A stretch of 64,000 bases of DNA from a virus, in IMG/VR virus record IMGVR_UViG_3300022848_000014, positions 1 to 64,000 of that record; one strand, 5' to 3'. Below the pieces are notes generated by a model that did not search any database, was not told the DNA's origin, and worked only from the letters and a program-made list of their open reading frames with translations. Every line of letters begins with the position of its first letter. The first letter of the stretch is position 1. Below, piece after piece: positions 1 through 64,000 of the stretch. The position numbers were made by a program, and so were the translations under genes.

Positions 1-1106
1 ATGAGATCAGTTGTGTCGTCTTTGTAATCGCTATCAATAAGGTTGTCCTGATCTTTGTTGACCATTTGAGCATAGGAAGGAGTCCCTTCAACAGTAAATA
101 GTTGAGCAACCGTAGCTAGGTCTTCTGCCGCTGCTCCCTCAACACCTTTTTGCGGCTCGGTAAATGGAACCGTTCCATCACTCCTTACGAATGGTGTTAG
201 ATCAATACACGGAGGTATTACATCACCCACAGGGAGGTCAGAATCACCATTTGGATATGACCAAGCTCCGTCGGTTGTCGCAGCCCAAGCGGAGTTGTCT
301 AGTCCTGTTGGTATTGAGTCTCCGTTATTGTACTTGGTTGTACGTAATGATTGCTTCATTATGTAATACGGGTCTATGAAAATAACGTCATAAACATTCC
401 CGTCTGCATCTGTAACCGTTGGTCCGGGGTCAACCAAAGTAAACCCTCTGATATTCAGTCCTTCATTGAGCGATACCCCACCTACCGTTAAAGCATTAGC
501 CCCATTCCACTTAGCATAATTCCTGTCATCAAAAGTTCCTTCTCCTATGGCACAAACTAAAAATCTTGCAAATCCATCAAACTCCGAATAATTTCCATTA
601 GCTAATCTATACCCTGCAGCATAAGCAGAAAACCCTAATAAATCAGTTCCCTCTAATCCTGAAGGCCAATAGGGTCTATCGTCAACTCCTTGCACTCTAG
701 TTGAAGTTAGTTGATCTTCATCTAACGGAAAGAAAAAATCTGTACAATCTGAGAAACTATCAAGTAAACTCATTCCTTCAGGAAGTATACCTCTAGCATC
801 TAATTGAGCACGTACATTATAGAGTAAGCCATATCCTTCCACGACAACTGGTTCCGTGCTTGGGCATCCCTCATCAGCCCCAAAAGGTTTCCAAGCTGTA
901 TTGTCACTTAAGTTGCCACCATCTTGAATGTCCAAATATTGCCATTGGGAAGTGCCATCACCAATATCATTGACGAAGCAGATCATTCCCGCATAACGGT
1001 AGTTGACATCAATTGCATCACGCCCGGCTATACTAGCAACTTTCTGTCGGTCGTCAAGAGGTTTAGGAGCTCTTGGATCAAAATTATCATTGATTGAGTT
1101 AGCCAT
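1..1106 (-). CDS. Receptor-binding/tail-fibre protein with FISUMP-like domains (3' part outside window)
   Basis: An open frame begins at the ATG at 1106 and runs off the left edge without a stop, giving about 368 visible residues. One stretch reads YGLLYNVRAQL, later GFSAYAAGYRLANGNYSEFDG; a second copy starts around nt 420-270 with MKQSLRTTKYNNGDSIP and NSAWAATTDGAWSYPNGD. Both resemble the Fibrobacter succinogenes major paralogous (FISUMP) domain, a C-type-lectin-like fold common in Bacteroidota surface proteins. It is the last visible gene of the virion operon, where fibres are expected, so I infer adsorption to a host glycan or surface protein. The two copies look incomplete or permuted relative to each other. 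Family assignment is from motif memory only. Confidence 0.7.
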   Translation of the reverse strand, partial: MANSINDNFDPRAPKPLDDRQKVASIAGRDAIDVNYRYAGMICFVNDIGDGTSQWQYLDIQDGGNLSDNTAWKPFGADEGCPSTEPVVVEGYGLLYNVRAQLDARGILPEGMSLLDSFSDCTDFFFPLDEDQLTSTRVQGVDDRPYWPSGLEGTDLLGFSAYAAGYRLANGNYSEFDGFARFLVCAIGEGTFDDRNYAKWNGANALTVGGVSLNEGLNIRGFTLVDPGPTVTDADGNVYDVIFIDPYYIMKQSLRTTKYNNGDSIPTGLDNSAWAATTDGAWSYPNGDSDLPVGDVIPPCIDLTPFVRSDGTVPFTEPQKGVEGAAAEDLATVAQLFTVEGTPSYAQMVNKDQDNLIDSDYKDDTTDL

Positions 1107-1107
1107 T

Positions 1108-2106
1108 CTATTGGGATATTATCATTTGAATCACCACTTCAGTCGGGTAATTGGAGACATATAGGTCATAATCAATACCCGAAAAATTTCCGCTTGCAAT
1201 CGATTCAATTACGGGTGCCGCAAACAAGTCGGAAGGAGAACCAATTGAGCCTTGATTAATCAGCGTCACAAGCCATGTCAAAAAAGAAGGCTCAGAACTA
1301 GGTACCGCAAACCATAAATACTCAGACGAAGAACTGCCAAAGGTTATGGCCAAGTCCTCAGCTATTTTTTCAAGGACTTCATTTCCCCCGGGTATGTCAA
1401 TAGTAACTATGTCGTTTGTTACCCCCCAAAACCAAGGGTAAATCCATTCATACACTACTTGGTTGGTTTCTATGTTTCCTGCGAGGATCTGCCCTGTAGG
1501 AAAAGGTGTGCCACGACTATTATCTAACACTGGACCATCGGCATACTGGTAATCCCCTTCATACACAATTAAGCCTGGGGCATTAAGGACAGCACCAGTA
1601 TCAGTGAATGAGTCACTATTGCTTATGACTGCTGCATCTTTACTCAGTTCAAAAAGAGTTATATCCCCTGCGTTTGCTTGATCAAATGAAGCGTTGAGTA
1701 TTAGGTCCGCGGCAGTGGCCACCTTTATGAGTTTCGGGTCAGAACCCTGAAGGAGTGCTGTAGGACTCTCGTATTCTGGATTTACAATAGGAAATAACAA
1801 TTGATCAAAGAGTGAAGAGAAAGACTCACCGTTTAAATCTGCAACACTTGTTCCTTCGGGGATTCCCCCGACATCCAAAAGCATTTCAATCAGTTCATCT
1901 AAGCCCGATTGATAAGTGGTGGTCCCTGGCGCACTTAAGAAACTCACCCAAGCGGTTCCGTTCCAATATAAAATATCGTAAGTGTTATTATTTATTGGCT
2001 TAAACCAAATGACATCGGTTCTTGATGGTGCTGAAGCTGAAACTACCTTGGCTGAAACATAACCAAGAAACTGAGATGTATCATTACAATTGTTTTTTTC
2101 TAACAT
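1108..2106 (-). CDS. Tail fibre/appendage protein, unknown fold
   Basis: A 332-aa protein. A longer frame is open upstream to 2223, but it overlaps the preceding gene completely; the ATG at 2106 (MLEKNNCNDTSQFLGYV) leaves a normal short overlap. The N-terminal part (VIWFKPINNNTYDILYWNGTAWVSF) is the kind of strand-turn segment seen at the start of Bacteroidota phage fibre proteins. The rest is acidic, with many aromatic and glycine residues and no recognisable enzyme motif. It lies between small tail genes and the FISUMP protein, 1 nt from the latter. Inferred role: structural tail appendage. Confidence 0.6.
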   Translation of the reverse strand: MLEKNNCNDTSQFLGYVSAKVVSASAPSRTDVIWFKPINNNTYDILYWNGTAWVSFLSAPGTTTYQSGLDELIEMLLDVGGIPEGTSVADLNGESFSSLFDQLLFPIVNPEYESPTALLQGSDPKLIKVATAADLILNASFDQANAGDITLFELSKDAAVISNSDSFTDTGAVLNAPGLIVYEGDYQYADGPVLDNSRGTPFPTGQILAGNIETNQVVYEWIYPWFWGVTNDIVTIDIPGGNEVLEKIAEDLAITFGSSSSEYLWFAVPSSEPSFLTWLVTLINQGSIGSPSDLFAAPVIESIASGNFSGIDYDLYVSNYPTEVVIQMIISQ

Positions 2107-2278
2107 TCTTTCTTGGCTTAATGCCCAGCATACCGTCTTCACGGATAAAAAGTCGATCTGCCAATCTCCCTTGGGCATACAGAGCACCTGTATCTTCCTG
2201 AAGCACAAATGATGTTTTGGCAAATATGCTTAGGGAGCCATCTCGACTATTTATATGGGCTTTTATTTTAACACTCAT
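2084..2278 (-). CDS. Small tail-region protein
   Basis: A 64-aa protein starting at the ATG at 2278 (MSVKIKAHINSRDGSLSIFAKTS). An earlier ATG at 2320 lies inside the upstream gene. It is basic at the C-terminus (IKPRKNVRKKQL) and overlaps its neighbours on both sides by 11 and 23 nt, so the three genes are probably translationally coupled. No family recognised. Confidence 0.5.
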   Translation of the reverse strand: MSVKIKAHINSRDGSLSIFAKTSFVLQEDTGALYAQGRLADRLFIREDGMLGIKPRKNVRKKQL

Positions 2279-2537
2279 TGAAGTCCTTTTTAATCTTACG
2301 CATGAGCGTTTGATCTCCACGCCCCAAAGTACCTAAACATTCGTCTGAGTCATCCGTACAGTATGGATAAACTTTGCACGTAAAGTTGTTCATGGTGCTT
2401 CCGACCCCAATAAAACGTATGATAAACTTGAATTGATTTTCAGTGTCTACGCTAGTAATCAAGCGCAGTTCAGACCTTAGAAGCTCTACTGTATGTCCCC
2501 TTGATGGGTGATTCTCAAATTTTATCTGCTGGCTCAT
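2268..2537 (-). CDS. Hypothetical virion-operon protein
   Basis: An 89-aa protein (MSQQIKFENHPSRGHTVELL...) whose start overlaps the stop of the 1176-aa tail gene by 4 nt (ATGA type). The C-terminal half contains four cysteines (FTCKVYPYCTDDSDECLG and the final C), which could bind a metal, but the pattern matches no family I know. Its position suggests a minor tail component. Confidence 0.55.
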   Translation of the reverse strand: MSQQIKFENHPSRGHTVELLRSELRLITSVDTENQFKFIIRFIGVGSTMNNFTCKVYPYCTDDSDECLGTLGRGDQTLMRKIKKDFNEC

Positions 2538-5500
2538 GGCGTTTGCATTGATACGGTGTACTTCACTGAGGCACTGGACAATGATATTGTAGATTCCTCA
2601 AAACACGAGAGACGCACAATCATTACTCTTCCCCTCATACTCTCCCCATTTACAAGGGCTAGTGTCGGTTTGGAGAATCCTGGGCTCAATAAGTTACCTT
2701 TTATTTCTCCATTATATTTACTCTCTGATCTCTCAATATTATCTTCAAATATTCGGGAGAGCATGTCTTTTTGCGTTCCTGAGTATTCCGCAGGAATCGA
2801 TAACTCAAAAGCTTGCCACTTACCATTGGATGTCTCGGTTAGCTGATCGAATACCTTATCTACATTAAACTGATCATTGGCAGCAAAGTCTATTCGGGGA
2901 AATTTTCTTGTTCTATCAAATATACCATCTTTACCCATCCAAAATCTAAATGTCTGCCCCTCAACTGAGCCATACACTGCGCTTCCAATAAACCCAATGT
3001 GTTCGTATGAAGCATCCATGTGTACCTTCCACCTCTTGTCATCTTCAGAAAAGATAACCATTTCCCCTTCAATTGAAGCTTCTATTGTTCTGGGGTATAC
3101 GGATGTGATCAGAATATTGTGTCTATCGTCAAATACACTCTGAACAGAGTAGCTGGCTTCTTTGAGTTTTAGCAAGTCATTGGCCTTGTTTGCCCAAAAG
3201 GTTTGATACTTGTAGTCTGATATTGGAAAGATGCCATTCGATGCATTTCGACACCAGGTCCCCATAGACTTGTCAAAGAAATAAGTATGGGTTTTTGACT
3301 TAGAAATAGATGAAGGGTCTTGACACCCCCATTTATCCTTTGACGGAACGATTGATCCAAAGGTTTGCTCACTTAAGCCGATCTGGTTGGTGGTCCCGTC
3401 TTGATTGGTGGCCATGGTGCGCCCAATGTAGACGCTGTTGACTTTATGCTGCTGATAGACCTCTAGGGTATACCCCTTCATAATAAGCCCTGTAATGGCC
3501 CCAAAATCGATTCCTACGTTGGCTACATTAAATGGAGATATAGCCCAGAGGTCATTTATAATCGATTCCTCAAAATACGACCCCCCATGAAGTATGCTTG
3601 ATGTGAATTTTTTGCGCTCAGATTGTGCGTCATATATGACAACACGCCCTTTATCATACTCAGAGAAAAGAAACCAATCACTAAATCTTGAGTCCTCAAT
3701 ATAAGGGAGTACCCCAGGAGGGCTTAACGGGTATACCCTTTGCCGAATGTAAACGTCTCCATTATTGAAAGTTGTTTCTGCTGGAATACTAAGGTCTGCG
3801 GATTGATCGACCCTTGCCCCTGAATGCCTTCTTTGCAGAGTCCCAGGGTCAATTATCTTAAATTCTTGACCAAATTCATGATAGAATTCATTTTGATCAT
3901 TAATAAGCTTAGGCGTGTAAATCTCAACTATTGATTCAGGAGTTATAGAGGCCGCTATGTTTGTTTTGATTACTACATCGTAGCCATCTACGCTAACAAT
4001 CTCTATCTCTTCATAAAAAGTTTCAAATGGATAATCATCTGTAGTAGCATCAGAATAAAGCCTCATAACATCACCCTCAGTAATGGCGTGATTTATAGAG
4101 TTACCAGAAGTAACGTCAGAGCTATCCAGACCATAAGGATTTAATTTCAGCTTTACTAAACTATTCAAAGTATCGTAAGTGTAATCGGTCTCTTCAACCA
4201 TGAAGTACCCAAATGATTGAACGTTTACGCTTGGCGCTAGTGCCCATTGGTAATGGGTTGCAAAAGCAGGTGGTCGATGGAATATTTTAGACTTGATGAT
4301 GTTGGCATAAATTTCCGTAGCATCTGCCGCTGGCTGTTCTGTCGCCGAGGGAATGTAAATCTTAAAACCCTTGGCTCCCTCAATTCTATTAGTTACTCCC
4401 GCATTGTCCCTATTAAAATTGTCGTAGTAGTTTAGGCATAGATAGGCGTATGAGCCTGACTTAAATGACTTGATCGTGTCTGGCGTGGTTGAGTTGATGA
4501 TGTCTTCTTGATTGTATATGAACCTAGAATCTCCGCTTTCACGAGTAGATGCTGTAAACTCAACCATCAACCCAGTAAACTTTATTCCTATTGCAGTACC
4601 CAAGAATAGTAGAGGAAAATGTGTAGTTCCCTCAAACTCGTCTAAGGCTGGATTTAATTCGATAGTAGCTGGGATAACAGCAAATTCAATTAAATAAGTC
4701 TCATTGTAAACTAAGAGTTTTGCTTGAAGCACAGCAAATAATTGATCCATAAAAAACTCAAGCCCATTCACGTAGTCCTGTTCTGTAACCTCATAGAAAG
4801 TCTCAAAGGCAGTGACCTCTGGTGTCCATGACAAGCTATATGTGGGATCGTCAAACTGTACGGCTGGTTGTTGCGTATTCAAAAAGAATAAGTCTGGCTT
4901 AAGTGTCACAGCTACAATCTCCCCAGGTAACGGGACAGTATCAAAATATAAATAGCTGTTTGAAGCAAACTCACTTGATACTGCGTTATAGAAGTTTACT
5001 GGTACGGACGTTACCGTTGGGTTTATCCTCTCATGTGTAAGCTCAATATTTGGTGAGGGCTTGTCATTTCCTGCCTCAAAGTTCCCATAAACTATCTTGT
5101 TGGTATTCAGGTATTCTTGATAATCTGCAGTAATTGGAATGTAATTGAAGTTCCTGAAGGTGCTTGAGTATAATTCCCCAGCTTCTTGGCCTGTGAAATT
5201 AGCAACCCCAATTGTGTTGTCAGACATGTTTTCATCCGATTTTCTGATTGTTCTAAATATTTTCCAAGCGCCAATATTCCCTTCTCTAAACATGAGGACA
5301 ATACTTTCGACAGTATGCATCCCAGTATTGAAGTTTACCTCAATGCCATTTCTAATATTGTCGGTACCAAAAAGTTTACCTGTGGGACCCCATTGTGATT
5401 GCGGGATAACTAAGTTACTTATAGGGCTTGGTGTGCTCCTTCCATTGTCATCATAAACATAAAAATAAGAAAACTGATATGTTTGATTTACAATGTGATT

Positions 5501-6064
5501 AGTCTTAATTTCTGGTAGGGTAATGTATCTGGATTGAGGTCTAAAGTTCGGGGGCAGTGCTCCTGCCAGAATAGTGTCTGAGTCTATTGTTTGGTAGCCA
5601 TTAATTGAGCCACCATCAGAAACCGTGAAGAGCCTCATCTTTTCAAGGTTGAAAGATTTTGGTGGCTGACCCTCTTGCGACCAAGTTAAAATACCATCAA
5701 TAACATTAGCGCAATTAATTCGATTCGTATTGAACCCAAGATAAGACCCCCTCGCGATAACCTCAGCAACATCATTTCTATCGACCTGCTGAATAACGTG
5801 CCCACCATTGGCTTCTCGAATGAATTCAATAAGCTTGTTGCTCTCGTTATCTTGGGTTTTACCAATAGTCTCATACTCTCCAGGTCCCAGGTCTTGAGTC
5901 ATGGCTTTGTCACCTGCAATTGTTCGCACTGAACCTTTTGCCCCCTTATTATTGAAACCTATTTCTACGTTTTCAGCGTAAATGTAGTCCTCCTTAGGGA
6001 TGAGCTCTATGCTATCATCACTATTGAGTCCACCAGTCGGGATGAATATATGTTGGCCTTTCAT
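2534..6064 (-). CDS. Large tail stem/muzzle-type structural protein
   Basis: A 1176-aa protein, the longest gene of the left operon. The start MKGQHIFIPTGGLNSDDSIELIPKEDYIYAENV resembles the N-terminus of the large stabilisation or muzzle proteins of crAss-like and related Bacteroidota podoviruses, which form the distal tail stem; this comparison is from memory. The sequence is beta-rich and aromatic throughout, without membrane segments or catalytic motifs. It follows three proteins of ring/adaptor size, the order expected for a short tail built from portal to ring to stem. The start overlaps the stop of the preceding gene by 1 nt. Confidence 0.6.
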   Translation of the reverse strand: MKGQHIFIPTGGLNSDDSIELIPKEDYIYAENVEIGFNNKGAKGSVRTIAGDKAMTQDLGPGEYETIGKTQDNESNKLIEFIREANGGHVIQQVDRNDVAEVIARGSYLGFNTNRINCANVIDGILTWSQEGQPPKSFNLEKMRLFTVSDGGSINGYQTIDSDTILAGALPPNFRPQSRYITLPEIKTNHIVNQTYQFSYFYVYDDNGRSTPSPISNLVIPQSQWGPTGKLFGTDNIRNGIEVNFNTGMHTVESIVLMFREGNIGAWKIFRTIRKSDENMSDNTIGVANFTGQEAGELYSSTFRNFNYIPITADYQEYLNTNKIVYGNFEAGNDKPSPNIELTHERINPTVTSVPVNFYNAVSSEFASNSYLYFDTVPLPGEIVAVTLKPDLFFLNTQQPAVQFDDPTYSLSWTPEVTAFETFYEVTEQDYVNGLEFFMDQLFAVLQAKLLVYNETYLIEFAVIPATIELNPALDEFEGTTHFPLLFLGTAIGIKFTGLMVEFTASTRESGDSRFIYNQEDIINSTTPDTIKSFKSGSYAYLCLNYYDNFNRDNAGVTNRIEGAKGFKIYIPSATEQPAADATEIYANIIKSKIFHRPPAFATHYQWALAPSVNVQSFGYFMVEETDYTYDTLNSLVKLKLNPYGLDSSDVTSGNSINHAITEGDVMRLYSDATTDDYPFETFYEEIEIVSVDGYDVVIKTNIAASITPESIVEIYTPKLINDQNEFYHEFGQEFKIIDPGTLQRRHSGARVDQSADLSIPAETTFNNGDVYIRQRVYPLSPPGVLPYIEDSRFSDWFLFSEYDKGRVVIYDAQSERKKFTSSILHGGSYFEESIINDLWAISPFNVANVGIDFGAITGLIMKGYTLEVYQQHKVNSVYIGRTMATNQDGTTNQIGLSEQTFGSIVPSKDKWGCQDPSSISKSKTHTYFFDKSMGTWCRNASNGIFPISDYKYQTFWANKANDLLKLKEASYSVQSVFDDRHNILITSVYPRTIEASIEGEMVIFSEDDKRWKVHMDASYEHIGFIGSAVYGSVEGQTFRFWMGKDGIFDRTRKFPRIDFAANDQFNVDKVFDQLTETSNGKWQAFELSIPAEYSGTQKDMLSRIFEDNIERSESKYNGEIKGNLLSPGFSKPTLALVNGESMRGRVMIVRLSCFEESTISLSSASVKYTVSMQTP

Positions 6065-6825
6065 TATCGTTTAGCTCCTTGCTTGTATGATTCATAAAAT
6101 GCATCCAAGACCTCATCAAGTGTTGGGGTGCTTACGTATCGATCTAATAGATTCTCAGCATCTCTGAGTGCTTGCATCTGAAGCCCAATTAAGCTTCCGT
6201 ATTCTTTAACGTTTCTTGCGTAATGTTCTAAGATGAGGTGTTGACGAACACAGTTTACAGCCTCAAGCGGAACCATGCTTGTGCCATCCTTCTTTACCCC
6301 ACTCGATGTATACTCAAGAATAAGTTCATTCTTAGGTAATGACCCATCTATAGATAAGAGTCTTTCTTCTCTATCAATGTTGAAGTATCCAACATTCCAT
6401 CCACCACCGCGGCCCAACATTCCAGTCACTAATGATCCATTTCGGTAGTGATCGGCAAATGCATAACCCCCACTAGGAATACTTACTGCATTCGTGCTGG
6501 TAGGTATTCTTTCCCCACAAGCTTCTTTACGTGGCAGGACAAGGTGCTCATTGAGTCCCAGGGTCCACATCTCCCCGTTTAACTCCATTCCCACCTTCAG
6601 GTAGTCAACGAAGTCATTTGGAAGCGTGAAGAGGTTTGTTGAACTGGCATCGTAATACTTGACAGCTATGTTCGGGAGGTAGAGCATATTCAGTTTCTCA
6701 CTGTAATACTCATTGGCGATGACAGTGAACCTTTCAATCATCTTGTCCCCTTCGCCACCAATCCTGAGTAGTGCACTGGCTACAATGTAGGCCATGGATT
6801 TAGGGGCATCTATATATTCACTCAT
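6064..6825 (-). CDS. Tail ring/adaptor protein (P22 gp4-like position)
   Basis: A 253-aa protein. It has the pattern LPNDFVDYLKVGMELNGEMW in the N-terminal half and a helical C-terminal half (AVNCVRQHLILEHYARNVKEYGSLIGLQMQALRDAENLLDRY), similar in style to tail tubular or head-tail adaptor proteins of podoviruses. It is coupled by a 4-nt overlap to the gene before it. Inferred to be one of the stacked rings between portal and stem. Confidence 0.5.
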   Translation of the reverse strand: MSEYIDAPKSMAYIVASALLRIGGEGDKMIERFTVIANEYYSEKLNMLYLPNIAVKYYDASSTNLFTLPNDFVDYLKVGMELNGEMWTLGLNEHLVLPRKEACGERIPTSTNAVSIPSGGYAFADHYRNGSLVTGMLGRGGGWNVGYFNIDREERLLSIDGSLPKNELILEYTSSGVKKDGTSMVPLEAVNCVRQHLILEHYARNVKEYGSLIGLQMQALRDAENLLDRYVSTPTLDEVLDAFYESYKQGAKR

Positions 6826-7427
6826 CTTTCGTCGTTTATTTTGTCTTCAGGTGGTTGCCCGAAATACAAGGATTTAGTAATCAAGAATAAATCAACCTCG
6901 CCCTTTGGGGGAAGCTTCACGTCATCTTCCCAGTCAATGCTATCCAATGAGGCCACAATTCTTATGTCAAAAGAGCTGCACTCTGAGACTGGCTTCACAA
7001 TGATTCTATTGGCCGAGGTACTGTAAGTGCCATTATGCTGATTGGCCAATGCTTTCTGAAGGATTGACATAATTTGATCAGCCGCAGGATTTCTGTGTAC
7101 AAAGGCATTCTCTGGCTGAAGATGTGGGTAGATACTTCTGATTCCCTCTTGATTGACTGTGGCGATCCCTTTATACTTTGGGGTCAGGGAATAAATTTGA
7201 TCGCTAACCTTTACAAACGGTACCTTTTCCTCAGTGTAGGTAAAGTCACTCAATATAGAACTGTACTCCGAAGTGTTTCGGCTTACGAGTCTATTGATTA
7301 GAGTCTCATACCCAAATGACAAGTACATTGCCATCAAGTCCTCATCGAGTGCGGCAAGCTTATCGTCTGTCATCCTGTTTCCAGAGAACGACTCTTGAAA
7401 GAGGTTAATTAGTTTTTGTTTTGTCAT
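6822..7427 (-). CDS. Probable tail ring/head-tail connector protein
   Basis: A 201-aa protein starting MTKQKLINLFQESFSGNRMTDDKL. No catalytic motif or membrane segment is visible. Size and position (three successive genes of 250, 200 and 250 codons between capsid block and stem protein, all with 4-nt overlaps) match the ring proteins of crAss-like podoviruses. This is a positional inference. Confidence 0.45.
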   Translation of the reverse strand: MTKQKLINLFQESFSGNRMTDDKLAALDEDLMAMYLSFGYETLINRLVSRNTSEYSSILSDFTYTEEKVPFVKVSDQIYSLTPKYKGIATVNQEGIRSIYPHLQPENAFVHRNPAADQIMSILQKALANQHNGTYSTSANRIIVKPVSECSSFDIRIVASLDSIDWEDDVKLPPKGEVDLFLITKSLYFGQPPEDKINDER

Positions 7428-8179
7428 TGACCCGATTGTTTGCGGCTTTGAGAATCTTGATAGGCAAATTGGTCGCGTATCGTAATGGCTATTTCATTAT
7501 AAACCATGTCTAACATTTCTGTATGAATGTTGCCTGGCCACTCAAGCTCCACCGACCTACTGATTGCGCCAGTGTCAAGCTCACCAGTACCATCATGAGT
7601 CGCCCCTGGTGGTAGGTATACTTGCTTGTCCCCACTCATTATGAAATCATAAACAGGTGTTTTAGGGATTCGGTAGTAAGGGAGATCGACCCTTTTTATT
7701 CCCAATGGTAAAATCTCCAATGACATACCCCCCTCTGCTAATCTGGCTCTCGGCTTTCGAAGTGTAGGCTTTCGGATTTCACTTGACTGGATAATGCCCC
7801 ATTCACCCTCAAAGGCCAAAGCAATTGGCTTAGTGAACTTCTCACCCTCCTTCACATAAGTATGTCGAAGGCCACCCAGCCTAATAAAGTCAGTTGGCAA
7901 CGCAGCATATCCATTAACCACTGGGACTCCTTGAGACTGCCCCCCTTTTCTCTGAAGGCAAAACCTGAGTGATTCGGGTATTTGGAAAGACACATCAAGT
8001 GCTTGCCTTGGCACGGCCTGACCTGGGGAAAATTCCTCAGGTAGGCCAGCTTTTTTATTGAAGAGCTTAATATTTGAAACCCTTAGCGCATGATTAAACC
8101 GGTCGGGCTTTGTAGTCCTCCCATTCTGATCCTTATTCAGGCGCTCATTGATTGATGTCAATAACTGATCTAGTGTCAT
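7424..8179 (-). CDS. Probable tail ring/connector protein
   Basis: A 251-aa protein starting MTLDQLLTSINERLNKDQNGRTTKPDRFNHALRV. Mixed alpha/beta composition, no recognised domain. It is the first of three overlapping ring-sized genes and lies 3 nt downstream of the 1017-aa repeat protein. Structural role inferred from position. Confidence 0.45.
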   Translation of the reverse strand: MTLDQLLTSINERLNKDQNGRTTKPDRFNHALRVSNIKLFNKKAGLPEEFSPGQAVPRQALDVSFQIPESLRFCLQRKGGQSQGVPVVNGYAALPTDFIRLGGLRHTYVKEGEKFTKPIALAFEGEWGIIQSSEIRKPTLRKPRARLAEGGMSLEILPLGIKRVDLPYYRIPKTPVYDFIMSGDKQVYLPPGATHDGTGELDTGAISRSVELEWPGNIHTEMLDMVYNEIAITIRDQFAYQDSQSRKQSGQ

Positions 8180-8182
8180 GTC

Positions 8183-11100
8183 TTAAGATATTTCGGAAAC
8201 TAACATACAGGTACTTTGATTTATGAATCCTTTAGCACCAATAAACGTGAGCATTATTGCTTCCCCATCTGCTATTGTTCTAACAATCGCTGCAAAATCA
8301 GCACCTCTAAAAGCAGAAGTCGTTAAGGTTAGTGTTCTGGTTGTACCACTTGAGTTTTGAACCATGAACACATACATTCTTCCATCAACAATCTCACTAC
8401 TATTTGATGTGCTTATAGTTAAGTCGTTAGTCCCAAGATTAAAGGTAAACATCTGAGCCGCCAAACTGAAGTCAATACTATATGCCGTGTCCCCGAAGGT
8501 GTTCCCGTCATTAATTACTGGTAACTTAACCCCTCCATACGTTGAAGTTTCAGGTATCTCAGTGCTAATGAGCATCATTTTAGCAGAAGCAAAGAGAGCA
8601 GGTATCCCAATAAAAGTCAGTATTGCTGTTTTTCCTGCAGGAATAGATGCTTCTGGTAACGCAAGATTTTCAGGCCCCTCGTATATAGCAGAAGAGAATT
8701 GTATTTTTATATCTGTTGAAAAATTCCTTATGGTAAAGACATAAATTCTTCCATCTACAATTCCTGATTGATTAAGGCCAGCTATTCCAATATCCTCCCC
8801 AGAGGTGACGCTTAACTCAAAATGCTGTTTGTCAAGATTAAAATCAGGTTGGTAAAAACTAGGGGTGTTTGAGACAAGAATAGATGGTAGCGATACCGAT
8901 TCTAAATTAACCCTAGATGTTTCGTTGCTTATCAAGTAAAGTGCGTTTGCACTTTGCGTAAGGTTTGATCCAATAAAAGTAAAAGAAGCTACATTTCCAG
9001 ATTTTATTGCAAATGGCTCTTGGAAGAACCCAGGGCTAGTAAACCCTTGCCCAAAAGTCACAATCATATTACCAAATTGCGCTTTTACGTTGAACACATA
9101 TAGCCTTCCCTCAACAATGTTTGCTGTACTAGGAGCCTGTATATCTAAGTCTCCTGTAGAGTTTTTGTTTATGGTGTAGAATTGCTTATTGTCTGCAAAA
9201 ACAACATCATACTGAGTTGCTGATCCAATGGGTCCTACATTTATGGATGGGAGGTCTACTGATTCTGATGCTCCTATTGCATAGTCTGAACCAACAGGGA
9301 GCAAGTAAACATCACCCCCTATATCTGCTCCTATAAAAGTGAATCCCGCAGTTGCTCCTGAAGCCAAGTCAATTTCTGGGGCAAAAACAAATGGGTCAGT
9401 ATCCCATGATATAGTGTTTGTCTCAACTCCATTGTTTCTTATGCTCAATCTATAAACTTGCCCCTCTAGCATGTTTGTCGCAGCAAATTCTAAATCCCCG
9501 TTCGCGAAAGGAACGTAAACGTTATTTCCTAGAGCAAGGTCTATTGAGTATGTCGGCCCAGATTGAGACGCTATTTCTTGGTATGCCTCTACTGCAAACC
9601 CCACATCATTAGCGAAAGAACTAAGATTATCTCCTGGCTGTGATGCGGATTGAGCTGCCGCTAGTATTGATATAACCCCAGCGGTTAGTGTAACGAGAAT
9701 ATTTTCTGCATCCGAATCGTCAACTTCTATATATTCATCACCCTCAACGGTTCGGACTGCCTCGCCAAGGATGTTCCCCACCACCTGCCATGACAAAGTA
9801 CCTGAATTATTGTATCGCTCCCAAAGATCCCCGTTACTCTCATTCAAGGCTACGGTTCCTAAAGGTTGCGCCAATGATCCTGGGTCCCCTGTAATCACGA
9901 TGAAACTAGCCCCATCTTCACCTTGCAATGATGCTGCCAGTTCAGAGCTCAACTGAAGGTTGTAATTTGTAGTTGTTCCGGCTATAATTGAAGTGATGGA
10001 TATTGAACCATCGGGACTTACAAACGTGGCATCTAATCCACTTCCACCCAACACTGCTGTTACAGGTGTAACCTTTCTTGATAGCCCATCAGGGTTCTCA
10101 TCACATCCACAATCACACCCCGTCTCGCCAAAAATATTTTTGATTTGTGTAAGTAGAGTCCGATAGCCAGTTTGCCCACAGTAACGAATGAGCCTAGCCA
10201 ATTGGATTTTGCTTGATATTTGCAGTAATTGCTTACCCAATGATGCGGCCTTTGACTGGTCTGTGCATAGTGCATCTTCGTACCTTTTTATTAGACTCTC
10301 ATAGCAACCAGTAATGCAACATAGACTCTCGGAACAATCTACAAGATGTGCTTTTGATGCAATCAATGTGCTCTCGACATAAGTATTCCTCTTTGCATCT
10401 AAAATAAATTGCATCGACCTCTCAACAACAAAACTGTATGTCCCAGTGTAAAGCTCTGACAGTTTCTTTGATTGTGAAGAAAAAACCACATCAGAAGGTG
10501 GATTCACGGCATTCTCAGGATACTTTATGGTTGCTATTCTAGTGTCCGTTCCAATGTCATACGCAAAGAGAGTGTTGTCAGTAAATTCAATGGTTCCATA
10601 ATCACAATCAGAAACCGCTTCAATACTTAATTCAGGATAAGAGAAAATGTAGCTGAATGACTTTAGGGTCTGCTCATAGCTTATAGTCCCCAAAGTAGCA
10701 GCCTCATCAGTAGGAACCGAAACGTCAGGCAAAGTAGAACCCAAGTTGATCGTAGGGAACCCACTAGAATCATAAGTAACAGATACTATCGTGTAAGTTC
10801 CAGCATTTGGTGCCGCCCCACCTCCCAAGACAGCATTTATACTCACATCTATGGACTCATCGATAAGTAATACTTGACTAATCTTGATGGCAGTTGCGCT
10901 AATAAAGCTGAAATTATATGAACCAGAATTCTTGGTCCTGGTGTTCATTTCATAATTGTAAACACCTTGGACAGGAGCGTCAGTAGCAATATCTTCATTC
11001 AGTGACCCCAGGGTAAACACCCTGCTTACATCATAGTCGATGTCTGGTGATTCATAGTCAGTGTTTAGGTGAATCACTTCTCCCGTTGGATCGGTGACTT

Positions 11101-11236
11101 TAAAAACACTATCTACTTCAGTTTCATCCAGGCCCAAAGAAGTTAGGTTGGTTATATCTTCAAGTTTTAAAGATGAGATGTTATTCTCTGCATCTGAGGC
11201 ATCAATAACAAAAGTTTGCTTAGTCTGGAAGCTCAT
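8183..11236 (-). CDS. Repeat-rich structural protein
   Basis: A 1017-aa protein. The N-terminal third is unrelated to the rest and contains a cysteine cluster near residues 300-380 (CSESLCCITGCYES and GETGCDCGCDENPDG). The middle has the fibre-like stretch TVALNESNGDLWERYNNSG. The last 470 residues are four degenerate tandem repeats of about 115 aa, each with a core like V.GR.YVF.I.N and ending in TFIG followed by an M/Y-L-I/P-S segment. Such beta repeats are typical of capsid-surface or tail fibres. It lies between the capsid and ring genes, after a terminator at 11265-11297. Confidence 0.6.
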   Translation of the reverse strand: MSFQTKQTFVIDASDAENNISSLKLEDITNLTSLGLDETEVDSVFKVTDPTGEVIHLNTDYESPDIDYDVSRVFTLGSLNEDIATDAPVQGVYNYEMNTRTKNSGSYNFSFISATAIKISQVLLIDESIDVSINAVLGGGAAPNAGTYTIVSVTYDSSGFPTINLGSTLPDVSVPTDEAATLGTISYEQTLKSFSYIFSYPELSIEAVSDCDYGTIEFTDNTLFAYDIGTDTRIATIKYPENAVNPPSDVVFSSQSKKLSELYTGTYSFVVERSMQFILDAKRNTYVESTLIASKAHLVDCSESLCCITGCYESLIKRYEDALCTDQSKAASLGKQLLQISSKIQLARLIRYCGQTGYRTLLTQIKNIFGETGCDCGCDENPDGLSRKVTPVTAVLGGSGLDATFVSPDGSISITSIIAGTTTNYNLQLSSELAASLQGEDGASFIVITGDPGSLAQPLGTVALNESNGDLWERYNNSGTLSWQVVGNILGEAVRTVEGDEYIEVDDSDAENILVTLTAGVISILAAAQSASQPGDNLSSFANDVGFAVEAYQEIASQSGPTYSIDLALGNNVYVPFANGDLEFAATNMLEGQVYRLSIRNNGVETNTISWDTDPFVFAPEIDLASGATAGFTFIGADIGGDVYLLPVGSDYAIGASESVDLPSINVGPIGSATQYDVVFADNKQFYTINKNSTGDLDIQAPSTANIVEGRLYVFNVKAQFGNMIVTFGQGFTSPGFFQEPFAIKSGNVASFTFIGSNLTQSANALYLISNETSRVNLESVSLPSILVSNTPSFYQPDFNLDKQHFELSVTSGEDIGIAGLNQSGIVDGRIYVFTIRNFSTDIKIQFSSAIYEGPENLALPEASIPAGKTAILTFIGIPALFASAKMMLISTEIPETSTYGGVKLPVINDGNTFGDTAYSIDFSLAAQMFTFNLGTNDLTISTSNSSEIVDGRMYVFMVQNSSGTTRTLTLTTSAFRGADFAAIVRTIADGEAIMLTFIGAKGFINQSTCMLVSEIS

Positions 11237-11264
11237 GTCTTATAGATTTATGGGTGCAAAATAA

Positions 11265-11297
11265 CGAAAGCCCTGATTCGTAGAACCAGGGCTTTCG
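11265..11297 (-). terminator. Intrinsic terminator-like hairpin
   Basis: Stem CGAAAGCCCTG / CAGGGCTTTCG (11 bp, no mismatches) with an 11-nt loop in the 83-nt gap after the 324-aa gene. On the minus strand it is followed by TTATTTTG. It may lower expression of downstream tail genes relative to capsid genes. Confidence 0.75.
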
Positions 11298-11319
11298 TAT
11301 TTGAATAAACAACGACTTC

Positions 11320-12294
11320 TTAATTGTCGGAGTCACCAGCATCTTCAGGTGCGCTATCTATACTCTTCACGGCTGTTTGAAGAGCTTTCAAGCTCCTTGG
11401 GTTATTTTCCAAATGCCTTATAAGCACCTCTTCTTTTTGATTTGCTTGGTTTCCGCTAAGTTTCAGAAGCACTCCTGCGGATTTACTACCTTTTTCATCA
11501 AAGAATGTCCAACACTTATTGTTGTTCACATATTTCAAGATGTTTGAGTCAATGGCGATTGAAAGAGATTGCTTGATCTCATCTTTAACATCGGGCTTAC
11601 TTAAGCCTTCGTACTTCGCCTTGAACTCTGTGTAGTTCCTATCAATACTCTGATGAATAGCTGGGTTCTCAAGGATACTAAAGAGCTTGCTTCGGATGAT
11701 GTTGATGTCATCTTTCTGGCTATTCACCACTCTGTACATGGCGGCAATGTCACGGAGATCAGATTCAGAACCTACCTCAAGGATGAAATTGTCAACACTT
11801 GTTCGAAGTGAACGTTTGCTCATTTTTTCCTCGGCTACTTTTTCTGCAATCTCAATTTTTAGCCATGGCCTGTAATTGCCATCTTTTTCTGCTGCAGATA
11901 TACCAGCAATCGAGTTGCTGATCATTGGGCAGTAGAGGCCAAAGAACAATTGTCTCTCTAGGTCTTCAACATGCCATTTGTCCCTGAAGTAAACAGACTT
12001 TGGCTCAAAGTCATCTCTCTTTGTTGCTGGATTGAAGTAACTGCTTTCATAATATCGAAACACATCGCTGGTTCCGTTAGTGTTTTGAACAGTCTGCAAA
12101 AGTGCGAGTGGAAGGCCAGGTGGTGATGCCTTGCTTTTCTCCACATCTTTTGATGCTCTTAATTCTTGTGGATCAGTATACATCCTATCTGGATGCCAAA
12201 CCAATACTAAATGACCATTCTTATCGAGAAGCTTGGCCAGCTTGTCTTTATCTGCCTTGGTAGGTTCGTAAAGAACTCCATTTTTCGTTATCAT
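11320..12294 (-). CDS. Capsid-linked protein, unknown
   Basis: A 324-aa, largely helical and hydrophilic protein with an acidic tail (SIDSAPEDAGDSDN). The N-terminal part contains HLVLVWHPDRMYTDPQELRAS. No family recognised. It lies directly after the major capsid gene and between two hairpin terminators, so it may be made in large amounts with the capsid protein; head accessory or internal protein is plausible but not shown. Confidence 0.5.
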   Translation of the reverse strand: MITKNGVLYEPTKADKDKLAKLLDKNGHLVLVWHPDRMYTDPQELRASKDVEKSKASPPGLPLALLQTVQNTNGTSDVFRYYESSYFNPATKRDDFEPKSVYFRDKWHVEDLERQLFFGLYCPMISNSIAGISAAEKDGNYRPWLKIEIAEKVAEEKMSKRSLRTSVDNFILEVGSESDLRDIAAMYRVVNSQKDDINIIRSKLFSILENPAIHQSIDRNYTEFKAKYEGLSKPDVKDEIKQSLSIAIDSNILKYVNNNKCWTFFDEKGSKSAGVLLKLSGNQANQKEEVLIRHLENNPRSLKALQTAVKSIDSAPEDAGDSDN

Positions 12295-12315
12295 AATCTA
12301 TAATTGGGGTTTAAA

Positions 12316-12343
12316 ATAGGGGAAGACAAATGCCTTCCCCTAT
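12316..12343 (-). terminator. Intrinsic terminator after capsid gene
   Basis: Stem ATAGGGGAAG / CTTCCCCTAT (10 bp) followed on the minus strand by TTTTAAA, in the 64-nt gap between the major capsid gene and the 324-aa gene. Confidence 0.75.
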
Positions 12344-12358
12344 GATGATTTAATTAGA

Positions 12359-13729
12359 CTAGCTTACTGTAACCAGGGCCCACTTTTCACCGTTTGCATT
12401 TTGCGAACCAATGTGTGTTCTCTGGAAAGTGTTTCTGTCATCAAACTGATTTACTTTCAGTCCCATTCCAGCACCACCTACTGACCATACCTCGGCTCGA
12501 CGGTCATAAGCACCCAATTTCTTGTAGCGCATACCCATTTCTTCGAGGTACTTACCATTTTCTGGATCAACAAACTTGTTGAGTGAGTGGAACAAGCTCC
12601 AATCAGTCATTTGAAAGTTAGTCGCTCCAAAAGTGGTTGGATTCGCGAAGTTTGAATTTCGCTTCAACATGTAGGTACGCCCACTCTTTGTGAAGTACTT
12701 AAAGTTGATCACGGAATCCTTAGCAGGACGACCACCATACAAGTCTGCTTGCGCTGTATCAATAGCGTAGCTGATGTTGGTATCGTTGTGGTAAGTCTTC
12801 AACGAATTCTCGATGTTCTGGTATCGAGTTGGCCCTGACTGAACGCAAATGTAGTTTCCTACATGATTGGCCTCAAGGGTCAAATCAATTACATCGAAAT
12901 CAGGAACATCAAAAGCACCAGAAGCTTTCGGTAATGGATTCGCACGTCTTCGGGCATATTGGTAAGCACCTTCAGTAGTAAGAATCTTACGCTTCGTGTC
13001 AGGATCAATCATGGTTGAGTTGACCGTTCGCTTTTGGAAGGTGAGGGCACCATCCATTTTCAGCATTGTACGGTAATCCAACTGAGCCTGTCCTTCCCAG
13101 TAGTAAGAATTGAACTCTTTCCCTGCGAGTTTCAACCAAGTTTGGTTGGTCATCTCAGTACCAGTAACACCGATTGTTTCTTTGATAATTTGCATATCAT
13201 TGTTACGCTCGACAGTACCAGTAACAACTCCTTCAGGTTGTCCAGAACCTTCAGAGAACGCACCAGAGATGATGATAATCTCATCACCCGTAGCAACAAG
13301 ACCAAAGTTATCTGTTTGATCGTTCAACTTGATGGTAATAGATGGACTTGCAGGAGTCGTGGTGTCAATATCCCAGATTACACCCGTTACCTCATTCTTC
13401 AACATGACAGTATCGAATCGACGTGGGTAAAATCTGTTCTCATCATCCATGCTTTCTGTAGCAAGGACGAGCACTAAGTCATTCCCATCACCTGGGGCTG
13501 CGACTTCTGTTTCAACTTTGAAGGTGCCATGGTAACGCTTAAGCTCAAAGTGGCTAAAGGTTTCCTGTGCGACTTCTTTTTCAAACATCAATTCCTTCAG
13601 CATCATAAAGTGACTCTTTCCTTGGTCGCCGTATGGTCGGAATAATGATTGCAATTTCTCTGGTTTGTGTAGGTCGAAACCTGACACTATCTCAGATGCG
13701 AATATTGCGGCAATTGAACTTACTTCCAT
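12359..13729 (-). CDS. Major capsid protein
   Basis: A 456-aa protein starting MEVSSIAAIFASEIVSGFDL. Assignment rests on order (TerL, portal, scaffold-like gene, this gene), length, the absence of enzyme motifs, and isolation by a terminator. It contains the segment DVIDLTLEANHVGNYICVQSG and a C-terminal RTHIGSQNANGEKWALVTVS. An HK97-fold capsid protein of crAss-like type is expected here, but the fold cannot be proved from sequence by eye. Confidence 0.7.
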   Translation of the reverse strand: MEVSSIAAIFASEIVSGFDLHKPEKLQSLFRPYGDQGKSHFMMLKELMFEKEVAQETFSHFELKRYHGTFKVETEVAAPGDGNDLVLVLATESMDDENRFYPRRFDTVMLKNEVTGVIWDIDTTTPASPSITIKLNDQTDNFGLVATGDEIIIISGAFSEGSGQPEGVVTGTVERNNDMQIIKETIGVTGTEMTNQTWLKLAGKEFNSYYWEGQAQLDYRTMLKMDGALTFQKRTVNSTMIDPDTKRKILTTEGAYQYARRRANPLPKASGAFDVPDFDVIDLTLEANHVGNYICVQSGPTRYQNIENSLKTYHNDTNISYAIDTAQADLYGGRPAKDSVINFKYFTKSGRTYMLKRNSNFANPTTFGATNFQMTDWSLFHSLNKFVDPENGKYLEEMGMRYKKLGAYDRRAEVWSVGGAGMGLKVNQFDDRNTFQRTHIGSQNANGEKWALVTVS

Positions 13730-13760
13730 TTTGTTTTGAAATTATGGGGTTAAACTATTA

Positions 13761-14912
13761 TCAACCTTGACGTTTACCCATAGCCCACTCAAATGCAATA
13801 TCAGAATCGGTCTTAAGACTTCCTGAAGTATTTCTAGGATCACCATCTTTTGGATCGATTGCGGAAGGATTTGTGTATTGTTTTCTAAATTCTTCATCAG
13901 TCAACCCTCGTACATTTGTTGCATGGCTTGCCATAATTTCCTTAATGTTGGAGGCTACAGCCATAGCATATACGTTATTGATGTTCTGTTGATACGCCTT
14001 TTGGTCATAAGGGTCTTTCAACCCGGCCTGATTTCTGACTATAGACTCTTTCATTGAAGTAACAGTCTTTTCATCAAACTTAAATTCGTATGGTATCCCT
14101 TCCGCAGGTGCATAAACGAATTTACTCAAGCCGTCGGTCATTTTATCAACTACTCCGCGTAGTTTATCCGATGTTTCGGAAAATAACTGCTGACGATCCT
14201 TTTGCTGCTTCTCGTAATCCACAGCTTCGGGCTTTTTGATTTTGCTTTGGTACTCAGTGATTTTCTTTAACGCCTGATTAGCATCAACCTTCATGTCCAT
14301 GGCAATGTCTTCATTGTCATTGGCTTCAAATTCTTCCGCAGATTCAAAGCCATACTTCTTGAGGATTCGCCTCTTGAAGTAGTCGGGGTTATCAGCATAT
14401 TCAGGGTTATCAATAATTTCCTGAGTAATTAATGCGTCAAGTGGATTGGCAGCAGCAGTCTCTTTTGATATTCCTTTGATTCTTTGGAATATAGGATAAC
14501 TAATGATGCCAGTTTCTTTTGCAAACGAATTGAACTCAGCTATACTATCGTCTGCCCAATCAATGCTTGCTGAAGCTTTCGCTTCTAATATTTTTTTCTC
14601 TTCCTGATAGGAAGTTTCTCTCTCTTTTGATGAGGTGTAAAGTTTGTGAATGTCGTCTACATTCTTTGCTTCTTCACCAAACTTCTCAGTAAACATCTTG
14701 CCCAATCGCTCCTGAAAACGAGTGTCAAAAGCAACATCTTCTGGCGTTGGTGGAGCAGGTGGAGCAGGATCATTACCTGGTGGCACTAATGGTGCTGGTG
14801 GCACTGGTGGTGTTGGTGGTGCTGGTGGTGCTGGATCATCTCCTTTAGTGGGATCGTTTGCTATACCATCATCAATCATAAATTGTAAGTGTGCTGGAAC
14901 TTCTACTGCCAT
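13761..14912 (-). CDS. Scaffold-like protein with proline-rich N-terminus
   Basis: A 383-aa protein. Residues 25-60 are a low-complexity Pro/Ala tract (DPAPPAPPTPPVPPAP, then PGNDPAPPAPPTP) encoded by repeated short DNA units. The rest is acidic and helical, with long charged runs (residues 80-130 and 190-240) typical of scaffolding proteins. It lies between portal and capsid genes, the usual scaffold position. The Pro tract could vary in length between relatives. Confidence 0.6.
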   Translation of the reverse strand: MAVEVPAHLQFMIDDGIANDPTKGDDPAPPAPPTPPVPPAPLVPPGNDPAPPAPPTPEDVAFDTRFQERLGKMFTEKFGEEAKNVDDIHKLYTSSKERETSYQEEKKILEAKASASIDWADDSIAEFNSFAKETGIISYPIFQRIKGISKETAAANPLDALITQEIIDNPEYADNPDYFKRRILKKYGFESAEEFEANDNEDIAMDMKVDANQALKKITEYQSKIKKPEAVDYEKQQKDRQQLFSETSDKLRGVVDKMTDGLSKFVYAPAEGIPYEFKFDEKTVTSMKESIVRNQAGLKDPYDQKAYQQNINNVYAMAVASNIKEIMASHATNVRGLTDEEFRKQYTNPSAIDPKDGDPRNTSGSLKTDSDIAFEWAMGKRQG

Positions 14913-14943
14913 TGTTTATTTATTTGTTACAAACATACAAATA

Positions 14944-17250
14944 TTATACAACTGCGTTGATGCTTTTATTATTGTCTTGAGTCGCCTTCATTCCAGCCAC
15001 GATTTTGGCCTTCTCGATTTCTTTGTCTGCTAGTTGCAATTTTAGCTTACTCTCAGCCGCAAGCTTCATTTCGAGTCTAGCGGTTTCTCCCTCTTGTGTG
15101 GCCTGTTCTTTTTTAGCTTCTTCTTGCTTAAGCTGAATGGCGCTTTGCTGTGCGCTTTCCTGCATAGCCTCACGTCTCTTGTTGCCAGCCTCTTCCCTCT
15201 CACGGATAATCATGTCAAGACGCTTCTGGGTTTCCTTAAGGTTTCCCCCTTCTACCATTTGCTCAACAAGGATGTAGTCTGCATGGCTTATTCCTGGTTG
15301 GCCATCACTCCCAGCATTCATTGCTGCCAAGGCCGATGCTAAGATGCGCTCTTTTATACGTGTGTCTGGTCTGAGTTTTAGTGCAATCGATATATCCCTG
15401 AAGCTTTTTCCCCCAGGAAGGTAGAGTCCTTGAATAAATGTTTTGCCAATAGCACTTGAGTAATACTCCCTTGCTTTAGGGCTCCAATGTATTGATTCTC
15501 GGATTTTAGTAATGCCGACTTCAGTAAACCTTAGCTTGAGATGGTGATACTTTGTGATGATGGGCTTTAAGTTATTGTTTGTGTTCCCATACATTATTTC
15601 ACTCAACGCGGAAGATTGTCTTTCGGGGACTCCTGCTCCACCTGAAGCTTCTGGCGTGATCCCTGATGTTTCTTGGATGAAAGCTCTGTTCAACTCAAAT
15701 GCAGATATGAACTCTTGCATCTGTGTTCCCATTCCACCAGGTAGTTCATAGACTGGCTTTGATGCTCCGGGTATTGGTGTTCCGTTTTTGGTGGTTGCCC
15801 GATACAAAACATGTCCTTCATTGAGGGTCATTCGGAGAATATCCGTTCCCTTCATTTTCTTATCCTTAATGCCCATACTCGATACTGATTCGAAGTTCAC
15901 GGCTAGTCCAGGTGGTCTTGCTTTTGTAAGGGCATTTTGATACTTCACCCACGCTACCTGCATGTTTCTAAGATTTGGAATACAACGTTTAGTGATCGAT
16001 GGTCCACGGAGTTTCACAATCTGAAGGGGAATCATTGGGACACCATCTTTGTATGAAACATCATACTCTTGCCCATAATTAAAGACATGATCGGTTCCAA
16101 TAACCCAGGACTGGGTGTAGAGAACTGGACTATCATATCGATATGCCCCCTTGCGATCATCTGCCCAATATGTTGCTTCATTACTCTTGACCCTTCCACT
16201 CTTGGTCACAACCTTTCTGCGGTACTCCGATTTACTTCCAAGAAACCAGCCTTTTAAAACATCTACTCGAAAGCTATCATAACCCCAGTTTTGGCGTGTC
16301 TCATCGTAATTCGCATAAGCATCAAACCCCCCTTGAGCACTAAAGATTTCCTTATTGATTCCAAAGTAAGTTAGGGCTAAAGATTTTAGTTGCTCTTCAC
16401 TAAATTCACCACTCTTACGAAGGTCTTCAATTGTCATAGATGAGAAATAACCCCCGTACTTTTGGTTGTCAAACTCATCATCTCGGTCATACTTGGCAAT
16501 ACAGAATTCAGGCTGTCTGTACTTAAATGTAGTCTTTTGCGTGTGGCGGTCGGTGACGGTTTCCGCTGCCATGTAGCCCACATCAACAGCATCTTCAATG
16601 AACTTTTCTTTTAGTTCGTATAGCTTACTGTCATTTTCAAGAACTTGGGAAAGTTTCTCGATGCCAATTTCTGCAGTAACACGAATACCCCCTAGTGACT
16701 CATAAAGGTTTAGGTCATTGAGGTCTTTCGGTTTCCAACTATTGTCTTCAGGGATTTTTGCTTCGGTGGCCTGGTCCACTTTATTTATGATGCCTTCCAA
16801 AATAGTGTCAGCATACATTTGCCATTTTTTCTTCTCCTTCTCGTCAGTGCTATACTTATCTACAGCCTCGGCAAATGTTTGGAAATCGATGTCCTCAAAC
16901 ATACCTAGAATTGTTTGCTTGAACTTAACCATGATCGGCAAGATAGAGGGATCGATGTTACTCATTCCCTTCCTGTTCTTCTCCATTTCTTCATCCGATC
17001 CTTTCTTCCCATAGTTTGGGAAAACAAGACTCATAGCATCTGACTCTGGCTGCGTCCCGTTCCCAAACCTGCGGAGCATAGCAAATTCTTCCCTTCGGCT
17101 ATATGGCACTGAAGTCCTGTCATTACAGTACTCAGCCATGATTGCCTTGGCTATTTGCATGTGCCATTTACTGTCTTTTTTCTCTTCGGGAATGAACTCA
17201 TTTGGAAATTGACTGATTCCAGAGTAGCTTGATTCGTTTAAATATGCCAT
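14944..17250 (-). CDS. Portal protein
   Basis: A 768-aa protein 2 nt downstream of TerL. Long portal proteins are usual in crAss-like and related Bacteroidota podoviruses. The C-terminal 110 residues are strongly helical and charged (REREEAGNKRREAMQESAQQ, then KLQLADKEIEKAKIVAGMK), as expected for a portal barrel or crown. No nuclease motif is present. Role: dodecameric DNA channel at the capsid vertex. Based on position, length and composition. Confidence 0.75.
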   Translation of the reverse strand: MAYLNESSYSGISQFPNEFIPEEKKDSKWHMQIAKAIMAEYCNDRTSVPYSRREEFAMLRRFGNGTQPESDAMSLVFPNYGKKGSDEEMEKNRKGMSNIDPSILPIMVKFKQTILGMFEDIDFQTFAEAVDKYSTDEKEKKKWQMYADTILEGIINKVDQATEAKIPEDNSWKPKDLNDLNLYESLGGIRVTAEIGIEKLSQVLENDSKLYELKEKFIEDAVDVGYMAAETVTDRHTQKTTFKYRQPEFCIAKYDRDDEFDNQKYGGYFSSMTIEDLRKSGEFSEEQLKSLALTYFGINKEIFSAQGGFDAYANYDETRQNWGYDSFRVDVLKGWFLGSKSEYRRKVVTKSGRVKSNEATYWADDRKGAYRYDSPVLYTQSWVIGTDHVFNYGQEYDVSYKDGVPMIPLQIVKLRGPSITKRCIPNLRNMQVAWVKYQNALTKARPPGLAVNFESVSSMGIKDKKMKGTDILRMTLNEGHVLYRATTKNGTPIPGASKPVYELPGGMGTQMQEFISAFELNRAFIQETSGITPEASGGAGVPERQSSALSEIMYGNTNNNLKPIITKYHHLKLRFTEVGITKIRESIHWSPKAREYYSSAIGKTFIQGLYLPGGKSFRDISIALKLRPDTRIKERILASALAAMNAGSDGQPGISHADYILVEQMVEGGNLKETQKRLDMIIREREEAGNKRREAMQESAQQSAIQLKQEEAKKEQATQEGETARLEMKLAAESKLKLQLADKEIEKAKIVAGMKATQDNNKSINAVV

Positions 17251-17252
17251 AG

Positions 17253-19706
17253 TTAAAATGCAGTTTCGTACCAGTCGCTAATATCGATATAATCATCGTC
17301 TACTAAATTAGTGGTACCAATATTGTTATTAAGAGAGTGCGGTGGGTTCATGTTATTTGAGGTTATCAAACACCCGCCACCAGCAGTAAATTGATCATAA
17401 TCAGTCATCTCTTCTATCCCATCAATTTCTGAGCACTCAGAAAGTTGTCGTATATGGTTGTCCCGTCTCCCGTGCTTTTCAATGTAATCCCTCCATGAGT
17501 TTACTATGTCGTTTTTACTCCCAGTCTGAGAGTTAAAACCTGGCGTAATCTTTTTCTTACCCGTAGCTTCATTGGTGAAATAATAAAGGAAATGATGGTT
17601 GTTTGTTCGCTCTAGGAACTTCCATATATCTGGAACGTTTATCTCTGGGCTTATTTGACAACCATAGTACATGCATGCCCATAGTAACTGCTTGTTCCCG
17701 TCATCAGATATTTTAGGGCGATCAATGTAATCAGCCACAAACCTATGACTCTGCCACTCAGTTATTGGTACAGTCGAATCATCGATGAGGTGATTTCTAT
17801 TCATAAAAATAGAACCAGCCATGTCGCTCATTCGCTTATGCTCAGTCTTATTGAATTTAAAAGGATCTCCTGAAGCTATGAATGCTTTCCCGTTGTCAGG
17901 CATCATATTCCCATCGCCATCTCTGACCCATTTGTTTGAGTATTCAACCGGTAGGATAAGGCTATTATGCCACTTAGGATTTCTTTTGTCCTCTACCCAG
18001 TAAACCATCTGGTCTTGCTCTTCAAAGTCAAAGTACCCCTTTTGAGTAGCTGTCTTTTCGAACTCAAGCTGATTGACCCTATCATTTAGGATCGCAATAT
18101 TGAATCCAATGTCTGAGGTGTTCTTTCGGAAACAGTCACGGTATCGCGTTGGGTGCAATCGTAGGTGCTCATTTAGATCACTCATGGCCTTAGGATCATC
18201 GGAAGTTCGCAACTGCTGCTCTTTTATCTTGAGGTGCATCTTGGCACCATAGTCTTTTCCAATAAATTCTTCTTGCTGGGGTGTCGGCTTGCTAATGACA
18301 CTCTCACCATAGTAGCCGATAAAACCTTGGAGTCCATCGTAGGCTGGCATGAATATATCGACGAGCATTGTTGTTGTCATCCCCAGTGCATTTCTCTCAT
18401 CGTACTTAGATGCTTCACATAGCTTGTAGTAGTTTGCCCCACCTTTTTTTGTCATCTCACCTACTGTAGATGTTTTGATTGTGAACCCGACCATCTCTGC
18501 ACCATCTCCCATACTCAAGCAGTTTTTGGTGTTGTCGTGGCCAGCATATACATCTCTCAGGACTGTTTTCCCACATTCATCTTCATGGAATACGAGTAGC
18601 TTTGATTGATCAAAATACATCTCAGAGGCCGTCGATGCAAAATCGATTTTTGATCCAAGACCCTTTTTGGACATGGCGTGTGCCCCACCTTTCTTTACTG
18701 TCTGGGCTTTCGGTTTAAGGGACAATTCATTCTTGGCATCATCGGAACCTTCGTACTCTGGCTTCATCCACCAAGGAAGTTCACGGAATGGCATCATAGT
18801 CATATCCCTAAAAGCTCTCCTAGCATGAACCTCATCCATTGATAGAATTCCAGAGTATGCGTTTAATGTCAGGATTGTCTTTAAAAGCATGTACCAATCT
18901 GCCCTAAATGTGGCTCCTTCCCTCCTGTGTTTCGGATAATTCATTCCGATCACGGTCCTGGTCTTCATGTCAATTACCCAAAAACCTTCGACCGCCTCAT
19001 AAGCAGAGAGGGTGTAGCCATACTCTACCGACTCGTTCTGTAAATAAACCTCATACTCATCAGCCTGTTGCTGCGTACCAAAATATTTTGTCTTTAACTT
19101 TTTGCCCTCAAACCACGTAGCCTTAAAATGAAATGGGGCTTCTGTTGTTTTCTCAAAGTGCATGAGGGCAATCCACCAGCGCCTATCTCTATCTCGATAG
19201 TGGGGAGAACCAATATCCATTTTGCCAAAATTCATGTGGGCAAAATGAAACCCTTCTATAAAGGTGGGTTTGCCGTTAATGAAGCACCAGTATCCAAAGA
19301 GGGTATAGTACCACATTTTTCGCATCCAGTTGAGCTCTTCTTTGTACTCGACTTGATTCTTGGTAAGAAACAACCAAAGGTCTTTAAGTGTCGCGCTGTC
19401 TTCCTCTTTTTTTCCCTTTTCATCTAGTTTGTCCCGCATGAATTCGTCATACAAACTATCAAGTTTATGGGGCATCTTCTGCTTCTGGAACTTCTGCTTT
19501 GCCGCAGGTAATCCATAGCCATCAATGAGCCTCCAATCTGGGGAAGTAGGCGTGTAAATTCGAATAGTCCCAAGGTCTTTGTCGTCTTCGTGGTACTCCA
19601 CAAAATCCTCTTCCCTCTTGTAATCCTTTAAGATAGACCAATCGAGAGTGCCGTATTTCTCCTTCTTGTAAGCTTCAAAATTAATCGGTAAATCCAGATA
19701 ACCCAT
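17253..19706 (-). CDS. Terminase large subunit (packaging ATPase-nuclease)
   Basis: An 817-aa protein, longer than most TerL but within the range of crAss-like terminases. A Walker A-like motif is PKHRREGATF near residues 257-266, a variant of the basic-G-T loop. Walker B is LLVFHEDEC near 369-377, with the catalytic Glu after Asp. The C-terminal half has FIASGDPFKFNK, consistent with the RNase H-like nuclease (first Asp). It overlaps the upstream 252-aa gene by 26 nt and is followed 2 nt later by the portal. It cuts and pumps DNA into the prohead. Confidence 0.85.
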   Translation of the reverse strand: MGYLDLPINFEAYKKEKYGTLDWSILKDYKREEDFVEYHEDDKDLGTIRIYTPTSPDWRLIDGYGLPAAKQKFQKQKMPHKLDSLYDEFMRDKLDEKGKKEEDSATLKDLWLFLTKNQVEYKEELNWMRKMWYYTLFGYWCFINGKPTFIEGFHFAHMNFGKMDIGSPHYRDRDRRWWIALMHFEKTTEAPFHFKATWFEGKKLKTKYFGTQQQADEYEVYLQNESVEYGYTLSAYEAVEGFWVIDMKTRTVIGMNYPKHRREGATFRADWYMLLKTILTLNAYSGILSMDEVHARRAFRDMTMMPFRELPWWMKPEYEGSDDAKNELSLKPKAQTVKKGGAHAMSKKGLGSKIDFASTASEMYFDQSKLLVFHEDECGKTVLRDVYAGHDNTKNCLSMGDGAEMVGFTIKTSTVGEMTKKGGANYYKLCEASKYDERNALGMTTTMLVDIFMPAYDGLQGFIGYYGESVISKPTPQQEEFIGKDYGAKMHLKIKEQQLRTSDDPKAMSDLNEHLRLHPTRYRDCFRKNTSDIGFNIAILNDRVNQLEFEKTATQKGYFDFEEQDQMVYWVEDKRNPKWHNSLILPVEYSNKWVRDGDGNMMPDNGKAFIASGDPFKFNKTEHKRMSDMAGSIFMNRNHLIDDSTVPITEWQSHRFVADYIDRPKISDDGNKQLLWACMYYGCQISPEINVPDIWKFLERTNNHHFLYYFTNEATGKKKITPGFNSQTGSKNDIVNSWRDYIEKHGRRDNHIRQLSECSEIDGIEEMTDYDQFTAGGGCLITSNNMNPPHSLNNNIGTTNLVDDDYIDISDWYETAF

Positions 19707-20439
19707 ACTTAACGTTTAACTTCTCTTGGTGTTTTGATACCATCTCCGTGGATCGGTCTTGGCGCTCATCTCTTTTCCTCTTGTATGGTGAGGTCCCTGG
19801 TAACGGATCTTCCTTATTCTTGAATGAGGCCGCTATGTCCTCTGGCCTAAGCCCCAGCTTTTCAAGCTCCACATAGTCAAGGAAACGACCCTTCATCCGA
19901 TTCATATTGTCCTCAGCCATTAAGTCAGTCGTCACAGACTCAATCTCAGCTTGGGTACGCTTAATAGTATCGAAGGATGTAGCCGCCCCCTGACTTAGTT
20001 TCTCCTGTGCAATGTAATAACCTTCCTGAAGACTCACTAAATAACTGTACTTGGAACCCCTGTGAAGTCTCACGTATCTGAAGATCATCTTCAAAACCGC
20101 TTCATTGTTGTTCATTAAAACATCATTTACCGTATCCGAATAGTCACCCTCTTCATTTGGATCAACACCTGCCAGATGCATAGCATTGTACTTACGCAAC
20201 TGAATATTCTCAATGTTTAATCTCAAGGGACTATTGTAGTCATACATGTAAACAATGTACTTGATCAACACTGACTTCTTAATGTTCGGAATCTTAACGA
20301 TAAACTCATCGAATTCCATGAAAATGGGAAACCTTACGAGTGGATTCTGTTTAGCCGTTAGCCTATGAATATTTACCGATAAACGATCAAACTGATCATC
20401 AGCGAAATTGTAAAGCTTATAATTTATCATACGGGTCAA
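19681..20439 (-). CDS. TerL-upstream protein, possible small terminase
   Basis: A 252-aa protein starting MTRMINYKLYNFADDQF, mostly helical, with a very basic, charged C-terminus (SPYKRKRDERQDRST). It directly precedes and overlaps TerL, where a small terminase is often found, but no helix-turn-helix is obvious. A second ATG at 20430 is an equally possible start. Function inferred from position only. Confidence 0.4.
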   Translation of the reverse strand: MTRMINYKLYNFADDQFDRLSVNIHRLTAKQNPLVRFPIFMEFDEFIVKIPNIKKSVLIKYIVYMYDYNSPLRLNIENIQLRKYNAMHLAGVDPNEEGDYSDTVNDVLMNNNEAVLKMIFRYVRLHRGSKYSYLVSLQEGYYIAQEKLSQGAATSFDTIKRTQAEIESVTTDLMAEDNMNRMKGRFLDYVELEKLGLRPEDIAASFKNKEDPLPGTSPYKRKRDERQDRSTEMVSKHQEKLNVKYGLSGFTD

Positions 20440-20659
20440 ATTTAATTATTACTTGGACTCTCTGGTTGTCTTTGCCCCGATTATAATCCCTGCGCTCAAT
20501 AGTGTATGTGACACCAAGGAACCGTGCACGAGAATCTACTTGAGACTCTAATACAGCAAATGTAGCAACACTCATCTTTGTCGTGACTATCGAAACAGAG
20601 TCACCAGGATTCGGATCATCTGGGCTCAAACTGTCCTTGTAATTATAGTGCCAGCTCAT
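20417..20659 (-). CDS. Hypothetical protein
   Basis: An 80-aa protein (MSWHYNYKDSLSPDDPNPGD...) between the GroES-fold-like gene and the TerL-upstream gene, overlapping both (4 and 23 nt). The C-terminal half alternates hydrophobic and polar residues (RVQVIIKFDPYDKL), suggesting a small beta-sheet domain. Unknown function. Confidence 0.5.
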   Translation of the reverse strand: MSWHYNYKDSLSPDDPNPGDSVSIVTTKMSVATFAVLESQVDSRARFLGVTYTIERRDYNRGKDNQRVQVIIKFDPYDKL

Positions 20660-21585
20660 AGATTGCTCATGTCAAACAACTCCTGATCAGTCATCGGCCT
20701 ACCACCAACTTCCATCTTTGATAAAATATGGCGAATAGGTGTCCTATACAACTTCTCCCCCAGTACAGCATTGCCATCATTCTGCAGCTGTATCTTAAGA
20801 CCCTTGTGCAAAACAACTAAATCACCAGCAGCAACGTCCCCAGTGTCAGGCGCAAAATCCTCGCTGTACCATTCCACTTTCGATCCTACATACCTTACCC
20901 TACCATACTTTACACTCTCCCTATTATTCAAATGGGCTAACATACGGCTCTCACGCATAACCTCATCCTCTACTGGCTCAAACAATACCCAACCATTTAA
21001 CGGGAAAACATCCGTGTCGTCCTTGTCATAAAGCTTCTTCCCCTCTTCAAATATAGCAACCCCCTTAGACCGAAACCTTACAATGAAATCCCTGTAATTT
21101 ACCATGCAGTATAAATCACCTGTCCCAATGTCAATCACTGCACGGTGATCCCCCTTCGCATCTCCTAACCCTAGTGCCTGGGTTATCCCAAGGAAGCGCA
21201 CCAGTACCCTATCTCCTACCTCAACCTCTATTACCCCGAACTGATCGAAATCTGTCCTCTGGTCTTGTGCCTTGGCCAAACGTAAACCATCAGGCAACGA
21301 TACAACCTCTACATACGTAGGTGCCCACTCATTCTGATGAAACTTAGTGTTCACACTCATGGCAAAACCATCTACAGACGACTCTATGATCTCCGTGTCA
21401 CCCCTCGGTACTTTTACCAATACATGATTGTTTATCATCCCCATACCTAAAATGCTATCCAGGGTCATCTCTAAATAACGAGGTCGCTGTATGTCATAAC
21501 TCTTATCCCTACGCTCCTTATACTCCCGCTGATTAACTTCTACCTCAGAACTTAATACACTGTCTTCATCTATTGTTATTCCCAT
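20656..21585 (-). CDS. Protein with two GroES-like beta-barrel halves (tentative)
   Basis: A 309-aa protein, first gene of the virion operon. Two segments have the layout of a Cpn10 barrel: residues 50-165 (NHVLVKVPRGDTEI ... VEVGDRVLVRF ... MVNYRDFIVRFR) and residues 195-290 (NGWVLFEPVEDE ... YGRVRYVGS ... AAGDLVVLHKGL). This differs from the clear GroES at 47754-48047. It could be a packaging or assembly co-chaperone, or a structural protein that merely shares the fold. A TAnnTTTG promoter lies 17 nt upstream of its ATG. Confidence 0.45.
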   Translation of the reverse strand: MGITIDEDSVLSSEVEVNQREYKERRDKSYDIQRPRYLEMTLDSILGMGMINNHVLVKVPRGDTEIIESSVDGFAMSVNTKFHQNEWAPTYVEVVSLPDGLRLAKAQDQRTDFDQFGVIEVEVGDRVLVRFLGITQALGLGDAKGDHRAVIDIGTGDLYCMVNYRDFIVRFRSKGVAIFEEGKKLYDKDDTDVFPLNGWVLFEPVEDEVMRESRMLAHLNNRESVKYGRVRYVGSKVEWYSEDFAPDTGDVAAGDLVVLHKGLKIQLQNDGNAVLGEKLYRTPIRHILSKMEVGGRPMTDQELFDMSNL

Positions 21586-21601
21586 TGCTATGTTTTTCCT
21601 A

Positions 21602-21609
21602 CAAACATA
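21602..21609 (-). promoter_or_regulatory. Probable promoter -7 box for virion operon
   Basis: Minus-strand TATGTTTG matches the Bacteroidota -7 consensus TAnnTTTG, 16 nt before the ATG at 21585. The -33 position reads GTG rather than TTG, so the promoter may be weak or need a phage factor. Confidence 0.5.
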
Positions 21610-22311
21610 CGTTATTGTAACTTATTCACACTTGTAGTATTGCTACAATAGGGTTCCAGACGATACGATTTTATGAGGGGGGTCTAATCATAATAGGGCC
21701 AGGCACCGTGCGCATTGGGGAAACGGCAAACACAGACCCCGCCCCCCGTTTCTGAATGAAGCGATAAAACAAGCGATTTTAAAGCATTCAAGACACCCCA
21801 CGGGTAAAGCGTATAGATAAAGCTGATAGAAGCGATAGAATAGGGTCTCCATCGTGTGTAGAGGCAGCACCCTGCAATTGATAGCCAAGCAGTTAGAAGC
21901 CTACTTAACATAATAGCAATTATGGGACGACCACAATAGCGACAGCAGCAGCACCACCACAGGAAGGGAGCCAATGATATGCGAGAGGCTAACACGTTGA
22001 AGCAAAGCAAGTAACCCTATTCAATACCCTTTAAAACGTAGGCCGTGCCAATCTTGACCTTTGTTTACCTGCTTTGTTTATGTTATGGGATGTAATGAGG
22101 TGGAACGCTTGGCCTACTTAAGGGAGAAGGGCAACCGTGCAAGCCTTAAGACGTTTAAACCTGATCAATTCGCTTTTATTGGTCTTATTATACGTGTTCA
22201 AGTGTTCAATACCTTTATTTCCTGAAGCACGAACAGCCCACCAATAGGGCAACACAGAACGAAAGTAAAATAAATTTTCCTAAACGTTAGGTTTAACCAT
22301 TTAATAAGCCG
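21610..22311. other. Divergent intergenic region, candidate origin/control region
   Basis: About 700 nt between the leftward virion operon and the rightward small-gene operon, with only one weak short frame (22085-22225). It holds three AAGCGAT units near 21759, 21772 and 21829, a CTTGTAGTATTGCTACAATAGG near-palindrome near 21630, and GTAGGCC ... GGCCTAC arms about 70 nt apart near 22040-22115. Its base composition looks less AT-rich than the small-gene region that follows. Such a region between divergent operons could hold an origin or packaging site; nothing here proves it. Confidence 0.35.
22085..22225 (+). CDS. Possible 46-aa peptide
   Basis: ATG at 22085 to TGA at 22223-22225 encodes MGCNEVERLAYLREKGNRAS and a hydrophobic end (FAFIGLIIRVQVFNTFIS). 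The composition is protein-like and the strand matches the downstream operon, but there is no usual leader and no recognised family. It may be fortuitous. Confidence 0.2.
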   Translation: MGCNEVERLAYLREKGNRASLKTFKPDQFAFIGLIIRVQVFNTFIS

Positions 22312-22319
22312 TAGATTTG
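22312..22319 (+). promoter_or_regulatory. Probable promoter -7 box for small-gene operon
   Basis: TAGATTTG matches TAnnTTTG, 33 nt before the ATG at 22353. The -33 region is not a clear TTG. The leader between contains AAACCGCAAAAACAC, a variant of the AAACCACAAA motif that recurs before starts in this phage. Confidence 0.5.
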
Positions 22320-22352
22320 TGGATATATTACAAACCGCAAAAACACACACAA

Positions 22353-22574
22353 ATGAAAATTTCCGCAATCAAATTAATTTCCACCTTTTTAGCGTTCACC
22401 TTTACAGCCGCAATTATAATCTACATTATTGCTACAATGGCAAACGGACGCTTTACCAACCCATCTGAATGGAGCGAAGGAAGCCGAATTTTTTGTACAA
22501 TCATTTCATTACTTGGAGGAATGTTGCTTACAGCGTATCACTTCGATATTACTCAATCTGAAAACGAACTTTAA
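22353..22574 (+). CDS. Small membrane protein
   Basis: A 73-aa protein starting MKISAIKLISTFLAF. The frame is open from 22317, but the ATG at 22353 follows an A-rich leader and begins directly with a membrane segment. Two transmembrane segments: residues 8-29 (STFLAFTFTAAIIIYIIATM) and 50-65 (IFCTIISLLGGMLLTAY). First gene of the rightward operon. Unknown role; early host-envelope modification is possible. Confidence 0.6.
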   Translation: MKISAIKLISTFLAFTFTAAIIIYIIATMANGRFTNPSEWSEGSRIFCTIISLLGGMLLTAYHFDITQSENEL

Positions 22575-22602
22575 TAAATACAAACCAACAAACAAATAAA
22601 TT

Positions 22603-22863
22603 ATGAAAAATGCTTTTTTTATTACCGGTCTAATCTTCGCAAGCTTTGCAGCCACTGCGCAAACAATGACAAAGGACGAAAACGGAAATTTCGTTCAGGT
22701 CAAAGCAGAGACAGCCGTACACGACAGCACAACCACACACACGGCCAAATTTAACGGAAAGAAAGATGAACCCGTATACATTGGCAAACGTGGTGGAATG
22801 TATGTAATACGATACGCTAAAAAGTCAGGTAAATTTTACCGCAAGTACTTGAAAAGAGAGTAG
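22603..22863 (+). CDS. Secreted small basic protein
   Basis: An 86-aa protein with a signal peptide (MKNAFFITGLIFASFAATAQ, likely cleaved after AQ). The mature part ends in a basic beta-like motif (PVYIGKRGGMYVIRYAKKSG), a pattern seen in small basic proteins of Bacteroidota and their mobile elements. It would act in the periplasm or outside the cell. Followed by terminator repeat copy 1. Function unknown. Confidence 0.6.
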   Translation: MKNAFFITGLIFASFAATAQTMTKDENGNFVQVKAETAVHDSTTTHTAKFNGKKDEPVYIGKRGGMYVIRYAKKSGKFYRKYLKRE

Positions 22864-22875
22864 AAGCCACTGAAG

Positions 22876-22950
22876 CCACCACCGCCCCACAATTTAAAAC
22901 GTTGTGGGGTTTTTGGGTGCCAGACTTTTGGCAAAAAAACCACAAATAAA
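22876..22950 (+). repeat. Terminator repeat, copy 1 of 4
   Basis: Perfect stem CCCCACAA / TTGTGGGG with loop TTTAAAACG, followed by TTTTTGGGTGCC. The full repeat with copy 2 continues to ACCACAAATAAA, just before the next ATG. It acts in the direction of the genes as an intrinsic terminator and carries the start-site leader of the next gene. Confidence 0.8.
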
Positions 22951-22963
22951 AAAACCCAATACC

Positions 22964-23272
22964 ATGCAAGACAAGAGAAGAATAAATTTCGAATTTCACA
23001 ACGAACGCCTAGAGTTAAACCGTTTCGATATTATTGCGCTCGACAAATTAGGTGGAGACTTATTTAGACGCCAAAGCTTTTATGCAGATAACGTTGTTTG
23101 GTTTGATTGCCTTGGCCTATTCAAACTAAACACTAGTGACATGTTTTGTATTTTACAGAATGACAACGAACCAAGCAAATTTTACCAGTTCGACTTCATT
23201 AACGACCTTTTCGATTTGTTGGATGATGAACTGAATGTAATTGAAACGGGCATAAACTTACTAGATATATAA
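22964..23272 (+). CDS. Hypothetical acidic protein
   Basis: A 102-aa protein starting at the ATG at 22964 (MQDKRRINFEFHNERLELNR). A longer frame opens at 22904 inside the terminator repeat and is rejected as a start. The C-terminus is acidic and leucine-rich (DFINDLFDLLDDELNVIE). It is preceded by the AAACCACAAATAAA leader. Unknown function. Confidence 0.55.
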   Translation: MQDKRRINFEFHNERLELNRFDIIALDKLGGDLFRRQSFYADNVVWFDCLGLFKLNTSDMFCILQNDNEPSKFYQFDFINDLFDLLDDELNVIETGINLLDI

Positions 23273-23274
23273 AG

Positions 23275-23415
23275 ATGAACACCAACCTAACAAAACAAGA
23301 AAAAATAATTATTGCACTACTCAGAGGACACCACCTAGAACCCGCAGAGATTGAGATAGCAAAACAACAAGTCCAAGCCCTTAATTTAAACCTAAAAACA
23401 CGAATACCAAGATGA
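23275..23415 (+). CDS. Small hypothetical protein
   Basis: A 46-aa protein (MNTNLTKQEKIIIALLRGHH...), 2 nt after the previous stop. Its TGA overlaps the next ATG (ATGA), which supports real coupled translation. The N-terminal part looks like a short helical, DNA-binding-type segment, but it is too short to assign. Confidence 0.5.
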   Translation: MNTNLTKQEKIIIALLRGHHLEPAEIEIAKQQVQALNLNLKTRIPR

Positions 23416-23792
23416 AAAGCAAAGCGATAATTTCCAACATCAAGACATCTATAATGGGCACAATAAAATTCGATATGACCGCAAAAGGTCACAGAGGCAC
23501 ACAAAATTTTATTTGTTATCCGATAACAGAAGAAACCAAATTGATCACAATCCAAAGCGGCAAACGCATTGGAAAATATGACCCCGAGACCGGGATAATA
23601 TTACTATCAAAAAGCCGTGCGAACAGTTCATATTTTCACCATCTTCAAATGGATAATTTAACAGCCGTAGAAATTGACCCGCTAGAAAATCAAGAGTTGA
23701 AGATGAAAATATTCACGACCTCAGGAAAAAAAGTAGGAGAGTCAATAGTGAAATCTAACAACTCAGGAGCCATTAACATCTTTGAGATGTAG
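23412..23792 (+). CDS. Hypothetical protein
   Basis: A 126-aa basic protein starting MKSKAIISNIKTSIMGTIKF. Mostly beta-like pattern (KLITIQSGKRIGKYDPETGIILLSK). Coupled to the 46-aa gene by ATGA and followed by terminator repeat copy 2. No family recognised. Confidence 0.55.
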   Translation: MKSKAIISNIKTSIMGTIKFDMTAKGHRGTQNFICYPITEETKLITIQSGKRIGKYDPETGIILLSKSRANSSYFHHLQMDNLTAVEIDPLENQELKMKIFTTSGKKVGESIVKSNNSGAINIFEM

Positions 23793-23808
23793 GAGATACT
23801 CAAGCCAA

Positions 23809-23883
23809 AACCACCGCCCCACAATTTAAAACGTTGTGGGGTTTTTGGGTGCCAGACTTTTGGTAAAAAAACCACAAATAAAA
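23809..23883 (+). repeat. Terminator repeat, copy 2 of 4
   Basis: Same stem CCCCACAA / TTGTGGGG and TTTTT as copy 1, with nearly identical flanks through GGGTGCCAGACTTTTGG and AAAACCACAAATAAAA. Ends 5 nt before the next ATG. Confidence 0.8.
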
Positions 23884-23888
23884 TTGAT

Positions 23889-24698
23889 ATGAATACTTCA
23901 AAAATTACCCCAGTGAAAACACTCAAGGCAGGATTAGAAATTTATGAAACTTATAACCAATGGCAAGAAAAAGACGGAGCCTTATATTTTGCGGGAATTG
24001 GAATTATAATAAGCGGAAGAATGCACGAAGCAGACACCGCCTATAATAAAAATTGGCAAAATAAATTCGTTGGCGAATTGCAATTGACATATATCGACCC
24101 CGATAAAAAAATGAGCGAAACGTTCTATACAGAAGGGACTTTCGGAATAACAATTTTTGCCGCAAATTCAGAAGATTTTATTTTGCAGTGTGAGAACTAC
24201 CTTAATAAAAACTTTGAGGGGTTGAAGGAATACTACAGAGAAGCAGACGAAACTGGGAGAATAGTAAGAAAAGTAAGAAAAAGAACGCCTAAGAACACGC
24301 AAACAAATAGACAAATAGGCAAAATAGCCGGGTGCATAGAATACGCATTTAGACAAAGCCACAAAAGAAAATCAGATCGATATGAATTTAAAGATATTGG
24401 AATGGAATCATTAACGGGAGAAGATGCAAAAATGCGAGATTATTACATAAACAGAAGCAACAACAGACGCAACACAGACATAAAATATCAAAATAAACTG
24501 CAAAAATCATTTTTGAATCAATTCGGTTTCACGTTGAAAAGTGTAGTATTTAATTTTAAATTTTGTTTGCATTCTTTCGAAGCCAATCTACTAAAAACAA
24601 AAGGTATAGGAAAAGAAGAAGGGCAAAAACTTAAAGAAGTACTAACCGACAAAGAATTCAGAACAATTCAAAAAGCATTTAGATATTACAATTTCTAA
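23889..24698 (+). CDS. Hypothetical basic protein
   Basis: A 269-aa protein (MNTSKITPVKTLKAGLEIYE...). The N-terminal half is mixed alpha/beta. Around residues 120-140 is a very basic run (GRIVRKVRKRTPKNTQTNRQ) and the C-terminal half is rich in K, R, N and aromatic residues, consistent with nucleic-acid binding. Flanked on both sides by terminator repeats, so it may be a separate transcription unit. Unknown function. Confidence 0.55.
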   Translation: MNTSKITPVKTLKAGLEIYETYNQWQEKDGALYFAGIGIIISGRMHEADTAYNKNWQNKFVGELQLTYIDPDKKMSETFYTEGTFGITIFAANSEDFILQCENYLNKNFEGLKEYYREADETGRIVRKVRKRTPKNTQTNRQIGKIAGCIEYAFRQSHKRKSDRYEFKDIGMESLTGEDAKMRDYYINRSNNRRNTDIKYQNKLQKSFLNQFGFTLKSVVFNFKFCLHSFEANLLKTKGIGKEEGQKLKEVLTDKEFRTIQKAFRYYNF

Positions 24699-24712
24699 AG
24701 ATCTGCTTATTG

Positions 24713-24760
24713 CAAACCACCGCCCCACAATTTAAAACGTTGTGGGGTTTTCGGGTGCAA
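24713..24760 (+). repeat. Terminator repeat, copy 3 of 4
   Basis: Same stem and loop as copies 1 and 2, followed by TTTTCGGGTGC; the downstream half found in copies 1 and 2 is absent. Confidence 0.75.
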
Positions 24761-24778
24761 ACCCTTAACACTTAAAAA

Positions 24779-25081
24779 ATGGATTCATTCGAAACAAGAT
24801 ACAGCACATTAAAAAAATGTATCAAATTGAGACAACAAGCGGAAAAAAGCGAAAATATTACAGAGGTGCGAAATCTTGTAAATAATATTTTTGAGATTCA
24901 CACGATACACAGCCAACAAATTAAAGCCAAAATAAAAGGGAAAGACTTTACTGATGTTCACGGTTTAGATTTTAATGTTTGGGCATACGATACGGAATAC
25001 GATATAGAGAAAGTTTACTACTCAATCAAAGACAAATACCATTCTTTGCATTGGGATAAATACGGGTATAACGCTTATTGA
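24779..25081 (+). CDS. Hypothetical protein
   Basis: A 100-aa protein (MDSFETRYSTLKKCIKLRQQ...) with a helical, lysine-rich N-terminal half and a tyrosine-rich C-terminus (KYHSLHWDKYGYNAY). Between terminator repeats 3 and 4. No family recognised. Confidence 0.5.
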   Translation: MDSFETRYSTLKKCIKLRQQAEKSENITEVRNLVNNIFEIHTIHSQQIKAKIKGKDFTDVHGLDFNVWAYDTEYDIEKVYYSIKDKYHSLHWDKYGYNAY

Positions 25082-25094
25082 TTACTAAAGCCGA

Positions 25095-25140
25095 AACCAC
25101 CGCCCCACAATTTAAAACGTTGTGGGGTTTTCGGGTGCAG
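25095..25140 (+). repeat. Terminator repeat, copy 4 of 4
   Basis: Stem CCCCACAA / TTGTGGGG, followed by TTTTCGGGTGCAGG, 14 nt after the stop of the 100-aa gene. Confidence 0.75.
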
Positions 25141-25226
25141 GTGCAAGAGCTCAGGAACCAACACCGCACAACATTCTCCAGGCCCGAAGCCAAGACCGCA
25201 TTGAAAAACCCAAAAAACACAATAAA

Positions 25227-25661
25227 ATGCCAAGAATAGAAATTGTAGAATACATTTTACCCTCTCATCTTGCAAACTATCTGATCAATGGAGACGCAGA
25301 CAATTTGACAAGCGAAGAGCAGAAAGAGATTGACGATTTTTGCGAAGAACATGATGTAAGATGTACGGACGCAGACACAGAGAACGACTATTTTAGCCCT
25401 AGCAATGATATGACAGGGTACAGACTAGCGGGAGACGTTTGTAAATTCACATTTGTAAGGAATAACCCAATAGACTACTTTGAAAAGTACGAACTATTGC
25501 CACCAACAGCGAGAGCAATTGTAGGGCTGTTTTCAGATATTCAATCTAACAAGGGACTGTCTTACGAAGATTGTAAATACTTTCTAATGCTAATGGAGCG
25601 AATAGGGTATACATTTGACTATGACTTAAGGGCAGAACCTTTTAATCTCAGATTGATTTAA
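25227..25661 (+). CDS. Bacteroidota mobile-element protein (DUF6926-like, tentative)
   Basis: A 144-aa protein from the ATG at 25227 (MPRIEIVEYILPSHLANYLI). The earlier in-frame ATG at 25122 lies in the terminator repeat. The pattern YILPSHLANYLINGDADNLT, then EEQKEIDDFCEEH, is widespread in small proteins of Bacteroidota conjugative elements and phages; the family name is from memory. Function unknown. Confidence 0.55.
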   Translation: MPRIEIVEYILPSHLANYLINGDADNLTSEEQKEIDDFCEEHDVRCTDADTENDYFSPSNDMTGYRLAGDVCKFTFVRNNPIDYFEKYELLPPTARAIVGLFSDIQSNKGLSYEDCKYFLMLMERIGYTFDYDLRAEPFNLRLI

Positions 25662-25677
25662 CCCGAAATAAAGCGAG

Positions 25678-25806
25678 ATGAAAAAAACGACAAAAGCTAT
25701 TTTTGATAGCCTAAAGCAAGAACTTAAGCAAGTCAAGACAACCAAGGATAAAGCACTCATTAAATTTGCGGAAGTGATAATTTTACAGCACAATAAATAC
25801 CTATAA
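25678..25806 (+). CDS. Small basic protein
   Basis: A 42-aa protein (MKKTTKAIFDSLKQELKQVK...) with a single amphipathic helix pattern. It follows the previous gene by 16 nt and precedes the next by 4 nt. Too short to assign. Confidence 0.4.
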   Translation: MKKTTKAIFDSLKQELKQVKTTKDKALIKFAEVIILQHNKYL

Positions 25807-25810
25807 AATA

Positions 25811-26098
25811 ATGGAATCAAATACAGAATTATTGAATCTCGAAAAGAAAAAAATCGAATTATTCAACAAAATTGGCAGACGGAAAAAAGAAATGTCTAAG
25901 GAACTGTTCACGCAAAAAGAAATTTTTGAAACGCCACAGATCAATGACAAATTATTTGACTTGTCACCAAGCTTGGAAGCCGGTCAATCTACTCTTCAGG
26001 AATTGAAAGACGAGTACAAAATCATTTCGAGAATTATTGCCGACATCAAAGAGTCTATTCGTCAGAGCAAAAAATGGAAGCAAAGCAGTATTAAATAG
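25811..26098 (+). CDS. Coiled-coil protein
   Basis: A 95-aa protein with two heptad-rich segments (residues 6-35, LLNLEKKKIELFNKIGRRKK, and 60-95, LQELKDEYKIISRIIADIKE). No catalytic residues. A promoter follows its stop directly. Unknown function. Confidence 0.5.
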   Translation: MESNTELLNLEKKKIELFNKIGRRKKEMSKELFTQKEIFETPQINDKLFDLSPSLEAGQSTLQELKDEYKIISRIIADIKESIRQSKKWKQSSIK

Positions 26099-26129
26099 TT
26101 GTAGTATAGTTACAAATAGTGTATATTCG
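26099..26129 (+). promoter_or_regulatory. Bacteroidota-type promoter
   Basis: TTG at 26099-26101, a 20-nt spacer, then TATATTCG (close to TAnnTTTG). The leader then reads TATAAACCACAAACG before the ATG at 26155. Confidence 0.5.
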
Positions 26130-26154
26130 CATTTATAAACCACAAACGATTGAC

Positions 26155-26403
26155 ATGAAGAAAAAGGAATTTTCAACAAAACCAGCACTTAAAGGACAGT
26201 TAGCACATATCTTTCTCTTTTTTGATGAAGATAATTGTGAGAGAGCAGTTCAATTTCTAAATAGTACAGAAATAGCCGAAATAAGGTTCGCTAAAATATT
26301 TCCGGGCAGAAAAGACCATGACGGGGTAGAGATAGAATGTTATGGGGGTGAGAGGGAAGGATTTGTGCCTGAATTCTTAGAAGCAATGAAACCACAAAAA
26401 TAA
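26155..26403 (+). CDS. Hypothetical protein
   Basis: An 82-aa protein from the ATG at 26155 (MKKKEFSTKPALKGQLAHIF). The upstream in-frame ATG at 26119 lies within the promoter and is rejected. Contains FFDEDNCERAVQFLNSTEIA and a C-terminal EGFVPEFLEAM. Unknown family. Confidence 0.5.
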   Translation: MKKKEFSTKPALKGQLAHIFLFFDEDNCERAVQFLNSTEIAEIRFAKIFPGRKDHDGVEIECYGGEREGFVPEFLEAMKPQK

Positions 26404-26410
26404 GAATACC

Positions 26411-26644
26411 ATGAAAACAGCAAATTTCGTAGAACAAAGGAACCTTTTTGATCAAAAAGATCAAGAAACACAGAAGCGAGAATCTGAAGAAAAAGAGGAA
26501 TACAAAGAACGCCAAACCGCAGCCCACAGTGAAATGAGAGAAGCCATTAATGATGGAATAGCATCTTATGGGGACTTAGAGGATATTTGCCTTGGTCATG
26601 GGGTTGATTGCGACGAAATTGAAATGATCTTACTTGGCTACTAA
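26411..26644 (+). CDS. Acidic coiled-coil protein
   Basis: A 77-aa, highly charged protein (residues 10-45 rich in E, K, Q and R) ending in DLEDICLGHGVDCDEIEMILLGY. Preceded by AAACCACAAAAATAAGAATACC. Unknown function; the acidic character would suit an inhibitor, but nothing shows this. Confidence 0.45.
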   Translation: MKTANFVEQRNLFDQKDQETQKRESEEKEEYKERQTAAHSEMREAINDGIASYGDLEDICLGHGVDCDEIEMILLGY

Positions 26645-26649
26645 ATTTG
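26619..26649 (+). promoter_or_regulatory. Bacteroidota-type promoter
   Basis: TTG at 26619-26621, a 20-nt spacer, then TAAATTTG (perfect TAnnTTTG). It overlaps the end of the 77-aa gene and would drive the gene starting at 26718. Confidence 0.6.
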
Positions 26650-26717
26650 TGTTGGTTGTAAGTCCAATAAATTGTGAACACGGCCCTTCATTGGGTTGTA
26701 AACAAACCACAAATAAC

Positions 26718-27023
26718 ATGAAAATTATAAAAGTAACATACGCAATAAATGGGGCAGAAAGCAATACGGACATTTACCCCACGCATTCCTCTCATTTCAC
26801 GAAGTTTTTTTTCAATTTTGAGATATGTATTCATTCTGAGGATAAGCCAATAGACTCAATTGGAATTCATAATGATATTGTCCTCAGAAGCCACAACGAA
26901 CTCAGGGAATACGCAATCAAAGAAGCCAAAAGTTGGGGACACGAGCATTTTGATATGTATCAAGAGGTATGTATATCGAAGAACTTGAACTTTATTTCAC
27001 ACAACGCTGAATACCACAAATAG
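26718..27023 (+). CDS. Hypothetical protein
   Basis: A 101-aa protein from the ATG at 26718 (MKIIKVTYAINGAESNTDIY), directly after AAACCACAAATAAC. The longer in-frame start at 26634 precedes the promoter's likely start site and is rejected. Rich in histidine (HSSHFTKFFFNFEICIHSED). Unknown family. Confidence 0.55.
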   Translation: MKIIKVTYAINGAESNTDIYPTHSSHFTKFFFNFEICIHSEDKPIDSIGIHNDIVLRSHNELREYAIKEAKSWGHEHFDMYQEVCISKNLNFISHNAEYHK

Positions 27024-27024
27024 T

Positions 27025-27495
27025 ATGAATAAGCAAATAGAAATATTCGAGGAACTGTACAAATTTGCAGAGATAGATGTTACTTACAAGCGCAGGGTGA
27101 AAGCTAAGGATAGAGTCAAAATAACACAGTCAAGTGACTTTTACAATGGCATTAAACCATATTACGGGGAACAGTTAGAATATAAGGAGAAATTTTTTGT
27201 TGCAGCACTGAATAGGGCTAATAAAATTGTAGCCATCTCAAAAATTTCTGAAGGAGGTATCTCAGGGACAGTAGTTGATCCTAGAATTATAATGCAAATG
27301 TTACTACTTAATAACGCAAGCGCATTTATTATAAGTCATAACCACCCAAGCGGAAGTCTTAATCCAAGTGAGTCGGATATTCACTTAACAGAAAAGCTTA
27401 AAAAAATAGGTAACCTTTTGGAAATTAAATTGCTCGACCACATAATTGCAGCAGAGGAAGGGTACTACTCATTTGCTGATGACGGGAAAATATAA
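27025..27495 (+). CDS. radC: RadC-like JAB domain protein
   Basis: A 156-aa protein with the RadC/JAB metalloprotease-fold motif HNHPSG followed by S(8)D: residues 110-123 read IISHNHPSGSLNPSES, then DIHLTEKLKKIG. Upstream is FFVAALNRANKIVAISKISEGGISGTVVDP, also typical. It lacks the N-terminal helix-hairpin-helix part of bacterial RadC, as usual for mobile-element copies. Role in phages is unproved; possibly a deubiquitinase-like or anti-defence hydrolase. Confidence 0.85.
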   Translation: MNKQIEIFEELYKFAEIDVTYKRRVKAKDRVKITQSSDFYNGIKPYYGEQLEYKEKFFVAALNRANKIVAISKISEGGISGTVVDPRIIMQMLLLNNASAFIISHNHPSGSLNPSESDIHLTEKLKKIGNLLEIKLLDHIIAAEEGYYSFADDGKI

Positions 27496-27516
27496 CAACT
27501 CATTAAAACTGAAGAT

Positions 27517-27999
27517 ATGAATGACAATGAATTTAAAACCTACCAATGCGAAGTTGAAGCCTTCTCTGATGTATGGTTATTTATGACACACACACCCGGT
27601 ACAGTTCACGGGTACGAACTGAAAGGTGATGCAAGCGTAGTTGGTAACTTAACACTGCTATTTCATAGTCTACTATCATTGGAAGAGATTAAAGCGATTC
27701 TGAAGGATGTGATGGATGGACACGTAATGGAGAGAACAGTTAAAGAATGGAATGGTGAGAATGACCTTGGCCAGTTCAAGTATCAAGAAATAAAAAACAT
27801 CTTAATAGCAAGAGCCAAAATTTGCGTAGAACGCGGATTTAACCACTTTGTACATGAGATACAGCGACCGCTGGATTACCAAAGAGTGATAAGAGACATA
27901 GGAAAAGATACCAATGGATATATTACCATTTCCTCTTTTCTGAAGCCAACAAAAAACACTAACACTACTGAAATCGTATTCAGAATCATAACAAAATAG
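27517..27999 (+). CDS. Hypothetical protein
   Basis: A 160-aa protein starting MNDNEFKTYQCEVEAFSDVW. Mixed alpha/beta; it contains HFVHEIQRPLDYQRVIRDIG. No motif recognised. Follows radC by 21 nt. Confidence 0.5.
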   Translation: MNDNEFKTYQCEVEAFSDVWLFMTHTPGTVHGYELKGDASVVGNLTLLFHSLLSLEEIKAILKDVMDGHVMERTVKEWNGENDLGQFKYQEIKNILIARAKICVERGFNHFVHEIQRPLDYQRVIRDIGKDTNGYITISSFLKPTKNTNTTEIVFRIITK

Positions 28000-28068
28000 A
28001 TATGAAAAGTACAAGACAAGCAATTCAATTTTAACGTCAAAATTGAAGCGCAGGACATTAAAGAGTCA

Positions 28069-28488
28069 ATGGTAATGTTGTCCCTATTGACGGCTGAAGA
28101 GACGCGGATGACGAGCGCGACTGAAGCGAATGTTGGCAAGATGTTGCCAGAACACGCATTTCAGGTAATGACTCAAGACCCTGAAGAAAAAGATAGATAT
28201 GTATCACTTATGGAGACACACTACCTTGTTTCGGAAGCCATAGTAGTAATGCGTATGCAAGGGGAAGATACGCAGCCAATAGATTTTCGGGAATTCTACG
28301 ATAATGGAGGTACCGGAATGCTGATGGAGGCAGCTAGACTAATTGCTGAAAGATTTGAAGCGAAATACTCTGACTTCGATTGGAATGCTGAAGTCGATAT
28401 TAATGAACCAAGTTATTGGGAAGCAGTTGAAACATTTGTAGGCCAAACCGATTGGTTGAATATTTACAATAATAACCCGGCAACATAA
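28069..28488 (+). CDS. Hypothetical protein, possibly N-terminally truncated by a frameshift
   Basis: A 139-aa acidic protein from the ATG at 28069. The same frame is open back to 28006 and reads protein-like (VQDKQFNFNVKIEAQDIKES). An ATG with a normal A-rich leader lies at 28002 but is out of frame by one base at GAAAAG; removing one A would fuse them into one protein starting MKVQDKQF. The gene may therefore carry a 1-nt insertion or sequence error, or may start internally. No family recognised. Confidence 0.5.
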   Translation: MVMLSLLTAEETRMTSATEANVGKMLPEHAFQVMTQDPEEKDRYVSLMETHYLVSEAIVVMRMQGEDTQPIDFREFYDNGGTGMLMEAARLIAERFEAKYSDFDWNAEVDINEPSYWEAVETFVGQTDWLNIYNNNPAT

Positions 28489-28631
28489 TGAGAGGAAAAG
28501 AAAGTATAGCCAAGACCAAGAAGGTAATGGTAGGACTCGGAATTATTGTGATAGGAATCTTTGCACAAGACTACGAAATGGGAGTGGCATTTTGGTTTTT
28601 TCTTGTTGGGATATTTGTAGTAGTTAGCTAA
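28488..28631 (+). CDS. Small membrane protein
   Basis: A 47-aa protein whose ATG overlaps the previous TAA (TAATG). A basic N-terminus (MRGKESIAKTKK) is followed by two short hydrophobic segments (VMVGLGIIVIGIF and VAFWFFLVGIFVVV). Unknown function. Confidence 0.5.
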   Translation: MRGKESIAKTKKVMVGLGIIVIGIFAQDYEMGVAFWFFLVGIFVVVS

Positions 28632-28660
28632 AGAATAATTTTCACTTAATTTGTAAGATA

Positions 28661-28957
28661 ATGACAACAACGAAGTCAATGATCAAAAATACTGATGTTA
28701 GAAATCTAATCGAAACAGCCCGGGACAAGGGTTGTTTCTTTTGGACTGCCAAACTACCATACACAGTTGATATGGTTCAGGAGGTGATAATTGTCAAGAC
28801 TGAAGGAGGACTCAAAGCTATTCGTATGCAAGAGCTCATAATGGAGCCAGAATTTATGAAAGCAGTTGCAGGGTCACAAGAATACTTGTTGCAAAGGTAC
28901 AAGAAGGGATTGTGGACTAATTTTGTTCACGCATTAATAACTCAAGAAGAAAGGTAG
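28661..28957 (+). CDS. Hypothetical protein
   Basis: A 98-aa protein (MTTTKSMIKNTDVRNLIETA...) with the segment GCFFWTAKLPYTVDMVQEVI. No recognised domain. It ends directly against the ATG of the NUMOD1-like gene. Confidence 0.5.
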   Translation: MTTTKSMIKNTDVRNLIETARDKGCFFWTAKLPYTVDMVQEVIIVKTEGGLKAIRMQELIMEPEFMKAVAGSQEYLLQRYKKGLWTNFVHALITQEER

Positions 28958-29227
28958 ATGATACTCATATTTAGAATTTCGGATGGAAAGCCGATCAAGA
29001 CAGTTACTACACTTAAGGAAGCTTCAGAAGCTACCGGGTGCGATATGGGCAATATCTCAAATATTATCAAGGGTACTATTGACCAGAGTAAGGGCTATAC
29101 ATTCGTAAAGACAGATGGGACTCTGAGCAGAATACTTTGCTCGACATTGGTAGATGATTATTTTAGAATACGGGAGAACAGTCTTAAGGACTACATTTGT
29201 AAAAAACAAAGTGGAAATTATGTTTGA
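28958..29227 (+). CDS. NUMOD1-like DNA-binding protein
   Basis: An 89-aa protein. Residues 10-48 (GKPIKTVTTLKEASEATGCD, then MGNISNIIKGTIDQSKGYTF) match the shape of the NUMOD1 helix-turn-helix found in homing endonucleases: a short strand, EAS-x-TG, N-I-s-x-I-x-G, and a final GYTF. There is no GIY-YIG or HNH nuclease attached, so it may be a remnant or a stand-alone regulator. Family assignment by eye. Confidence 0.55.
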   Translation: MILIFRISDGKPIKTVTTLKEASEATGCDMGNISNIIKGTIDQSKGYTFVKTDGTLSRILCSTLVDDYFRIRENSLKDYICKKQSGNYV

Positions 29228-29426
29228 GACATTTGCAAAGAGAAACCCGTCAGAAGGTTTTAAGATGGACGGAGAAAACAAGCTCATTTCCTCCGGGCAC
29301 ACAATAGTAAAAGAAGCAGGTAAAATTGTATGTCAAAAAGACGGACCCTGGGATACCGTGTTTTCCGTTCCCGAAAATATAAGCTACGCACTTTTTGAAA
29401 AACTGATGTTCGAATGTTTAAGTTAG
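29220..29426 (+). CDS. Hypothetical protein
   Basis: A 68-aa protein from the ATG at 29220 (MFETFAKRNPSEGFKMDGEN), overlapping the previous stop by 8 nt. A longer frame from 29154 would overlap more and is less likely. Unknown family. Confidence 0.45.
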   Translation: MFETFAKRNPSEGFKMDGENKLISSGHTIVKEAGKIVCQKDGPWDTVFSVPENISYALFEKLMFECLS

Positions 29427-29767
29427 ATGAATTCAAAAACCAAAGGAGCCTATTTGCGTCGAAGCGAATAGGCTCTGATGGTAGGAGTGAGTTGAGTGGT
29501 AGAAATATTGACTTGAATAATGTTTGTTGCTACGCACATATTTTACCCAAAGGTTCGTACCCACACTTAAAACTTGTTGCAAAAAACATAATCCTGGTCC
29601 ACCCAGATGAGCACACTATACGAGACCAAGGAACTGTTCAACAAGAAAAACAGTACAAAGAGAGGTACCCCGACACGAATTGGGAGACTTGGGACTTAAG
29701 GAAAGAAGAGATGCTAGAAATTCACGCACTAAACAGTAAGTCCAGAATAGCGTTTGTGAAAAAGTGA
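29414..29767 (+). CDS. HNH-like or zinc-less recycling-type protein, unknown
   Basis: A 117-aa protein. The order C-YAHILPKGSYPHLKL ... NIILVHPDEHTIRDQG resembles phage HNH-type proteins of the form CxHxLxKGxxPxLKxxxxNIxLVxxxxHxxxD. H, N and H residues sit in plausible spacing (roughly residues 39, 54 and 63), but zinc-binding CxxC pairs are absent. Last gene of the rightward operon; its stop is 2 nt from a convergent gene. Confidence 0.45.
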   Translation: MFKLDEFKNQRSLFASKRIGSDGRSELSGRNIDLNNVCCYAHILPKGSYPHLKLVAKNIILVHPDEHTIRDQGTVQQEKQYKERYPDTNWETWDLRKEEMLEIHALNSKSRIAFVKK

Positions 29768-29769
29768 TT

Positions 29770-29970
29770 TCATGATATTATCTCTAGGGAATCTAAGTAA
29801 TGATTGTAGCACGGATCCTCCCAATGCTGGATTTCTGACTTTTCATGGGTATCCTCATCCACCATGTACAAGAGAGTCACCTTTGAAGTATCATACGGAT
29901 AGTATTCAGTTTCATAGAGCTCACCCACTTTCGGGATACGACCATTTGAATGAGTGATCCTTACTATCAT
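29770..29970 (-). CDS. Hypothetical protein
   Basis: A 66-aa protein (MIVRITHSNGRIPKVGELYE...), acidic, tyrosine-rich. Last gene of the replication operon, ending 2 nt from the convergent rightward operon; no terminator hairpin is visible between them. Unknown family. Confidence 0.45.
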   Translation of the reverse strand: MIVRITHSNGRIPKVGELYETEYYPYDTSKVTLLYMVDEDTHEKSEIQHWEDPCYNHYLDSLEIIS

Positions 29971-29974
29971 GATT

Positions 29975-30253
29975 TTATATCTGTTTAGTTTTATTTGATT
30001 TTGAATACCACGTCACTGGATGAAGCTCTTGGCTTTCTTCCCTCTGAAGTGCGGTTAATAGTTGCGACCTGTAAACCTCAACATGAAATCGAAACATTCT
30101 AGTATTTCCCTTGATTGGTTTCTTTACCGCTGAAGCAACGTGGTAGACACTGTTTGATTGCTTCTGACCTATAGCTACAAGAAAATCATCTTCTTTTACA
30201 CCTCCTTTCCATACAGGCATGTCGATATAAAGCTTTCTTAATCGATCAGGCAT
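29975..30253 (-). CDS. Hypothetical protein
   Basis: A 92-aa protein from the ATG at 30253 (MPDRLRKLYIDMPVWKGGVK), 1 nt after the preceding stop. An earlier in-frame ATG at 30277 lies inside the upstream gene. Basic, beta-rich (MFRFHVEVYRSQLLTALQRE). Unknown function. Confidence 0.5.
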   Translation of the reverse strand: MPDRLRKLYIDMPVWKGGVKEDDFLVAIGQKQSNSVYHVASAVKKPIKGNTRMFRFHVEVYRSQLLTALQREESQELHPVTWYSKSNKTKQI

Positions 30254-30254
30254 T

Positions 30255-30644
30255 TTATTTTTGTTTTTCAAGTTCAATGTCTAATGCCTTTTTCGCTGCG
30301 GTCATTGTAGTTTTGGATGCGTTGTAAATTAATCGATAGACACTACGATCTATGTATATCTTACAGAGACTTTGGAATCGATGTTGGATTTGTGCTGTAA
30401 GATTATTCAGTAAATCAAACCTATGCTGTGCGTAATTCTCAAGCATTGCCAGTATTTTTAGCTTGAAGTTAATACTTACCTCTGAGTCGATCCACTGAGG
30501 ATTATTCTTGTTCTCATAAAGGTGTTTGACTGAATCTTGCAAGTCCAAAAGGAATACAAATATTTCCTCTGGCTCGTCAGTTTCCTGAAGCCACTTTTGC
30601 TTCTCCTTCGCGTAATCCGTATCTATTTTATCTTGTATTATCAT
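30255..30644 (-). CDS. Hypothetical helical protein
   Basis: A 129-aa helical protein (FVFLLDLQDSVKHLYENKNN; NFKLKILAMLENYAQHRFDL). Starts with a 4-nt overlap with the upstream gene. No motif recognised; a replication-accessory role is suggested only by position after the primase. Confidence 0.45.
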   Translation of the reverse strand: MIIQDKIDTDYAKEKQKWLQETDEPEEIFVFLLDLQDSVKHLYENKNNPQWIDSEVSINFKLKILAMLENYAQHRFDLLNNLTAQIQHRFQSLCKIYIDRSVYRLIYNASKTTMTAAKKALDIELEKQK

Positions 30645-30925
30645 GATATTTTGTAGTCTATTAATTGACTCTTTCTGTAAAAAAATGGCTCTACGTCTTC
30701 ATCCATGTCAAAAAGTCTCATTATCACTTCGCCATCGTCATCAACGGCAAACCCATCACACTTTTTAATGGTCATTCCACCTTCTACAAAAAGGGTAATA
30801 ATTTTACCGTTCACACCTGGATACTCTTTGCTTCCAAGTATTTGGGCCAACTCGTCTCTTCTCATTGTTTTAAGCTCGATAATAAAGTGGAGCTTCTTTA
30901 AAGTGATCTCTGCGCTACTTGCCAT
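30641..30925 (-). CDS. Hypothetical protein downstream of primase
   Basis: A 94-aa protein from the ATG at 30925 (MASSAEITLKKLHFIIELKT). A longer frame from 30991 would overlap the primase end by 94 nt; the chosen start overlaps by 28 nt. Contains LAQILGSKEYPGVNGKIITL. Unknown. Confidence 0.45.
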   Translation of the reverse strand: MASSAEITLKKLHFIIELKTMRRDELAQILGSKEYPGVNGKIITLFVEGGMTIKKCDGFAVDDDGEVIMRLFDMDEDVEPFFYRKSQLIDYKIS

Positions 30926-32166
30926 TTGTCTAATAAGTTTTTGCTGCTTGTGCTTGAATAAAACTCTTCGCTGTCGTGTAACTTTTTCCATGTTTCTCTG
31001 ACTTCTATGAATTGTCTGGATAAGCCAAAATTCATAGACAATTCTATTGCCTTTATGTTTTTCAAATGAGGGTTTTCAATACTCTCAAGGTAATTCACCA
31101 TTGTATCGAAGAACTGTCCATCAAGTTCGTTGTCTTTTGCCAAAAATGATATGCCCCCAACCGATTGGCTAAAGTCATACTTTAAATGCTCTTTTAAATA
31201 GTCATCTGGGTCTAAGTTCTCTGGCATTGGAAGGAATTTTGGTTCCACACCTGAGTCTAGGAATAACCGAACGACTCTACTAGTTGCTTTTATACCTGCT
31301 TTGTCCCCATCATAGATGATTGTCCAATTCTTAGTCAATCTGAGGCATTCTTTTATCTGACCCTCAGTGAAAGACGTACCTAAAGGACAAAGGGTATTCT
31401 CATGCTTGTATTCATGCGAGGTGATAACGTCAGGGTTTCCTTCGAGCAGTATTCCATGATCTAACTTAACGATTGCGGACCTGGATTCAAAGATTCCATA
31501 CAAAACGTTTGATTTAACGAATAGCTCAGTTTCTCTGCCATTGATATACTTGTACTCCTTGCCACCATCGATTCTTCTACCAGTGAATGATATGATAGAC
31601 CCACTTCTTGATCTTATTGGAAAAATGAGCCTCCCACGCATTAAATTGTGCCCATTTTCACTGATGAGCCCACAGTTTTTGAAATGGCGATCATAATCTG
31701 CAGACGGAGTCATTGGGCAGTAGCCCAGTGCCCACTTTTTAATTTGCTCTTGACTAAAGCGGGAAGCGTATTTCTGCGCTGAAGCCGACTGTTCAAGTAA
31801 TGAGATAAAATAAGCTGACAGAATAGAAGCTGAAGCTTGTATCTGGGATCTTTTGGTTAAAAGTTCTTGAGGCACATCGTCCCCTAGTTCGATCCCGTAC
31901 ATTTCACCTAAGAAACGCATGGCATCTGGATACTCAAGCCCCTCCATTTCCTCTACAAGAGTAATTGCATCACCACCCTTTCCCGACGAGAAATCCTTAA
32001 ATATTTGCTTCGATGGGGAGAATAGGCAGCTTGCAGTGTCTTCATCACCAAAGGGTGACAAGCACTTCCAATTCGCGCCAGACTTAACCAGATTGAGATT
32101 GTAATGCCTTGCCACCTCTAGGATGTCTAGCTTTTCGCTTAATTCTGCCAGCTTTATGTGATTCAC
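30898..32166 (-). CDS. DnaG-type primase lacking zinc ligands
   Basis: A 422-aa primase. The N-terminal CHC2-like fold is clear (WKCLSPFGDEDTASCLFSPS, then KQIFKDFSSGKGGDAI), but at the four zinc positions of the usual LCPFH ... CFGCGKGG it has S, G, D and S. The Toprim domain is intact: LLEGNPDVITSHEY near 235-250 and TIIYDGDKAG near 285-295, with the acidic metal-binding residues. It makes RNA primers at the fork; the helicase is encoded separately at 37957-38943. Starts 2 nt after the RecT-like gene stop. Confidence 0.85.
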   Translation of the reverse strand: MNHIKLAELSEKLDILEVARHYNLNLVKSGANWKCLSPFGDEDTASCLFSPSKQIFKDFSSGKGGDAITLVEEMEGLEYPDAMRFLGEMYGIELGDDVPQELLTKRSQIQASASILSAYFISLLEQSASAQKYASRFSQEQIKKWALGYCPMTPSADYDRHFKNCGLISENGHNLMRGRLIFPIRSRSGSIISFTGRRIDGGKEYKYINGRETELFVKSNVLYGIFESRSAIVKLDHGILLEGNPDVITSHEYKHENTLCPLGTSFTEGQIKECLRLTKNWTIIYDGDKAGIKATSRVVRLFLDSGVEPKFLPMPENLDPDDYLKEHLKYDFSQSVGGISFLAKDNELDGQFFDTMVNYLESIENPHLKNIKAIELSMNFGLSRQFIEVRETWKKLHDSEEFYSSTSSKNLLDKWQVAQRSL

Positions 32167-32168
32167 GT

Positions 32169-33767
32169 CTATAGATTTAAATCATCTAGTGAATCATTAA
32201 GGAACTCGTCTAATGCTTCATTGGACATCTCAAGCATAGCGTCATCAACATCTAAGGCTGAGTCTGGGAACTTAGTATTGTATTTATCTTCAAAAGTCGG
32301 GAAGAGTCTACCATCTTTCTCAGCAAAAGCCCGCATAACTTTATGCAACAACTTATGGTGTCTCGGCTTATCAGGACTCCCATCACCCCATATAATACCC
32401 ATTCTATTGCCTGAAACTTCGGCTATATCTGGGGTTCCTTTGTCTTCGGGAAGCTCTGAAGATTTTTGTGGCAGGTGTGGTCTCTCCGTTGCTTTCTCAG
32501 TGTTTCTCTCTTCTCGTTTCAACTCAACCTCTGGATACTTTTTTATAAAGAAAGCCTCCATTTGATTTTCGTCTTCCGCAAAAGTTTCAGTAAGCTCAAG
32601 CAAGCGTCCAGTGGTTTTTCGTCCAGGGATTTTATCGACCCATCCCAAAAGAGCTGCAGGTGCTTTTGCATTAAGGAAGGTGATCATTTCCCCCCCATTG
32701 TCACACTGCTTAACAAGTTCGTGCCATGGTGGTGTTCCCTCGTTTTCTTTCGTCTCTTGAAATGGATCAGTACCATTGGGACTCTGTTCAAAGCGAAGCT
32801 TAAGTGCTCTTCCTTCCTCAATCGTTCCTGTCACTGGATTCCCAAGGTTATAACTGTTCTCATCAAGACTCTCTAAATCTTGTATTGATAAGTTGTCAGT
32901 TTCTGGCGCATAAGACCATATTTTCCCCTCAAAGACCCCCTTAAGTTGTGGTTCTTGTGAGATGTGACCACCCGCATCTTCGGTCTTTCCTTTTACTCTG
33001 TCAACTAATTTCTTAGTCACACTACCATTCTCCTTCTCCTGCTTGGTGGCTTCTGACATGTCCATCTCATGTCCATTTAACTTCACAGTATTACCCAGAC
33101 CTTTTTTGTAGTCCGTGTACTCTTCGGTCAAGACAATGTTGCGTAGGATGTCACCAAAAAAGTCACGCACAACAAATCCTAAGGCTCGGTACATGCACAT
33201 TCTTTCGGGATAGTCCCTCCAAAATTCAGAATCCTTGCCTTTAAGATCTGGATTGTAGAGTCCTGCTTTCTTCGCGTCTTCAATAGAGTAAGACCTTTCA
33301 AACGTAACTTCTGAACCCCCTATCTTTCTTTTCCCAGAAATGTAAAAAGTAAAACTACCATCTCTAATTGAGCCTTTGTAGTTTTCGTTCCATGCAAGGA
33401 CAGCCCCAGAAGCAAATATTTTGGCCTTAGCAATGTCGCCTTTGATCATAAAGCGACCATCACCAGTTGGGATGACTTGGCCAATAGACTCTGCCCATCC
33501 AAATCCGTTTTCAATACCGAATTCAATTACTGAAGCAATGATCCCTACTTTATTCTCAGAAGTCGCTATACGATCTGGGAGGGGTACATTGCTTGCAAGC
33601 CATTTTAGAAGCTTCTCGTAGTCTTCTAATGTTTCAACAGTTGTTAGTCGGGTGCTGATAAACCCTTTGTGTTCATTATGCATCATAGTTATTTGATTTA
33701 TTTGTAACATATTGAGGTGTTGATATTTTTTAATTACATCTGGGTCAAATTGTAATGGTATCTTCAT
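32169..33767 (-). CDS. RecT-family single-strand annealing protein
   Basis: A 532-aa protein. The N-terminal 260 residues carry a RecT-like core (residues 90-230), including IKGDIAKAKIFASGAVLAW, DSEFWRDYPERMCMYRALGF and VVRDFFGDILRNIVLTEEYTD, typical of phage RecT relatives. The C-terminal half is charged and probably flexible. It should anneal complementary single strands made by the YqaJ exonuclease encoded at 35212-36372; both are in the same operon with SSB and RuvC, a full recombination set. It is longer than the usual 250-350 aa. Confidence 0.75.
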   Translation of the reverse strand: MKIPLQFDPDVIKKYQHLNMLQINQITMMHNEHKGFISTRLTTVETLEDYEKLLKWLASNVPLPDRIATSENKVGIIASVIEFGIENGFGWAESIGQVIPTGDGRFMIKGDIAKAKIFASGAVLAWNENYKGSIRDGSFTFYISGKRKIGGSEVTFERSYSIEDAKKAGLYNPDLKGKDSEFWRDYPERMCMYRALGFVVRDFFGDILRNIVLTEEYTDYKKGLGNTVKLNGHEMDMSEATKQEKENGSVTKKLVDRVKGKTEDAGGHISQEPQLKGVFEGKIWSYAPETDNLSIQDLESLDENSYNLGNPVTGTIEEGRALKLRFEQSPNGTDPFQETKENEGTPPWHELVKQCDNGGEMITFLNAKAPAALLGWVDKIPGRKTTGRLLELTETFAEDENQMEAFFIKKYPEVELKREERNTEKATERPHLPQKSSELPEDKGTPDIAEVSGNRMGIIWGDGSPDKPRHHKLLHKVMRAFAEKDGRLFPTFEDKYNTKFPDSALDVDDAMLEMSNEALDEFLNDSLDDLNL

Positions 33768-34480
33768 TAAAACGGAAGGTCATCTGGTGGCATACTTTCA
33801 TGGTTGGGCAAGTCCATACCCGTCTCTTGCTTGCCTGGCGTACCCGAAAATGATCTATCTTCAGGTAATGCATCTAAAGCTGGGGCTGGTTTTGCTGCCG
33901 GACCATCACGATCTGGAATACCAGGGCAATTTGGCTTGATCTTTTCCGCAATGATCTTCTCCATCATTTCATTTATTGCAGTATGATCGTATACGTCTTT
34001 GCCGTTGATGACATGCTTTGTTGATTTTGGCAATTGATCCATACTCCATCTCCAACCATACATACCGTCTTTACCGCTTGTACCAGGTTCCCGAACACAA
34101 AGGGAACTGTATCCACTCTTGTTCTCGTAGACACTAATATTAAGCTCCTTTCCTGCCTTGATTTCTGCTTCACAAGCGGATAGAGTGTTTATCAAAGACC
34201 TCCCAAGCATTGAGAAGCTAGAGTCAACTTTGTGGATCGGTTCATCCTCGCCAAAATCAAATGAGAATACAATTTTCTTGTACTCTTCTCCTTTTTGGCT
34301 TTTCTGGGACTTCACCTCAATATCAACCAACTTACCCTCTATGTAAGAGTAGTTTTCAATGGGTGTCCATTTGCCCTCCAATTTTGCTAGTTCAGAGAAA
34401 TATGTTTTCTTTTCCAGCTTGTCAAACCTGAGTTGTAGAAAGACAAACTTGTTACCTGCTGAGTTACCTTTTCCTGCCAT
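33767..34480 (-). CDS. ssb: Single-stranded DNA-binding protein
   Basis: A 237-aa protein. Residues 5-115 are a beta-rich OB-fold-like region (FVFLQLRFDKLEKKTYF; KKIVFSFDFGEDEP). The C-terminus is Pro/Asp-rich and ends MPPDDLPF, the classic acidic tip by which SSBs bind partner proteins. Overlaps RecT and RuvC genes by 1 nt at each end. Protects single strands during replication and recombination. Confidence 0.8.
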   Translation of the reverse strand: MAGKGNSAGNKFVFLQLRFDKLEKKTYFSELAKLEGKWTPIENYSYIEGKLVDIEVKSQKSQKGEEYKKIVFSFDFGEDEPIHKVDSSFSMLGRSLINTLSACEAEIKAGKELNISVYENKSGYSSLCVREPGTSGKDGMYGWRWSMDQLPKSTKHVINGKDVYDHTAINEMMEKIIAEKIKPNCPGIPDRDGPAAKPAPALDALPEDRSFSGTPGKQETGMDLPNHESMPPDDLPF

Positions 34481-34965
34481 TAGATTAAATTTTTAGCGTA
34501 GTGCGCCATTAATAGTGCGTCTACTTTAGGGTTAGTGAATTTTATGTGTGGATATAATCGTTCGGCTATCTGACGTAGCCTGTTTTTGTGTTCTACTTTA
34601 CTCTCTCCTTTTACAACGACAAGCCCTATGGCTTTCTGCCATGTTCGCGGAGTAACCATGTGTGTTTCTGCTTGGACTATCTCAGCAAACATTTTGCATT
34701 TACCGTTATTTTCACCAAAACTGAAGGAAGATACTACCCCCTGCTTTGGCATTGCGTGAACCTTTTCCATTACGCACCGAATACCCATGACTTTTGAATA
34801 TGGTCGCCATGTCTGGGCAAACAACACTAAGTCACGTTCTGTTGGCTTCTTACTGAATTCAAAAAATGTGCATTCGCTGGGAGTCACCATGTCATTAATA
34901 ACAGCGATACAGCCGCTACTCCCCCCTGGGTCTATTCCAATGTTGATTGAGTGTGATTGAGTCAT
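34480..34965 (-). CDS. ruvC: RuvC-like Holliday-junction resolvase
   Basis: A 161-aa protein with the RuvC RNase H-fold signature: GIDPGGSSGC at residues 10-19 (first Asp), CVMEKVHAMPKQGVVSSFSFG near 63-83 (Glu), and KFTNPKVDALLMAHYA near 142-157 (last Asp). Length matches RuvC. Resolves branched DNA before packaging. Overlaps its upstream neighbour by 50 nt. Confidence 0.85.
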   Translation of the reverse strand: MTQSHSINIGIDPGGSSGCIAVINDMVTPSECTFFEFSKKPTERDLVLFAQTWRPYSKVMGIRCVMEKVHAMPKQGVVSSFSFGENNGKCKMFAEIVQAETHMVTPRTWQKAIGLVVVKGESKVEHKNRLRQIAERLYPHIKFTNPKVDALLMAHYAKNLI

Positions 34966-35215
34966 GTACTAATATTCTGGTTGGTGTAATTGATCTTATG
35001 ATTCCTAATTCTGTGTCTGCAACTAATCCTATGATTTCCGATAGCTGATGAGTGCCCCCGTGTCCGTCCCCTATGAGTGTAATTTCATTGCCCCAGTGAA
35101 GGAATGTCCCTAGTCTTGGTAAGAATCCACTCTTTGGGTCATAATCTTCATACTGGGTATCAATCTCATCGTAATCGTCAGTCCATAGGTAATAGACTAG
35201 ATCTCCTTCGATCAT
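34916..35215 (-). CDS. Hypothetical protein
   Basis: A 99-aa acidic protein (MIEGDLVYYLWTDDYDEIDT...). Beta-rich with a KOW- or Tudor-like feel at the start, but no family recognised. Overlaps the exonuclease stop by 4 nt and extends 50 nt into ruvC; if the overlap is real its last 16 residues are dual-coded. Confidence 0.45.
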   Translation of the reverse strand: MIEGDLVYYLWTDDYDEIDTQYEDYDPKSGFLPRLGTFLHWGNEITLIGDGHGGTHQLSEIIGLVADTELGIIRSITPTRILVHDSITLNQHWNRPRGE

Positions 35216-36372
35216 AGGTTAAAGTCTAGTTTACTGACATTTCCCTTCAATTCCTTTTCGTCGAATTCTTCGCCAATTTTGGTGGTCATCATGTTGGATT
35301 TACCCATTCTTAAATATCCATCATCAAAGACTATTTCGCGCACCTGATTGTCTACCAATAAACCCATGAGTTCATTATATCGACGGTCTTGCATCTGCTT
35401 GATAACCTTGCCGTACTTTTTGGCTAATTCATATTGACGAAGCTTGGTGTAAGACTTAAATGTGCCTTTCATGTAAGAACGCTCACGCTGGAATTTACCA
35501 GATTTCCATCTTCTGTATGCCTCTGTGCTGTTCGGTCCTGGCTGAAGGTTGTCGATTGCCTCATAAAGCTTTGCGGCCTCAGAAACACGTCCTTTTGCCT
35601 CGGCTTGCCTTGCTTCCATAAAGAATCTACGGGCAGGTAACACGCGATTAAACCACCAATCTTTGGAAACTTCTATGATGATTTCAGCAAGTTCTTTATC
35701 ACGTTCATAATACCTGACGCTAAAGTGTTGACCAGCTTTCTTGATTGCAATCTCAGCATAATCAGATTCAGTTACCACCATTTGTTGATGAAGCTGAATC
35801 ACATATTGAGTAGGCATCCCAGTCTCATACCCTTTACCAGTGTACTCACCAATCGTTTTGATTTCTAAAGGTGCCGCCTTTAATAGTGGCTCTCCCGTGA
35901 TCATGTTTGCGGACCCAGGGGCAATAGCCATATCTAAACTTGAAAAAAGCCAAGGCATTTTTTGATTGACTAAGTAGTATTTAGTCTCAAGTGACTTTCT
36001 GATTAGGTACTGATCTAATTTACCTGAGTCAATCCATTTCTTGTGGTTGGCAATATAACCCTCAGGGGTTCCATCCCAAAATTGCCATACTTCACCAATA
36101 ATGGGTTCATCGGTATGGCCCCAGAATGTAAGTTGATTACTAAATTCTACTGGTGTCTCCCTGCCAATCTTATGCTCAAACATTTCAGCAGGAGATGGTG
36201 CGTATTCATTGATCGGTAGTCCCGTATCAACATCTTCAATAAGCTTTGCCATTTCTGAAGCACCAATACCCCCAGGGTAATCGGGTATGCCAGTTGTTCT
36301 AAATCTGAACCACTCAGGGCTATGTGCTTTTATAGCGAACTTGTGAAAATGATCTTCTGTAAATATTTCCAT
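35212..36372 (-). CDS. YqaJ/lambda-exonuclease-type recombination nuclease
   Basis: A 386-aa protein with the YqaJ pattern: SPEWFRFRTTGI ... GGIGASEMAKLIE near residues 17-45, WGHTDEPIIGEVW near 84-96, a metal-binding Asp in FSSLDMAIAPGS near 142-153, LEIKTIGEY near 167-175 (E-x-K), then QLHQQMVV near 190-197. A 5'-3' exonuclease that works with the RecT-like annealer. The C-terminal third is helical and basic. Confidence 0.8.
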   Translation of the reverse strand: MEIFTEDHFHKFAIKAHSPEWFRFRTTGIPDYPGGIGASEMAKLIEDVDTGLPINEYAPSPAEMFEHKIGRETPVEFSNQLTFWGHTDEPIIGEVWQFWDGTPEGYIANHKKWIDSGKLDQYLIRKSLETKYYLVNQKMPWLFSSLDMAIAPGSANMITGEPLLKAAPLEIKTIGEYTGKGYETGMPTQYVIQLHQQMVVTESDYAEIAIKKAGQHFSVRYYERDKELAEIIIEVSKDWWFNRVLPARRFFMEARQAEAKGRVSEAAKLYEAIDNLQPGPNSTEAYRRWKSGKFQRERSYMKGTFKSYTKLRQYELAKKYGKVIKQMQDRRYNELMGLLVDNQVREIVFDDGYLRMGKSNMMTTKIGEEFDEKELKGNVSKLDFNL

Positions 36373-36854
36373 ATTCTGTCGAATTGTGGTTTTAGTAATT
36401 TTAATTGTGCCTTGCGAATCTCTAAGTTCAAGCCATTTTCATCAGCTATTCCTAATTCATTGCAATCGGTTACAAACATATCAAAATCTTGGTTAATATT
36501 CAGGAAAGCGGTTGGATTATTATCCAAAGCCTCAATAGACATTCTATTCGTCCAAATATGTTCTACCAATCTGGAACAACTTTGACTCTGGTCGAATATT
36601 ACAAGGAGTGCTTCCATTTCTTTGTCCCACTTCTCAGTCTCATAAATGTATGCCTCAAGCTGGTGCCTTTGTTCCGCTGGTATTGCTTCAAGATCATATT
36701 TATTTTGTGCTGCCTTTCTTTTAGCAATCAATTCAATCTTAGTTCTTAGATACTGGGTTTTGAAATGACTAATGCTTGCGCTTAATTGGGCGTGAACACT
36801 AACATCAATGCTTTGATCACCAAAATATCGATTCTTGTATTTTATTTGATCCAT
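36330..36854 (-). CDS. Hypothetical helical protein
   Basis: A 174-aa helical protein (MDQIKYKNRYFGDQSIDVSV...). It overlaps the exonuclease start by 43 nt and the upstream gene by 13 nt. No motif. Inferred accessory to recombination or replication by position only. Confidence 0.45.
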   Translation of the reverse strand: MDQIKYKNRYFGDQSIDVSVHAQLSASISHFKTQYLRTKIELIAKRKAAQNKYDLEAIPAEQRHQLEAYIYETEKWDKEMEALLVIFDQSQSCSRLVEHIWTNRMSIEALDNNPTAFLNINQDFDMFVTDCNELGIADENGLNLEIRKAQLKLLKPQFDRIWKYLQKIIFTSSL

Positions 36855-37171
36855 TTTTTTAGGTCTTTGATTAGATTGTTTAGCTCATCCCTCTTTGCTT
36901 CTAGGGTTATTTCGTCTTTTTTAAGTTTGCTGTTTTCTAGTTCCAATTCAGAAATTTGCTTCTGCATCATAACGAATGTGGCCTGACACCTAGAGATGTA
37001 CTGAAAACTATAATCAAGAGCACCTAAAGCTTCTTTCTTTCGCTCAAAGGCAGGGGCTTCATTAATAGCTTTGACAGCCGCTTGGTGGTACTGCCTCACC
37101 GATTCCATTTTAAGTAAGTCAGTGTTTGTCTCTGCGGATATAAATTGGTCAAATGGCATTCCTTCGCTCAT
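36842..37171 (-). CDS. Coiled-coil protein
   Basis: A 109-aa protein whose second half is one long coiled coil (residues 65-109: MQKQISELELENSKLKKDEI, then LEAKRDELNNLIKDLKKWIK). Overlaps genes on both sides. Unknown partner. Confidence 0.5.
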   Translation of the reverse strand: MSEGMPFDQFISAETNTDLLKMESVRQYHQAAVKAINEAPAFERKKEALGALDYSFQYISRCQATFVMMQKQISELELENSKLKKDEITLEAKRDELNNLIKDLKKWIK

Positions 37172-38000
37172 TGTTCATCGCTTTTTGCCTCTTGGCTGGT
37201 TCTTTTTTAGTTAGGATTTTCTTTGCCGCTTTGACAGAATCCCTAAGTTCTGCGGGTATATTTGCTTGCTGGAAAAATGTTGCATTGTGATCCATTTGAT
37301 CAAGAAAATCAAGTTGGTCTCTGGACATACCTTCTATGATCCTTTTACCATCCGTTGTCCACATGTAGTGATCTTCCTTGAGTATTCGCCCAATGACAGG
37401 GTGTTTATGCTGATTGGCCATCCTCTTCAAGATAGAGGTGTACATATCTTGATCGGTTGTTGGTCTAATCATTTTATGCTGCAACATTTTAGCTATAACT
37501 ATTTTGTAGTGGTCTTTAGAGTATGGCCCACCAAAGGAGTTAACGAGGTTGTAGCTGATGCTATGTATTTTCCAGAATTTCACCGCTTGCAGATATGTGT
37601 TGTACATACCCAGAATAATTAAGAAGTGGTCTGTAGTGAGCTTAAAATGCCGACTCTGAAATTTAGCTTTTAAGAAAGGTACTGAAGCGAAATTGATAAA
37701 TATAGGGTTGCGCTGATGTCTGTTGACTTTCTTTTTCAATTCATGGTATGACTCTGCCATGCATTGTCGCTTTACCGCAAACCTAAAAGCTCCCTTGTAG
37801 GTATCAAACTCATCTTTGAATTTACACTTACCTAGAATGTGGCCATACCTCACAGCATACTGATGTGCATTTGGGTCCACAGCAGGATCAATCTTTCCGA
37901 ATTTCATGTAAACGGATTTGTCCATGTAAATTTTACGCAGGTAATGGGCACTTATTCTACGGTAAATCAAGTGCTTTTCCAACGGAGTTAGCTTTGCCAT
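37149..38000 (-). CDS. Winged-helix-like protein next to helicase
   Basis: A 283-aa basic protein. Residues 110-190 (TTDHFLIILGMYNTYLQAVK ... PYSKDHYKIVIAKMLQHKMI) have the helix/turn/wing rhythm of a MarR-type winged helix, though divergent. It overlaps the start-proximal helicase gene by 44 nt. A helicase loader or origin-binding role is plausible but not shown. Confidence 0.45.
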   Translation of the reverse strand: MAKLTPLEKHLIYRRISAHYLRKIYMDKSVYMKFGKIDPAVDPNAHQYAVRYGHILGKCKFKDEFDTYKGAFRFAVKRQCMAESYHELKKKVNRHQRNPIFINFASVPFLKAKFQSRHFKLTTDHFLIILGMYNTYLQAVKFWKIHSISYNLVNSFGGPYSKDHYKIVIAKMLQHKMIRPTTDQDMYTSILKRMANQHKHPVIGRILKEDHYMWTTDGKRIIEGMSRDQLDFLDQMDHNATFFQQANIPAELRDSVKAAKKILTKKEPAKRQKAMNNERRNAI

Positions 38001-38943
38001 CTATTTGCTTGGGGTATAAGTTAATTCCTAATTTCTTCTGATAGTATCTGTGCCTTTTTGCATCCCACTTAACGATGACCCGCTTAACGTAAGACCCCTG
38101 CTCTTTTACTTCTTCAGGCTTCTGCTTACCATAGAGTATGACCGAATCATTTTGCTCGTAGGGAAAGCCAGGTTCGATGTCAAGGTAGGTTGGTGGCCTC
38201 CATATTCCAATCATTGCCATTCCCCGTCGAAACCACTCTTGGCCATGGGCTAATTCTTGAGGGTCTGGCGCTGGATAATAGAGCTGCATTTGGCCATCTA
38301 TCTTAATTGCTACTTTTTTCTGGTCACGTAAATGGACAACTACAATGTTGTAGCGCATTTTCTTGTCTGCATTTTTCCGTATCCAGATCAATTCCTTCTG
38401 AAGGACAATATCTCGACTGGGTTGTGATCTCCAATCTATCTCAAGCTCATCAATCGGATCGACAAGTGTTATCTGGAATTCAATACCAAGTTCTTTCTCT
38501 ACTTGATCCACTCTATTATACCAGTCTCTTAAGGCAACTTGCTCTTCAGTTCCCTTTTCCTCGTGGTCCAGGATAACGAAGTGCTCATAGACAAATGCTT
38601 CAGCAGTCATCCTTTCGGTCTTCGTCATTTGATTATTGAAGGTGTCGATGTAGTCTTTCTCTGCTACCATCTCTGCAAGCTTCCTATAGATAGTGGCTGG
38701 CTTACCGGTCTCTGGGGACATTAGTATTGTCTTCATACCATATAGGATAGCCATATCAATAAGTAGGTCAAAGACCCATTGGGTTTTACCCGTATGCGGT
38801 GGGCCGTACACGTAGAGTGTAGTACCAAGGACTACGGAGAATGGTTCGTGATAAACCTTAAGGGACTGCTTGTATCCACGTCCCACACCCTCATCGTATA
38901 CCTTGTGCATTGTATCTCTGTGCTCGTCTAGTCTGCTAAACAT
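37957..38943 (-). CDS. RecA-fold ATPase, DnaB-type replicative helicase
   Basis: A 328-aa protein with Walker A GPPHTGKT near residues 46-53, a following MKTILMSPETGKPATIYRK segment as in DnaB (H1a), Walker B-like FQITLVDPIDEL near 160-170, and NIVVVHLRDQKK near 200-211 (motif like DnaB H3, usually with Gln). It lacks the DnaB N-terminal primase-binding domain, so it is a core helicase. The ATG directly follows the TAA of the 53-aa gene. Confidence 0.75.
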   Translation of the reverse strand: MFSRLDEHRDTMHKVYDEGVGRGYKQSLKVYHEPFSVVLGTTLYVYGPPHTGKTQWVFDLLIDMAILYGMKTILMSPETGKPATIYRKLAEMVAEKDYIDTFNNQMTKTERMTAEAFVYEHFVILDHEEKGTEEQVALRDWYNRVDQVEKELGIEFQITLVDPIDELEIDWRSQPSRDIVLQKELIWIRKNADKKMRYNIVVVHLRDQKKVAIKIDGQMQLYYPAPDPQELAHGQEWFRRGMAMIGIWRPPTYLDIEPGFPYEQNDSVILYGKQKPEEVKEQGSYVKRVIVKWDAKRHRYYQKKLGINLYPKQIDGKANSVGKALDLP

Positions 38944-39105
38944 TTATTTAGTTAGTTTTTTTTCCACTTTTTCAATCCAAATAACAACATCCATAAGATC
39001 ACAAGTGGGTATTCCTCGATCACATTCTGAGTCATAATTATTAATACGCCTCATAAGTTCATCCTTAAACTTTTGAGCCGATACATTTTTTAATTTCTTC
39101 TTCAT
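38944..39105 (-). CDS. Small hypothetical protein before helicase
   Basis: A 53-aa protein (MKKKLKNVSAQKFKDELMRR ... DVVIWIEKVEKKLTK). Its TAA abuts the helicase ATG, so both are probably coupled. It is the first gene after the minus-strand cassette array, and its ATG lies 7 nt from the terminal attC-like element. Confidence 0.5.
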   Translation of the reverse strand: MKKKLKNVSAQKFKDELMRRINNYDSECDRGIPTCDLMDVVIWIEKVEKKLTK

Positions 39106-39111
39106 GATTAA

Positions 39112-39203
39112 CATATTTCTCCGTAAGTACTCCGAAAGACGTTGCTCAACAGTCGCTTAATGCCATTCGAAGAGAACGGCACGAAGCTTAGTGTTAGCTG
39201 CAA
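39112..39203 (-). repeat. attC-like site S5, terminal; 92-bp inverted repeat copy 1
   Basis: Minus strand starts TTGCAGCTAAC (R''-like) and has an imperfect palindrome GCTTCGTGCC ... GGCATTAAGC, then GTTGAGC (39150-39144), a perfect GTTRRRY core. The 92 bp match 54776-54867 on the opposite strand with three mismatches. It marks the 3' end of the minus cassette array. Confidence 0.8.
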
Positions 39204-39206
39204 GTG

Positions 39207-40040
39207 CTACGTTCCAGTTTTAATTGAAAGTTCGTACATATCAGCCGTAATAATATTTTTTTCTCCCACCCTCTCTTTTGAGATTTGATACATATCAAAA
39301 TCATTTTCAATGCCAATGTAGTTTCTTTTTGTTTCAAAACAAGAAAGTCCAGTTGTATTACTTCCGCAAGTATTATCAAGAACCCAATCATTTTCATTTG
39401 AGTAGGTTTTAACAAGGTATTTAATCAACTCCAGTGGTTTTTGAGTTGGATGTAATGCTGATTTTTGTTTATCAGTAGCAAAACTCAAAACACTTTTCGG
39501 GTATCGTTCTGTACTATCATAAGTTGTAAGCCCATGTTCACCATAGTTAGTAGTCTTTTTAGAGTTTCTTTTATGCTTTGCTGTGCTTACCTTTCTTTCG
39601 TGTCCAGTAGTCTTTTGTGGGTTATACGTTGGTAATCTCTTGTAGAATACCAGTATGTCTTCGTGGCTTCTCAATGGCATTCTTTTAGCGTTTAAGTGTC
39701 CTGTTGGGGTTGTTTTTTGCCAAATTAGATTATATCTATGTAGCTTCTCATTTGAGAGCATCAACCTTGCAGAAAATTTATCCTGTCCGAAAAGAACTAT
39801 TGCCCCATTTTTAACTATTATTCTTTCGTATTGCTCCCAAAGTAAATTCAAATCAATGAGTGAATCCCATTTATTCTTAGTTACACCATAAGGTAAATCA
39901 CAACAAATTAGGTTTATGCTTTGGTCGGGTATTTGTTTCATCATCTGAAGGCAGTCTCCAAACCAAAGAATGTTTTTGGTTTTTTCAAAACCATCTTTGC
40001 CACCGCTCAAAAAAATATTATTACTACGTTCGTTTTTCAT
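39207..40040 (-). CDS. DNA methyltransferase, N6-adenine/N4-cytosine type
   Basis: A 277-aa protein. Motif IV is CDLPYG near residues 48-53 (variant of DPPY), motif I is VLDNTCGSNTTG near 219-230, and the segment ALHPTQKPLELIKYLVKTYS near 194-213 is typical of the beta class (IV before I). The first 13 residues (MKNERSNNIFLSG) are shared with the unrelated C5-methyltransferase of cassette M2 and lie outside the usual domain. It probably methylates phage DNA against restriction. Paralogue of 54069-54773. Confidence 0.85.
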   Translation of the reverse strand: MKNERSNNIFLSGGKDGFEKTKNILWFGDCLQMMKQIPDQSINLICCDLPYGVTKNKWDSLIDLNLLWEQYERIIVKNGAIVLFGQDKFSARLMLSNEKLHRYNLIWQKTTPTGHLNAKRMPLRSHEDILVFYKRLPTYNPQKTTGHERKVSTAKHKRNSKKTTNYGEHGLTTYDSTERYPKSVLSFATDKQKSALHPTQKPLELIKYLVKTYSNENDWVLDNTCGSNTTGLSCFETKRNYIGIENDFDMYQISKERVGEKNIITADMYELSIKTGT

Positions 40041-40072
40041 ATCAAAGTTTTGTGTTTAAAATCCGCACCAGT

Positions 40073-40170
40073 CAGCTAACATGGTATATAAAAAATAGCC
40101 TATTAAAGTTCGGTGTATAATATCAATGTTTGTGGTCAGGCTACTTTTCATATACCTGTCCGTTAGCAAC
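40073..40170 (-). other. attC-like site S4
   Basis: Minus strand begins GTTGCTAACGG and ends CCATGTTAGCTG; arms GGTATATGAAAAGTAGCC and GGCTATTTTTTATATACC pair imperfectly. 98 bp. The first core pairs with the start of cassette M3 (GTTAGCAAC). Confidence 0.75.
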
Positions 40171-40178
40171 AATAAAAA

Positions 40179-40355
40179 TTATTCCTCCCACCAGTAAAGC
40201 ACCTTAAAGAAGCTCTTTATCATTTCAGGAACATCCCATTCATCACCTAACCAAGTGCTTTCCCCTTCACCATTGTTACAAGAAGGTGCATTGTTTTTTA
40301 TTCTGTATTTACCAACAGAAGTTGGTTGTCTTTCGTTTGTGCTTACCCAAGCCAT
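40179..40355 (-). CDS. Small cassette protein, DUF551-like
   Basis: A 58-aa protein from the ATG at 40355 (MAWVSTNERQPTSVGKYRIK). A TTG start at 40376 in the same frame falls inside the attC-like core GTTAGCA and is rejected. The W-V/I-s-x-x-x-R-x-P start and the terminal VLYWWEE resemble DUF551 proteins of phages and mobile elements. Sole gene of the 294-bp cassette M3. Function unknown. Confidence 0.6.
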   Translation of the reverse strand: MAWVSTNERQPTSVGKYRIKNNAPSCNNGEGESTWLGDEWDVPEMIKSFFKVLYWWEE

Positions 40356-40365
40356 AATTTTAAAA

Positions 40366-40463
40366 GTTGCTAACAAAAGCTATAAATAAAAGCCTTGTTA
40401 AGGTTTGTGTGTGAATTGAACTTTGTGTTGAAGGCTTCAATTCATAGCCTAGTCATTACCTGC
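40366..40463 (-). other. attC-like site S3
   Basis: Minus strand begins GCAGGTAATG and ends TTTTGTTAGCAAC. Arms GGCTATGAATTGAAGCCTT and AAGGCTTTTATTTATAGC pair with a few bulges. 98 bp; separates cassettes M2 and M3. Confidence 0.75.
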
Positions 40464-40469
40464 AAGTGC

Positions 40470-41609
40470 TTAGACTTGTGCTAAACTTGAAGATTCGTGC
40501 TTATCATCCCGTAATAATATTTTTTTTCTCCCCTCTTTTGATTCTGCTAATATTAGAGCTTTGAATATTTGAAATGCAACCTGGGGTACAATTGCATTTC
40601 CGTATGCTTTTATTGATTCTTGTCGCCATTTAGGAAAGGTAATTCCGTCCAGTTGGTTGGAAATCCCATCATTTCCGCTACAAATTGGGGATTGAGTTGG
40701 CCATCTACCATCATAGTAAGTCCAACTTGCTTTCCTTTCTCCAAACGATTCAGAACGCATTTGTCCTTTGGGTTTCCCCTGTTCCTGTTGTCGCTTGCAT
40801 TCGGTGTCGGCAACATTCCTTTTTGATTCCACTTCGCTACCGTTTCTTCCAAATTCCCTTTGTTCCTGTTTGCTAATTTCTCGCTGTTTAGATTGCATCC
40901 GTTTACTTGGTTCGCTCTCGGTGTCGGTATTAATCCCTGAGATATTTGATGTGATAATGTTGTTTGAACTTTCGTTCCGTCTTTCCTGTACCAAGAGGTT
41001 TCCTTCCAAATCCAACCTTTTTCTTTTGCTCTCTCTGGCGTTATGTTCGCCATTGGATTTGCGCTCGGTGTTGATAGCAATAAACCAGACCCTATCTCTT
41101 CTATGGGGAGCGTTGACGGCAGCAGCTGGAAGTACACACGGTTGTACTTTGTACCCTTCATTTTCCAAGTCAGCTTGCACCTCGTTGAAAACCAATCCGT
41201 CATTCCAACTAATGAGACCAGAAACATTTTCTGCCACAACATATTTGGGTTTAATCTCTCGAATTGCTCTAAGCATTTCTGGCCAGAGGTGTCGGTCATC
41301 TTCTTTACCAAGTCTTTTACCTGCTGAGCTGTAAGGTTGGCAGGGGAATCCTCCTGTGAGGATGTCAATTTTTCCTCTGTGAATAGAGAAGTCTGTTTTG
41401 GTAATGTCTTCATAAGATATTGCTTTAGGCCAGTAATGTTTTAGTATTCGTTGACCAAATTCGTTCCATTCGCAATGAAATACGTTTTCCCACCCCATCC
41501 ATTCAGCAGCTAAATCAAAGCCACCAATTCCAGAGAACAGAGAACCGTGTTTTAGGCTATCGCCTAATTTGCCATCGCTCAAAAAAATATTATTACTACG
41601 TTCAGTCAT
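40470..41609 (-). CDS. dcm: DNA (cytosine-5) methyltransferase
   Basis: A 379-aa C5-methyltransferase with its motifs in order: LFSGIGGFDLAAEW near residues 23-36 (I), GGFPCQPYSSAG near 90-101 (IV, catalytic Cys), VVAENVSGL near 130-138 (VI), HRRDRVWFIA near 173-182 (VIII), and ESIKAYGNAIVPQVA near 338-352 (IX/X). Residues 185-300 are a low-complexity, charged target-recognition region that overlaps another reading frame (40610-41413). Sole resident of cassette M2. The first 14 residues match those of the M4 methyltransferase. Confidence 0.9.
   Translation of the reverse strand: MTERSNNIFLSDGKLGDSLKHGSLFSGIGGFDLAAEWMGWENVFHCEWNEFGQRILKHYWPKAISYEDITKTDFSIHRGKIDILTGGFPCQPYSSAGKRLGKEDDRHLWPEMLRAIREIKPKYVVAENVSGLISWNDGLVFNEVQADLENEGYKVQPCVLPAAAVNAPHRRDRVWFIAINTERKSNGEHNARESKRKRLDLEGNLLVQERRNESSNNIITSNISGINTDTESEPSKRMQSKQREISKQEQREFGRNGSEVESKRNVADTECKRQQEQGKPKGQMRSESFGERKASWTYYDGRWPTQSPICSGNDGISNQLDGITFPKWRQESIKAYGNAIVPQVAFQIFKALILAESKEGRKKILLRDDKHESSSLAQV
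40610..41413 (-). CDS. Overlapping gene nested in dcm (methyltransferase-associated family)
   Basis: A 267-aa frame wholly inside dcm on the same strand in another phase. It has normal composition and segments I recognise from a recurrent family near phage C5-methyltransferases: SLFTEEKLTSSQEDSPANLT, CKLTWKMKGTKYNRVYFQLL, MLPTPNASDNRNRG and LNPQFVAEMMGFPTNWTELPF. The dcm residues in the same DNA (VADTECKRQQ) are low complexity, as if constrained by this frame. Either both are translated or the frame is maintained as a by-product; I favour dual coding. Confidence 0.55.
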   Translation of the reverse strand: MKTLPKQTSLFTEEKLTSSQEDSPANLTAQQVKDLVKKMTDTSGQKCLEQFERLNPNMLWQKMFLVSLVGMTDWFSTRCKLTWKMKGTKYNRVYFQLLPSTLPIEEIGSGLLLSTPSANPMANITPERAKEKGWIWKETSWYRKDGTKVQTTLSHQISQGLIPTPRANQVNGCNLNSEKLANRNKGNLEETVAKWNQKGMLPTPNASDNRNRGNPKDKCVLNRLEKGKQVGLTMMVDGQLNPQFVAEMMGFPTNWTELPFLNGDKNQ

Positions 41610-41643
41610 TTAATTAAAGTTTGTGTTTATTAATCGCACCAGT

Positions 41644-41702
41644 CAGGTAACACGCTATAAAAGCCATTGAAAAAACGGCTCTTATAGCTATTCGTTAGGC
41701 AC
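41644..41702 (-). other. attC-like site S2
   Basis: Minus strand begins GTGCCTAACG and ends GCGTGTTACCTG. Arms AATAGCTATAAGAGCCG and GGCTTTTATAGCG pair. 59 bp, the shortest site. Its first core is the exact 9-bp complement of the start of cassette M1 (GTTAGGCAC). Confidence 0.8.
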
Positions 41703-41716
41703 AATTAAAACAAACT

Positions 41717-42550
41717 TTATTGCATATTAATTTCGCTCTCCGTTTCGCTTCTTTTATCTAAGTCGTTTATCCCACACATACCATTACAATCAAACAATGG
41801 TTTAGGCTCTCTACCTTTCATCATACTAATATCTTTCATTTGTGGGTAGTCTTTATGTGGTTTTAGAAATACTAATCCACCGCCTTTACTTTGGTCTTTC
41901 AACATAGTTATTGGCTTACCTTTAACATTTGTTAGTTCATGCTCCATCGCTGCCATTTTATCAAATTTATCAGGAAAGTCTCTACTCATTTTCTGCCAAT
42001 ATCCAATTCCACCTTGTACGCATCCAGTCTTAAAACAATTGTTATTTAAGAACCCTAATTGATACATATTTGGAACTTCAATACTTGCATCTTGTACAAT
42101 CTTAATACAATCCTTTTTATTCAATCCATGCATCATTAAAGGAAATAAAGGTTTTGTTTGTGGATGGTTTAAAACCATCCCTTTTGCTCTCTTATATTCG
42201 TCAAGTTCAAACCCAAAAATTTGATGTTTCCATTCATTAGTCTTTTCCCACGTTTCACGTACTTGCCTTTTCATTTCAGAACTACATACAGCACCCTTAG
42301 CATTGTTCAGTGCTTTGTATCTTCGCCAAACTGCTTGAACGCTTTCGTGCTTTGTACTACTTATAGTCTCAATCTCTATGCCATACCAATCGGCACAGTC
42401 TTTCATAAATCGGTAAGTATCATCGTCTTCATTATGTGTATCAATAAAAATAATTCTTACATTTTCTTTACCATACAAATCAATTCCAATTTTACAAGCT
42501 ACCGCACTTGTAATTCCACCACTCCACCAGCCAATTATCTTATATTTCAT
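41717..42550 (-). CDS. PP-loop ATPase, PAPS-reductase-like
   Basis: A 277-aa protein with the PP-loop WWSGGITSAVACK near residues 8-20 and IIFIDTHNEDDDTY near 33-46, as in phosphoadenosine phosphosulfate reductase and DndC relatives. Cysteine pairs follow (NNNCFKTGCVQGG near 170-182; CNGMCG near 255-260), suggesting a metal or Fe-S site. Phage members may take part in DNA or tRNA sulphur modification; substrate unknown. Its start overlaps the deoxyribosyltransferase-like gene by 4 nt (same cassette). Confidence 0.75.
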   Translation of the reverse strand: MKYKIIGWWSGGITSAVACKIGIDLYGKENVRIIFIDTHNEDDDTYRFMKDCADWYGIEIETISSTKHESVQAVWRRYKALNNAKGAVCSSEMKRQVRETWEKTNEWKHQIFGFELDEYKRAKGMVLNHPQTKPLFPLMMHGLNKKDCIKIVQDASIEVPNMYQLGFLNNNCFKTGCVQGGIGYWQKMSRDFPDKFDKMAAMEHELTNVKGKPITMLKDQSKGGGLVFLKPHKDYPQMKDISMMKGREPKPLFDCNGMCGINDLDKRSETESEINMQ

Positions 42551-42951
42551 ATTGCAAATGATTTTAAATATTCCACACCATCTTCTAATGTGTCAAAAAC
42601 AATATCAGAAACCTGTGTTACAAAGGATAAGTAATTATCTTTTATTGTTTCGTGATTTGGTTCAAGTACAGTTATAACCGTTTTACCCAATCCTTTAGCA
42701 TAACCAGCCTCACAACATAAACCAATACAGCTCGTGTTTGTTTTTTCAATATAAACAAATAGTATATCACTTTGCTTTATAAAATGCAAATCCCATTTTC
42801 CGTACTCATTCACATTCATAATAACCCTTTCGTTATTCTTAAACTCTTTATCTTTTGGGTTAATCCATTCAATATTATCAGAACATTCTTTTACTTTATT
42901 AGCCCAATCGCTCTTAAAACCACCAGCTAAATATGTTTTTTGTTTTATCAT
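42547..42951 (-). CDS. Nucleoside 2-deoxyribosyltransferase-like protein
   Basis: A 134-aa protein with YLAGGFKSDWANKV near residues 7-20, IEWINPKDKEF near 27-37, a conserved acidic strand SDILFVYIEKTNTSCIGLCC near 61-80, and EAGYAKGLGKTVITVLEP (the Glu is the usual nucleophile). It may alter nucleotide pools or make a modified base, together with the PP-loop protein in the same cassette. First gene of cassette M1. Confidence 0.75.
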   Translation of the reverse strand: MIKQKTYLAGGFKSDWANKVKECSDNIEWINPKDKEFKNNERVIMNVNEYGKWDLHFIKQSDILFVYIEKTNTSCIGLCCEAGYAKGLGKTVITVLEPNHETIKDNYLSFVTQVSDIVFDTLEDGVEYLKSFAI

Positions 42952-42985
42952 TGTATATATTTTTCATATTTTATAATTAATAACT

Positions 42986-43120
42986 GTGCCTAACACGGTA
43001 TAAAAATAATAGCGGTTTTAGGTCTTTATTTAAGGTTAGTAATATTTATTTAATTCTGTTCTTAATCGTTTGGTTCGTGCGTTTCAATCCGCTACTATTC
43101 TTATACAACACGTTACCAAC
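42986..43120 (-). other. attC-like site S1 (first site of array A)
   Basis: Minus strand begins GTTGGTAACGTG and ends CCGTGTTAGGCAC. Arms GTATAAGAATAGTAGCGG and CCGCTATTATTTTTATAC pair well around a long central part. 135 bp, the longest site. Its first core has no matching cassette start upstream, as expected where an array meets resident genes. Confidence 0.75.
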
Positions 43121-43128
43121 AATAAAAA

Positions 43129-43287
43129 TTACTCGTATTGGTCGCTGTCTTTTATCGTTTCAAGAGCACTAATCCTGTCTTGTAAAACTTTCTTCTCTCT
43201 CATTAATAACATTATATCTTCTTCCGCTTTTTTCAAATATAATTTAGTATCCTTTATTGCTGCATCAATTTTTGTCATTTTACTCAT
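43129..43287 (-). CDS. Small coiled-coil protein
   Basis: A 52-aa protein (MSKMTKIDAAIKDTKLYLKK ... LQDRISALETIKDSDQYE), heptad-rich. Its ATG overlaps the stop of the upstream lipoprotein-like gene and its stop lies 9 nt before attC-like site S1. It is the last resident gene before the cassette array. Confidence 0.5.
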   Translation of the reverse strand: MSKMTKIDAAIKDTKLYLKKAEEDIMLLMREKKVLQDRISALETIKDSDQYE

Positions 43288-43676
43288 GGTGTCTTGTGCT
43301 TTTCAGTTTTGTATACGATTCCTCCTGGTACGAAAACTTTACCGTTGTATTTTAGGTGTTCATCCTTGTTGTCCGTCCAAAATAATTCAAAATCGGAATA
43401 AACACTAAGATCATCTCGATCAGAGTAGACGCGAAACTTCATCGACTCTTCTTTTCTTAGCTTCAGGATAGCCTCTCCCTCACCCACGAAAATATACTCA
43501 TGTCCGTAGTCTGCTGTCAATGACTCCACATATACTTCTGAAGGGAAATACAAGTGATAGGTAGTTTTCTGTGCTTTACACGAATTGAATAGGAAGAAGG
43601 TTAAGAAAATTATTCCTGCAGCGAGGGCGCTTAATGTGTAAATGTACTTGCCAATAAAATGATCAGTCCTTGTCAT
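43284..43676 (-). CDS. Predicted lipoprotein or membrane-anchored protein
   Basis: A 130-aa protein with a hydrophobic segment at residues 13-32 (LSALAAGIIFLTFFLFNSCK) that could be a lipoprotein signal ending at Cys, then a beta-rich exported domain (YHLYFPSEVYVESLTADYGH). Superinfection or envelope role possible; not shown. Confidence 0.5.
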   Translation of the reverse strand: MTRTDHFIGKYIYTLSALAAGIIFLTFFLFNSCKAQKTTYHLYFPSEVYVESLTADYGHEYIFVGEGEAILKLRKEESMKFRVYSDRDDLSVYSDFELFWTDNKDEHLKYNGKVFVPGGIVYKTEKHKTP

Positions 43677-43688
43677 GTTGCTTTTTTT

Positions 43689-44096
43689 TTATTGTTGTTT
43701 AATTTTACGTGGAAGCCTCAGGTACCATCTATTTCCTAAGGGCCTCATACTTTTAAGTTCAAAGACAAGAGCATCAATGAACTCTCTATCATACTTGTCT
43801 TTTTCTAACTTAAGACAATTCCTACGATTGAAAATAATATTTAAGTTTCGATCAAAGTACTGCCGAATTTGTGCTGAGGTAAACTTTCTCTTGTTTTTAT
43901 GTGGAAGCCTCAGGTACCATTTATTCCCTAGCACCCTGAAGGTTTGAACTCCATCAAAAAGAATGTCATTGTACACCTGCTCATAGGTGTATATTTCTAT
44001 TTTCTGACAATTACCACGATTGAAAATAAGATTTAAGTTTCGGTCGAAGTACTGCCGAATTTGTGTTTGGGAAAACTTTCTAAAATAATTTCTCAT
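43689..44096 (-). CDS. Protein made of two tandem repeats
   Basis: A 135-aa, very basic protein with an internal duplication of about 65 residues: residues 8-70 and 71-133 both read (T/A)QIRQYFDRNLN(L/I)IFNR ... LGN(K/R)WYLRLP. The DNA copies also remain similar (near 43712-43880 and 43897-44050), so the duplication looks fairly recent. Likely nucleic-acid binding by charge; no family known. Confidence 0.5.
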   Translation of the reverse strand: MRNYFRKFSQTQIRQYFDRNLNLIFNRGNCQKIEIYTYEQVYNDILFDGVQTFRVLGNKWYLRLPHKNKRKFTSAQIRQYFDRNLNIIFNRRNCLKLEKDKYDREFIDALVFELKSMRPLGNRWYLRLPRKIKQQ

Positions 44097-44260
44097 CTAT
44101 TTATCTGTTTACCTTGGATTATCTCCATGTGCTTAAGGTTGTATTGGTGTCGTGGCTGATGTAGATTACAAAACTTGAGACTCCAACACGCCCCTTTATC
44201 GCGAACCAACCACTCTGAAGTAGCTCTTTTACCACAATTGCATTTCCCATGAACCGCCAC
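44093..44260 (-). CDS. Small Cys-rich protein, GTG start
   Basis: A 55-aa frame with GTG start at 44260, 2 nt after the upstream stop, and TGA overlapping the next ATG. It contains HGKCNCGKRATSEWL and ACWSLKFCNLH, four cysteines and histidines that could form a zinc knuckle. A competing ATG frame (43 aa) lacks such features and is rejected. Confidence 0.5.
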   Translation of the reverse strand: MAVHGKCNCGKRATSEWLVRDKGACWSLKFCNLHQPRHQYNLKHMEIIQGKQINR

Positions 44261-44262
44261 GG

Positions 44263-44838
44263 CTAATTTCCTGAAAACATTCCTGTGGATGCCTCTGGTG
44301 CTTTTGGGTCTGGCATAGAAAGGTATCGGTCAAGTATCTTGTCCCTTAAGATGTACTCTGGGGTCAAATACTTCATTCCATTCTCTTGGTGAAACGAATC
44401 CATCTTTGCCCGATAAATAGCTTTGTGTATTTCCTGAATGCCATATTTTTCGAAAGCTTCAGCAAAGATCTTCTTAGAGCTTTTATCACCCCTCGACTTC
44501 TTGCTGGTAATCTCATTGAATCGCTTGATAAACTCCTTGTACTGGGGGTGATTGGTGATGCTGATCTGCTTAAGCTTAAGAAGCTTGTAAACATTAGCTT
44601 CCATATCTTTTAGGGTCCCTGGCACTCTCTCAAGGACTCCACACAAAATAAGTTCGTCTACCGCAAACCATTCCTCACGTCTCTCATAAACCAAGACTTG
44701 ATTATTACGGAGTTTTATAGGTGTGTCGCTTGGACTCTCCTTTTGACGAATCGCCAAACATATTAGTCTCAAGTAAGACTGAAATGTTTCGGGTGAATGG
44801 GTATTGAGGTGATTGAAATCACTTATGTCTAATAGCAT
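44263..44838 (-). CDS. Replisome-organiser-like protein
   Basis: A 191-aa protein. The C-terminal 80 residues (RFNEITSKKSRGD ... FEKYGIQEIHKAIYRAKMDS ... KYLTPEYILRDKILDRYL) resemble the conserved phage C-terminal domain of DnaD-like replication organisers, which ends in YLTPxxIfRxxkFxxYL. The N-terminal half could be a winged helix. It is the second gene of the replication operon, consistent with helicase recruitment. Confidence 0.55.
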   Translation of the reverse strand: MLLDISDFNHLNTHSPETFQSYLRLICLAIRQKESPSDTPIKLRNNQVLVYERREEWFAVDELILCGVLERVPGTLKDMEANVYKLLKLKQISITNHPQYKEFIKRFNEITSKKSRGDKSSKKIFAEAFEKYGIQEIHKAIYRAKMDSFHQENGMKYLTPEYILRDKILDRYLSMPDPKAPEASTGMFSGN

Positions 44839-45148
44839 GTTTTGGGGTCTTTAAGTAATTGATTGCGGTTTCATTCATCAAAATAAACTTGGGGCCAGTC
44901 ATTGGGTCTAACTCCCCTTTGGCATTAAGTTTAGGAAACGGATAGACAACTTCAAAGATTGATGTTCCTGGCTCTATCTTACGCGAAATTGTTGATAGCC
45001 CTACTCTGGCTAATGACGCAAACACACCTATAGGAATCGCGTTCCACCGCAGGTAATACCTTGCGCTTTCTCGGTCTACACCCTGTTTGACTATTTGTTC
45101 CTGAAGATCAATATTGAGACCCAGGACTGGCCTTAGTTTATATGTCAT
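44819..45148 (-). CDS. Probable DNA-binding protein, first gene of replication operon
   Basis: A 109-aa basic protein. Residues 43-58 (FASLARVGLSTISRKI) look like a helix-turn-helix. The ATG at 45148 follows AAACCACAAATGAC and a strong promoter; another ATG in the motif is out of frame. It could bind the origin or regulate the operon. Confidence 0.5.
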   Translation of the reverse strand: MTYKLRPVLGLNIDLQEQIVKQGVDRESARYYLRWNAIPIGVFASLARVGLSTISRKIEPGTSIFEVVYPFPKLNAKGELDPMTGPKFILMNETAINYLKTPKHAIRHK

Positions 45149-45166
45149 TTGTGGTTTATTTGATTA

Positions 45167-45196
45167 CAAATGTAGCAGACTATTCTAGGAAAACAA
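45167..45196 (-). promoter_or_regulatory. Strong Bacteroidota-type promoter of replication operon
   Basis: Minus strand TTG (45196-45194), spacer of 19 nt, TACATTTG (45174-45167): full match to TTG-N19-TAnnTTTG. The first gene starts 18 nt downstream. Confidence 0.75.
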
Positions 45197-45205
45197 ATTT
45201 TACAA

Positions 45206-45883
45206 TTAGAATTGTATTACTGAGTATTGAATTCCAATTCCAATGTTTAACCCAAAACCGTTGTCCCCAATGCCATAAGACACTGAGGGACCAACGCTGA
45301 ATCTTTTTGGCTTCAAGCTGTAATTGAAAGAGCTCAGGTCTTGGGTATAGGTATCTGGATTTAATGATGTCGCCATTATCTGTAGCGTATCGGGTCTGAA
45401 TAGATTCTTCTCCCTATGTACACTGTAATCAAACTTGTTCAAAATCCTCTGCTGAAGGTTAAGGCTGTCTACCCCCATTGTTACAGTTCCTTCTATCCAC
45501 TCCGTACTGAAGGAGGATTGATAGACAGGCATACTATCACGGTATTCGATTATTGTGACCTCATCTGTGCCAATGTCGTATAGAGTCTCTACATCATGGC
45601 TTATAGCGGTAATTGTGTTCTTAAGGTCTTTTAGGGTATTCTGGATTCTCAGGTTTGTCCCCTCTAATCCACGAAGGGCTAACAACTGATCCCGATTCTG
45701 AATCTCTAGGGAATTCTTTTGAGCCACTTGATGACCATGCTTGTTCTGCCAGGACCGCAGACTATCATTGAGGGCTATTTCATTCTTCTTAAATGTTTGA
45801 GTCCTTTGATTGGATTCAACAATAACACCTGCGGAACAGGCTATTGCTATTATGGCTACTAACCATGCTACCTTTTCATTCAT
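45206..45883 (-). CDS. Spanin-like membrane/coiled-coil protein
   Basis: A 225-aa protein from the ATG at 45883 (MNEKVAWLVAIIAIACSAGV). A TTG two codons earlier is part of the promoter -7 box. One membrane segment at residues 5-24, a coiled-coil stretch (residues 60-110), and a beta-rich C-terminus (KRFSVGPSVSYGIGDNGFGL). This layout is common in lysis-accessory proteins of Bacteroidota phages. No peptidase motif. Confidence 0.5.
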   Translation of the reverse strand: MNEKVAWLVAIIAIACSAGVIVESNQRTQTFKKNEIALNDSLRSWQNKHGHQVAQKNSLEIQNRDQLLALRGLEGTNLRIQNTLKDLKNTITAISHDVETLYDIGTDEVTIIEYRDSMPVYQSSFSTEWIEGTVTMGVDSLNLQQRILNKFDYSVHREKNLFRPDTLQIMATSLNPDTYTQDLSSFNYSLKPKRFSVGPSVSYGIGDNGFGLNIGIGIQYSVIQF

Positions 45884-45886
45884 ACT

Positions 45887-45894
45887 CAAATGTA
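45887..45894 (-). promoter_or_regulatory. Promoter -7 box, possibly leaderless mRNA
   Basis: Minus-strand TACATTTG lies 3 nt before the ATG at 45883, so the transcript would start at or beside the start codon. The -33 position is TTA with a 20-nt spacer. Confidence 0.5.
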
Positions 45895-45901
45895 TAAAAA
45901 A

Positions 45902-45926
45902 ACCCCCATCTGCTTAAGATGAGGGT
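45902..45926 (-). terminator. Intrinsic terminator
   Basis: Minus strand ACCCTCATCT / AGATGGGGGT stem (one G-T pair) with a 5-nt loop followed by seven Ts. Ends the 143-aa secreted-protein gene and overlaps the next promoter. Confidence 0.85.
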
Positions 45927-45940
45927 CAAACCTAACACTA

Positions 45941-46372
45941 CTATGAAAAGTTATGCCAACCAGGATTAATGTGCAAGAAAGAACTTGACAATCCTGAATT
46001 GAATATCCTATTATAGTCTCCGGGGTCTATATGCGCTGAGGCTGTCTTGTCGGGTAGTTCCAGGGCAGGAGGATTTTCAATATTTAGGTTATAAGTCCAG
46101 TATCGACTTTCCCTTGAGTCTGCTTCATGCTTCAAGTAGCAATTACAATAGGAATACTCTAAGTCTTCCTCTAATGTAACGAACATGTCGCCAGCTTCAG
46201 GGAATAGAGTCATTTCCAGACTTGAATAGACACCGATAGTAAAATCGTTGTCAAGGGTCACATCAACTATGCTGATGTCAGGTGGGGCTTCTTCCACAGG
46301 GAATACCGTCGAGGCACTTGCGGAGAAAGAGAACACCAAGATGGCCATTAAGCCGAACAGTGTTTTTTTCAT
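45941..46372 (-). CDS. Secreted protein
   Basis: A 143-aa protein from the ATG at 46372 (MKKTLFGLMAILVFSFSASA): a clear signal peptide, cleavage near ASA. The earlier in-frame start at 46417 would bury it. The mature part is acidic and contains YSYCNCYLKHEADSRES. Single-gene unit with its own terminator. Unknown role in the periplasm or outside. Confidence 0.6.
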   Translation of the reverse strand: MKKTLFGLMAILVFSFSASASTVFPVEEAPPDISIVDVTLDNDFTIGVYSSLEMTLFPEAGDMFVTLEEDLEYSYCNCYLKHEADSRESRYWTYNLNIENPPALELPDKTASAHIDPGDYNRIFNSGLSSSFLHINPGWHNFS

Positions 46373-46510
46373 CTTTTTGTTTTTAGTATAATAACATTTG
46401 ATTCCAAACATAGCCACAGATTTCGGTAAATCCTAATTAGTCTGATCTTCCGTTATTAACATTCATGCTGTTAATATCAGTCTAACAACTTTGTAATTGA
46501 CTGAAAATCA

Positions 46511-46541
46511 AAATGCCCAGCACTTCGGGTACTGGGCATTT
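46511..46541. terminator. 10-bp hairpin in divergent region
   Basis: AAATGCCCAG / CTGGGCATTT with an 11-nt loop, between the leftward secreted-protein gene and the rightward operon. T-rich on the minus side (TTTTGATTTTC). It could insulate the two directions. Confidence 0.6.
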
Positions 46542-46585
46542 ACTTCGAATAAAAAAATTGCTGTCTAAGTTTCGCTCGTTTGCGA

Positions 46586-46593
46586 TACATTTG
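46586..46593 (+). promoter_or_regulatory. Promoter -7 box for rightward chaperonin operon
   Basis: TACATTTG, 5 nt before the ATG at 46599, identical to the box at 45887-45894; no clear TTG at -33. A leaderless transcript is suggested. Confidence 0.5.
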
Positions 46594-46598
46594 ACGCT

Positions 46599-46844
46599 AT
46601 GAAATTGGTATCGCACAATAGTACTCTAATTTCTTCTGAAGCAAAAACAATAGTCGAGTCTATCCGAGCAGGATGGGCTTTTTTTATATACATACCCTCC
46701 ACGATGCAGTTTTCAGCTCTTTACTGCGTGATCAACAGAGAGAATAATAAAGTGGGGAGACTCTTAAGACAGACCATATCAAAAAAGTGGGGGCAACGCA
46801 CACACACGACCCCCGACTTGGAAATTAACAAAAGATATATCTGA
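46599..46844 (+). CDS. Small hypothetical protein
   Basis: An 81-aa basic protein (MKLVSHNSTLISSEAKTIVE...) directly behind a -7 box. It has one hydrophobic stretch (AGWAFFIYIPSTMQF). No family. The transcript may instead mainly serve the structured leader that follows. Confidence 0.4.
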   Translation: MKLVSHNSTLISSEAKTIVESIRAGWAFFIYIPSTMQFSALYCVINRENNKVGRLLRQTISKKWGQRTHTTPDLEINKRYI

Positions 46845-46876
46845 TGCACAAAATTACACGTTTTTTTGGATTAGAA

Positions 46877-46985
46877 AAGCGGAGTAATCTGGTGGAATGC
46901 CAGTTCAAGGGTGTAGACGCTTAATGGGTAGTAAGTCTAAGCATTGCTTTAAATAGCTTTAGACTGAAGGTTCTTGCCTTTCCAA
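46877..46985 (+). ncRNA. Candidate structured RNA leader
   Basis: In the 157-nt gap before the 102-aa gene: outer stem AAGCG/CGCTT (46877-46881, 46918-46922) enclosing CTGG/CCAG; then AGTCTAAGC/GCTTTAGACT (46934-46965, one bulge); then GAAGG/CTTTC closing TTCTTGC near 46965-46982. Tight succession of stems suggests a regulatory leader or small RNA. No covariation evidence. Confidence 0.35.
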
Positions 46986-47001
46986 GGATAAAGTGTGAGG
47001 T

Positions 47002-47310
47002 ATGTCCAATCGCCAACGACTTGTAGAAAAGTTGCAAACAAAACTTTTGGCTAAAAATTTGCATCCAATCAAAACCTTATTACATTTGTCTCAAACCACA
47101 CGTAAAATGAGTAAAGATTTAAGCAAATACCAAGACGCATTTTTTGTCAGGCAAGAAGAAAAACAAGTAGCTAATTACAATGATGCTCTGGTTGACCCTA
47201 GAACTCGCGATGGCCTTGTGCCAGCATTCGCATTCCAATTTATGATGAAGACCTATGACAAGCATCTGGGTCATGATATTGGGCGAATGATATTTATTGG
47301 ATCAAACTAA
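47002..47310 (+). CDS. Hypothetical basic protein
   Basis: A 102-aa protein (MSNRQRLVEKLQTKLLAKNL...) with a helical basic first half and FAFQFMMKTYDKHLGHDIGR near the end. Upstream of the chaperonin genes. Unknown. Confidence 0.5.
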   Translation: MSNRQRLVEKLQTKLLAKNLHPIKTLLHLSQTTRKMSKDLSKYQDAFFVRQEEKQVANYNDALVDPRTRDGLVPAFAFQFMMKTYDKHLGHDIGRMIFIGSN

Positions 47311-47317
47311 ACATTGG

Positions 47318-47377
47318 CAGTGGGCATTGTGAAAACATCTTTTTTTGTGGTTAAGAAAAGTATTCGCAGTGCCCCTG
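47318..47377 (+). other. Intergenic hairpin
   Basis: CAGTGGGCA / TGCCCCTG pair with one mismatch around a 43-nt loop containing seven Ts, in the 82-nt gap between two small genes. Could modulate read-through into the groES-groEL genes. Confidence 0.3.
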
Positions 47378-47392
47378 CTTTAATTTAAAACC

Positions 47393-47770
47393 ATGGCAGA
47401 ACTATTTAACCGTAATAAAGTAGCATCTAAAGGATTGCACAATTACATCCAACGAATGCTTAAGGCAAAGGATAAACGCGAAGTCTTGAAATTATTGCGG
47501 GACTATGCGCCCATCACCAACAAAGCACAGCGACTTATCCTTGGGTTAAAGCCAAACTACTTTAATGTGTTCATGATGCAGAGGGTAGAATACTACACCA
47601 ATAAGCATGTGAGTGATGAAATGGTGATGTTAAGAGAAGTATTCGTTCCAGAATTATTGGAGCAAATCAAGGAGATAGCCGTTAAGGAAAATCGGAACGA
47701 AGAGAAGTTAGTCAAGAATTATATTTTAGGTAAAAACATAAAATCCAAACCGTATGTCAAAGAAAAATAG
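47393..47770 (+). CDS. Hypothetical helical protein upstream of groES
   Basis: A 125-aa basic helical protein (MAELFNRNKVASKGLHNYIQ...), overlapping the groES start by 17 nt. Residues 20-60 (MLKAKDKREVLKLLRDYAPI) are amphipathic. Unknown; co-expressed with the chaperonin pair. Confidence 0.5.
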   Translation: MAELFNRNKVASKGLHNYIQRMLKAKDKREVLKLLRDYAPITNKAQRLILGLKPNYFNVFMMQRVEYYTNKHVSDEMVMLREVFVPELLEQIKEIAVKENRNEEKLVKNYILGKNIKSKPYVKEK

Positions 47771-48047
47771 TGCAATTCCTGTTGGGGATAGAGTACTTGT
47801 AATCCCTGATCAAGCCCAGCAAGAGATGTTTGGGCTTATGATTCCCTCTCAAGCTCAAAAGAAAGTCCAGACTGGTAGAGTAATAGCTGTTGGTAAAGGG
47901 AAGGGCGAATTGGAAATGCAGACAAAGGCTGGGGATACAATTCTCTACAGTGACTTTGCTGGAACTGAAATCAAAATCGATGATGTTGTTCATATCATCA
48001 TGCGTGAAACCGATGTTTATTGCATCCTTAAAAATGAAGAAGTATGA
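47754..48047 (+). CDS. groES: Co-chaperonin GroES
   Basis: A 97-aa Cpn10: PVGDRVLVIPDQAQQ near residues 9-23, a mobile-loop segment EMFGLMIPSQAQKKV, TGRVIAVGKGKGEL, then KAGDTILYSDFAGTEIKIDD and MRETDVYCIL. The mobile loop keeps a hydrophobic GLMIP (usually GIVLP) for GroEL binding. Its stop overlaps the groEL ATG, so the pair is coupled. The two sit together as in bacteria, inside a phage operon. Confidence 0.9.
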   Translation: MSKKNSAIPVGDRVLVIPDQAQQEMFGLMIPSQAQKKVQTGRVIAVGKGKGELEMQTKAGDTILYSDFAGTEIKIDDVVHIIMRETDVYCILKNEEV

Positions 48048-49801
48048 GAAAAAAGTTAATTGAATTCGATAATGCCAAGGAAAAGATGGCTCTAGGGGCT
48101 AATAAACTGGCAAGGGCTGTTTCATGTACCCTGGGACCAAAAGGTAGGAACGTTGTGCTCTATCTTGAAGATGGCCGAATGCACACGACAAAAGATGGTG
48201 TGACTGTAGCACTCTTTACAAAGTTCTTTGATCAAATAGAAGATGCTGGTGCCACGTTCCTTCAGGATGCATCAAAGAAAACGGTTCACCAGTCAGGTGA
48301 TGGGACAACTACTTGTACACTCGTAGCCAATGCGCTCATCCAGCAAGGGGTGACATACCTCAAGGATAAGATGCACTCTGCTGTGGAGTACACAGATGGA
48401 ATTCAAAAAGCCTCTAGGAATCTAATCGAAGAGTTGGTGCAGGAGTCAATCGAAATCAATGGGGATTTAGATATGATTGAGAATGTTGCTAGGATAAGTG
48501 CCAACAACGATGCTGAACTAGGGAAAATCATCCGTGAAGCTATTGAGGCTGTGGGTTTAGATTCCATCATTCAGGCAGACGACAGTGGGGACAACACCAC
48601 TTCAGTTAAAGTAGTAGATGGAATGGAATTCCAAAATGGATTCAAGCACCCTTACTACATTAATGACCATAAGGGTCGGTGTGTGTTTGATGACAAGAGT
48701 GACAAGGTGAAAGTGATCATTATAGACAATGACCTTACGACACTGAAGCAAGTAATTATGATGATGAAGCATATTGGGGAGAACAACCTGAAGGCTGTCA
48801 TTGTATGCAATCAAATGATTGGTGAAGCAGATAGTGTAGCCCTTGTCAATGTCCAAAATAATGGGCTAAAGGTTTGTGTAGTCAATGCCCCAGGCATGGG
48901 GGACCGAAGACGGGCTTATCTCAGGGATTTAGGGATATTCACTGGTGCCACGGTAATCGGTGATGAAACGGGCACGGAGATCGAAAATTTCAAGCCAGAA
49001 TGGATGGGTACTTGTGAGAAGTTTGTGGCAGATGCTAAGACCTCCCGATTCATTATGGGGGGTAACGTTCCTGACGTTGTTCAGGGCGATATTGATTCTT
49101 TGAAATTAAAGATGGTTAAGCCTGGCCCAGAGAGTTCAATGGAAGCAAGGGCTAATTACACAAGGCAAAAGCAAGAAGTAAAGGATCTCTACGAAAAGAA
49201 GAAGTTGATTACAAATGAGATCGGAAGTATTGAGACTCAAATTGGTAATACAACAGATGCCTTTGCTATCAAGAAGCACAAAGAACGCATTCAGAGGCTC
49301 AAGGGTAAGGCTGCAATCATCTTAGTAGGGGCACAGACCACTCAAGAGCTTCGTCAAAAGAAAGATCGAGTAGATGATGCCATAAAAGCTACTCAAGCTT
49401 CAGTTGAGGAAGGAATCGTGCCTGGTGGTGGTGTCAGCTTCTATAATGCCATGAAAAGGGTAACGCTTAATGATCCTTATGCTGGTGATGAGACACCTGA
49501 GCAAATAGGTTACTACGCATTCCTAGATGTGATGTCTGAAGTTCTGATTAAGATTTGCGAAAATTCAGGGTATGACGTTGCCTCTACTATAGCAAAGATG
49601 GAAGCTCGGAAAGACATGCAATTTGGTCTTAACGCAAAGAGTGGTGAATTCTGCAACCTGATAGACGCAGGGATCATCAATCCTACTAAAGTTGATCGTG
49701 TAGCAATTGAAAACGCGACATCTTCAGCTTGCACAATGCTATTGTCGGAGTGTGTTATATACCCCGATCCTGAAGCATTTGAAGAGGTGCCCCAGCAATA
49801 A
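48044..49801 (+). CDS. groEL: Chaperonin GroEL
   Basis: A 585-aa Cpn60. ATP site: VSCTLGPKGRNVVLY near residues 26-40, TKDGVTVA near 50-57, and GDGTTTCT near 86-93 with the catalytic Asp. VPGGGVSFYNAMK near 461-473 is the second nucleotide loop. The apical domain is divergent (VRYE-type bacterial residues replaced) and residues 370-410 are charged helices. The C-terminus lacks the GGM tail. It should form a ring that folds phage proteins with the phage GroES. Confidence 0.92.
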   Translation: MRKKLIEFDNAKEKMALGANKLARAVSCTLGPKGRNVVLYLEDGRMHTTKDGVTVALFTKFFDQIEDAGATFLQDASKKTVHQSGDGTTTCTLVANALIQQGVTYLKDKMHSAVEYTDGIQKASRNLIEELVQESIEINGDLDMIENVARISANNDAELGKIIREAIEAVGLDSIIQADDSGDNTTSVKVVDGMEFQNGFKHPYYINDHKGRCVFDDKSDKVKVIIIDNDLTTLKQVIMMMKHIGENNLKAVIVCNQMIGEADSVALVNVQNNGLKVCVVNAPGMGDRRRAYLRDLGIFTGATVIGDETGTEIENFKPEWMGTCEKFVADAKTSRFIMGGNVPDVVQGDIDSLKLKMVKPGPESSMEARANYTRQKQEVKDLYEKKKLITNEIGSIETQIGNTTDAFAIKKHKERIQRLKGKAAIILVGAQTTQELRQKKDRVDDAIKATQASVEEGIVPGGGVSFYNAMKRVTLNDPYAGDETPEQIGYYAFLDVMSEVLIKICENSGYDVASTIAKMEARKDMQFGLNAKSGEFCNLIDAGIINPTKVDRVAIENATSSACTMLLSECVIYPDPEAFEEVPQQ

Positions 49802-49838
49802 TTGAATGCAATTAGTTAAACCCTAAATACAGAGTAAA

Positions 49839-50102
49839 ATGCCAGAATTAGATAACGGTGAACCCCAAGCGTCAAGACCATTGACTTTTGGTGAGAAAGC
49901 AGTGGGACTAAGATTTAACCCAGGCGGTATGACTGAAGTAGATGAGTGCAAATCTATCTTTGCAGAAGCAATTGATCAAATGCATGATTTCCGAGAGTTG
50001 GAAAGCTCTACCAAAGGTCAAAAGCGTCATGCTTCTATTGCCATTACAGAACTTGAGTCAGCACAAATGAGAGCCGTTAAAGCTCTTACTTGGAAAGACT
50101 AA
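49839..50102 (+). CDS. Acb2-like anti-CBASS cyclic-nucleotide sponge
   Basis: An 87-aa protein with the features I know of the Acb2 family: LTFGEKAVGLRFNPGG near residues 15-30, a helix EVDECKSIFAEAIDQMHDFR, and a closing HASIAITELESAQMRAVKAL then TW. Acb2 proteins form small hexamers that bind cyclic di- and trinucleotides and so block CBASS immunity. Position after groEL, in a run of small genes, fits an anti-defence gene. Recognised from memory of the family pattern, not by search. Confidence 0.75.
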   Translation: MPELDNGEPQASRPLTFGEKAVGLRFNPGGMTEVDECKSIFAEAIDQMHDFRELESSTKGQKRHASIAITELESAQMRAVKALTWKD

Positions 50103-50109
50103 AGTAAAG

Positions 50110-50180
50110 CCAAGGCTCATTTGCAAATTGTCTTTCATTGTGGCGGGTAGTAGGAGAATCCTACGACAAATGGGTCTTGG
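50110..50180 (+). ncRNA. Structured RNA motif, copy A
   Basis: Outer stem CCAAGGCTCATTTG / CAAATGGGTCTTGG (14 pairs, two G-U) begins 7 nt after the Acb2-like stop. Inside, after AAATTGT, is the hairpin GTAGGA-GAA-TCCTAC. Copy B at 50677-50745 has the same layout with compensatory changes. Confidence 0.65.
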
Positions 50181-50185
50181 TAAAT

Positions 50186-50292
50186 TCGGAAGTGGCGAAA
50201 TGGTAGACGCTATTAATAGGATGATGTTGGTGGAAAAGAAAAGCGCACCCAACTAAAAAACATCCATGTAGGTTCGAATCCTGTCTTCCGAA
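50186..50292 (+). tRNA. tRNA-like element (Leu-type ends, abnormal middle)
   Basis: Acceptor stem TCGGAAG / CTTCCGA (7 bp), then TG and a D-arm GCG-AAATGGTAGA-CGC very like tRNA-Leu, and a T-arm GTAGG-TTCGAAT-CCTGT. The middle (50211-50267) does not fold as a normal anticodon arm: it forms a long stem GGATG ... CATCC with inner GTTGG ... CCAAC. At 107 nt it is about 20 nt longer than a Leu tRNA. It may be a tRNA with an insertion, a decayed tRNA or a tRNA mimic. No CCA is encoded. Confidence 0.45.
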
Positions 50293-50332
50293 CTAATAAT
50301 CAAATAATTTATATTCATCTAAAAACCGCAAA

Positions 50333-50665
50333 ATGAACGAAGCAAAAATGTCAGAACCAGGATCAAGACAGACCTGTTCATCAGTATTACGTGATATTAC
50401 TGATTCAATAGGCCATACCCAAGATGTTCTAAACGAACTAGAGCGTAATATGGGTCAATTCTTTGACTCTTCCTCAGAAGATGATGCCAAAGGGCCCATA
50501 GCTGCAGAAGCAAAAAACTCCTTGAATGGTGAGACAATCCATGAGGTAGTGTTTGGTCATGGTGACAAGTTTTCTTTTCACACGCTAAACCAAATTGCCC
50601 ACTTAACTAGTACACAGTCGAGTCAATTGACAAGGATTATGGATCAAATAAACACGAACCTTTAG
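50333..50665 (+). CDS. Hypothetical acidic protein
   Basis: A 110-aa protein (MNEAKMSEPGSRQTCSSVLR...). Two ATGs (50333 and 50348) are possible; the first follows AAAAACCGCAAA. Helical, acidic (FDSSSEDDAKG). Between the tRNA-like element and RNA copy B. Unknown. Confidence 0.5.
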   Translation: MNEAKMSEPGSRQTCSSVLRDITDSIGHTQDVLNELERNMGQFFDSSSEDDAKGPIAAEAKNSLNGETIHEVVFGHGDKFSFHTLNQIAHLTSTQSSQLTRIMDQINTNL

Positions 50666-50676
50666 TAAAACATAAG

Positions 50677-50745
50677 CCAAGACCCATTTGCTTTTTACAA
50701 ATTGTAACTCGGCATGGGAAACTCCCATTAGTAGGTGGGTCTTGG
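50677..50745 (+). ncRNA. Structured RNA motif, copy B
   Basis: Outer stem CCAAGACCCATTTG / TAGGTGGGTCTTGG (14 pairs with some G-U) and inner hairpin ATGGGA-AAC-TCCCAT, with ACAAATTGT between as in copy A. It begins 11 nt after the upstream stop and is followed by AAACCACAAA and the next ATG. Confidence 0.65.
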
Positions 50746-50768
50746 TAATTTTATAAACCACAAAAAGA

Positions 50769-51035
50769 ATGATTATTACAGCCAAACCAATTCGAATCGG
50801 TACTTCTGGGAGCAATGGTAAGTTCCGAAAAGAAGTTTCCTCATTGTACGACATTCATAAATGGATGAGTGAAAAGAGTGGTGAAATGCTAACGGTTAAG
50901 CTTAAGAAGAATCAACTTTTCTCTCAGCCCAAGACTCATGCCGAAAGCCGTGAACAAGAGTATGCGATAAGACACCACGCAAAAAATTTCAGATCGGCAG
51001 GAGAAGGTTTACGATCAAGCCCCTTTACTTTTTGA
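50769..51035 (+). CDS. Hypothetical basic protein
   Basis: An 88-aa protein (MIITAKPIRIGTSGSNGKFR...), basic, with residues 20-50 helical. The ATG follows AAACCACAAAAAGA. Unknown function. Confidence 0.5.
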   Translation: MIITAKPIRIGTSGSNGKFRKEVSSLYDIHKWMSEKSGEMLTVKLKKNQLFSQPKTHAESREQEYAIRHHAKNFRSAGEGLRSSPFTF

Positions 51036-51039
51036 GTAA

Positions 51040-51276
51040 ATGAATAATTCAAAAAACATATTAGAGTCTTTTGATTTTCTGGACGAGCTAGGTAAAAGCT
51101 GGTCTAAATCCAGAATGAATGAGCCTGGCAGGATTGTCAGAACATCTAAGGGTGTCATTGGGAGGATAGTAAACTCAGAGCCTTCAGTTACAAAGGGGAA
51201 AATAGCAGTCTATACCAAGGAAGATACTATCTTGTGTAGCCCTGACTCACTAAGAACAATTGGATTCATAAACTAA
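51040..51276 (+). CDS. Hypothetical small beta protein
   Basis: A 78-aa protein. The second half (GRIVRTSKGVIGRIVNSEPS, then KGKIAVYTKED) has the look of a small SH3-like barrel. Follows the previous stop by 4 nt. Unknown. Confidence 0.45.
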   Translation: MNNSKNILESFDFLDELGKSWSKSRMNEPGRIVRTSKGVIGRIVNSEPSVTKGKIAVYTKEDTILCSPDSLRTIGFIN

Positions 51277-51277
51277 G

Positions 51278-51496
51278 ATGAACGAGGATCACTTTGAATT
51301 TATAGAGTATCGGATGTCCATTATTGATGGTCTAGTCAGGAAAATAGCAGTTTACCGTGAGCGCCCAATTGTTGTGACTGGGAAGTTTATAGGGTTTAAA
51401 GAAATAGATTTTGATGAAATTGACCAGTTCCAAGACTCATGGACTGAAGAAGAGAAAGAATTATACAATCCAAACCACAATAATCTAAAACGCTAA
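51278..51496 (+). CDS. Hypothetical protein
   Basis: A 72-aa acidic protein (MNEDHFEFIEYRMSIIDGLV...), 1 nt after the previous stop and sharing 1 nt with the next ATG. Unknown. Confidence 0.45.
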   Translation: MNEDHFEFIEYRMSIIDGLVRKIAVYRERPIVVTGKFIGFKEIDFDEIDQFQDSWTEEEKELYNPNHNNLKR

Positions 51497-51942
51497 TGTC
51501 AACAGATGAAATTTATACTACTGGATTCCATGTAAAATCTTATGAAATCGTTACTGATTTTCTAGAGGAATTAACTTACAATGATCAATTTCACCCCGAA
51601 GGTGAGAGAACTGTTTTTGTCACAAAAACAAGGGAGGTTCCTGTTATTCTTTACAACACCGTTCTGTCTATAGACAAACCTGTTAAGGCTGGTAATCACT
51701 ATATGGAAATGGAGACTGAAGCACTCTTTATTGCTGTGGGGACGGAGCTAGTGAGTGTTAAACTCTTGAATGAAGTTGAATTGTTTGCTTATAGCTCTCC
51801 TGTTAAATTGGTGCTTGTTAGTTCACCCTTTGATGAAGCTGGCCAAGGATTACATCTTGGGGAAGAAGACATGCATTTGCGAGTACGTCCAATGTCACCA
51901 CTAGACTGCTTTCCTGGTCCCATACCTACTGAAGAAGATTAA
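51496..51942 (+). CDS. Hypothetical acidic protein
   Basis: A 148-aa acidic, beta-rich protein (MSTDEIYTTGFHVKSYEIVT ... CFPGPIPTEED). No catalytic motif seen. In the run of small genes before the HNH nuclease. Confidence 0.45.
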   Translation: MSTDEIYTTGFHVKSYEIVTDFLEELTYNDQFHPEGERTVFVTKTREVPVILYNTVLSIDKPVKAGNHYMEMETEALFIAVGTELVSVKLLNEVELFAYSSPVKLVLVSSPFDEAGQGLHLGEEDMHLRVRPMSPLDCFPGPIPTEED

Positions 51943-51964
51943 TCTACAATGATCGTTAATATCA

Positions 51965-52426
51965 ATGTACATATCAAAGAAAACAAGGGAGGTAGTCCGG
52001 TTGAAGTTTGGGGGGCTCTGCGCCTATTCTGGGACTGTATTAGAGAGCGATTGGCAAGTAGATCACCTTAAGCCTTTGATTAGGGGTTATGATGGAGCCC
52101 CACGGTTTCCTGAGAGGCATTCAATTGATAACATGGTTCCTTCTCAAAAAATCATTAATCATTACAAGGGAACACTCGATCCAGAAACCTTTAGGTCTTG
52201 GTATCTTGGGGGACTCCATGAGAGGCTGAAGAAACTCCCCCGAAAAACTAGGGTCAAGAACACAAGAAACAGGAAGAGGTATTTAAGGCGTGTTGCCTCA
52301 TTCTTTGATATTACACCTGACACGCCATTTTCAGGAATCTTTTATTATGAAATACATAAACCACAACATGGGACAATTAGAGGAAACACCAGAAGAAAAA
52401 TCAAAAAGATCAGCACAACTAATTGA
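51965..52426 (+). CDS. HNH endonuclease
   Basis: A 153-aa protein with an HNH core: GLCAYSGTVLESDWQVDHLKP near residues 17-37 (DH pair), then HSIDNMVPSQKIINHYKG near 52-69 (N and H). The first zinc knuckle has only one Cys (CAYSG rather than CxxC). The C-terminal 60 residues are very basic. Not inserted in any conserved gene here; a homing or genome-processing nuclease. Confidence 0.8.
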   Translation: MYISKKTREVVRLKFGGLCAYSGTVLESDWQVDHLKPLIRGYDGAPRFPERHSIDNMVPSQKIINHYKGTLDPETFRSWYLGGLHERLKKLPRKTRVKNTRNRKRYLRRVASFFDITPDTPFSGIFYYEIHKPQHGTIRGNTRRKIKKISTTN

Positions 52427-52694
52427 GATGGCCAAGCTGTATCTGCTTCAGATTGACGAAAATCACTTAGAATCAGTGTCAACCCAGCTACACACACAAG
52501 CATCTAGGCAGGAGTCAATGTCCATCATTAATATGCATTACTATCCAGAGAAGACGCAAATACTAAGAGCTCAGGCTGGTGCTTTGGGTGCTTTGTTGTC
52601 ATTTATTAGTCATCTCAAGGAAATCGATCAGTTGAAAAAGACCTTAGACAAAGCCAAGCAGGGTAGGGAGCAAATAGATAGATTGTTTTTGTAG
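52368..52694 (+). CDS. Coiled-coil protein
   Basis: A 108-aa protein from the ATG at 52368 (MGQLEETPEEKSKRSAQLIE), directly after AAACCACAAC. Longer in-frame starts at 52290 and 52347 lie deeper in the HNH gene. The C-terminal 35 residues are a coiled coil (HLKEIDQLKKTLDKAKQGRE). Unknown. Confidence 0.5.
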   Translation: MGQLEETPEEKSKRSAQLIEMAKLYLLQIDENHLESVSTQLHTQASRQESMSIINMHYYPEKTQILRAQAGALGALLSFISHLKEIDQLKKTLDKAKQGREQIDRLFL

Positions 52695-52697
52695 TTC

Positions 52698-53003
52698 ATG
52701 CGTCACAAAGCCTATAAAACTGACTACAGTTGGCATTATCTTCAGATCAAGGAAAGATTGAAGAATGCTTTCATAAAGGATGGATTCAGTAGATCTTTTT
52801 ATGGTGATTACTTGAGTAAGGAAATACTCTATAGCCTCCTGTTTGAATTCAGAGTGGGTGATCCACCTAACTGTAGCTCTAGGGGCTCAAAGAAAGATTG
52901 GAGAGACTGGCATATTGTTCTTGAGACTCATGGGACTTGGCTCAAGTTTTATCAGTTCTATCTTTGTTCAGTTGATATTTATGAATGGAATAAAATAAAA
53001 TGA
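52698..53003 (+). CDS. Hypothetical aromatic-rich protein
   Basis: A 101-aa protein (MRHKAYKTDYSWHYLQIKER...) unusually rich in W, Y and F (KKDWRDWHIVLETHGTWLKF). Unknown. Last resident gene with a normal leader before array B. Confidence 0.5.
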   Translation: MRHKAYKTDYSWHYLQIKERLKNAFIKDGFSRSFYGDYLSKEILYSLLFEFRVGDPPNCSSRGSKKDWRDWHIVLETHGTWLKFYQFYLCSVDIYEWNKIK

Positions 53004-53015
53004 AAACAGAGCAAA

Positions 53016-53240
53016 ATGAAAAACAATAAAATTATAAGCAGTTTTAAATATTGGGCAATCACTAGAAAATGGTTGTGGCAAAGAGTCGTTTTTGATAATG
53101 GTGTTGTTGGCAGAAACTATCACAGATATGACCATATCTTGTATTCTTATTGTCAAGGAATGGGTGATAATGGAGAGTATGGAGGTATTAATACCGTAAT
53201 AAAATTACAAGTGGAATCATCTATGCGTAATTGTGCCTAA
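53016..53240 (+). CDS. Hypothetical protein ending in attC-like site
   Basis: A 74-aa protein (MKNNKIISSFKYWAITRKWL...). Its TAA stop is part of the attC-like core GCCTAAC at 53235-53241. It has no matching GTTAGGC start upstream, so either it is the last resident gene or a cassette whose 5' end was lost. Unknown function. Confidence 0.45.
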   Translation: MKNNKIISSFKYWAITRKWLWQRVVFDNGVVGRNYHRYDHILYSYCQGMGDNGEYGGINTVIKLQVESSMRNCA

Positions 53241-53298
53241 CGGTTTGTATATGAAATCGGCTGACGATAGGAAGCTGTTTTATATACCGTGTTAGCCA
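53233..53298 (+). other. attC-like site S6 (first site of array B)
   Basis: Begins GTGCCTAACGG (GCCTAAC fits RYYYAAC) and ends CCGTGTTAGCCA. Arms GGTTTGTATATGAAA and TTTTATATACC pair, with AGC/GCT inside. 66 bp. Confidence 0.8.
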
Positions 53299-53335
53299 TC
53301 TGGCTGTGGTAAATTAAGAACTAAAATTAAATAGA

Positions 53336-53980
53336 ATGAAAATATTAATAGCTTGTGAGGAGAGCCAAGAAGTTTGTAAGGCTTTCCGAGAAATAGGATT
53401 TGAGGCTTATAGTTGCGATATGCAAGAATGTAGTGGTGGTAAACCTGAATGGCATATTGTAGGTGATGCAGTTGTAGAAGCGTATAGTGGTAAATATGAC
53501 CTTATGATAGCGCACCCACCTTGCACTTATATTAGTAGAGCTGGTGCAAGATGGATGTACCCAACAGCAGGAAATTTAAGCCAAGAAAGATTTAATAAAG
53601 CAATGGAAGCGAAGGATTTGTTTATGAAATTATTGAACGCTCCTATACCTTATATTGCTGTTGAGAACCCAACATTGTTAAAAGTAGTTGGATTGCCTAA
53701 ACAAAGCCAAGCGGTGCAACCTTATGAATACGGACACCCTTATAGTAAAAGAACTCTGCTGTGGATTAAAAATTTACCACTATTAAGCCCAACCAAAATA
53801 GTAAGCGAATATAAGCCGTACTTACCAAGTAATACAGGGGGCAAAAAACGAGGGCAGAAATATCAATTTAAGAACATAAGCCAAAAGGAAAGCAGTAAAA
53901 CTTTTAGCGGAATTGCAAAAGCTATGGCTGAACAATGGGGAAACTTCATTAAAAGCGATAATGTAGCAGCTTGTGGCTAA
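53336..53980 (+). CDS. C5-methyltransferase-like DNA modification protein
   Basis: A 214-aa protein: MKILIACEESQEVCKAFREI at the start (SAM-site-like), MIAHPPCTYISRAGARWMYP near residues 62-81 with the PPC catalytic-loop motif, and YIAVENPTLL near 105-114 (ENP, like motif VI). It lacks the C-terminal target-recognition part of full C5-methyltransferases. Common in phages; methylation or hypermodification of cytosine is probable. The TAA stop lies in attC-like core GGCTAAC. Confidence 0.7.
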   Translation: MKILIACEESQEVCKAFREIGFEAYSCDMQECSGGKPEWHIVGDAVVEAYSGKYDLMIAHPPCTYISRAGARWMYPTAGNLSQERFNKAMEAKDLFMKLLNAPIPYIAVENPTLLKVVGLPKQSQAVQPYEYGHPYSKRTLLWIKNLPLLSPTKIVSEYKPYLPSNTGGKKRGQKYQFKNISQKESSKTFSGIAKAMAEQWGNFIKSDNVAACG

Positions 53981-54045
53981 CGTGTTGTATATGATTAAGC
54001 GATAGCGACCCTTTTTAGGGTTAATTATATACGGTGTTACCTGCA
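53972..54045 (+). other. attC-like site S7
   Basis: Begins TGTGGCTAACGTG and ends CGGTGTTACCTGCA. Arms GTATATGATTAA and TTAATTATATAC pair, with an inner GGGTT near the apex. About 74 bp. Confidence 0.8.
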
Positions 54046-54068
54046 GTACGGATTATTAAAAACGAAAT

Positions 54069-54773
54069 ATGAAAAGAAACAAAATATATTTAGGGGATTG
54101 TTTAGAGTTGATGCCTAAACACGTAGAAGATAAAAGCGTTGATATGATTTTTTGCGATTTACCTTATGGAACAACACAAAACAAATGGGATAGCGTTATA
54201 CCTTTTGAGCCACTTTGGGAACAATATAAGAGAGTTATAAAAGATAATGGAGCTATTGTGTTATTTGGCTCACAACCTTTTACAAGTGCTTTAATTATGA
54301 GTGAACCTAAAATGTTTAAATACTCTTGGTATTGGTTAAAAAATAGAGCTACTGGAGTTTTAAACTCTAAAAAACAACCGTTAAGAAATATTGAAGAAAT
54401 TTGTGTTTTTAATATAAAGAAATATAACCCACAAGGATTGATTGAGGTGAACCAACCAAGTAGAAACAGCAAGAAAGATTACGATAACTATGGGAAAGGA
54501 ACTAGTAAACAATACACTCAAAAATACACAAACTACCCAAAGCAATTGATTGAGTTTAATAGCGTGCAAAGAACAACGCACCCAACAGAAAAGCCATTAG
54601 ATTTAATTGAATATATGATTAAGACTTACACAAATGAAGGTGATTTGATACTTGATAATACTTGTGGAAGTGGAACAACTGGAAGAGGAGCGAAGAACTT
54701 AAACAGAGATTATATTATGATGGAGCAAGAAGAGAAGTATTATGACATTGCTTGTAAAAGACTACTAACTTAG
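54069..54773 (+). CDS. DNA methyltransferase, N6-adenine/N4-cytosine type
   Basis: A 234-aa beta-class methyltransferase: FCDLPYGTTQNKWDS near residues 30-44 (motif IV), RTTHPTEKPLDLIEYMIKTY near 174-193, and LDNTCGSGTTGRGAK near 200-214 (motif I). Paralogue of the enzyme at 39207-40040, which also terminates its array, but without the extra RSNNIFLS N-terminus. Probably protects phage DNA. Confidence 0.87.
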   Translation: MKRNKIYLGDCLELMPKHVEDKSVDMIFCDLPYGTTQNKWDSVIPFEPLWEQYKRVIKDNGAIVLFGSQPFTSALIMSEPKMFKYSWYWLKNRATGVLNSKKQPLRNIEEICVFNIKKYNPQGLIEVNQPSRNSKKDYDNYGKGTSKQYTQKYTNYPKQLIEFNSVQRTTHPTEKPLDLIEYMIKTYTNEGDLILDNTCGSGTTGRGAKNLNRDYIMMEQEEKYYDIACKRLLT

Positions 54774-54775
54774 TA

Positions 54776-54867
54776 TTGCAGGTAACACTAAGCTTCGTGC
54801 CGTTCTCTTCGAATGGCATTAAGCGACTGTTTAGCACCGTCTTTCGGAGTACTTACGGAGAAATATG
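54776..54867 (+). repeat. attC-like site S8, terminal; 92-bp inverted repeat copy 2
   Basis: Begins TTGCAGGTAAC, contains palindrome GCTTCGTGCC ... GGCATTAAGC, then GTTTAGC at 54829-54835, and 32 further bp shared with copy 1. 89 of 92 positions equal 39112-39203 on the other strand. Confidence 0.8.
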
Positions 54868-54880
54868 GGTTTTAAAAAAA

Positions 54881-54995
54881 TAGCTCACATCTCCTGAGCC
54901 TGGGCCGACACCTCCCGCAGTTGTATGTTGTCGCCAGTTTCATGCTTCAGGTACCCTCCACATGACGCAGAATTCAGGCCCGGACATGTGAGCTA
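54881..54995 (-). ncRNA. GC-rich hairpin ending in T-tract (terminator or small RNA)
   Basis: Minus strand TAGCTCACAT ... ATGTGAGCTA (10 bp) with inner GGGCC / GGCCC, enclosing about 70 nt of GC-rich sequence, then seven Ts (54880-54874). It ends the lysis operon in the convergent gap. Much larger than a usual terminator, so a stable 3' RNA is possible. Confidence 0.55.
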
Positions 54996-55005
54996 TAGTG
55001 CAAAT

Positions 55006-55641
55006 CTAGCTTTTTATCCAATCTGAGCAAACATGTATTTCACTCTTATGTCTGAGTCGCATAAATACCCCATGGCCTTCTCGTGATCCTGCGCTATTGG
55101 TGTTCCCCTCTACTGTAAGGACGTACCCATCCCCGAAGTCCATTACAATTACCCCCACATGAGCCACACGCTTTAGTCTAGTGAAATAGAGTCCAAAAGT
55201 CCAACCTTGTTGGAATGTAATATGATCGCCATCGATACCCCTTTGCCAGACAATTTTATCTTTTGGAAACCAACAGGGACTCCATGCGGGACAGGACGGA
55301 CCTTCTAATCCTATACTCAGGAGTCCATAGTTTGCGAAGCAAGCACAATATGGGTTTCCAGGCTCAACTCCGCACCCATTGAAGAAAAGATCGATTAGCG
55401 GACCTCTATTGGAGGCGTTATCCTCTTTTGCCCCCAGATATGATTTCAGGGTATCCACATACCATTTTTCTGTGGGCCTGGGTACTGAGATGTCTAGGTA
55501 TACTGTGTCTCGGATGAATATACTATCCTTTTTCAAGGGCTCTTGGTATGTATCTGTTATAGTATGGCCGCTATCATTGCAGCCGCACAAAGAACAAAGA
55601 ATGCATAGATAGATAAGAAAAATAGGGGTCTTCTGAAGCAT
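55006..55641 (-). CDS. Exported CHAP-like endolysin
   Basis: A 211-aa protein. The N-terminus is a signal with a lipobox-like end (PIFLIYLCILCSLCGC, Cys near residue 21). The catalytic part has PYCACFANYGLLSIG near 97-111 (nucleophile Cys candidate), AHVGVIVMDFGDGYV near 160-174 (His), and VEGNTNSAG near 177-185, the order of a CHAP/NlpC-type amidase-peptidase. Export by signal would place it in the periplasm. Its start overlaps the holin gene by 85 nt. Confidence 0.7.
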   Translation of the reverse strand: MLQKTPIFLIYLCILCSLCGCNDSGHTITDTYQEPLKKDSIFIRDTVYLDISVPRPTEKWYVDTLKSYLGAKEDNASNRGPLIDLFFNGCGVEPGNPYCACFANYGLLSIGLEGPSCPAWSPCWFPKDKIVWQRGIDGDHITFQQGWTFGLYFTRLKRVAHVGVIVMDFGDGYVLTVEGNTNSAGSREGHGVFMRLRHKSEIHVCSDWIKS

Positions 55642-56000
55642 TGGAATTCTGGTTTTTCGGTTTTTCGTATTGTCTTAATATCATTCACAAACTCACTATC
55701 TAATCCTACCCCTTCACCATCTGGATCGGTGAAGTAGTCAGTGACTAATGGGAAGAACCTCTTAAGCATGTACCAAGCGCCCATTAAGACGATTGAGAAC
55801 ACACCGATACCCGCCAGAGACGACATTAGGTACCTCATTGATATTGCTGGCATTTCATCCGGGCCAAAAATGTACCCAAGGCCGTACAACCCCCCATATA
55901 CAATTCCAACCCACACTAGGATATTAATAACGTCTTTCCCCATTACCAGGGACCAAGCTTTCTTGATCAATTTAATTGATTTACTTTTTTGCATTTTCAT
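55557..56000 (-). CDS. Holin-like membrane protein
   Basis: A 147-aa protein with three hydrophobic segments: residues 24-46 (VINILVWVGIVYGGLYGLGY), 56-79 (YLMSSLAGIGVFSIVLMGAW) and 124-147 (PLFFLSIYAFFVLCAAAMIA), with a basic N-terminus. Located directly before and overlapping the lysin gene, as holins are. It would permeabilise the inner membrane. Confidence 0.65.
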   Translation of the reverse strand: MKMQKSKSIKLIKKAWSLVMGKDVINILVWVGIVYGGLYGLGYIFGPDEMPAISMRYLMSSLAGIGVFSIVLMGAWYMLKRFFPLVTDYFTDPDGEGVGLDSEFVNDIKTIRKTEKPEFQCFRRPLFFLSIYAFFVLCAAAMIAAIL

Positions 56001-59000
56001 CTTTCATTTTTTGAATTGATAAATCTCGTTTGGCTTTACGCTCTTCGTCTCTTATTTTTTTTGCTGCAGCTCTTTCTAGTGCAACTTTAACTCCAGGCCC
56101 CTTTTCAAGAGCTAGTTCCCATGTTTTCTGTGTAATGTCTACCTCATACTTTTTAGCCATCATATCCTCTAAAGCTTTTTGGGCTGTTCGATTAATTCCT
56201 GGCTTATCAGGATTAACCACTTCCTTAAGATATGAGTAGTGAACTAATTTTTGTTCTTTCTCAGTGATCCTTTCTTGTGGGATTTTCTCGATGTAGTTGT
56301 AGAGGGTCATTGTATATCGATAAGTCTCGTCGTCTAGGTCTTCAACAAACCTACGGACTAAAGGCATTTGGTTCACACTTCCCTCTTTATCAAAAGTAGC
56401 TATGCGAACTGCTTCTTGGGCTATACCCCCAAAAACCTCATTCATTATGTAGTCAAAAGTCTCTGGACTAATACTCACACCCATTTTGTCATAGAGTTGT
56501 TGGGCACCCTCTATGTAGGCTTCATTTGTACTTTTATGGTAAATCTCATGATCAGCCTTTCCAATAGTAAATTTCGGATAAATTGGACTCATCTTATAAT
56601 CTTTATTCATGGAGACCTCAGCACTTTGGGAAGCAAGTACTGGCAAAAAGGCACTTACCCAGTTAGCTTGGTTCCCACTCACAGGGTCAACCACCATTTG
56701 TACCGAATGCAATTGATTAAAGAAAGCTCTGGCTGGTGTGATCCTGCCAGATTGAAGGTCATAAGCAGCTTCACCCATTGACATAAATAGTCTTAGGAAA
56801 GAATAGGATTTCGGAATCTTGAAGGGCTTTGTTGGTTCAACTGGATTATAGATGTAAGTGTTCTGAGTCCAGTCCATCGGTGATTCGGTCATCATTTTTA
56901 GCTCATCCTCTTCATCCATCATGCTGTAGAGTAGCATTTTGTTTAGGTAGGCAAATGAGGCTGCTGCTGCCAGAGCTTTTCTACCAGACTTTGACTTGAG
57001 TAATTGCCCAGTCTTGGCCACACCCTGTATTCCTGCATTAAGGAAAAGGTACATGCTATTGAGAATAGTCATTTGAGACCCTTTTTTCTCAAAGTTTAGG
57101 GATATGTTTTTAGCGGCTCCCGCAGCCTGTTGTGGGGATAACCCTGCATCCCTGAGTGATGCATATACGGCTAGTCTGTTGGACATCTCAAAAACCTCAT
57201 TGATTCCTAAGGCTGTGTCCATCATGGCGTGAAGCGTCTCTTTGGCCATGTTTGTCCCTTTGTTTGCTTTAGACTTCTCACCAAGTTTTTTTAAGCTGTC
57301 AACCTGATCTTGTATCTGGCCATAGTTAGCCCATGACATGTACATCCCTTCAGCCCTTGCCTCACTCAGATATTGCATCATGTCACCCCCTTGGTCTGTG
57401 GCACCAAAGTAGTTTTTAGCAATTGTGGGTCCAGCAATACGAAGGTTTGCTAGATATGCACGTCGAATTCCCTTTAAGTCATATCGATCTTTTTCCACTC
57501 CTAAGTTTGCAAGGACATCCTGTGTATCACGAGCAAAGTTGGGAACACCAAAGAATATGTTAAGGGATGTTATGAGAGACCGTTGGAAATTAGTCATTGC
57601 CCCAAAACCTTTGATAATTTTGCCCTCCCACTTTCCTGTCTTTCGATTACTTGGGATAAGCGCATTATAGAGTCCTTCATGCCTAACCTCAAGATAAACG
57701 ATTTTACCCCCGGGCATACGAACCTTTACTGAGTTCGTTTTCACATTGTCAGGAACAAGGTCATTGTAAGAGATTATGTCTCCCGTATCTGGATCGATGT
57801 CAGGTATTCCTCTTGCGGTATGCACTTTCCATACTGAAGGATCGGCATTTTGACGAGCAAGTTCCACGAGCGCTCTATTGGCATTATTCTTCTCTACTTT
57901 CTCAATGGTTTTGGCCAGGTTTACTACCGCTTGATTTAATGGGTCATAGACTTGCTCTGAAGTATATGAGCCCCTTCCTTCAGCGGCCAGGATGTCAGGA
58001 GAAGTGCTACCACCTTTTTTCTTTGACTTTGAGTTAAAGAATGCAGGGTCAATAACAACGGGCATGTAGTTTGACCATTCAATATCTGATCCTGTTTTAT
58101 CCCCATTTAGTAGGGCTTGGTATTGCTTTTCGTCGATGAAATCGTTTTCATAGAGTATATCAAGATTCTTTTCCAAAACTTCCTCCCTGAATTCTTGGGC
58201 AAACTCATCTAGGTCTTTACGCTTTCCATCATAGCTATCTAATATGGCCTGTGCGTCTTTATCGCTCATTCTGGCTCCTTCCTCTACAATTCGATATAAT
58301 TCCACCTCATTGTTCTCGATAGCCTCAATTTGGGCAGCGTAGAACTGTTGTCCTCTTGTGGTTTCAGCATTTTCCATCTTAGCAGTTAGTTGAGCAACTT
58401 TTTCTTCCTGCTTCTTGATTGACATATCCCTGAGTCTTGCATTACGCTCAGGAACGTGAAGGGCGTACATGAATTGGGAAAGGTCTGTGAGTGTTAATCC
58501 CTTCTTTTTCATTCTTCCATTAAGGGAAGCTTTGTTCTGCTTTCTCTTTTCAAATACGGTGCTTCTGCCTGATATTTGGAAAGTGGTACCAGGGTCCGCG
58601 CCATAAATATAGGTCTTGAGTGCATCGATTTGTTCTGCAGTCTTTGATCTAACAAGCTCTCGTTTCGTGTAAGCATTAAGTGCGTCTGGTAAGTTTTTAC
58701 CCTTAAGCTTCTCGATAGACTGTTGAATTTTCTTAAGCCATATATCCCCATCTTGGAAAGCTTGCCTGAAGCTGGTAAACGTTTCAAAGCCTTCTGTTTT
58801 AGATAGGGGTATTGTCATGCCAGATTCATTCAGAAAATCAATTTCCCTTTGAACCCTTCCCATTAGGACATCGGCCAATTTCTCATCCATGCCTAGTTTA
58901 TCTACGACAAACCTCGTGATTGCTGCAGGGTCAGCGCCTCCTTGCATGGCCATTACGATTGAAGCTCGAATCTTCATGAAGTCCCTTGACATGTTGACTG

Positions 59001-62000
59001 TCATAAACTCCTTGTAAAGGTTCTCATTACGAAGCTTACCATCAAACATTGCTCTCAAGTGAGGGGAAAGCGCCTGATTCATGGTAAGCTCTTCAGCCAC
59101 TTTTTGGGTAAATCCCTCTAGTGTCAAGTTCTCAATTTCCTTGGCATTCAATTTACCAGACCACATACCAGAGGCTATGAGGGGCTTAGTAAATTGATTG
59201 AATGCTGTGCTTAAGAACTTGCGAAATTTCTTTCTGAAGTTGTCGGGCTGCTTATCAACCTCTAAAGCTTTATCGGCTATGGCATCAGTCAACGCATCTA
59301 AGTATGGGTTCCTAGACTTCCTTTTTTTGGCTTCTGCCAAATACTTTGTGCCTTCCATCATTTCCTTCACTTGATGAAGTAACTCAGGTCGGTTTTGCAT
59401 TGCTGGGAGTATCCATGCTTTTGCAAAAGTCTTGAAAGTTTCCTTTGGGGTGATTGTGGCAGGATTGAAGTAGATGTTCCCATCCATGCTCACAATTACT
59501 TGTTGCCCCGCATATTCATCTCCGAGTGCTTCAACTTGCTCTTTGAATTCTGAGAAGTCAAATGAAACTTTTAGTCCAGGGAATGCTTTACCCAGTGCAG
59601 TTGCAATCTTGGACGCATATCTGGTATTGGCCTCAGTTGACTCTTGCGTGTCTGGGAGTGTTACCGATTGCATATCGATACCTTCGAAAGCCTGTATAAC
59701 TTGATCCCCCAATAGATCCCCAAAAGTCATCACGGCCATTGCCTCTGCACCGTTGTATCCTTCAGCTTCTAAAGCCGCAATGATTTCCTCATTAGTAAAC
59801 CCTTGTGATTGCAGCAATTCTATAATGGCCTTAATCTCTGCGTGTTCATTAAATCCTACTTGGAAGAGGGGTTTGCTCTCAGCCTCGACTTTATCAATTT
59901 CAACATTACGATCATCAAATACGACATAATTTGCGTCGGTGTATTCCTTATTCCGTGGTTTTGGTATACCCATGGAGAGTGTTCCAACAGGATAGCGGAT
60001 GCCATCGATTCCTTTATGGGTCAACCTCATTGATGCTTGTTGTGGACTCATGTATTTAGTGAGCGTAAAATACAAGAAAGCTCCACTAAAGAGATCCGCA
60101 TCAGTTAAGAGCTCGACTAATTTATCAGTGTCATTATCAAGATCGTATTGCTCGTTAAAATGCTCCATGAGCACCTCATGTAAATCTGGTTCAGCAGCGT
60201 ATGTTTTCCCATCATTTGTGTCAAAATAAATTTCGTAACCTAGTGCCTCATAATCACCTTGCTCTGAATTGCTTACATCAACAGCTACACTGTTTGGGTC
60301 TGGTACTTCTAATATTCTACGAAGTTGATCTTCTGGCAGTGCGTTTTTCCATTCTAGGTACTCGTATTCACTTGGTTCTTTCCCTTTATGAATGGTAGTA
60401 TGATAAACTTGGCCACCACCAATTGTCCATGGCTTAACCTCTCCGCTTTTTATTAGTGGAACAATTTTGGCAAAGGCAGCAGCTTTTTTATGTGTGGAGC
60501 TTTCTTTATTTGGATCATTCTTAGCCCCTTCAGCCCACTTCTTCTCAAAGTATTCTGCCCTCTTAATGTAATCGGCCTTGAGTCTAGGGGATGCATTCAT
60601 GAGGTTTGATTCAAACACCTGATCTAAAGCCTCTCTCTCGTTATAATCAAAATCTAAAGGATCTCCGTCTTTTGATTTGATTTCCCAATTTTTAGTGTCT
60701 TGAATTTTTCGTGAGAGTGTTGTAGCATAATCCTGGGCTATTTCTTTTTTACTTGTGAAATAGAGGCCATAGCCAAAAGCTTGAGCACCCTCACCAGTCC
60801 CAATCTTATCTGAGTTGAACTTATCAAATAAAAATGGTGTTCCGTGATATGCTCTGACTTCTTGGCTGGTCCCTTGATTTCCAAAAAGGATTATTTGTTC
60901 TTCTCTTGATATTGGTGATCCATCCCCATAATTTTCAGTCGCAGATGGTGGGGTTTCCTTTCGTTGTCGAGGACTCATTGCAGCCCTGTTCTGTACGTTT
61001 CTAGCCTCAGTCTCTCCCGCTAGTGATTGGTATAGCTTGTGAGCCACATCACTAGGGACTCTTTTAGAAATTATTGCTGTTTTCTCTGAGGTTAATTCTT
61101 CGGATTTGAGTGTTTCAATTTCAGCTAGTAAAAAATCACGTCTACCATCAAGTGTTTCTAAAGCTTCTTGTAACACTAAACTTACGGGCTTACCTAAGTT
61201 CGCATCTTCGCTCTGAGAACTGAAATACATTAATTCAGTTGATGCATCATAGGAGCCTAATTTCTCAGTCCCAAAGTTACCTTGTATAAGAGCATTAAGA
61301 TTGTCTTTAGCTACCCTTTCCTCTCTTTGAAGTTTCTGAATTTCATCCGTTAAATATCCATTTTCATCAGGTCTTTCTTTTTTATTCAGGTCATACAGTT
61401 CTTCTGTCTCTTTCTTTTTTTGCCTAAAAAGAAGTGTCAGATCAGAAAGTTCATTTCTAAACGCTTCATCAGTCTGAAATTTATTAAGAACATCCTGAGT
61501 AACCTTTTTGCTATCAGATACATCTAGCAGGTCTTTTCTGGTTGCAGTGATTGCAGACGTAGAAAGTTCATTTTGCTTGCTTGCAGGTAGAGATGCTATG
61601 ACTGATTGTGGATTGCCTCCCATAGCAAAACCTTCAATCATTTGAATAGCGTGTTGCAGTTCGTGTATGAAGGTCGATCCCTTGTCTTGAGCGTATGGAG
61701 TTACTTGAAGCACTTTTGTTTCAGAGTTGTAAGACCCCTGAAGCCCCCCGAAATCCATGAAGCCACCTTTTTTTGATATTTTAATATCAAGAAGAGCTGG
61801 GTAAAGCTTGAATATTTCTTCGTATGGACTAATGACTTCGGTTATTGAAACTGTTTCAGTACCAAAAAGTTTCTGTGTAGCGAGAGCTTCAAACGCTTCA
61901 GTATTGAACATTGGTGGTTGTACTTCATACTTCCACTTTCCGTCAGTACCTCTTGCCCATCCTGTTAATCCACGAATGTATTCTGCACCATCTTTAATTC

Positions 62001-64000
62001 CTGGGTTTAGGTTGTTCTCTAATAATTGCGCCCGGCCTAACTTCTCCTTGACTTCATTATTCAGATTAGCATTTGAACCCACAAACTGGAATAAGGCTTT
62101 CCCATTTGGAGATAGACTATTTGGGTCTATTGGACCACCTTCTTCAGGTGTTAGTTTCACACCTAGCTCTTGCCCTCCCAGTAGATCGAATATAGCTCCA
62201 TCTAGGAATTCATCGAGGGTCATCTTGTCAATGGATTCTGTCTTTTGCATGAAGAAGGTTTCACCCAAATATGCTTTCATCTTCTCGATCCAGGCAGTGA
62301 ACTTATCTACCATGGCCTTTGAGCCTAGTGCCTTACTTAAGTTCTTGGCACCCCTCATCCCGATCGCTTGTACTAAAGCCTCATCTCGTTTCTCGTATTC
62401 AGTTAGGTGTGCATAGGCAGGATTGTTCTTGATCTCTTGGAATATGGCAGTTTCCTTCATCAACTGATTGGCCTCATTGTAAAGGTCATAGTTGGTGGCC
62501 TTCATGTGCTCAATGTAGATGTGGGCAAACTCATGTATGGCAGTATCCCTAGTTGCTGCTTGTGGGTTTATGTAGACTTTTCCGTTCCAATAAAACCCTT
62601 TGACTTTGTTGGTGTCCACGGGTATTCCCATCTCCGCAGACACTTTGGCTGCTGCTTCATTAAACGCTTCTTGATCATAAACCACTGGAACCTTAATTGC
62701 CTCAAGTAATTGCTTGATGGAGTTCCCTATGAATTCGGAAACACCTTTGCGCCTGGTCTTAATTACATCGGTAGCAGCCTTAGTTCGTACTTGGAAAGGA
62801 GTGTCTGGAACTGGTTCATTTGCCTTTGCTTCAGCTTTTTTAGCATCGTCCTTTTTGATTTGGGCCTGGGCACTTAGTTTGTTGAATTTTTTCCCAGTGA
62901 GTTCCCCCATTAATTCATCAATGGCAACTTGCCCAGGTGTTCGGCTAATTCCATTAGGATTGGCAATCATAAAGTCCACGATGTCATTACCGTCTACCTG
63001 AACAGCTTCGGTACCCGTGTCCCCTTCTCCTTCTGAGATATTGTCAGCTAGTTTTGCAATATCTGAAACTATTTTTTCCCCTTTCTTGGCAAACCATGTT
63101 TTCGCAAGGTTGAAAGTGATGTTTGTCGCATTGCTGTTTCTGATAAAGTCTTCTCTCGATATAGAGTTCTTGCCTAAGTTCTCAGATATGAGTCTATCCA
63201 TTTGGCTCAGACTTGATTGCTGAAGAGTCTGATCCATGTATGCCTCAGAAAGACTTGTTTTAATCTCGTCTAAAATCGTATCATATTGATCGCGGATTTT
63301 GTCAGACATTTCCTGTAAGTGGGCTTCTGTGTTGCCAGGGTCTTTTATAATCTTCTGCTCTGTTTCGTACTGAATATCTTGCATTATTTGACTTGGAACA
63401 ATCTCTTGGCTCCCGAATATCTCATCCTTGATACGTTGTACAACATCAAATATCTTTTTGACTGCTTCAGTAGACTTGGGCGGTGCTGGCTGGCGTTTGG
63501 CATTTTTACCCCTCTTAGTCTTTACCACTTTAGCTTTAGGGGCTTTAGTGGATGAGAGTCCTTCCGATAAAGCTTCAGTAGATTTTTCTAGGTTTCCTCC
63601 CTTGACTGCTTTTGTGACTTTTTCTGCAATTGGGTTTTTGTCAGTCTTACCTTCAGTTTGAACAGGCTTGTCGGGCTTTGGATCACCATCAGTTTTAGTG
63701 TCAGCTTTGTTCTCGACTTTTCCATCTGTTTTCTTTTTTGCCTCTAGTAAGGGAGAAATTAGTTTGTCATACTTCTGGTAAATCGCATCAAACTTCTTCT
63801 TGTCAGAATCCGAAAGTTTAGATCGATCTACTTTACCGTCTACCCTTGCTTCATCTATGTTTGGAATGGCTTCGGATAGTTCGGTTTGCTCTTCTGCTCG
63901 AAGTGTTTCTACCTTTTTTGTTACTTCTTCTTGCTCCCGTACTTCGGTGTCGGTTTCGGCTTTATTGTCTTTTTTACTTGGTAGGTCTTTTTTACTGGCT
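55981..64000 (-). CDS. Giant polyvalent protein (peptidases, ART-like and LPD38-like domains; 5' part outside window)
   Basis: The frame is open to the right edge, giving at least 2672 aa; a GTG at 63528 is not a credible start because protein-like sequence continues upstream. Domains from N to C: low-complexity K/E/P region; HExxH metallopeptidase-like HEFAHIYIEH (near nt 62510-62540); a second HExxH, FIHELQHAIQ (near 61645-61675); an ADP-ribosyltransferase-like part VRAYHGTPFLFDKF and GYGLYFTSKKE (near 60760-60865); and an LPD38-like segment LNIFFGVPNFARDT (near 57530-57570). Such proteins are packaged and injected by phages to act on the host early. It precedes holin and lysin. Confidence 0.75.
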   Translation of the reverse strand, partial: ASKKDLPSKKDNKAETDTEVREQEEVTKKVETLRAEEQTELSEAIPNIDEARVDGKVDRSKLSDSDKKKFDAIYQKYDKLISPLLEAKKKTDGKVENKADTKTDGDPKPDKPVQTEGKTDKNPIAEKVTKAVKGGNLEKSTEALSEGLSSTKAPKAKVVKTKRGKNAKRQPAPPKSTEAVKKIFDVVQRIKDEIFGSQEIVPSQIMQDIQYETEQKIIKDPGNTEAHLQEMSDKIRDQYDTILDEIKTSLSEAYMDQTLQQSSLSQMDRLISENLGKNSISREDFIRNSNATNITFNLAKTWFAKKGEKIVSDIAKLADNISEGEGDTGTEAVQVDGNDIVDFMIANPNGISRTPGQVAIDELMGELTGKKFNKLSAQAQIKKDDAKKAEAKANEPVPDTPFQVRTKAATDVIKTRRKGVSEFIGNSIKQLLEAIKVPVVYDQEAFNEAAAKVSAEMGIPVDTNKVKGFYWNGKVYINPQAATRDTAIHEFAHIYIEHMKATNYDLYNEANQLMKETAIFQEIKNNPAYAHLTEYEKRDEALVQAIGMRGAKNLSKALGSKAMVDKFTAWIEKMKAYLGETFFMQKTESIDKMTLDEFLDGAIFDLLGGQELGVKLTPEEGGPIDPNSLSPNGKALFQFVGSNANLNNEVKEKLGRAQLLENNLNPGIKDGAEYIRGLTGWARGTDGKWKYEVQPPMFNTEAFEALATQKLFGTETVSITEVISPYEEIFKLYPALLDIKISKKGGFMDFGGLQGSYNSETKVLQVTPYAQDKGSTFIHELQHAIQMIEGFAMGGNPQSVIASLPASKQNELSTSAITATRKDLLDVSDSKKVTQDVLNKFQTDEAFRNELSDLTLLFRQKKKETEELYDLNKKERPDENGYLTDEIQKLQREERVAKDNLNALIQGNFGTEKLGSYDASTELMYFSSQSEDANLGKPVSLVLQEALETLDGRRDFLLAEIETLKSEELTSEKTAIISKRVPSDVAHKLYQSLAGETEARNVQNRAAMSPRQRKETPPSATENYGDGSPISREEQIILFGNQGTSQEVRAYHGTPFLFDKFNSDKIGTGEGAQAFGYGLYFTSKKEIAQDYATTLSRKIQDTKNWEIKSKDGDPLDFDYNEREALDQVFESNLMNASPRLKADYIKRAEYFEKKWAEGAKNDPNKESSTHKKAAAFAKIVPLIKSGEVKPWTIGGGQVYHTTIHKGKEPSEYEYLEWKNALPEDQLRRILEVPDPNSVAVDVSNSEQGDYEALGYEIYFDTNDGKTYAAEPDLHEVLMEHFNEQYDLDNDTDKLVELLTDADLFSGAFLYFTLTKYMSPQQASMRLTHKGIDGIRYPVGTLSMGIPKPRNKEYTDANYVVFDDRNVEIDKVEAESKPLFQVGFNEHAEIKAIIELLQSQGFTNEEIIAALEAEGYNGAEAMAVMTFGDLLGDQVIQAFEGIDMQSVTLPDTQESTEANTRYASKIATALGKAFPGLKVSFDFSEFKEQVEALGDEYAGQQVIVSMDGNIYFNPATITPKETFKTFAKAWILPAMQNRPELLHQVKEMMEGTKYLAEAKKRKSRNPYLDALTDAIADKALEVDKQPDNFRKKFRKFLSTAFNQFTKPLIASGMWSGKLNAKEIENLTLEGFTQKVAEELTMNQALSPHLRAMFDGKLRNENLYKEFMTVNMSRDFMKIRASIVMAMQGGADPAAITRFVVDKLGMDEKLADVLMGRVQREIDFLNESGMTIPLSKTEGFETFTSFRQAFQDGDIWLKKIQQSIEKLKGKNLPDALNAYTKRELVRSKTAEQIDALKTYIYGADPGTTFQISGRSTVFEKRKQNKASLNGRMKKKGLTLTDLSQFMYALHVPERNARLRDMSIKKQEEKVAQLTAKMENAETTRGQQFYAAQIEAIENNEVELYRIVEEGARMSDKDAQAILDSYDGKRKDLDEFAQEFREEVLEKNLDILYENDFIDEKQYQALLNGDKTGSDIEWSNYMPVVIDPAFFNSKSKKKGGSTSPDILAAEGRGSYTSEQVYDPLNQAVVNLAKTIEKVEKNNANRALVELARQNADPSVWKVHTARGIPDIDPDTGDIISYNDLVPDNVKTNSVKVRMPGGKIVYLEVRHEGLYNALIPSNRKTGKWEGKIIKGFGAMTNFQRSLITSLNIFFGVPNFARDTQDVLANLGVEKDRYDLKGIRRAYLANLRIAGPTIAKNYFGATDQGGDMMQYLSEARAEGMYMSWANYGQIQDQVDSLKKLGEKSKANKGTNMAKETLHAMMDTALGINEVFEMSNRLAVYASLRDAGLSPQQAAGAAKNISLNFEKKGSQMTILNSMYLFLNAGIQGVAKTGQLLKSKSGRKALAAAASFAYLNKMLLYSMMDEEDELKMMTESPMDWTQNTYIYNPVEPTKPFKIPKSYSFLRLFMSMGEAAYDLQSGRITPARAFFNQLHSVQMVVDPVSGNQANWVSAFLPVLASQSAEVSMNKDYKMSPIYPKFTIGKADHEIYHKSTNEAYIEGAQQLYDKMGVSISPETFDYIMNEVFGGIAQEAVRIATFDKEGSVNQMPLVRRFVEDLDDETYRYTMTLYNYIEKIPQERITEKEQKLVHYSYLKEVVNPDKPGINRTAQKALEDMMAKKYEVDITQKTWELALEKGPGVKVALERAAAKKIRDEERKAKRDLSIQKMKDENAKK

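Follow-up and report, generated by a model that had tools for sequence, protein, structure and literature searches.

The analysed window comprises positions 1 to 64,000 of the viral record IMGVR_UViG_3300022848_000014 (IMG/VR), from a virus that probably infects marine bacteria of the Flavobacteria type. On the minus strand, from position 43,120 down to 39,112, four gene units are separated by imperfect palindromes, located where the initial annotation of this DNA had placed them when it described an integron-type cassette array (array 1). A second array, absent from that annotation, occupies 53,236-54,867 on the plus strand (array 2; Table 1). The cargo of the first unit of array 1, C1, matches Pfam families PF15891 (1e-9) and PF01507 (3e-6) as well as phrog_424 (2e-49). 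The small ORF of C3 was assigned to no family in Pfam and phrog profile searches; the frame of this cassette is common to gp035 of Cellulophaga phage phi18:3. Likewise, the ORF of cassette A in array 2 has no Pfam match.

Table 1. Features of the two arrays. R1 is the covariance model described below; "region" denotes a search of 4.4 kb with filters off and "record" a search of the whole record.
Feature	Coordinates	Strand	Remarks
52-aa phage ORF directly before S1	43129..43287	-	3' end similar to cassette ends
attC S1	42988..43117	-	R1 92 bits, E 3e-19 region, 5e-18 record
S1/C1 unit	41697-43114	-	
C1 cargo	41717..42951	-	134-aa nucleoside deoxyribosyltransferase-like and 277-aa PAPS-reductase-like ORFs
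attC S2	41645..41699	-	R1 E 3e-4 region, 0.006 record; DNA fold z -4.1
C2 cargo	40470..41609	-	C5 cytosine methyltransferase, 379 aa; PF00145 5e-51
attC S3	40368..40460	-	Degenerate (AAT replaces AAC); R1 E 1e-3 region, 0.02 record
C3 cargo	40179..40376	-	Small ORF of 65 aa if begun at TTG, shorter with ATG as start
attC S4	40074..40167	-	R1 56.5 bits on gene strand, 24.2 on other; E 3e-11 region, 5e-10 record; DNA fold z -4.2
C4 cargo	39207..40040	-	N4/N6 DNA methyltransferase, 277 aa; PF01555 2e-27
Array 1 terminal block (S5 of the initial annotation), proposed acceptor	39112..39195	-	Near-identical to 54784-54867; no R1 hit
attC S6, first site of array 2	53236..53297	+	R1 47.8 bits, E 4e-8 record; other strand 7.4 bits
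Cassette A cargo	53336..53980	+	214-aa ORF; an ORF in phage-array locus L091 is 40% identical
attC S7	53976..54042	+	R1 39.1 bits, E 1.5e-7 in 3 kb; other strand 8.8 bits
Cassette B cargo	54069..54773	+	N4/N6 DNA methyltransferase, 234 aa; PF01555 8e-31
Array 2 terminal block (S8)	54784..54867	+	Copy of the array 1 block; no R1 hit, filters off

Both arrays are closed by the same element: S5 and S8 are parts of one block of ~84 nt, the two copies of which differ, between AAC and ATATG, at just two positions close to the second core, with unrelated flanks on both sides. When these blocks are counted separately, array 1 consists of four cassettes and four attC sites and array 2 of two and two, as expected of an acceptor followed by cassettes; the terminal block is thus probably an attI-like acceptor. 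The sites S1-S4 all lie inside 3.1 kb and S6 and S7 inside 0.8 kb, i.e. each array has the grouping of at least two neighbouring attC sites that characterizes a CALIN, an integron-type cassette array without integrase.

Cassette ends and the attC model

Each cassette begins with a stretch that matches the far end of the same cassette read as reverse complement. In array 1 the paired stretches are GTTAGGCACA for C1 (10 nt), TTACCTG for C2 (7 nt), GTTAGCAAC for C3 (9 nt; 19/24 overall) and GTTAGCTG for C4 (8 nt), and in array 2 they extend over 8 nt in cassette A and 10 nt in cassette B. Summed over the six cassettes, own-end pairing reaches 35/42, a value equalled by only 2/720 permutations, and the two ends of one and the same site agree at only 1-4/7 positions. 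This confirms what the initial annotation had regarded as the key sign of integron recombination, with the amendment that the far end of C2 reads AAT and not AAC, which limits its match to TTACCTG. Own-end complementarity is symmetric and therefore gives no polarity, which is instead provided by the strand of the model match.

The folding of single sites yielded a mixed picture, and alone it would have been unconvincing: S2 and S4 are more stable than shuffled sequences, S3 and S5-S8 modestly so, and S1 no better. A strict scan for RYYYAAC/GTTRRRY cores failed, many cores here being GTTACC or GTTAGC. In a looser scan for AAC..GTT stems just S1 and S4 stood out, and a covariance model was therefore used.

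A search of phage records for distantly related DNA revealed S1-like sequences in Polaribacter phage P12002S and Cellulophaga phage phi18:3, and a degenerate two-arm pattern derived from these sites matches 118 stretches in viral contigs. The viral sites comprise 92 distinct ones, 69 of which have strong stems; among the 61 strong-stem sites with enough downstream sequence, 40 have their own-end 8-mer within 1.5 kb, compared to 9% for control GTT[AG] k-mers. The covariance model R1 rests on 51 sites from other viral contigs (alignment A1). It has 21 pairs, 12 of them with compensatory changes; the spacers close to its ends are unpaired, and most sequences have G-U at two of the positions. In structure and covariation it thus displays the unpaired spacer, mismatched bases and variable loop of a folded attC, with the mismatch positions as the proposed counterparts of the extrahelical bases.

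R1 matches S1-S4 as well as S6 and S7 (Table 1). S1 had fed the site pattern, so its match is not fully independent, while the other sites of the window were unused in the model. S5 and S8 have no match even with filters off. The covariance-model search suggested in the initial annotation, carried out with the model built here, hence bears out four of its five attC-like palindromes; the fifth, S5, is the element repeated at 54.78 kb. R1 has at least 139 matches in 52 viral loci, which were selected for having at least one site, a few matches being the opposite strand of one site. Since true sites of one short sequence (L010) went undetected under default filters, the arrays of the window were rechecked unfiltered, and the viral and bacterial counts are lower bounds. 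The view that cassette arrays are at best rare in phage genomes does not hold for this niche, in light of these loci and of the CALINs published for virulent phages (PMC9892861).

Cassette turnover and a candidate host recombinase

Searches with the backbone proteins of the window phage found no relatives apart from contig 3300023231_000782, which is the same virus (100% identity over 15.9 kb). Sister phages of other lineages are more informative. The Cellulophaga phages phi18:3, phi13:2, phi19:3 and phi46:3 have a common flank of at least 99% identity and a different last cassette in all four, and the alignment of this flank begins at most 2 bases from the AAC triplet. The Polaribacter phages P12002S and P12002L have ~70 nt from AACAACGG in common, and the preceding cassettes differ. 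Judged from these alignments, the breaks coincide with the expected G/TT cleavage point, which points to natural cassette turnover in these lineages. Near-identical attC bodies with different flanks exist as well; a flank-conservation test of the side that travels with the attC had too few informative pairs among viruses and gave mixed results in bacteria. The attC model, own-end complementarity and the turnover in other phages together support the assignment of 39.1-43.1 kb as an integron-type cassette array of the CALIN kind.

Which enzyme might move the cassettes? The 73.7-kb record, which is possibly incomplete, holds no match to the tyrosine recombinase family PF00589. No integron integrase over cut-off is present in the viral and phage records searched, with P12002S and P12002L lacking any match to the integron-integrase model, and weaker Xer- or phage-integrase-like matches occur in 7/49 of the viral and phage records. 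In phi18:3 and its relatives a tyrosine recombinase of 428 aa is encoded just after the array; its match to the Xer and IntI models is weak.

The same attC family is widespread in Flavobacteriaceae: its pattern occurs in at least 117 stretches of bacterial genomes, among the matches listed nearly all in Flavobacteriaceae or other Bacteroidota. In none of 48 genomes drawn from these listed matches does an integron integrase exceed the TIGR02249 cut-off, and all 48 have recombinases that match parts of this model. Most of the best matches are ORFs of ~380-400 aa covering model positions 2-179 and 240-314, several of them near contig ends. The recombinase of locus L257 scores 241 bits on NF040815 (cut-off 220), a model designated 'site-specific tyrosine recombinase/integron integrase', and 210 on TIGR02249 (cut-off 265); its nearest solved structures are 4a8e (XerC-like/XerA) and 2a3v (IntI4). 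Among 199 genomes of the family, those with at least five attC hits have a strong recombinase match in 91 cases and lack it in 17, compared to 34 and 57 for those with fewer hits (Fisher 1e-11; a strong match is defined by a line at about E 1e-45, between two score groups), an association that is uncorrected for relatedness, genome size and completeness and in which the attC counts are lower bounds.

Recombinase and array lie within ~25 kb of each other in 24 places, according to a hand reading of the printed loci. The 3' end of the recombinase gene faces the array in 21 of these, the gene running in the direction of the cassettes, and in the other three (G127, G227 and G267) it is divergent in the style of classical integrons. 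At loci L216 and L263, the G/TT of the first cassette lies ~30-50 nt past the stop codon of the recombinase gene and own-end complementarity extends over 10 nt, an arrangement suggestive of an attI-like start, and in Cellulophaga baltica (L262) GTTGGGCG is found downstream of the recombinase. The ~380-aa XerA/IntI-like protein of these hosts is the candidate enzyme for the phage sites.

The host arrays resemble the sedentary chromosomal integrons of the Vibrio type in one attC per cassette and in own-end complementarity, and probably also in an attI-like start and an integrase beside the array. In contrast to Vibrio-type IntI, the host recombinase scores under the integron-integrase cut-off, is without the IntI-specific stretch (model positions 180-238) and is mostly encoded in cassette direction. 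It exceeds the family cut-off of the XerA-type recombinases (NF040815), from which it differs by ~100 additional N-terminal residues and by its linkage to attC arrays. The phage arrays differ from Vibrio-type integrons in the lack of an integrase and in their opposite gene polarity.

Inverted genes and the origin of the phage arrays

Read in gene sense, sites of host arrays have the form AACA..CGTT, like the aadA1 attC, whereas those of phages read AACG..TGTT, the reverse complement. The sequence that served as aadA1 yardstick in this comparison was located in plasmid records, at the aadA gene. Around viral sites, neighbouring genes have the direction of the model (54:4 on the upstream side and 41:12 on the downstream side), and around bacterial sites they have the opposite one (120:23 and 164:6, respectively); the same pattern and frame were used for both, the strand was that of the longest ORF, and unclear cases were excluded. 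In both arrays of the window, genes and R1 matches are on the same strand and thus opposed to the canonical attC polarity. The genes of phage arrays are inverted relative to their attC sites in comparison with host arrays. An attC of the same polarity at the 3' end of its gene is seen neither in the two arrays of the window nor at most viral sites; by attC polarity, each gene instead pairs with the attC upstream of it and not, as the initial annotation had it, with the one at its 3' end.

In 20/74 viral sites an ATG lies inside the attC and its frame continues through the 3' arm, such that proteins that otherwise differ have LYT(L/V)L in common at the N-terminus. In bacteria the same count gives 5/201 sites, about two of these with that motif. 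Such genes would be kept whole by cleavage at the AAC arm, which fits a mobile unit in phages made up of an attC and the gene downstream. For the ORFs of viral arrays, homologues are found in other viral arrays in 25/170 cases and in host arrays in 3/170.

These observations are best accommodated if the window carries two integrase-less arrays, built on an attC family common to the chromosomes of Flavobacteriaceae and moved by a tyrosine recombinase that the host supplies, a reading to which we assign a probability of roughly two-thirds. Each array would consist of a fixed terminal block, the attI-like acceptor, followed by cassettes that, in the sense of attC polarity, each end in one attC, with the last attC abutting ordinary phage DNA. 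The host recombinase, most likely the protein heading the chromosomal arrays, would cut folded attC sites at G/TT (AAC on the coding strand), such that cassettes are gained or lost. With the gene running against attC polarity, the attC would lie upstream of, and at times hold the start of, the gene with which it travels. Phage cassette genes would then follow the direction of the operon, whereas a host cassette, with its normal polarity, would be inserted antisense. As cargo, the DNA methyltransferases and the PAPS-reductase-like and deoxyribosyltransferase-like enzymes would serve as swappable DNA modification against host restriction, an anti-restriction role that fits the genes found.

The array of the window might instead be a fragment of a host integron, acquired a single time through illegitimate or homologous recombination and now immobile. 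CALINs are often viewed as degraded integrons (PMC9024848), and a phage without a recombinase and an S3 end decayed to AAT are what such a relic would present. Its genes, however, would be expected to run as in host arrays; their opposite direction argues against a copied host segment, as does the near absence of viral cassette genes from host arrays. The differing cassettes of sister phages, with breaks at AAC, and the one terminal block common to two arrays likewise speak against it, and we consider the captured relic unlikely. About equally improbable, if by a hair less likely still, is that the mover is another recombinase, encoded by phages or elsewhere, or homologous recombination between attC sites. 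The position of the 428-aa Cellulophaga phage protein directly behind its array would suit the former, but this protein is a poor match to the Xer and IntI models, and no such candidate was found in the window phage or, by the integron-integrase model, in the two Polaribacter phages. Homologous exchange could be seeded by near-identical attC bodies with different flanks; the observed exchange, however, ends sharply at AAC, next to different adjoining sequence.

The palindromes may also be regarded as transcription terminators or RNA-processing hairpins whose shared ends are by-products. They do follow stop codons, and the two conserved odd positions of the model are G-U in the sense of the phage genes, which makes for a well-paired RNA hairpin. 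Such a function leaves unexplained why cassette starts match their own far ends, why exchange stops sharply at AAC and why the same sites stand beside a recombinase on host chromosomes. On these three grounds a terminator-only interpretation was rejected and is very improbable.

Relation to known systems and implications

The existence of CALINs in virulent phages is already known, and the array of the window is a phage CALIN. Qi et al. (2023) described 17 CALINs in phages, among them that of P12002L, which carries two methyltransferases and whose attC sites diverge in direction, and found that IntI1 recombined 5/6 phage attC sites tested (PMC9892861). The arrays described here are like these in their attC clusters without integrase, their methyltransferase cargo and, probably, their flavobacterial hosts; systematic gene inversion, the terminal block, sister-phage turnover and a flavobacterial integrase have no counterpart in that study (PMC9892861). 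Within Bacteroidetes proper, IntegronFinder 2.0 reported a single complete integron, that of Salinibacter ruber (PMC9024848). The literature searched, most subscription journals being outside the search, contains no description of the Flavobacteriaceae arrays and their recombinase, of inverted phage cassettes or of the terminal block. Relative to published phage CALINs, the gene polarity, the terminal block and the probable host partner may thus be new.

It appears somewhat more probable than its converse that the Flavobacteriaceae have a chromosomal integron class of their own, with a XerA-like integrase missed by standard searches, alongside a largely separate pool of inverted phage cassettes with a phage-owned acceptor block, in which the attC acts as a 5' leader and in some cases also encodes the N-terminus. 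For the integrase-less phage arrays, a host reservoir and a candidate for the integrase can now be named, and the data suggest that a large marine bacterial family has integrons that were overlooked by standard tools. They also suggest that the swappable genes of viruses form a separate pool of their own, and the opposite gene polarity offers a simple possible reason why phage and host cassettes, for all their common sites, do not mix. Should phages exchange DNA methyltransferases through a recombination system of the host, this would provide them with a route for evading restriction.

Recombinase genes and their neighbours

A tyrosine recombinase of ~420 aa is encoded by Cellulophaga phages (L010, phi13:2 (L011), L269 and L270), its gene lying directly past the cassette array and the conserved flank of that array; in family searches, this protein matched Phage_integrase and, weakly, XerD. 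In the bacteria, the ~380-aa XerA/IntI-like recombinase beside the chromosomal arrays of Flavobacteriaceae (L257/L216, and L262 from Cellulophaga baltica) has upstream of it a gene for a small conserved, cysteine-containing protein (MRLQHECLYCKKELVGRTDKKYC...), which is divergent from the adjoining recombinase gene in two hosts and whose product found no match in a Pfam search.

Further features of the window

Apart from the two arrays, the window contains the features collected in the table.

Further features of the window, with positions in nucleotides
Feature	Position	Strand	Remarks
GroES-like and GroEL-like chaperonin ORFs (97 and 585 aa)	47754-49801		Between the two arrays; likeness read by eye from the translation
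ORF of 2515 aa	55981-63528	minus
Internal repeat: two adjoining stretches of ~150 nt, 73% alike	43703-44045		Within or beside a 135-aa ORF at 43689-44096

The attC pattern and coding sequence within phage sites

Among the matches listed, the degenerate two-arm attC pattern derived from the phage sites also occurs in contigs labelled Paenisporosarcina (L152), Methylophaga MAG (L167) and Deltaproteobacteria MAG (L189); these occurrences may reflect chance matching, transfer, phage sequence or mis-binning.

The attC loop contains start codons in the viral loci L067, L086, L045, L047, L115 and others; small phage proteins that otherwise differ thus all begin with LYT(L/V)L-type sequence at the N-terminus, for which the attC arm is the coding DNA. 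Small ORFs stand in runs in Polaribacter phage P12002L (L009) and in phi13:2, many of them crossing a GTT core in frame. The arrangement of these straddling ORFs looks like that of an N-terminal module, lying in the loop of the site, to which interchangeable C-terminal portions are attached.
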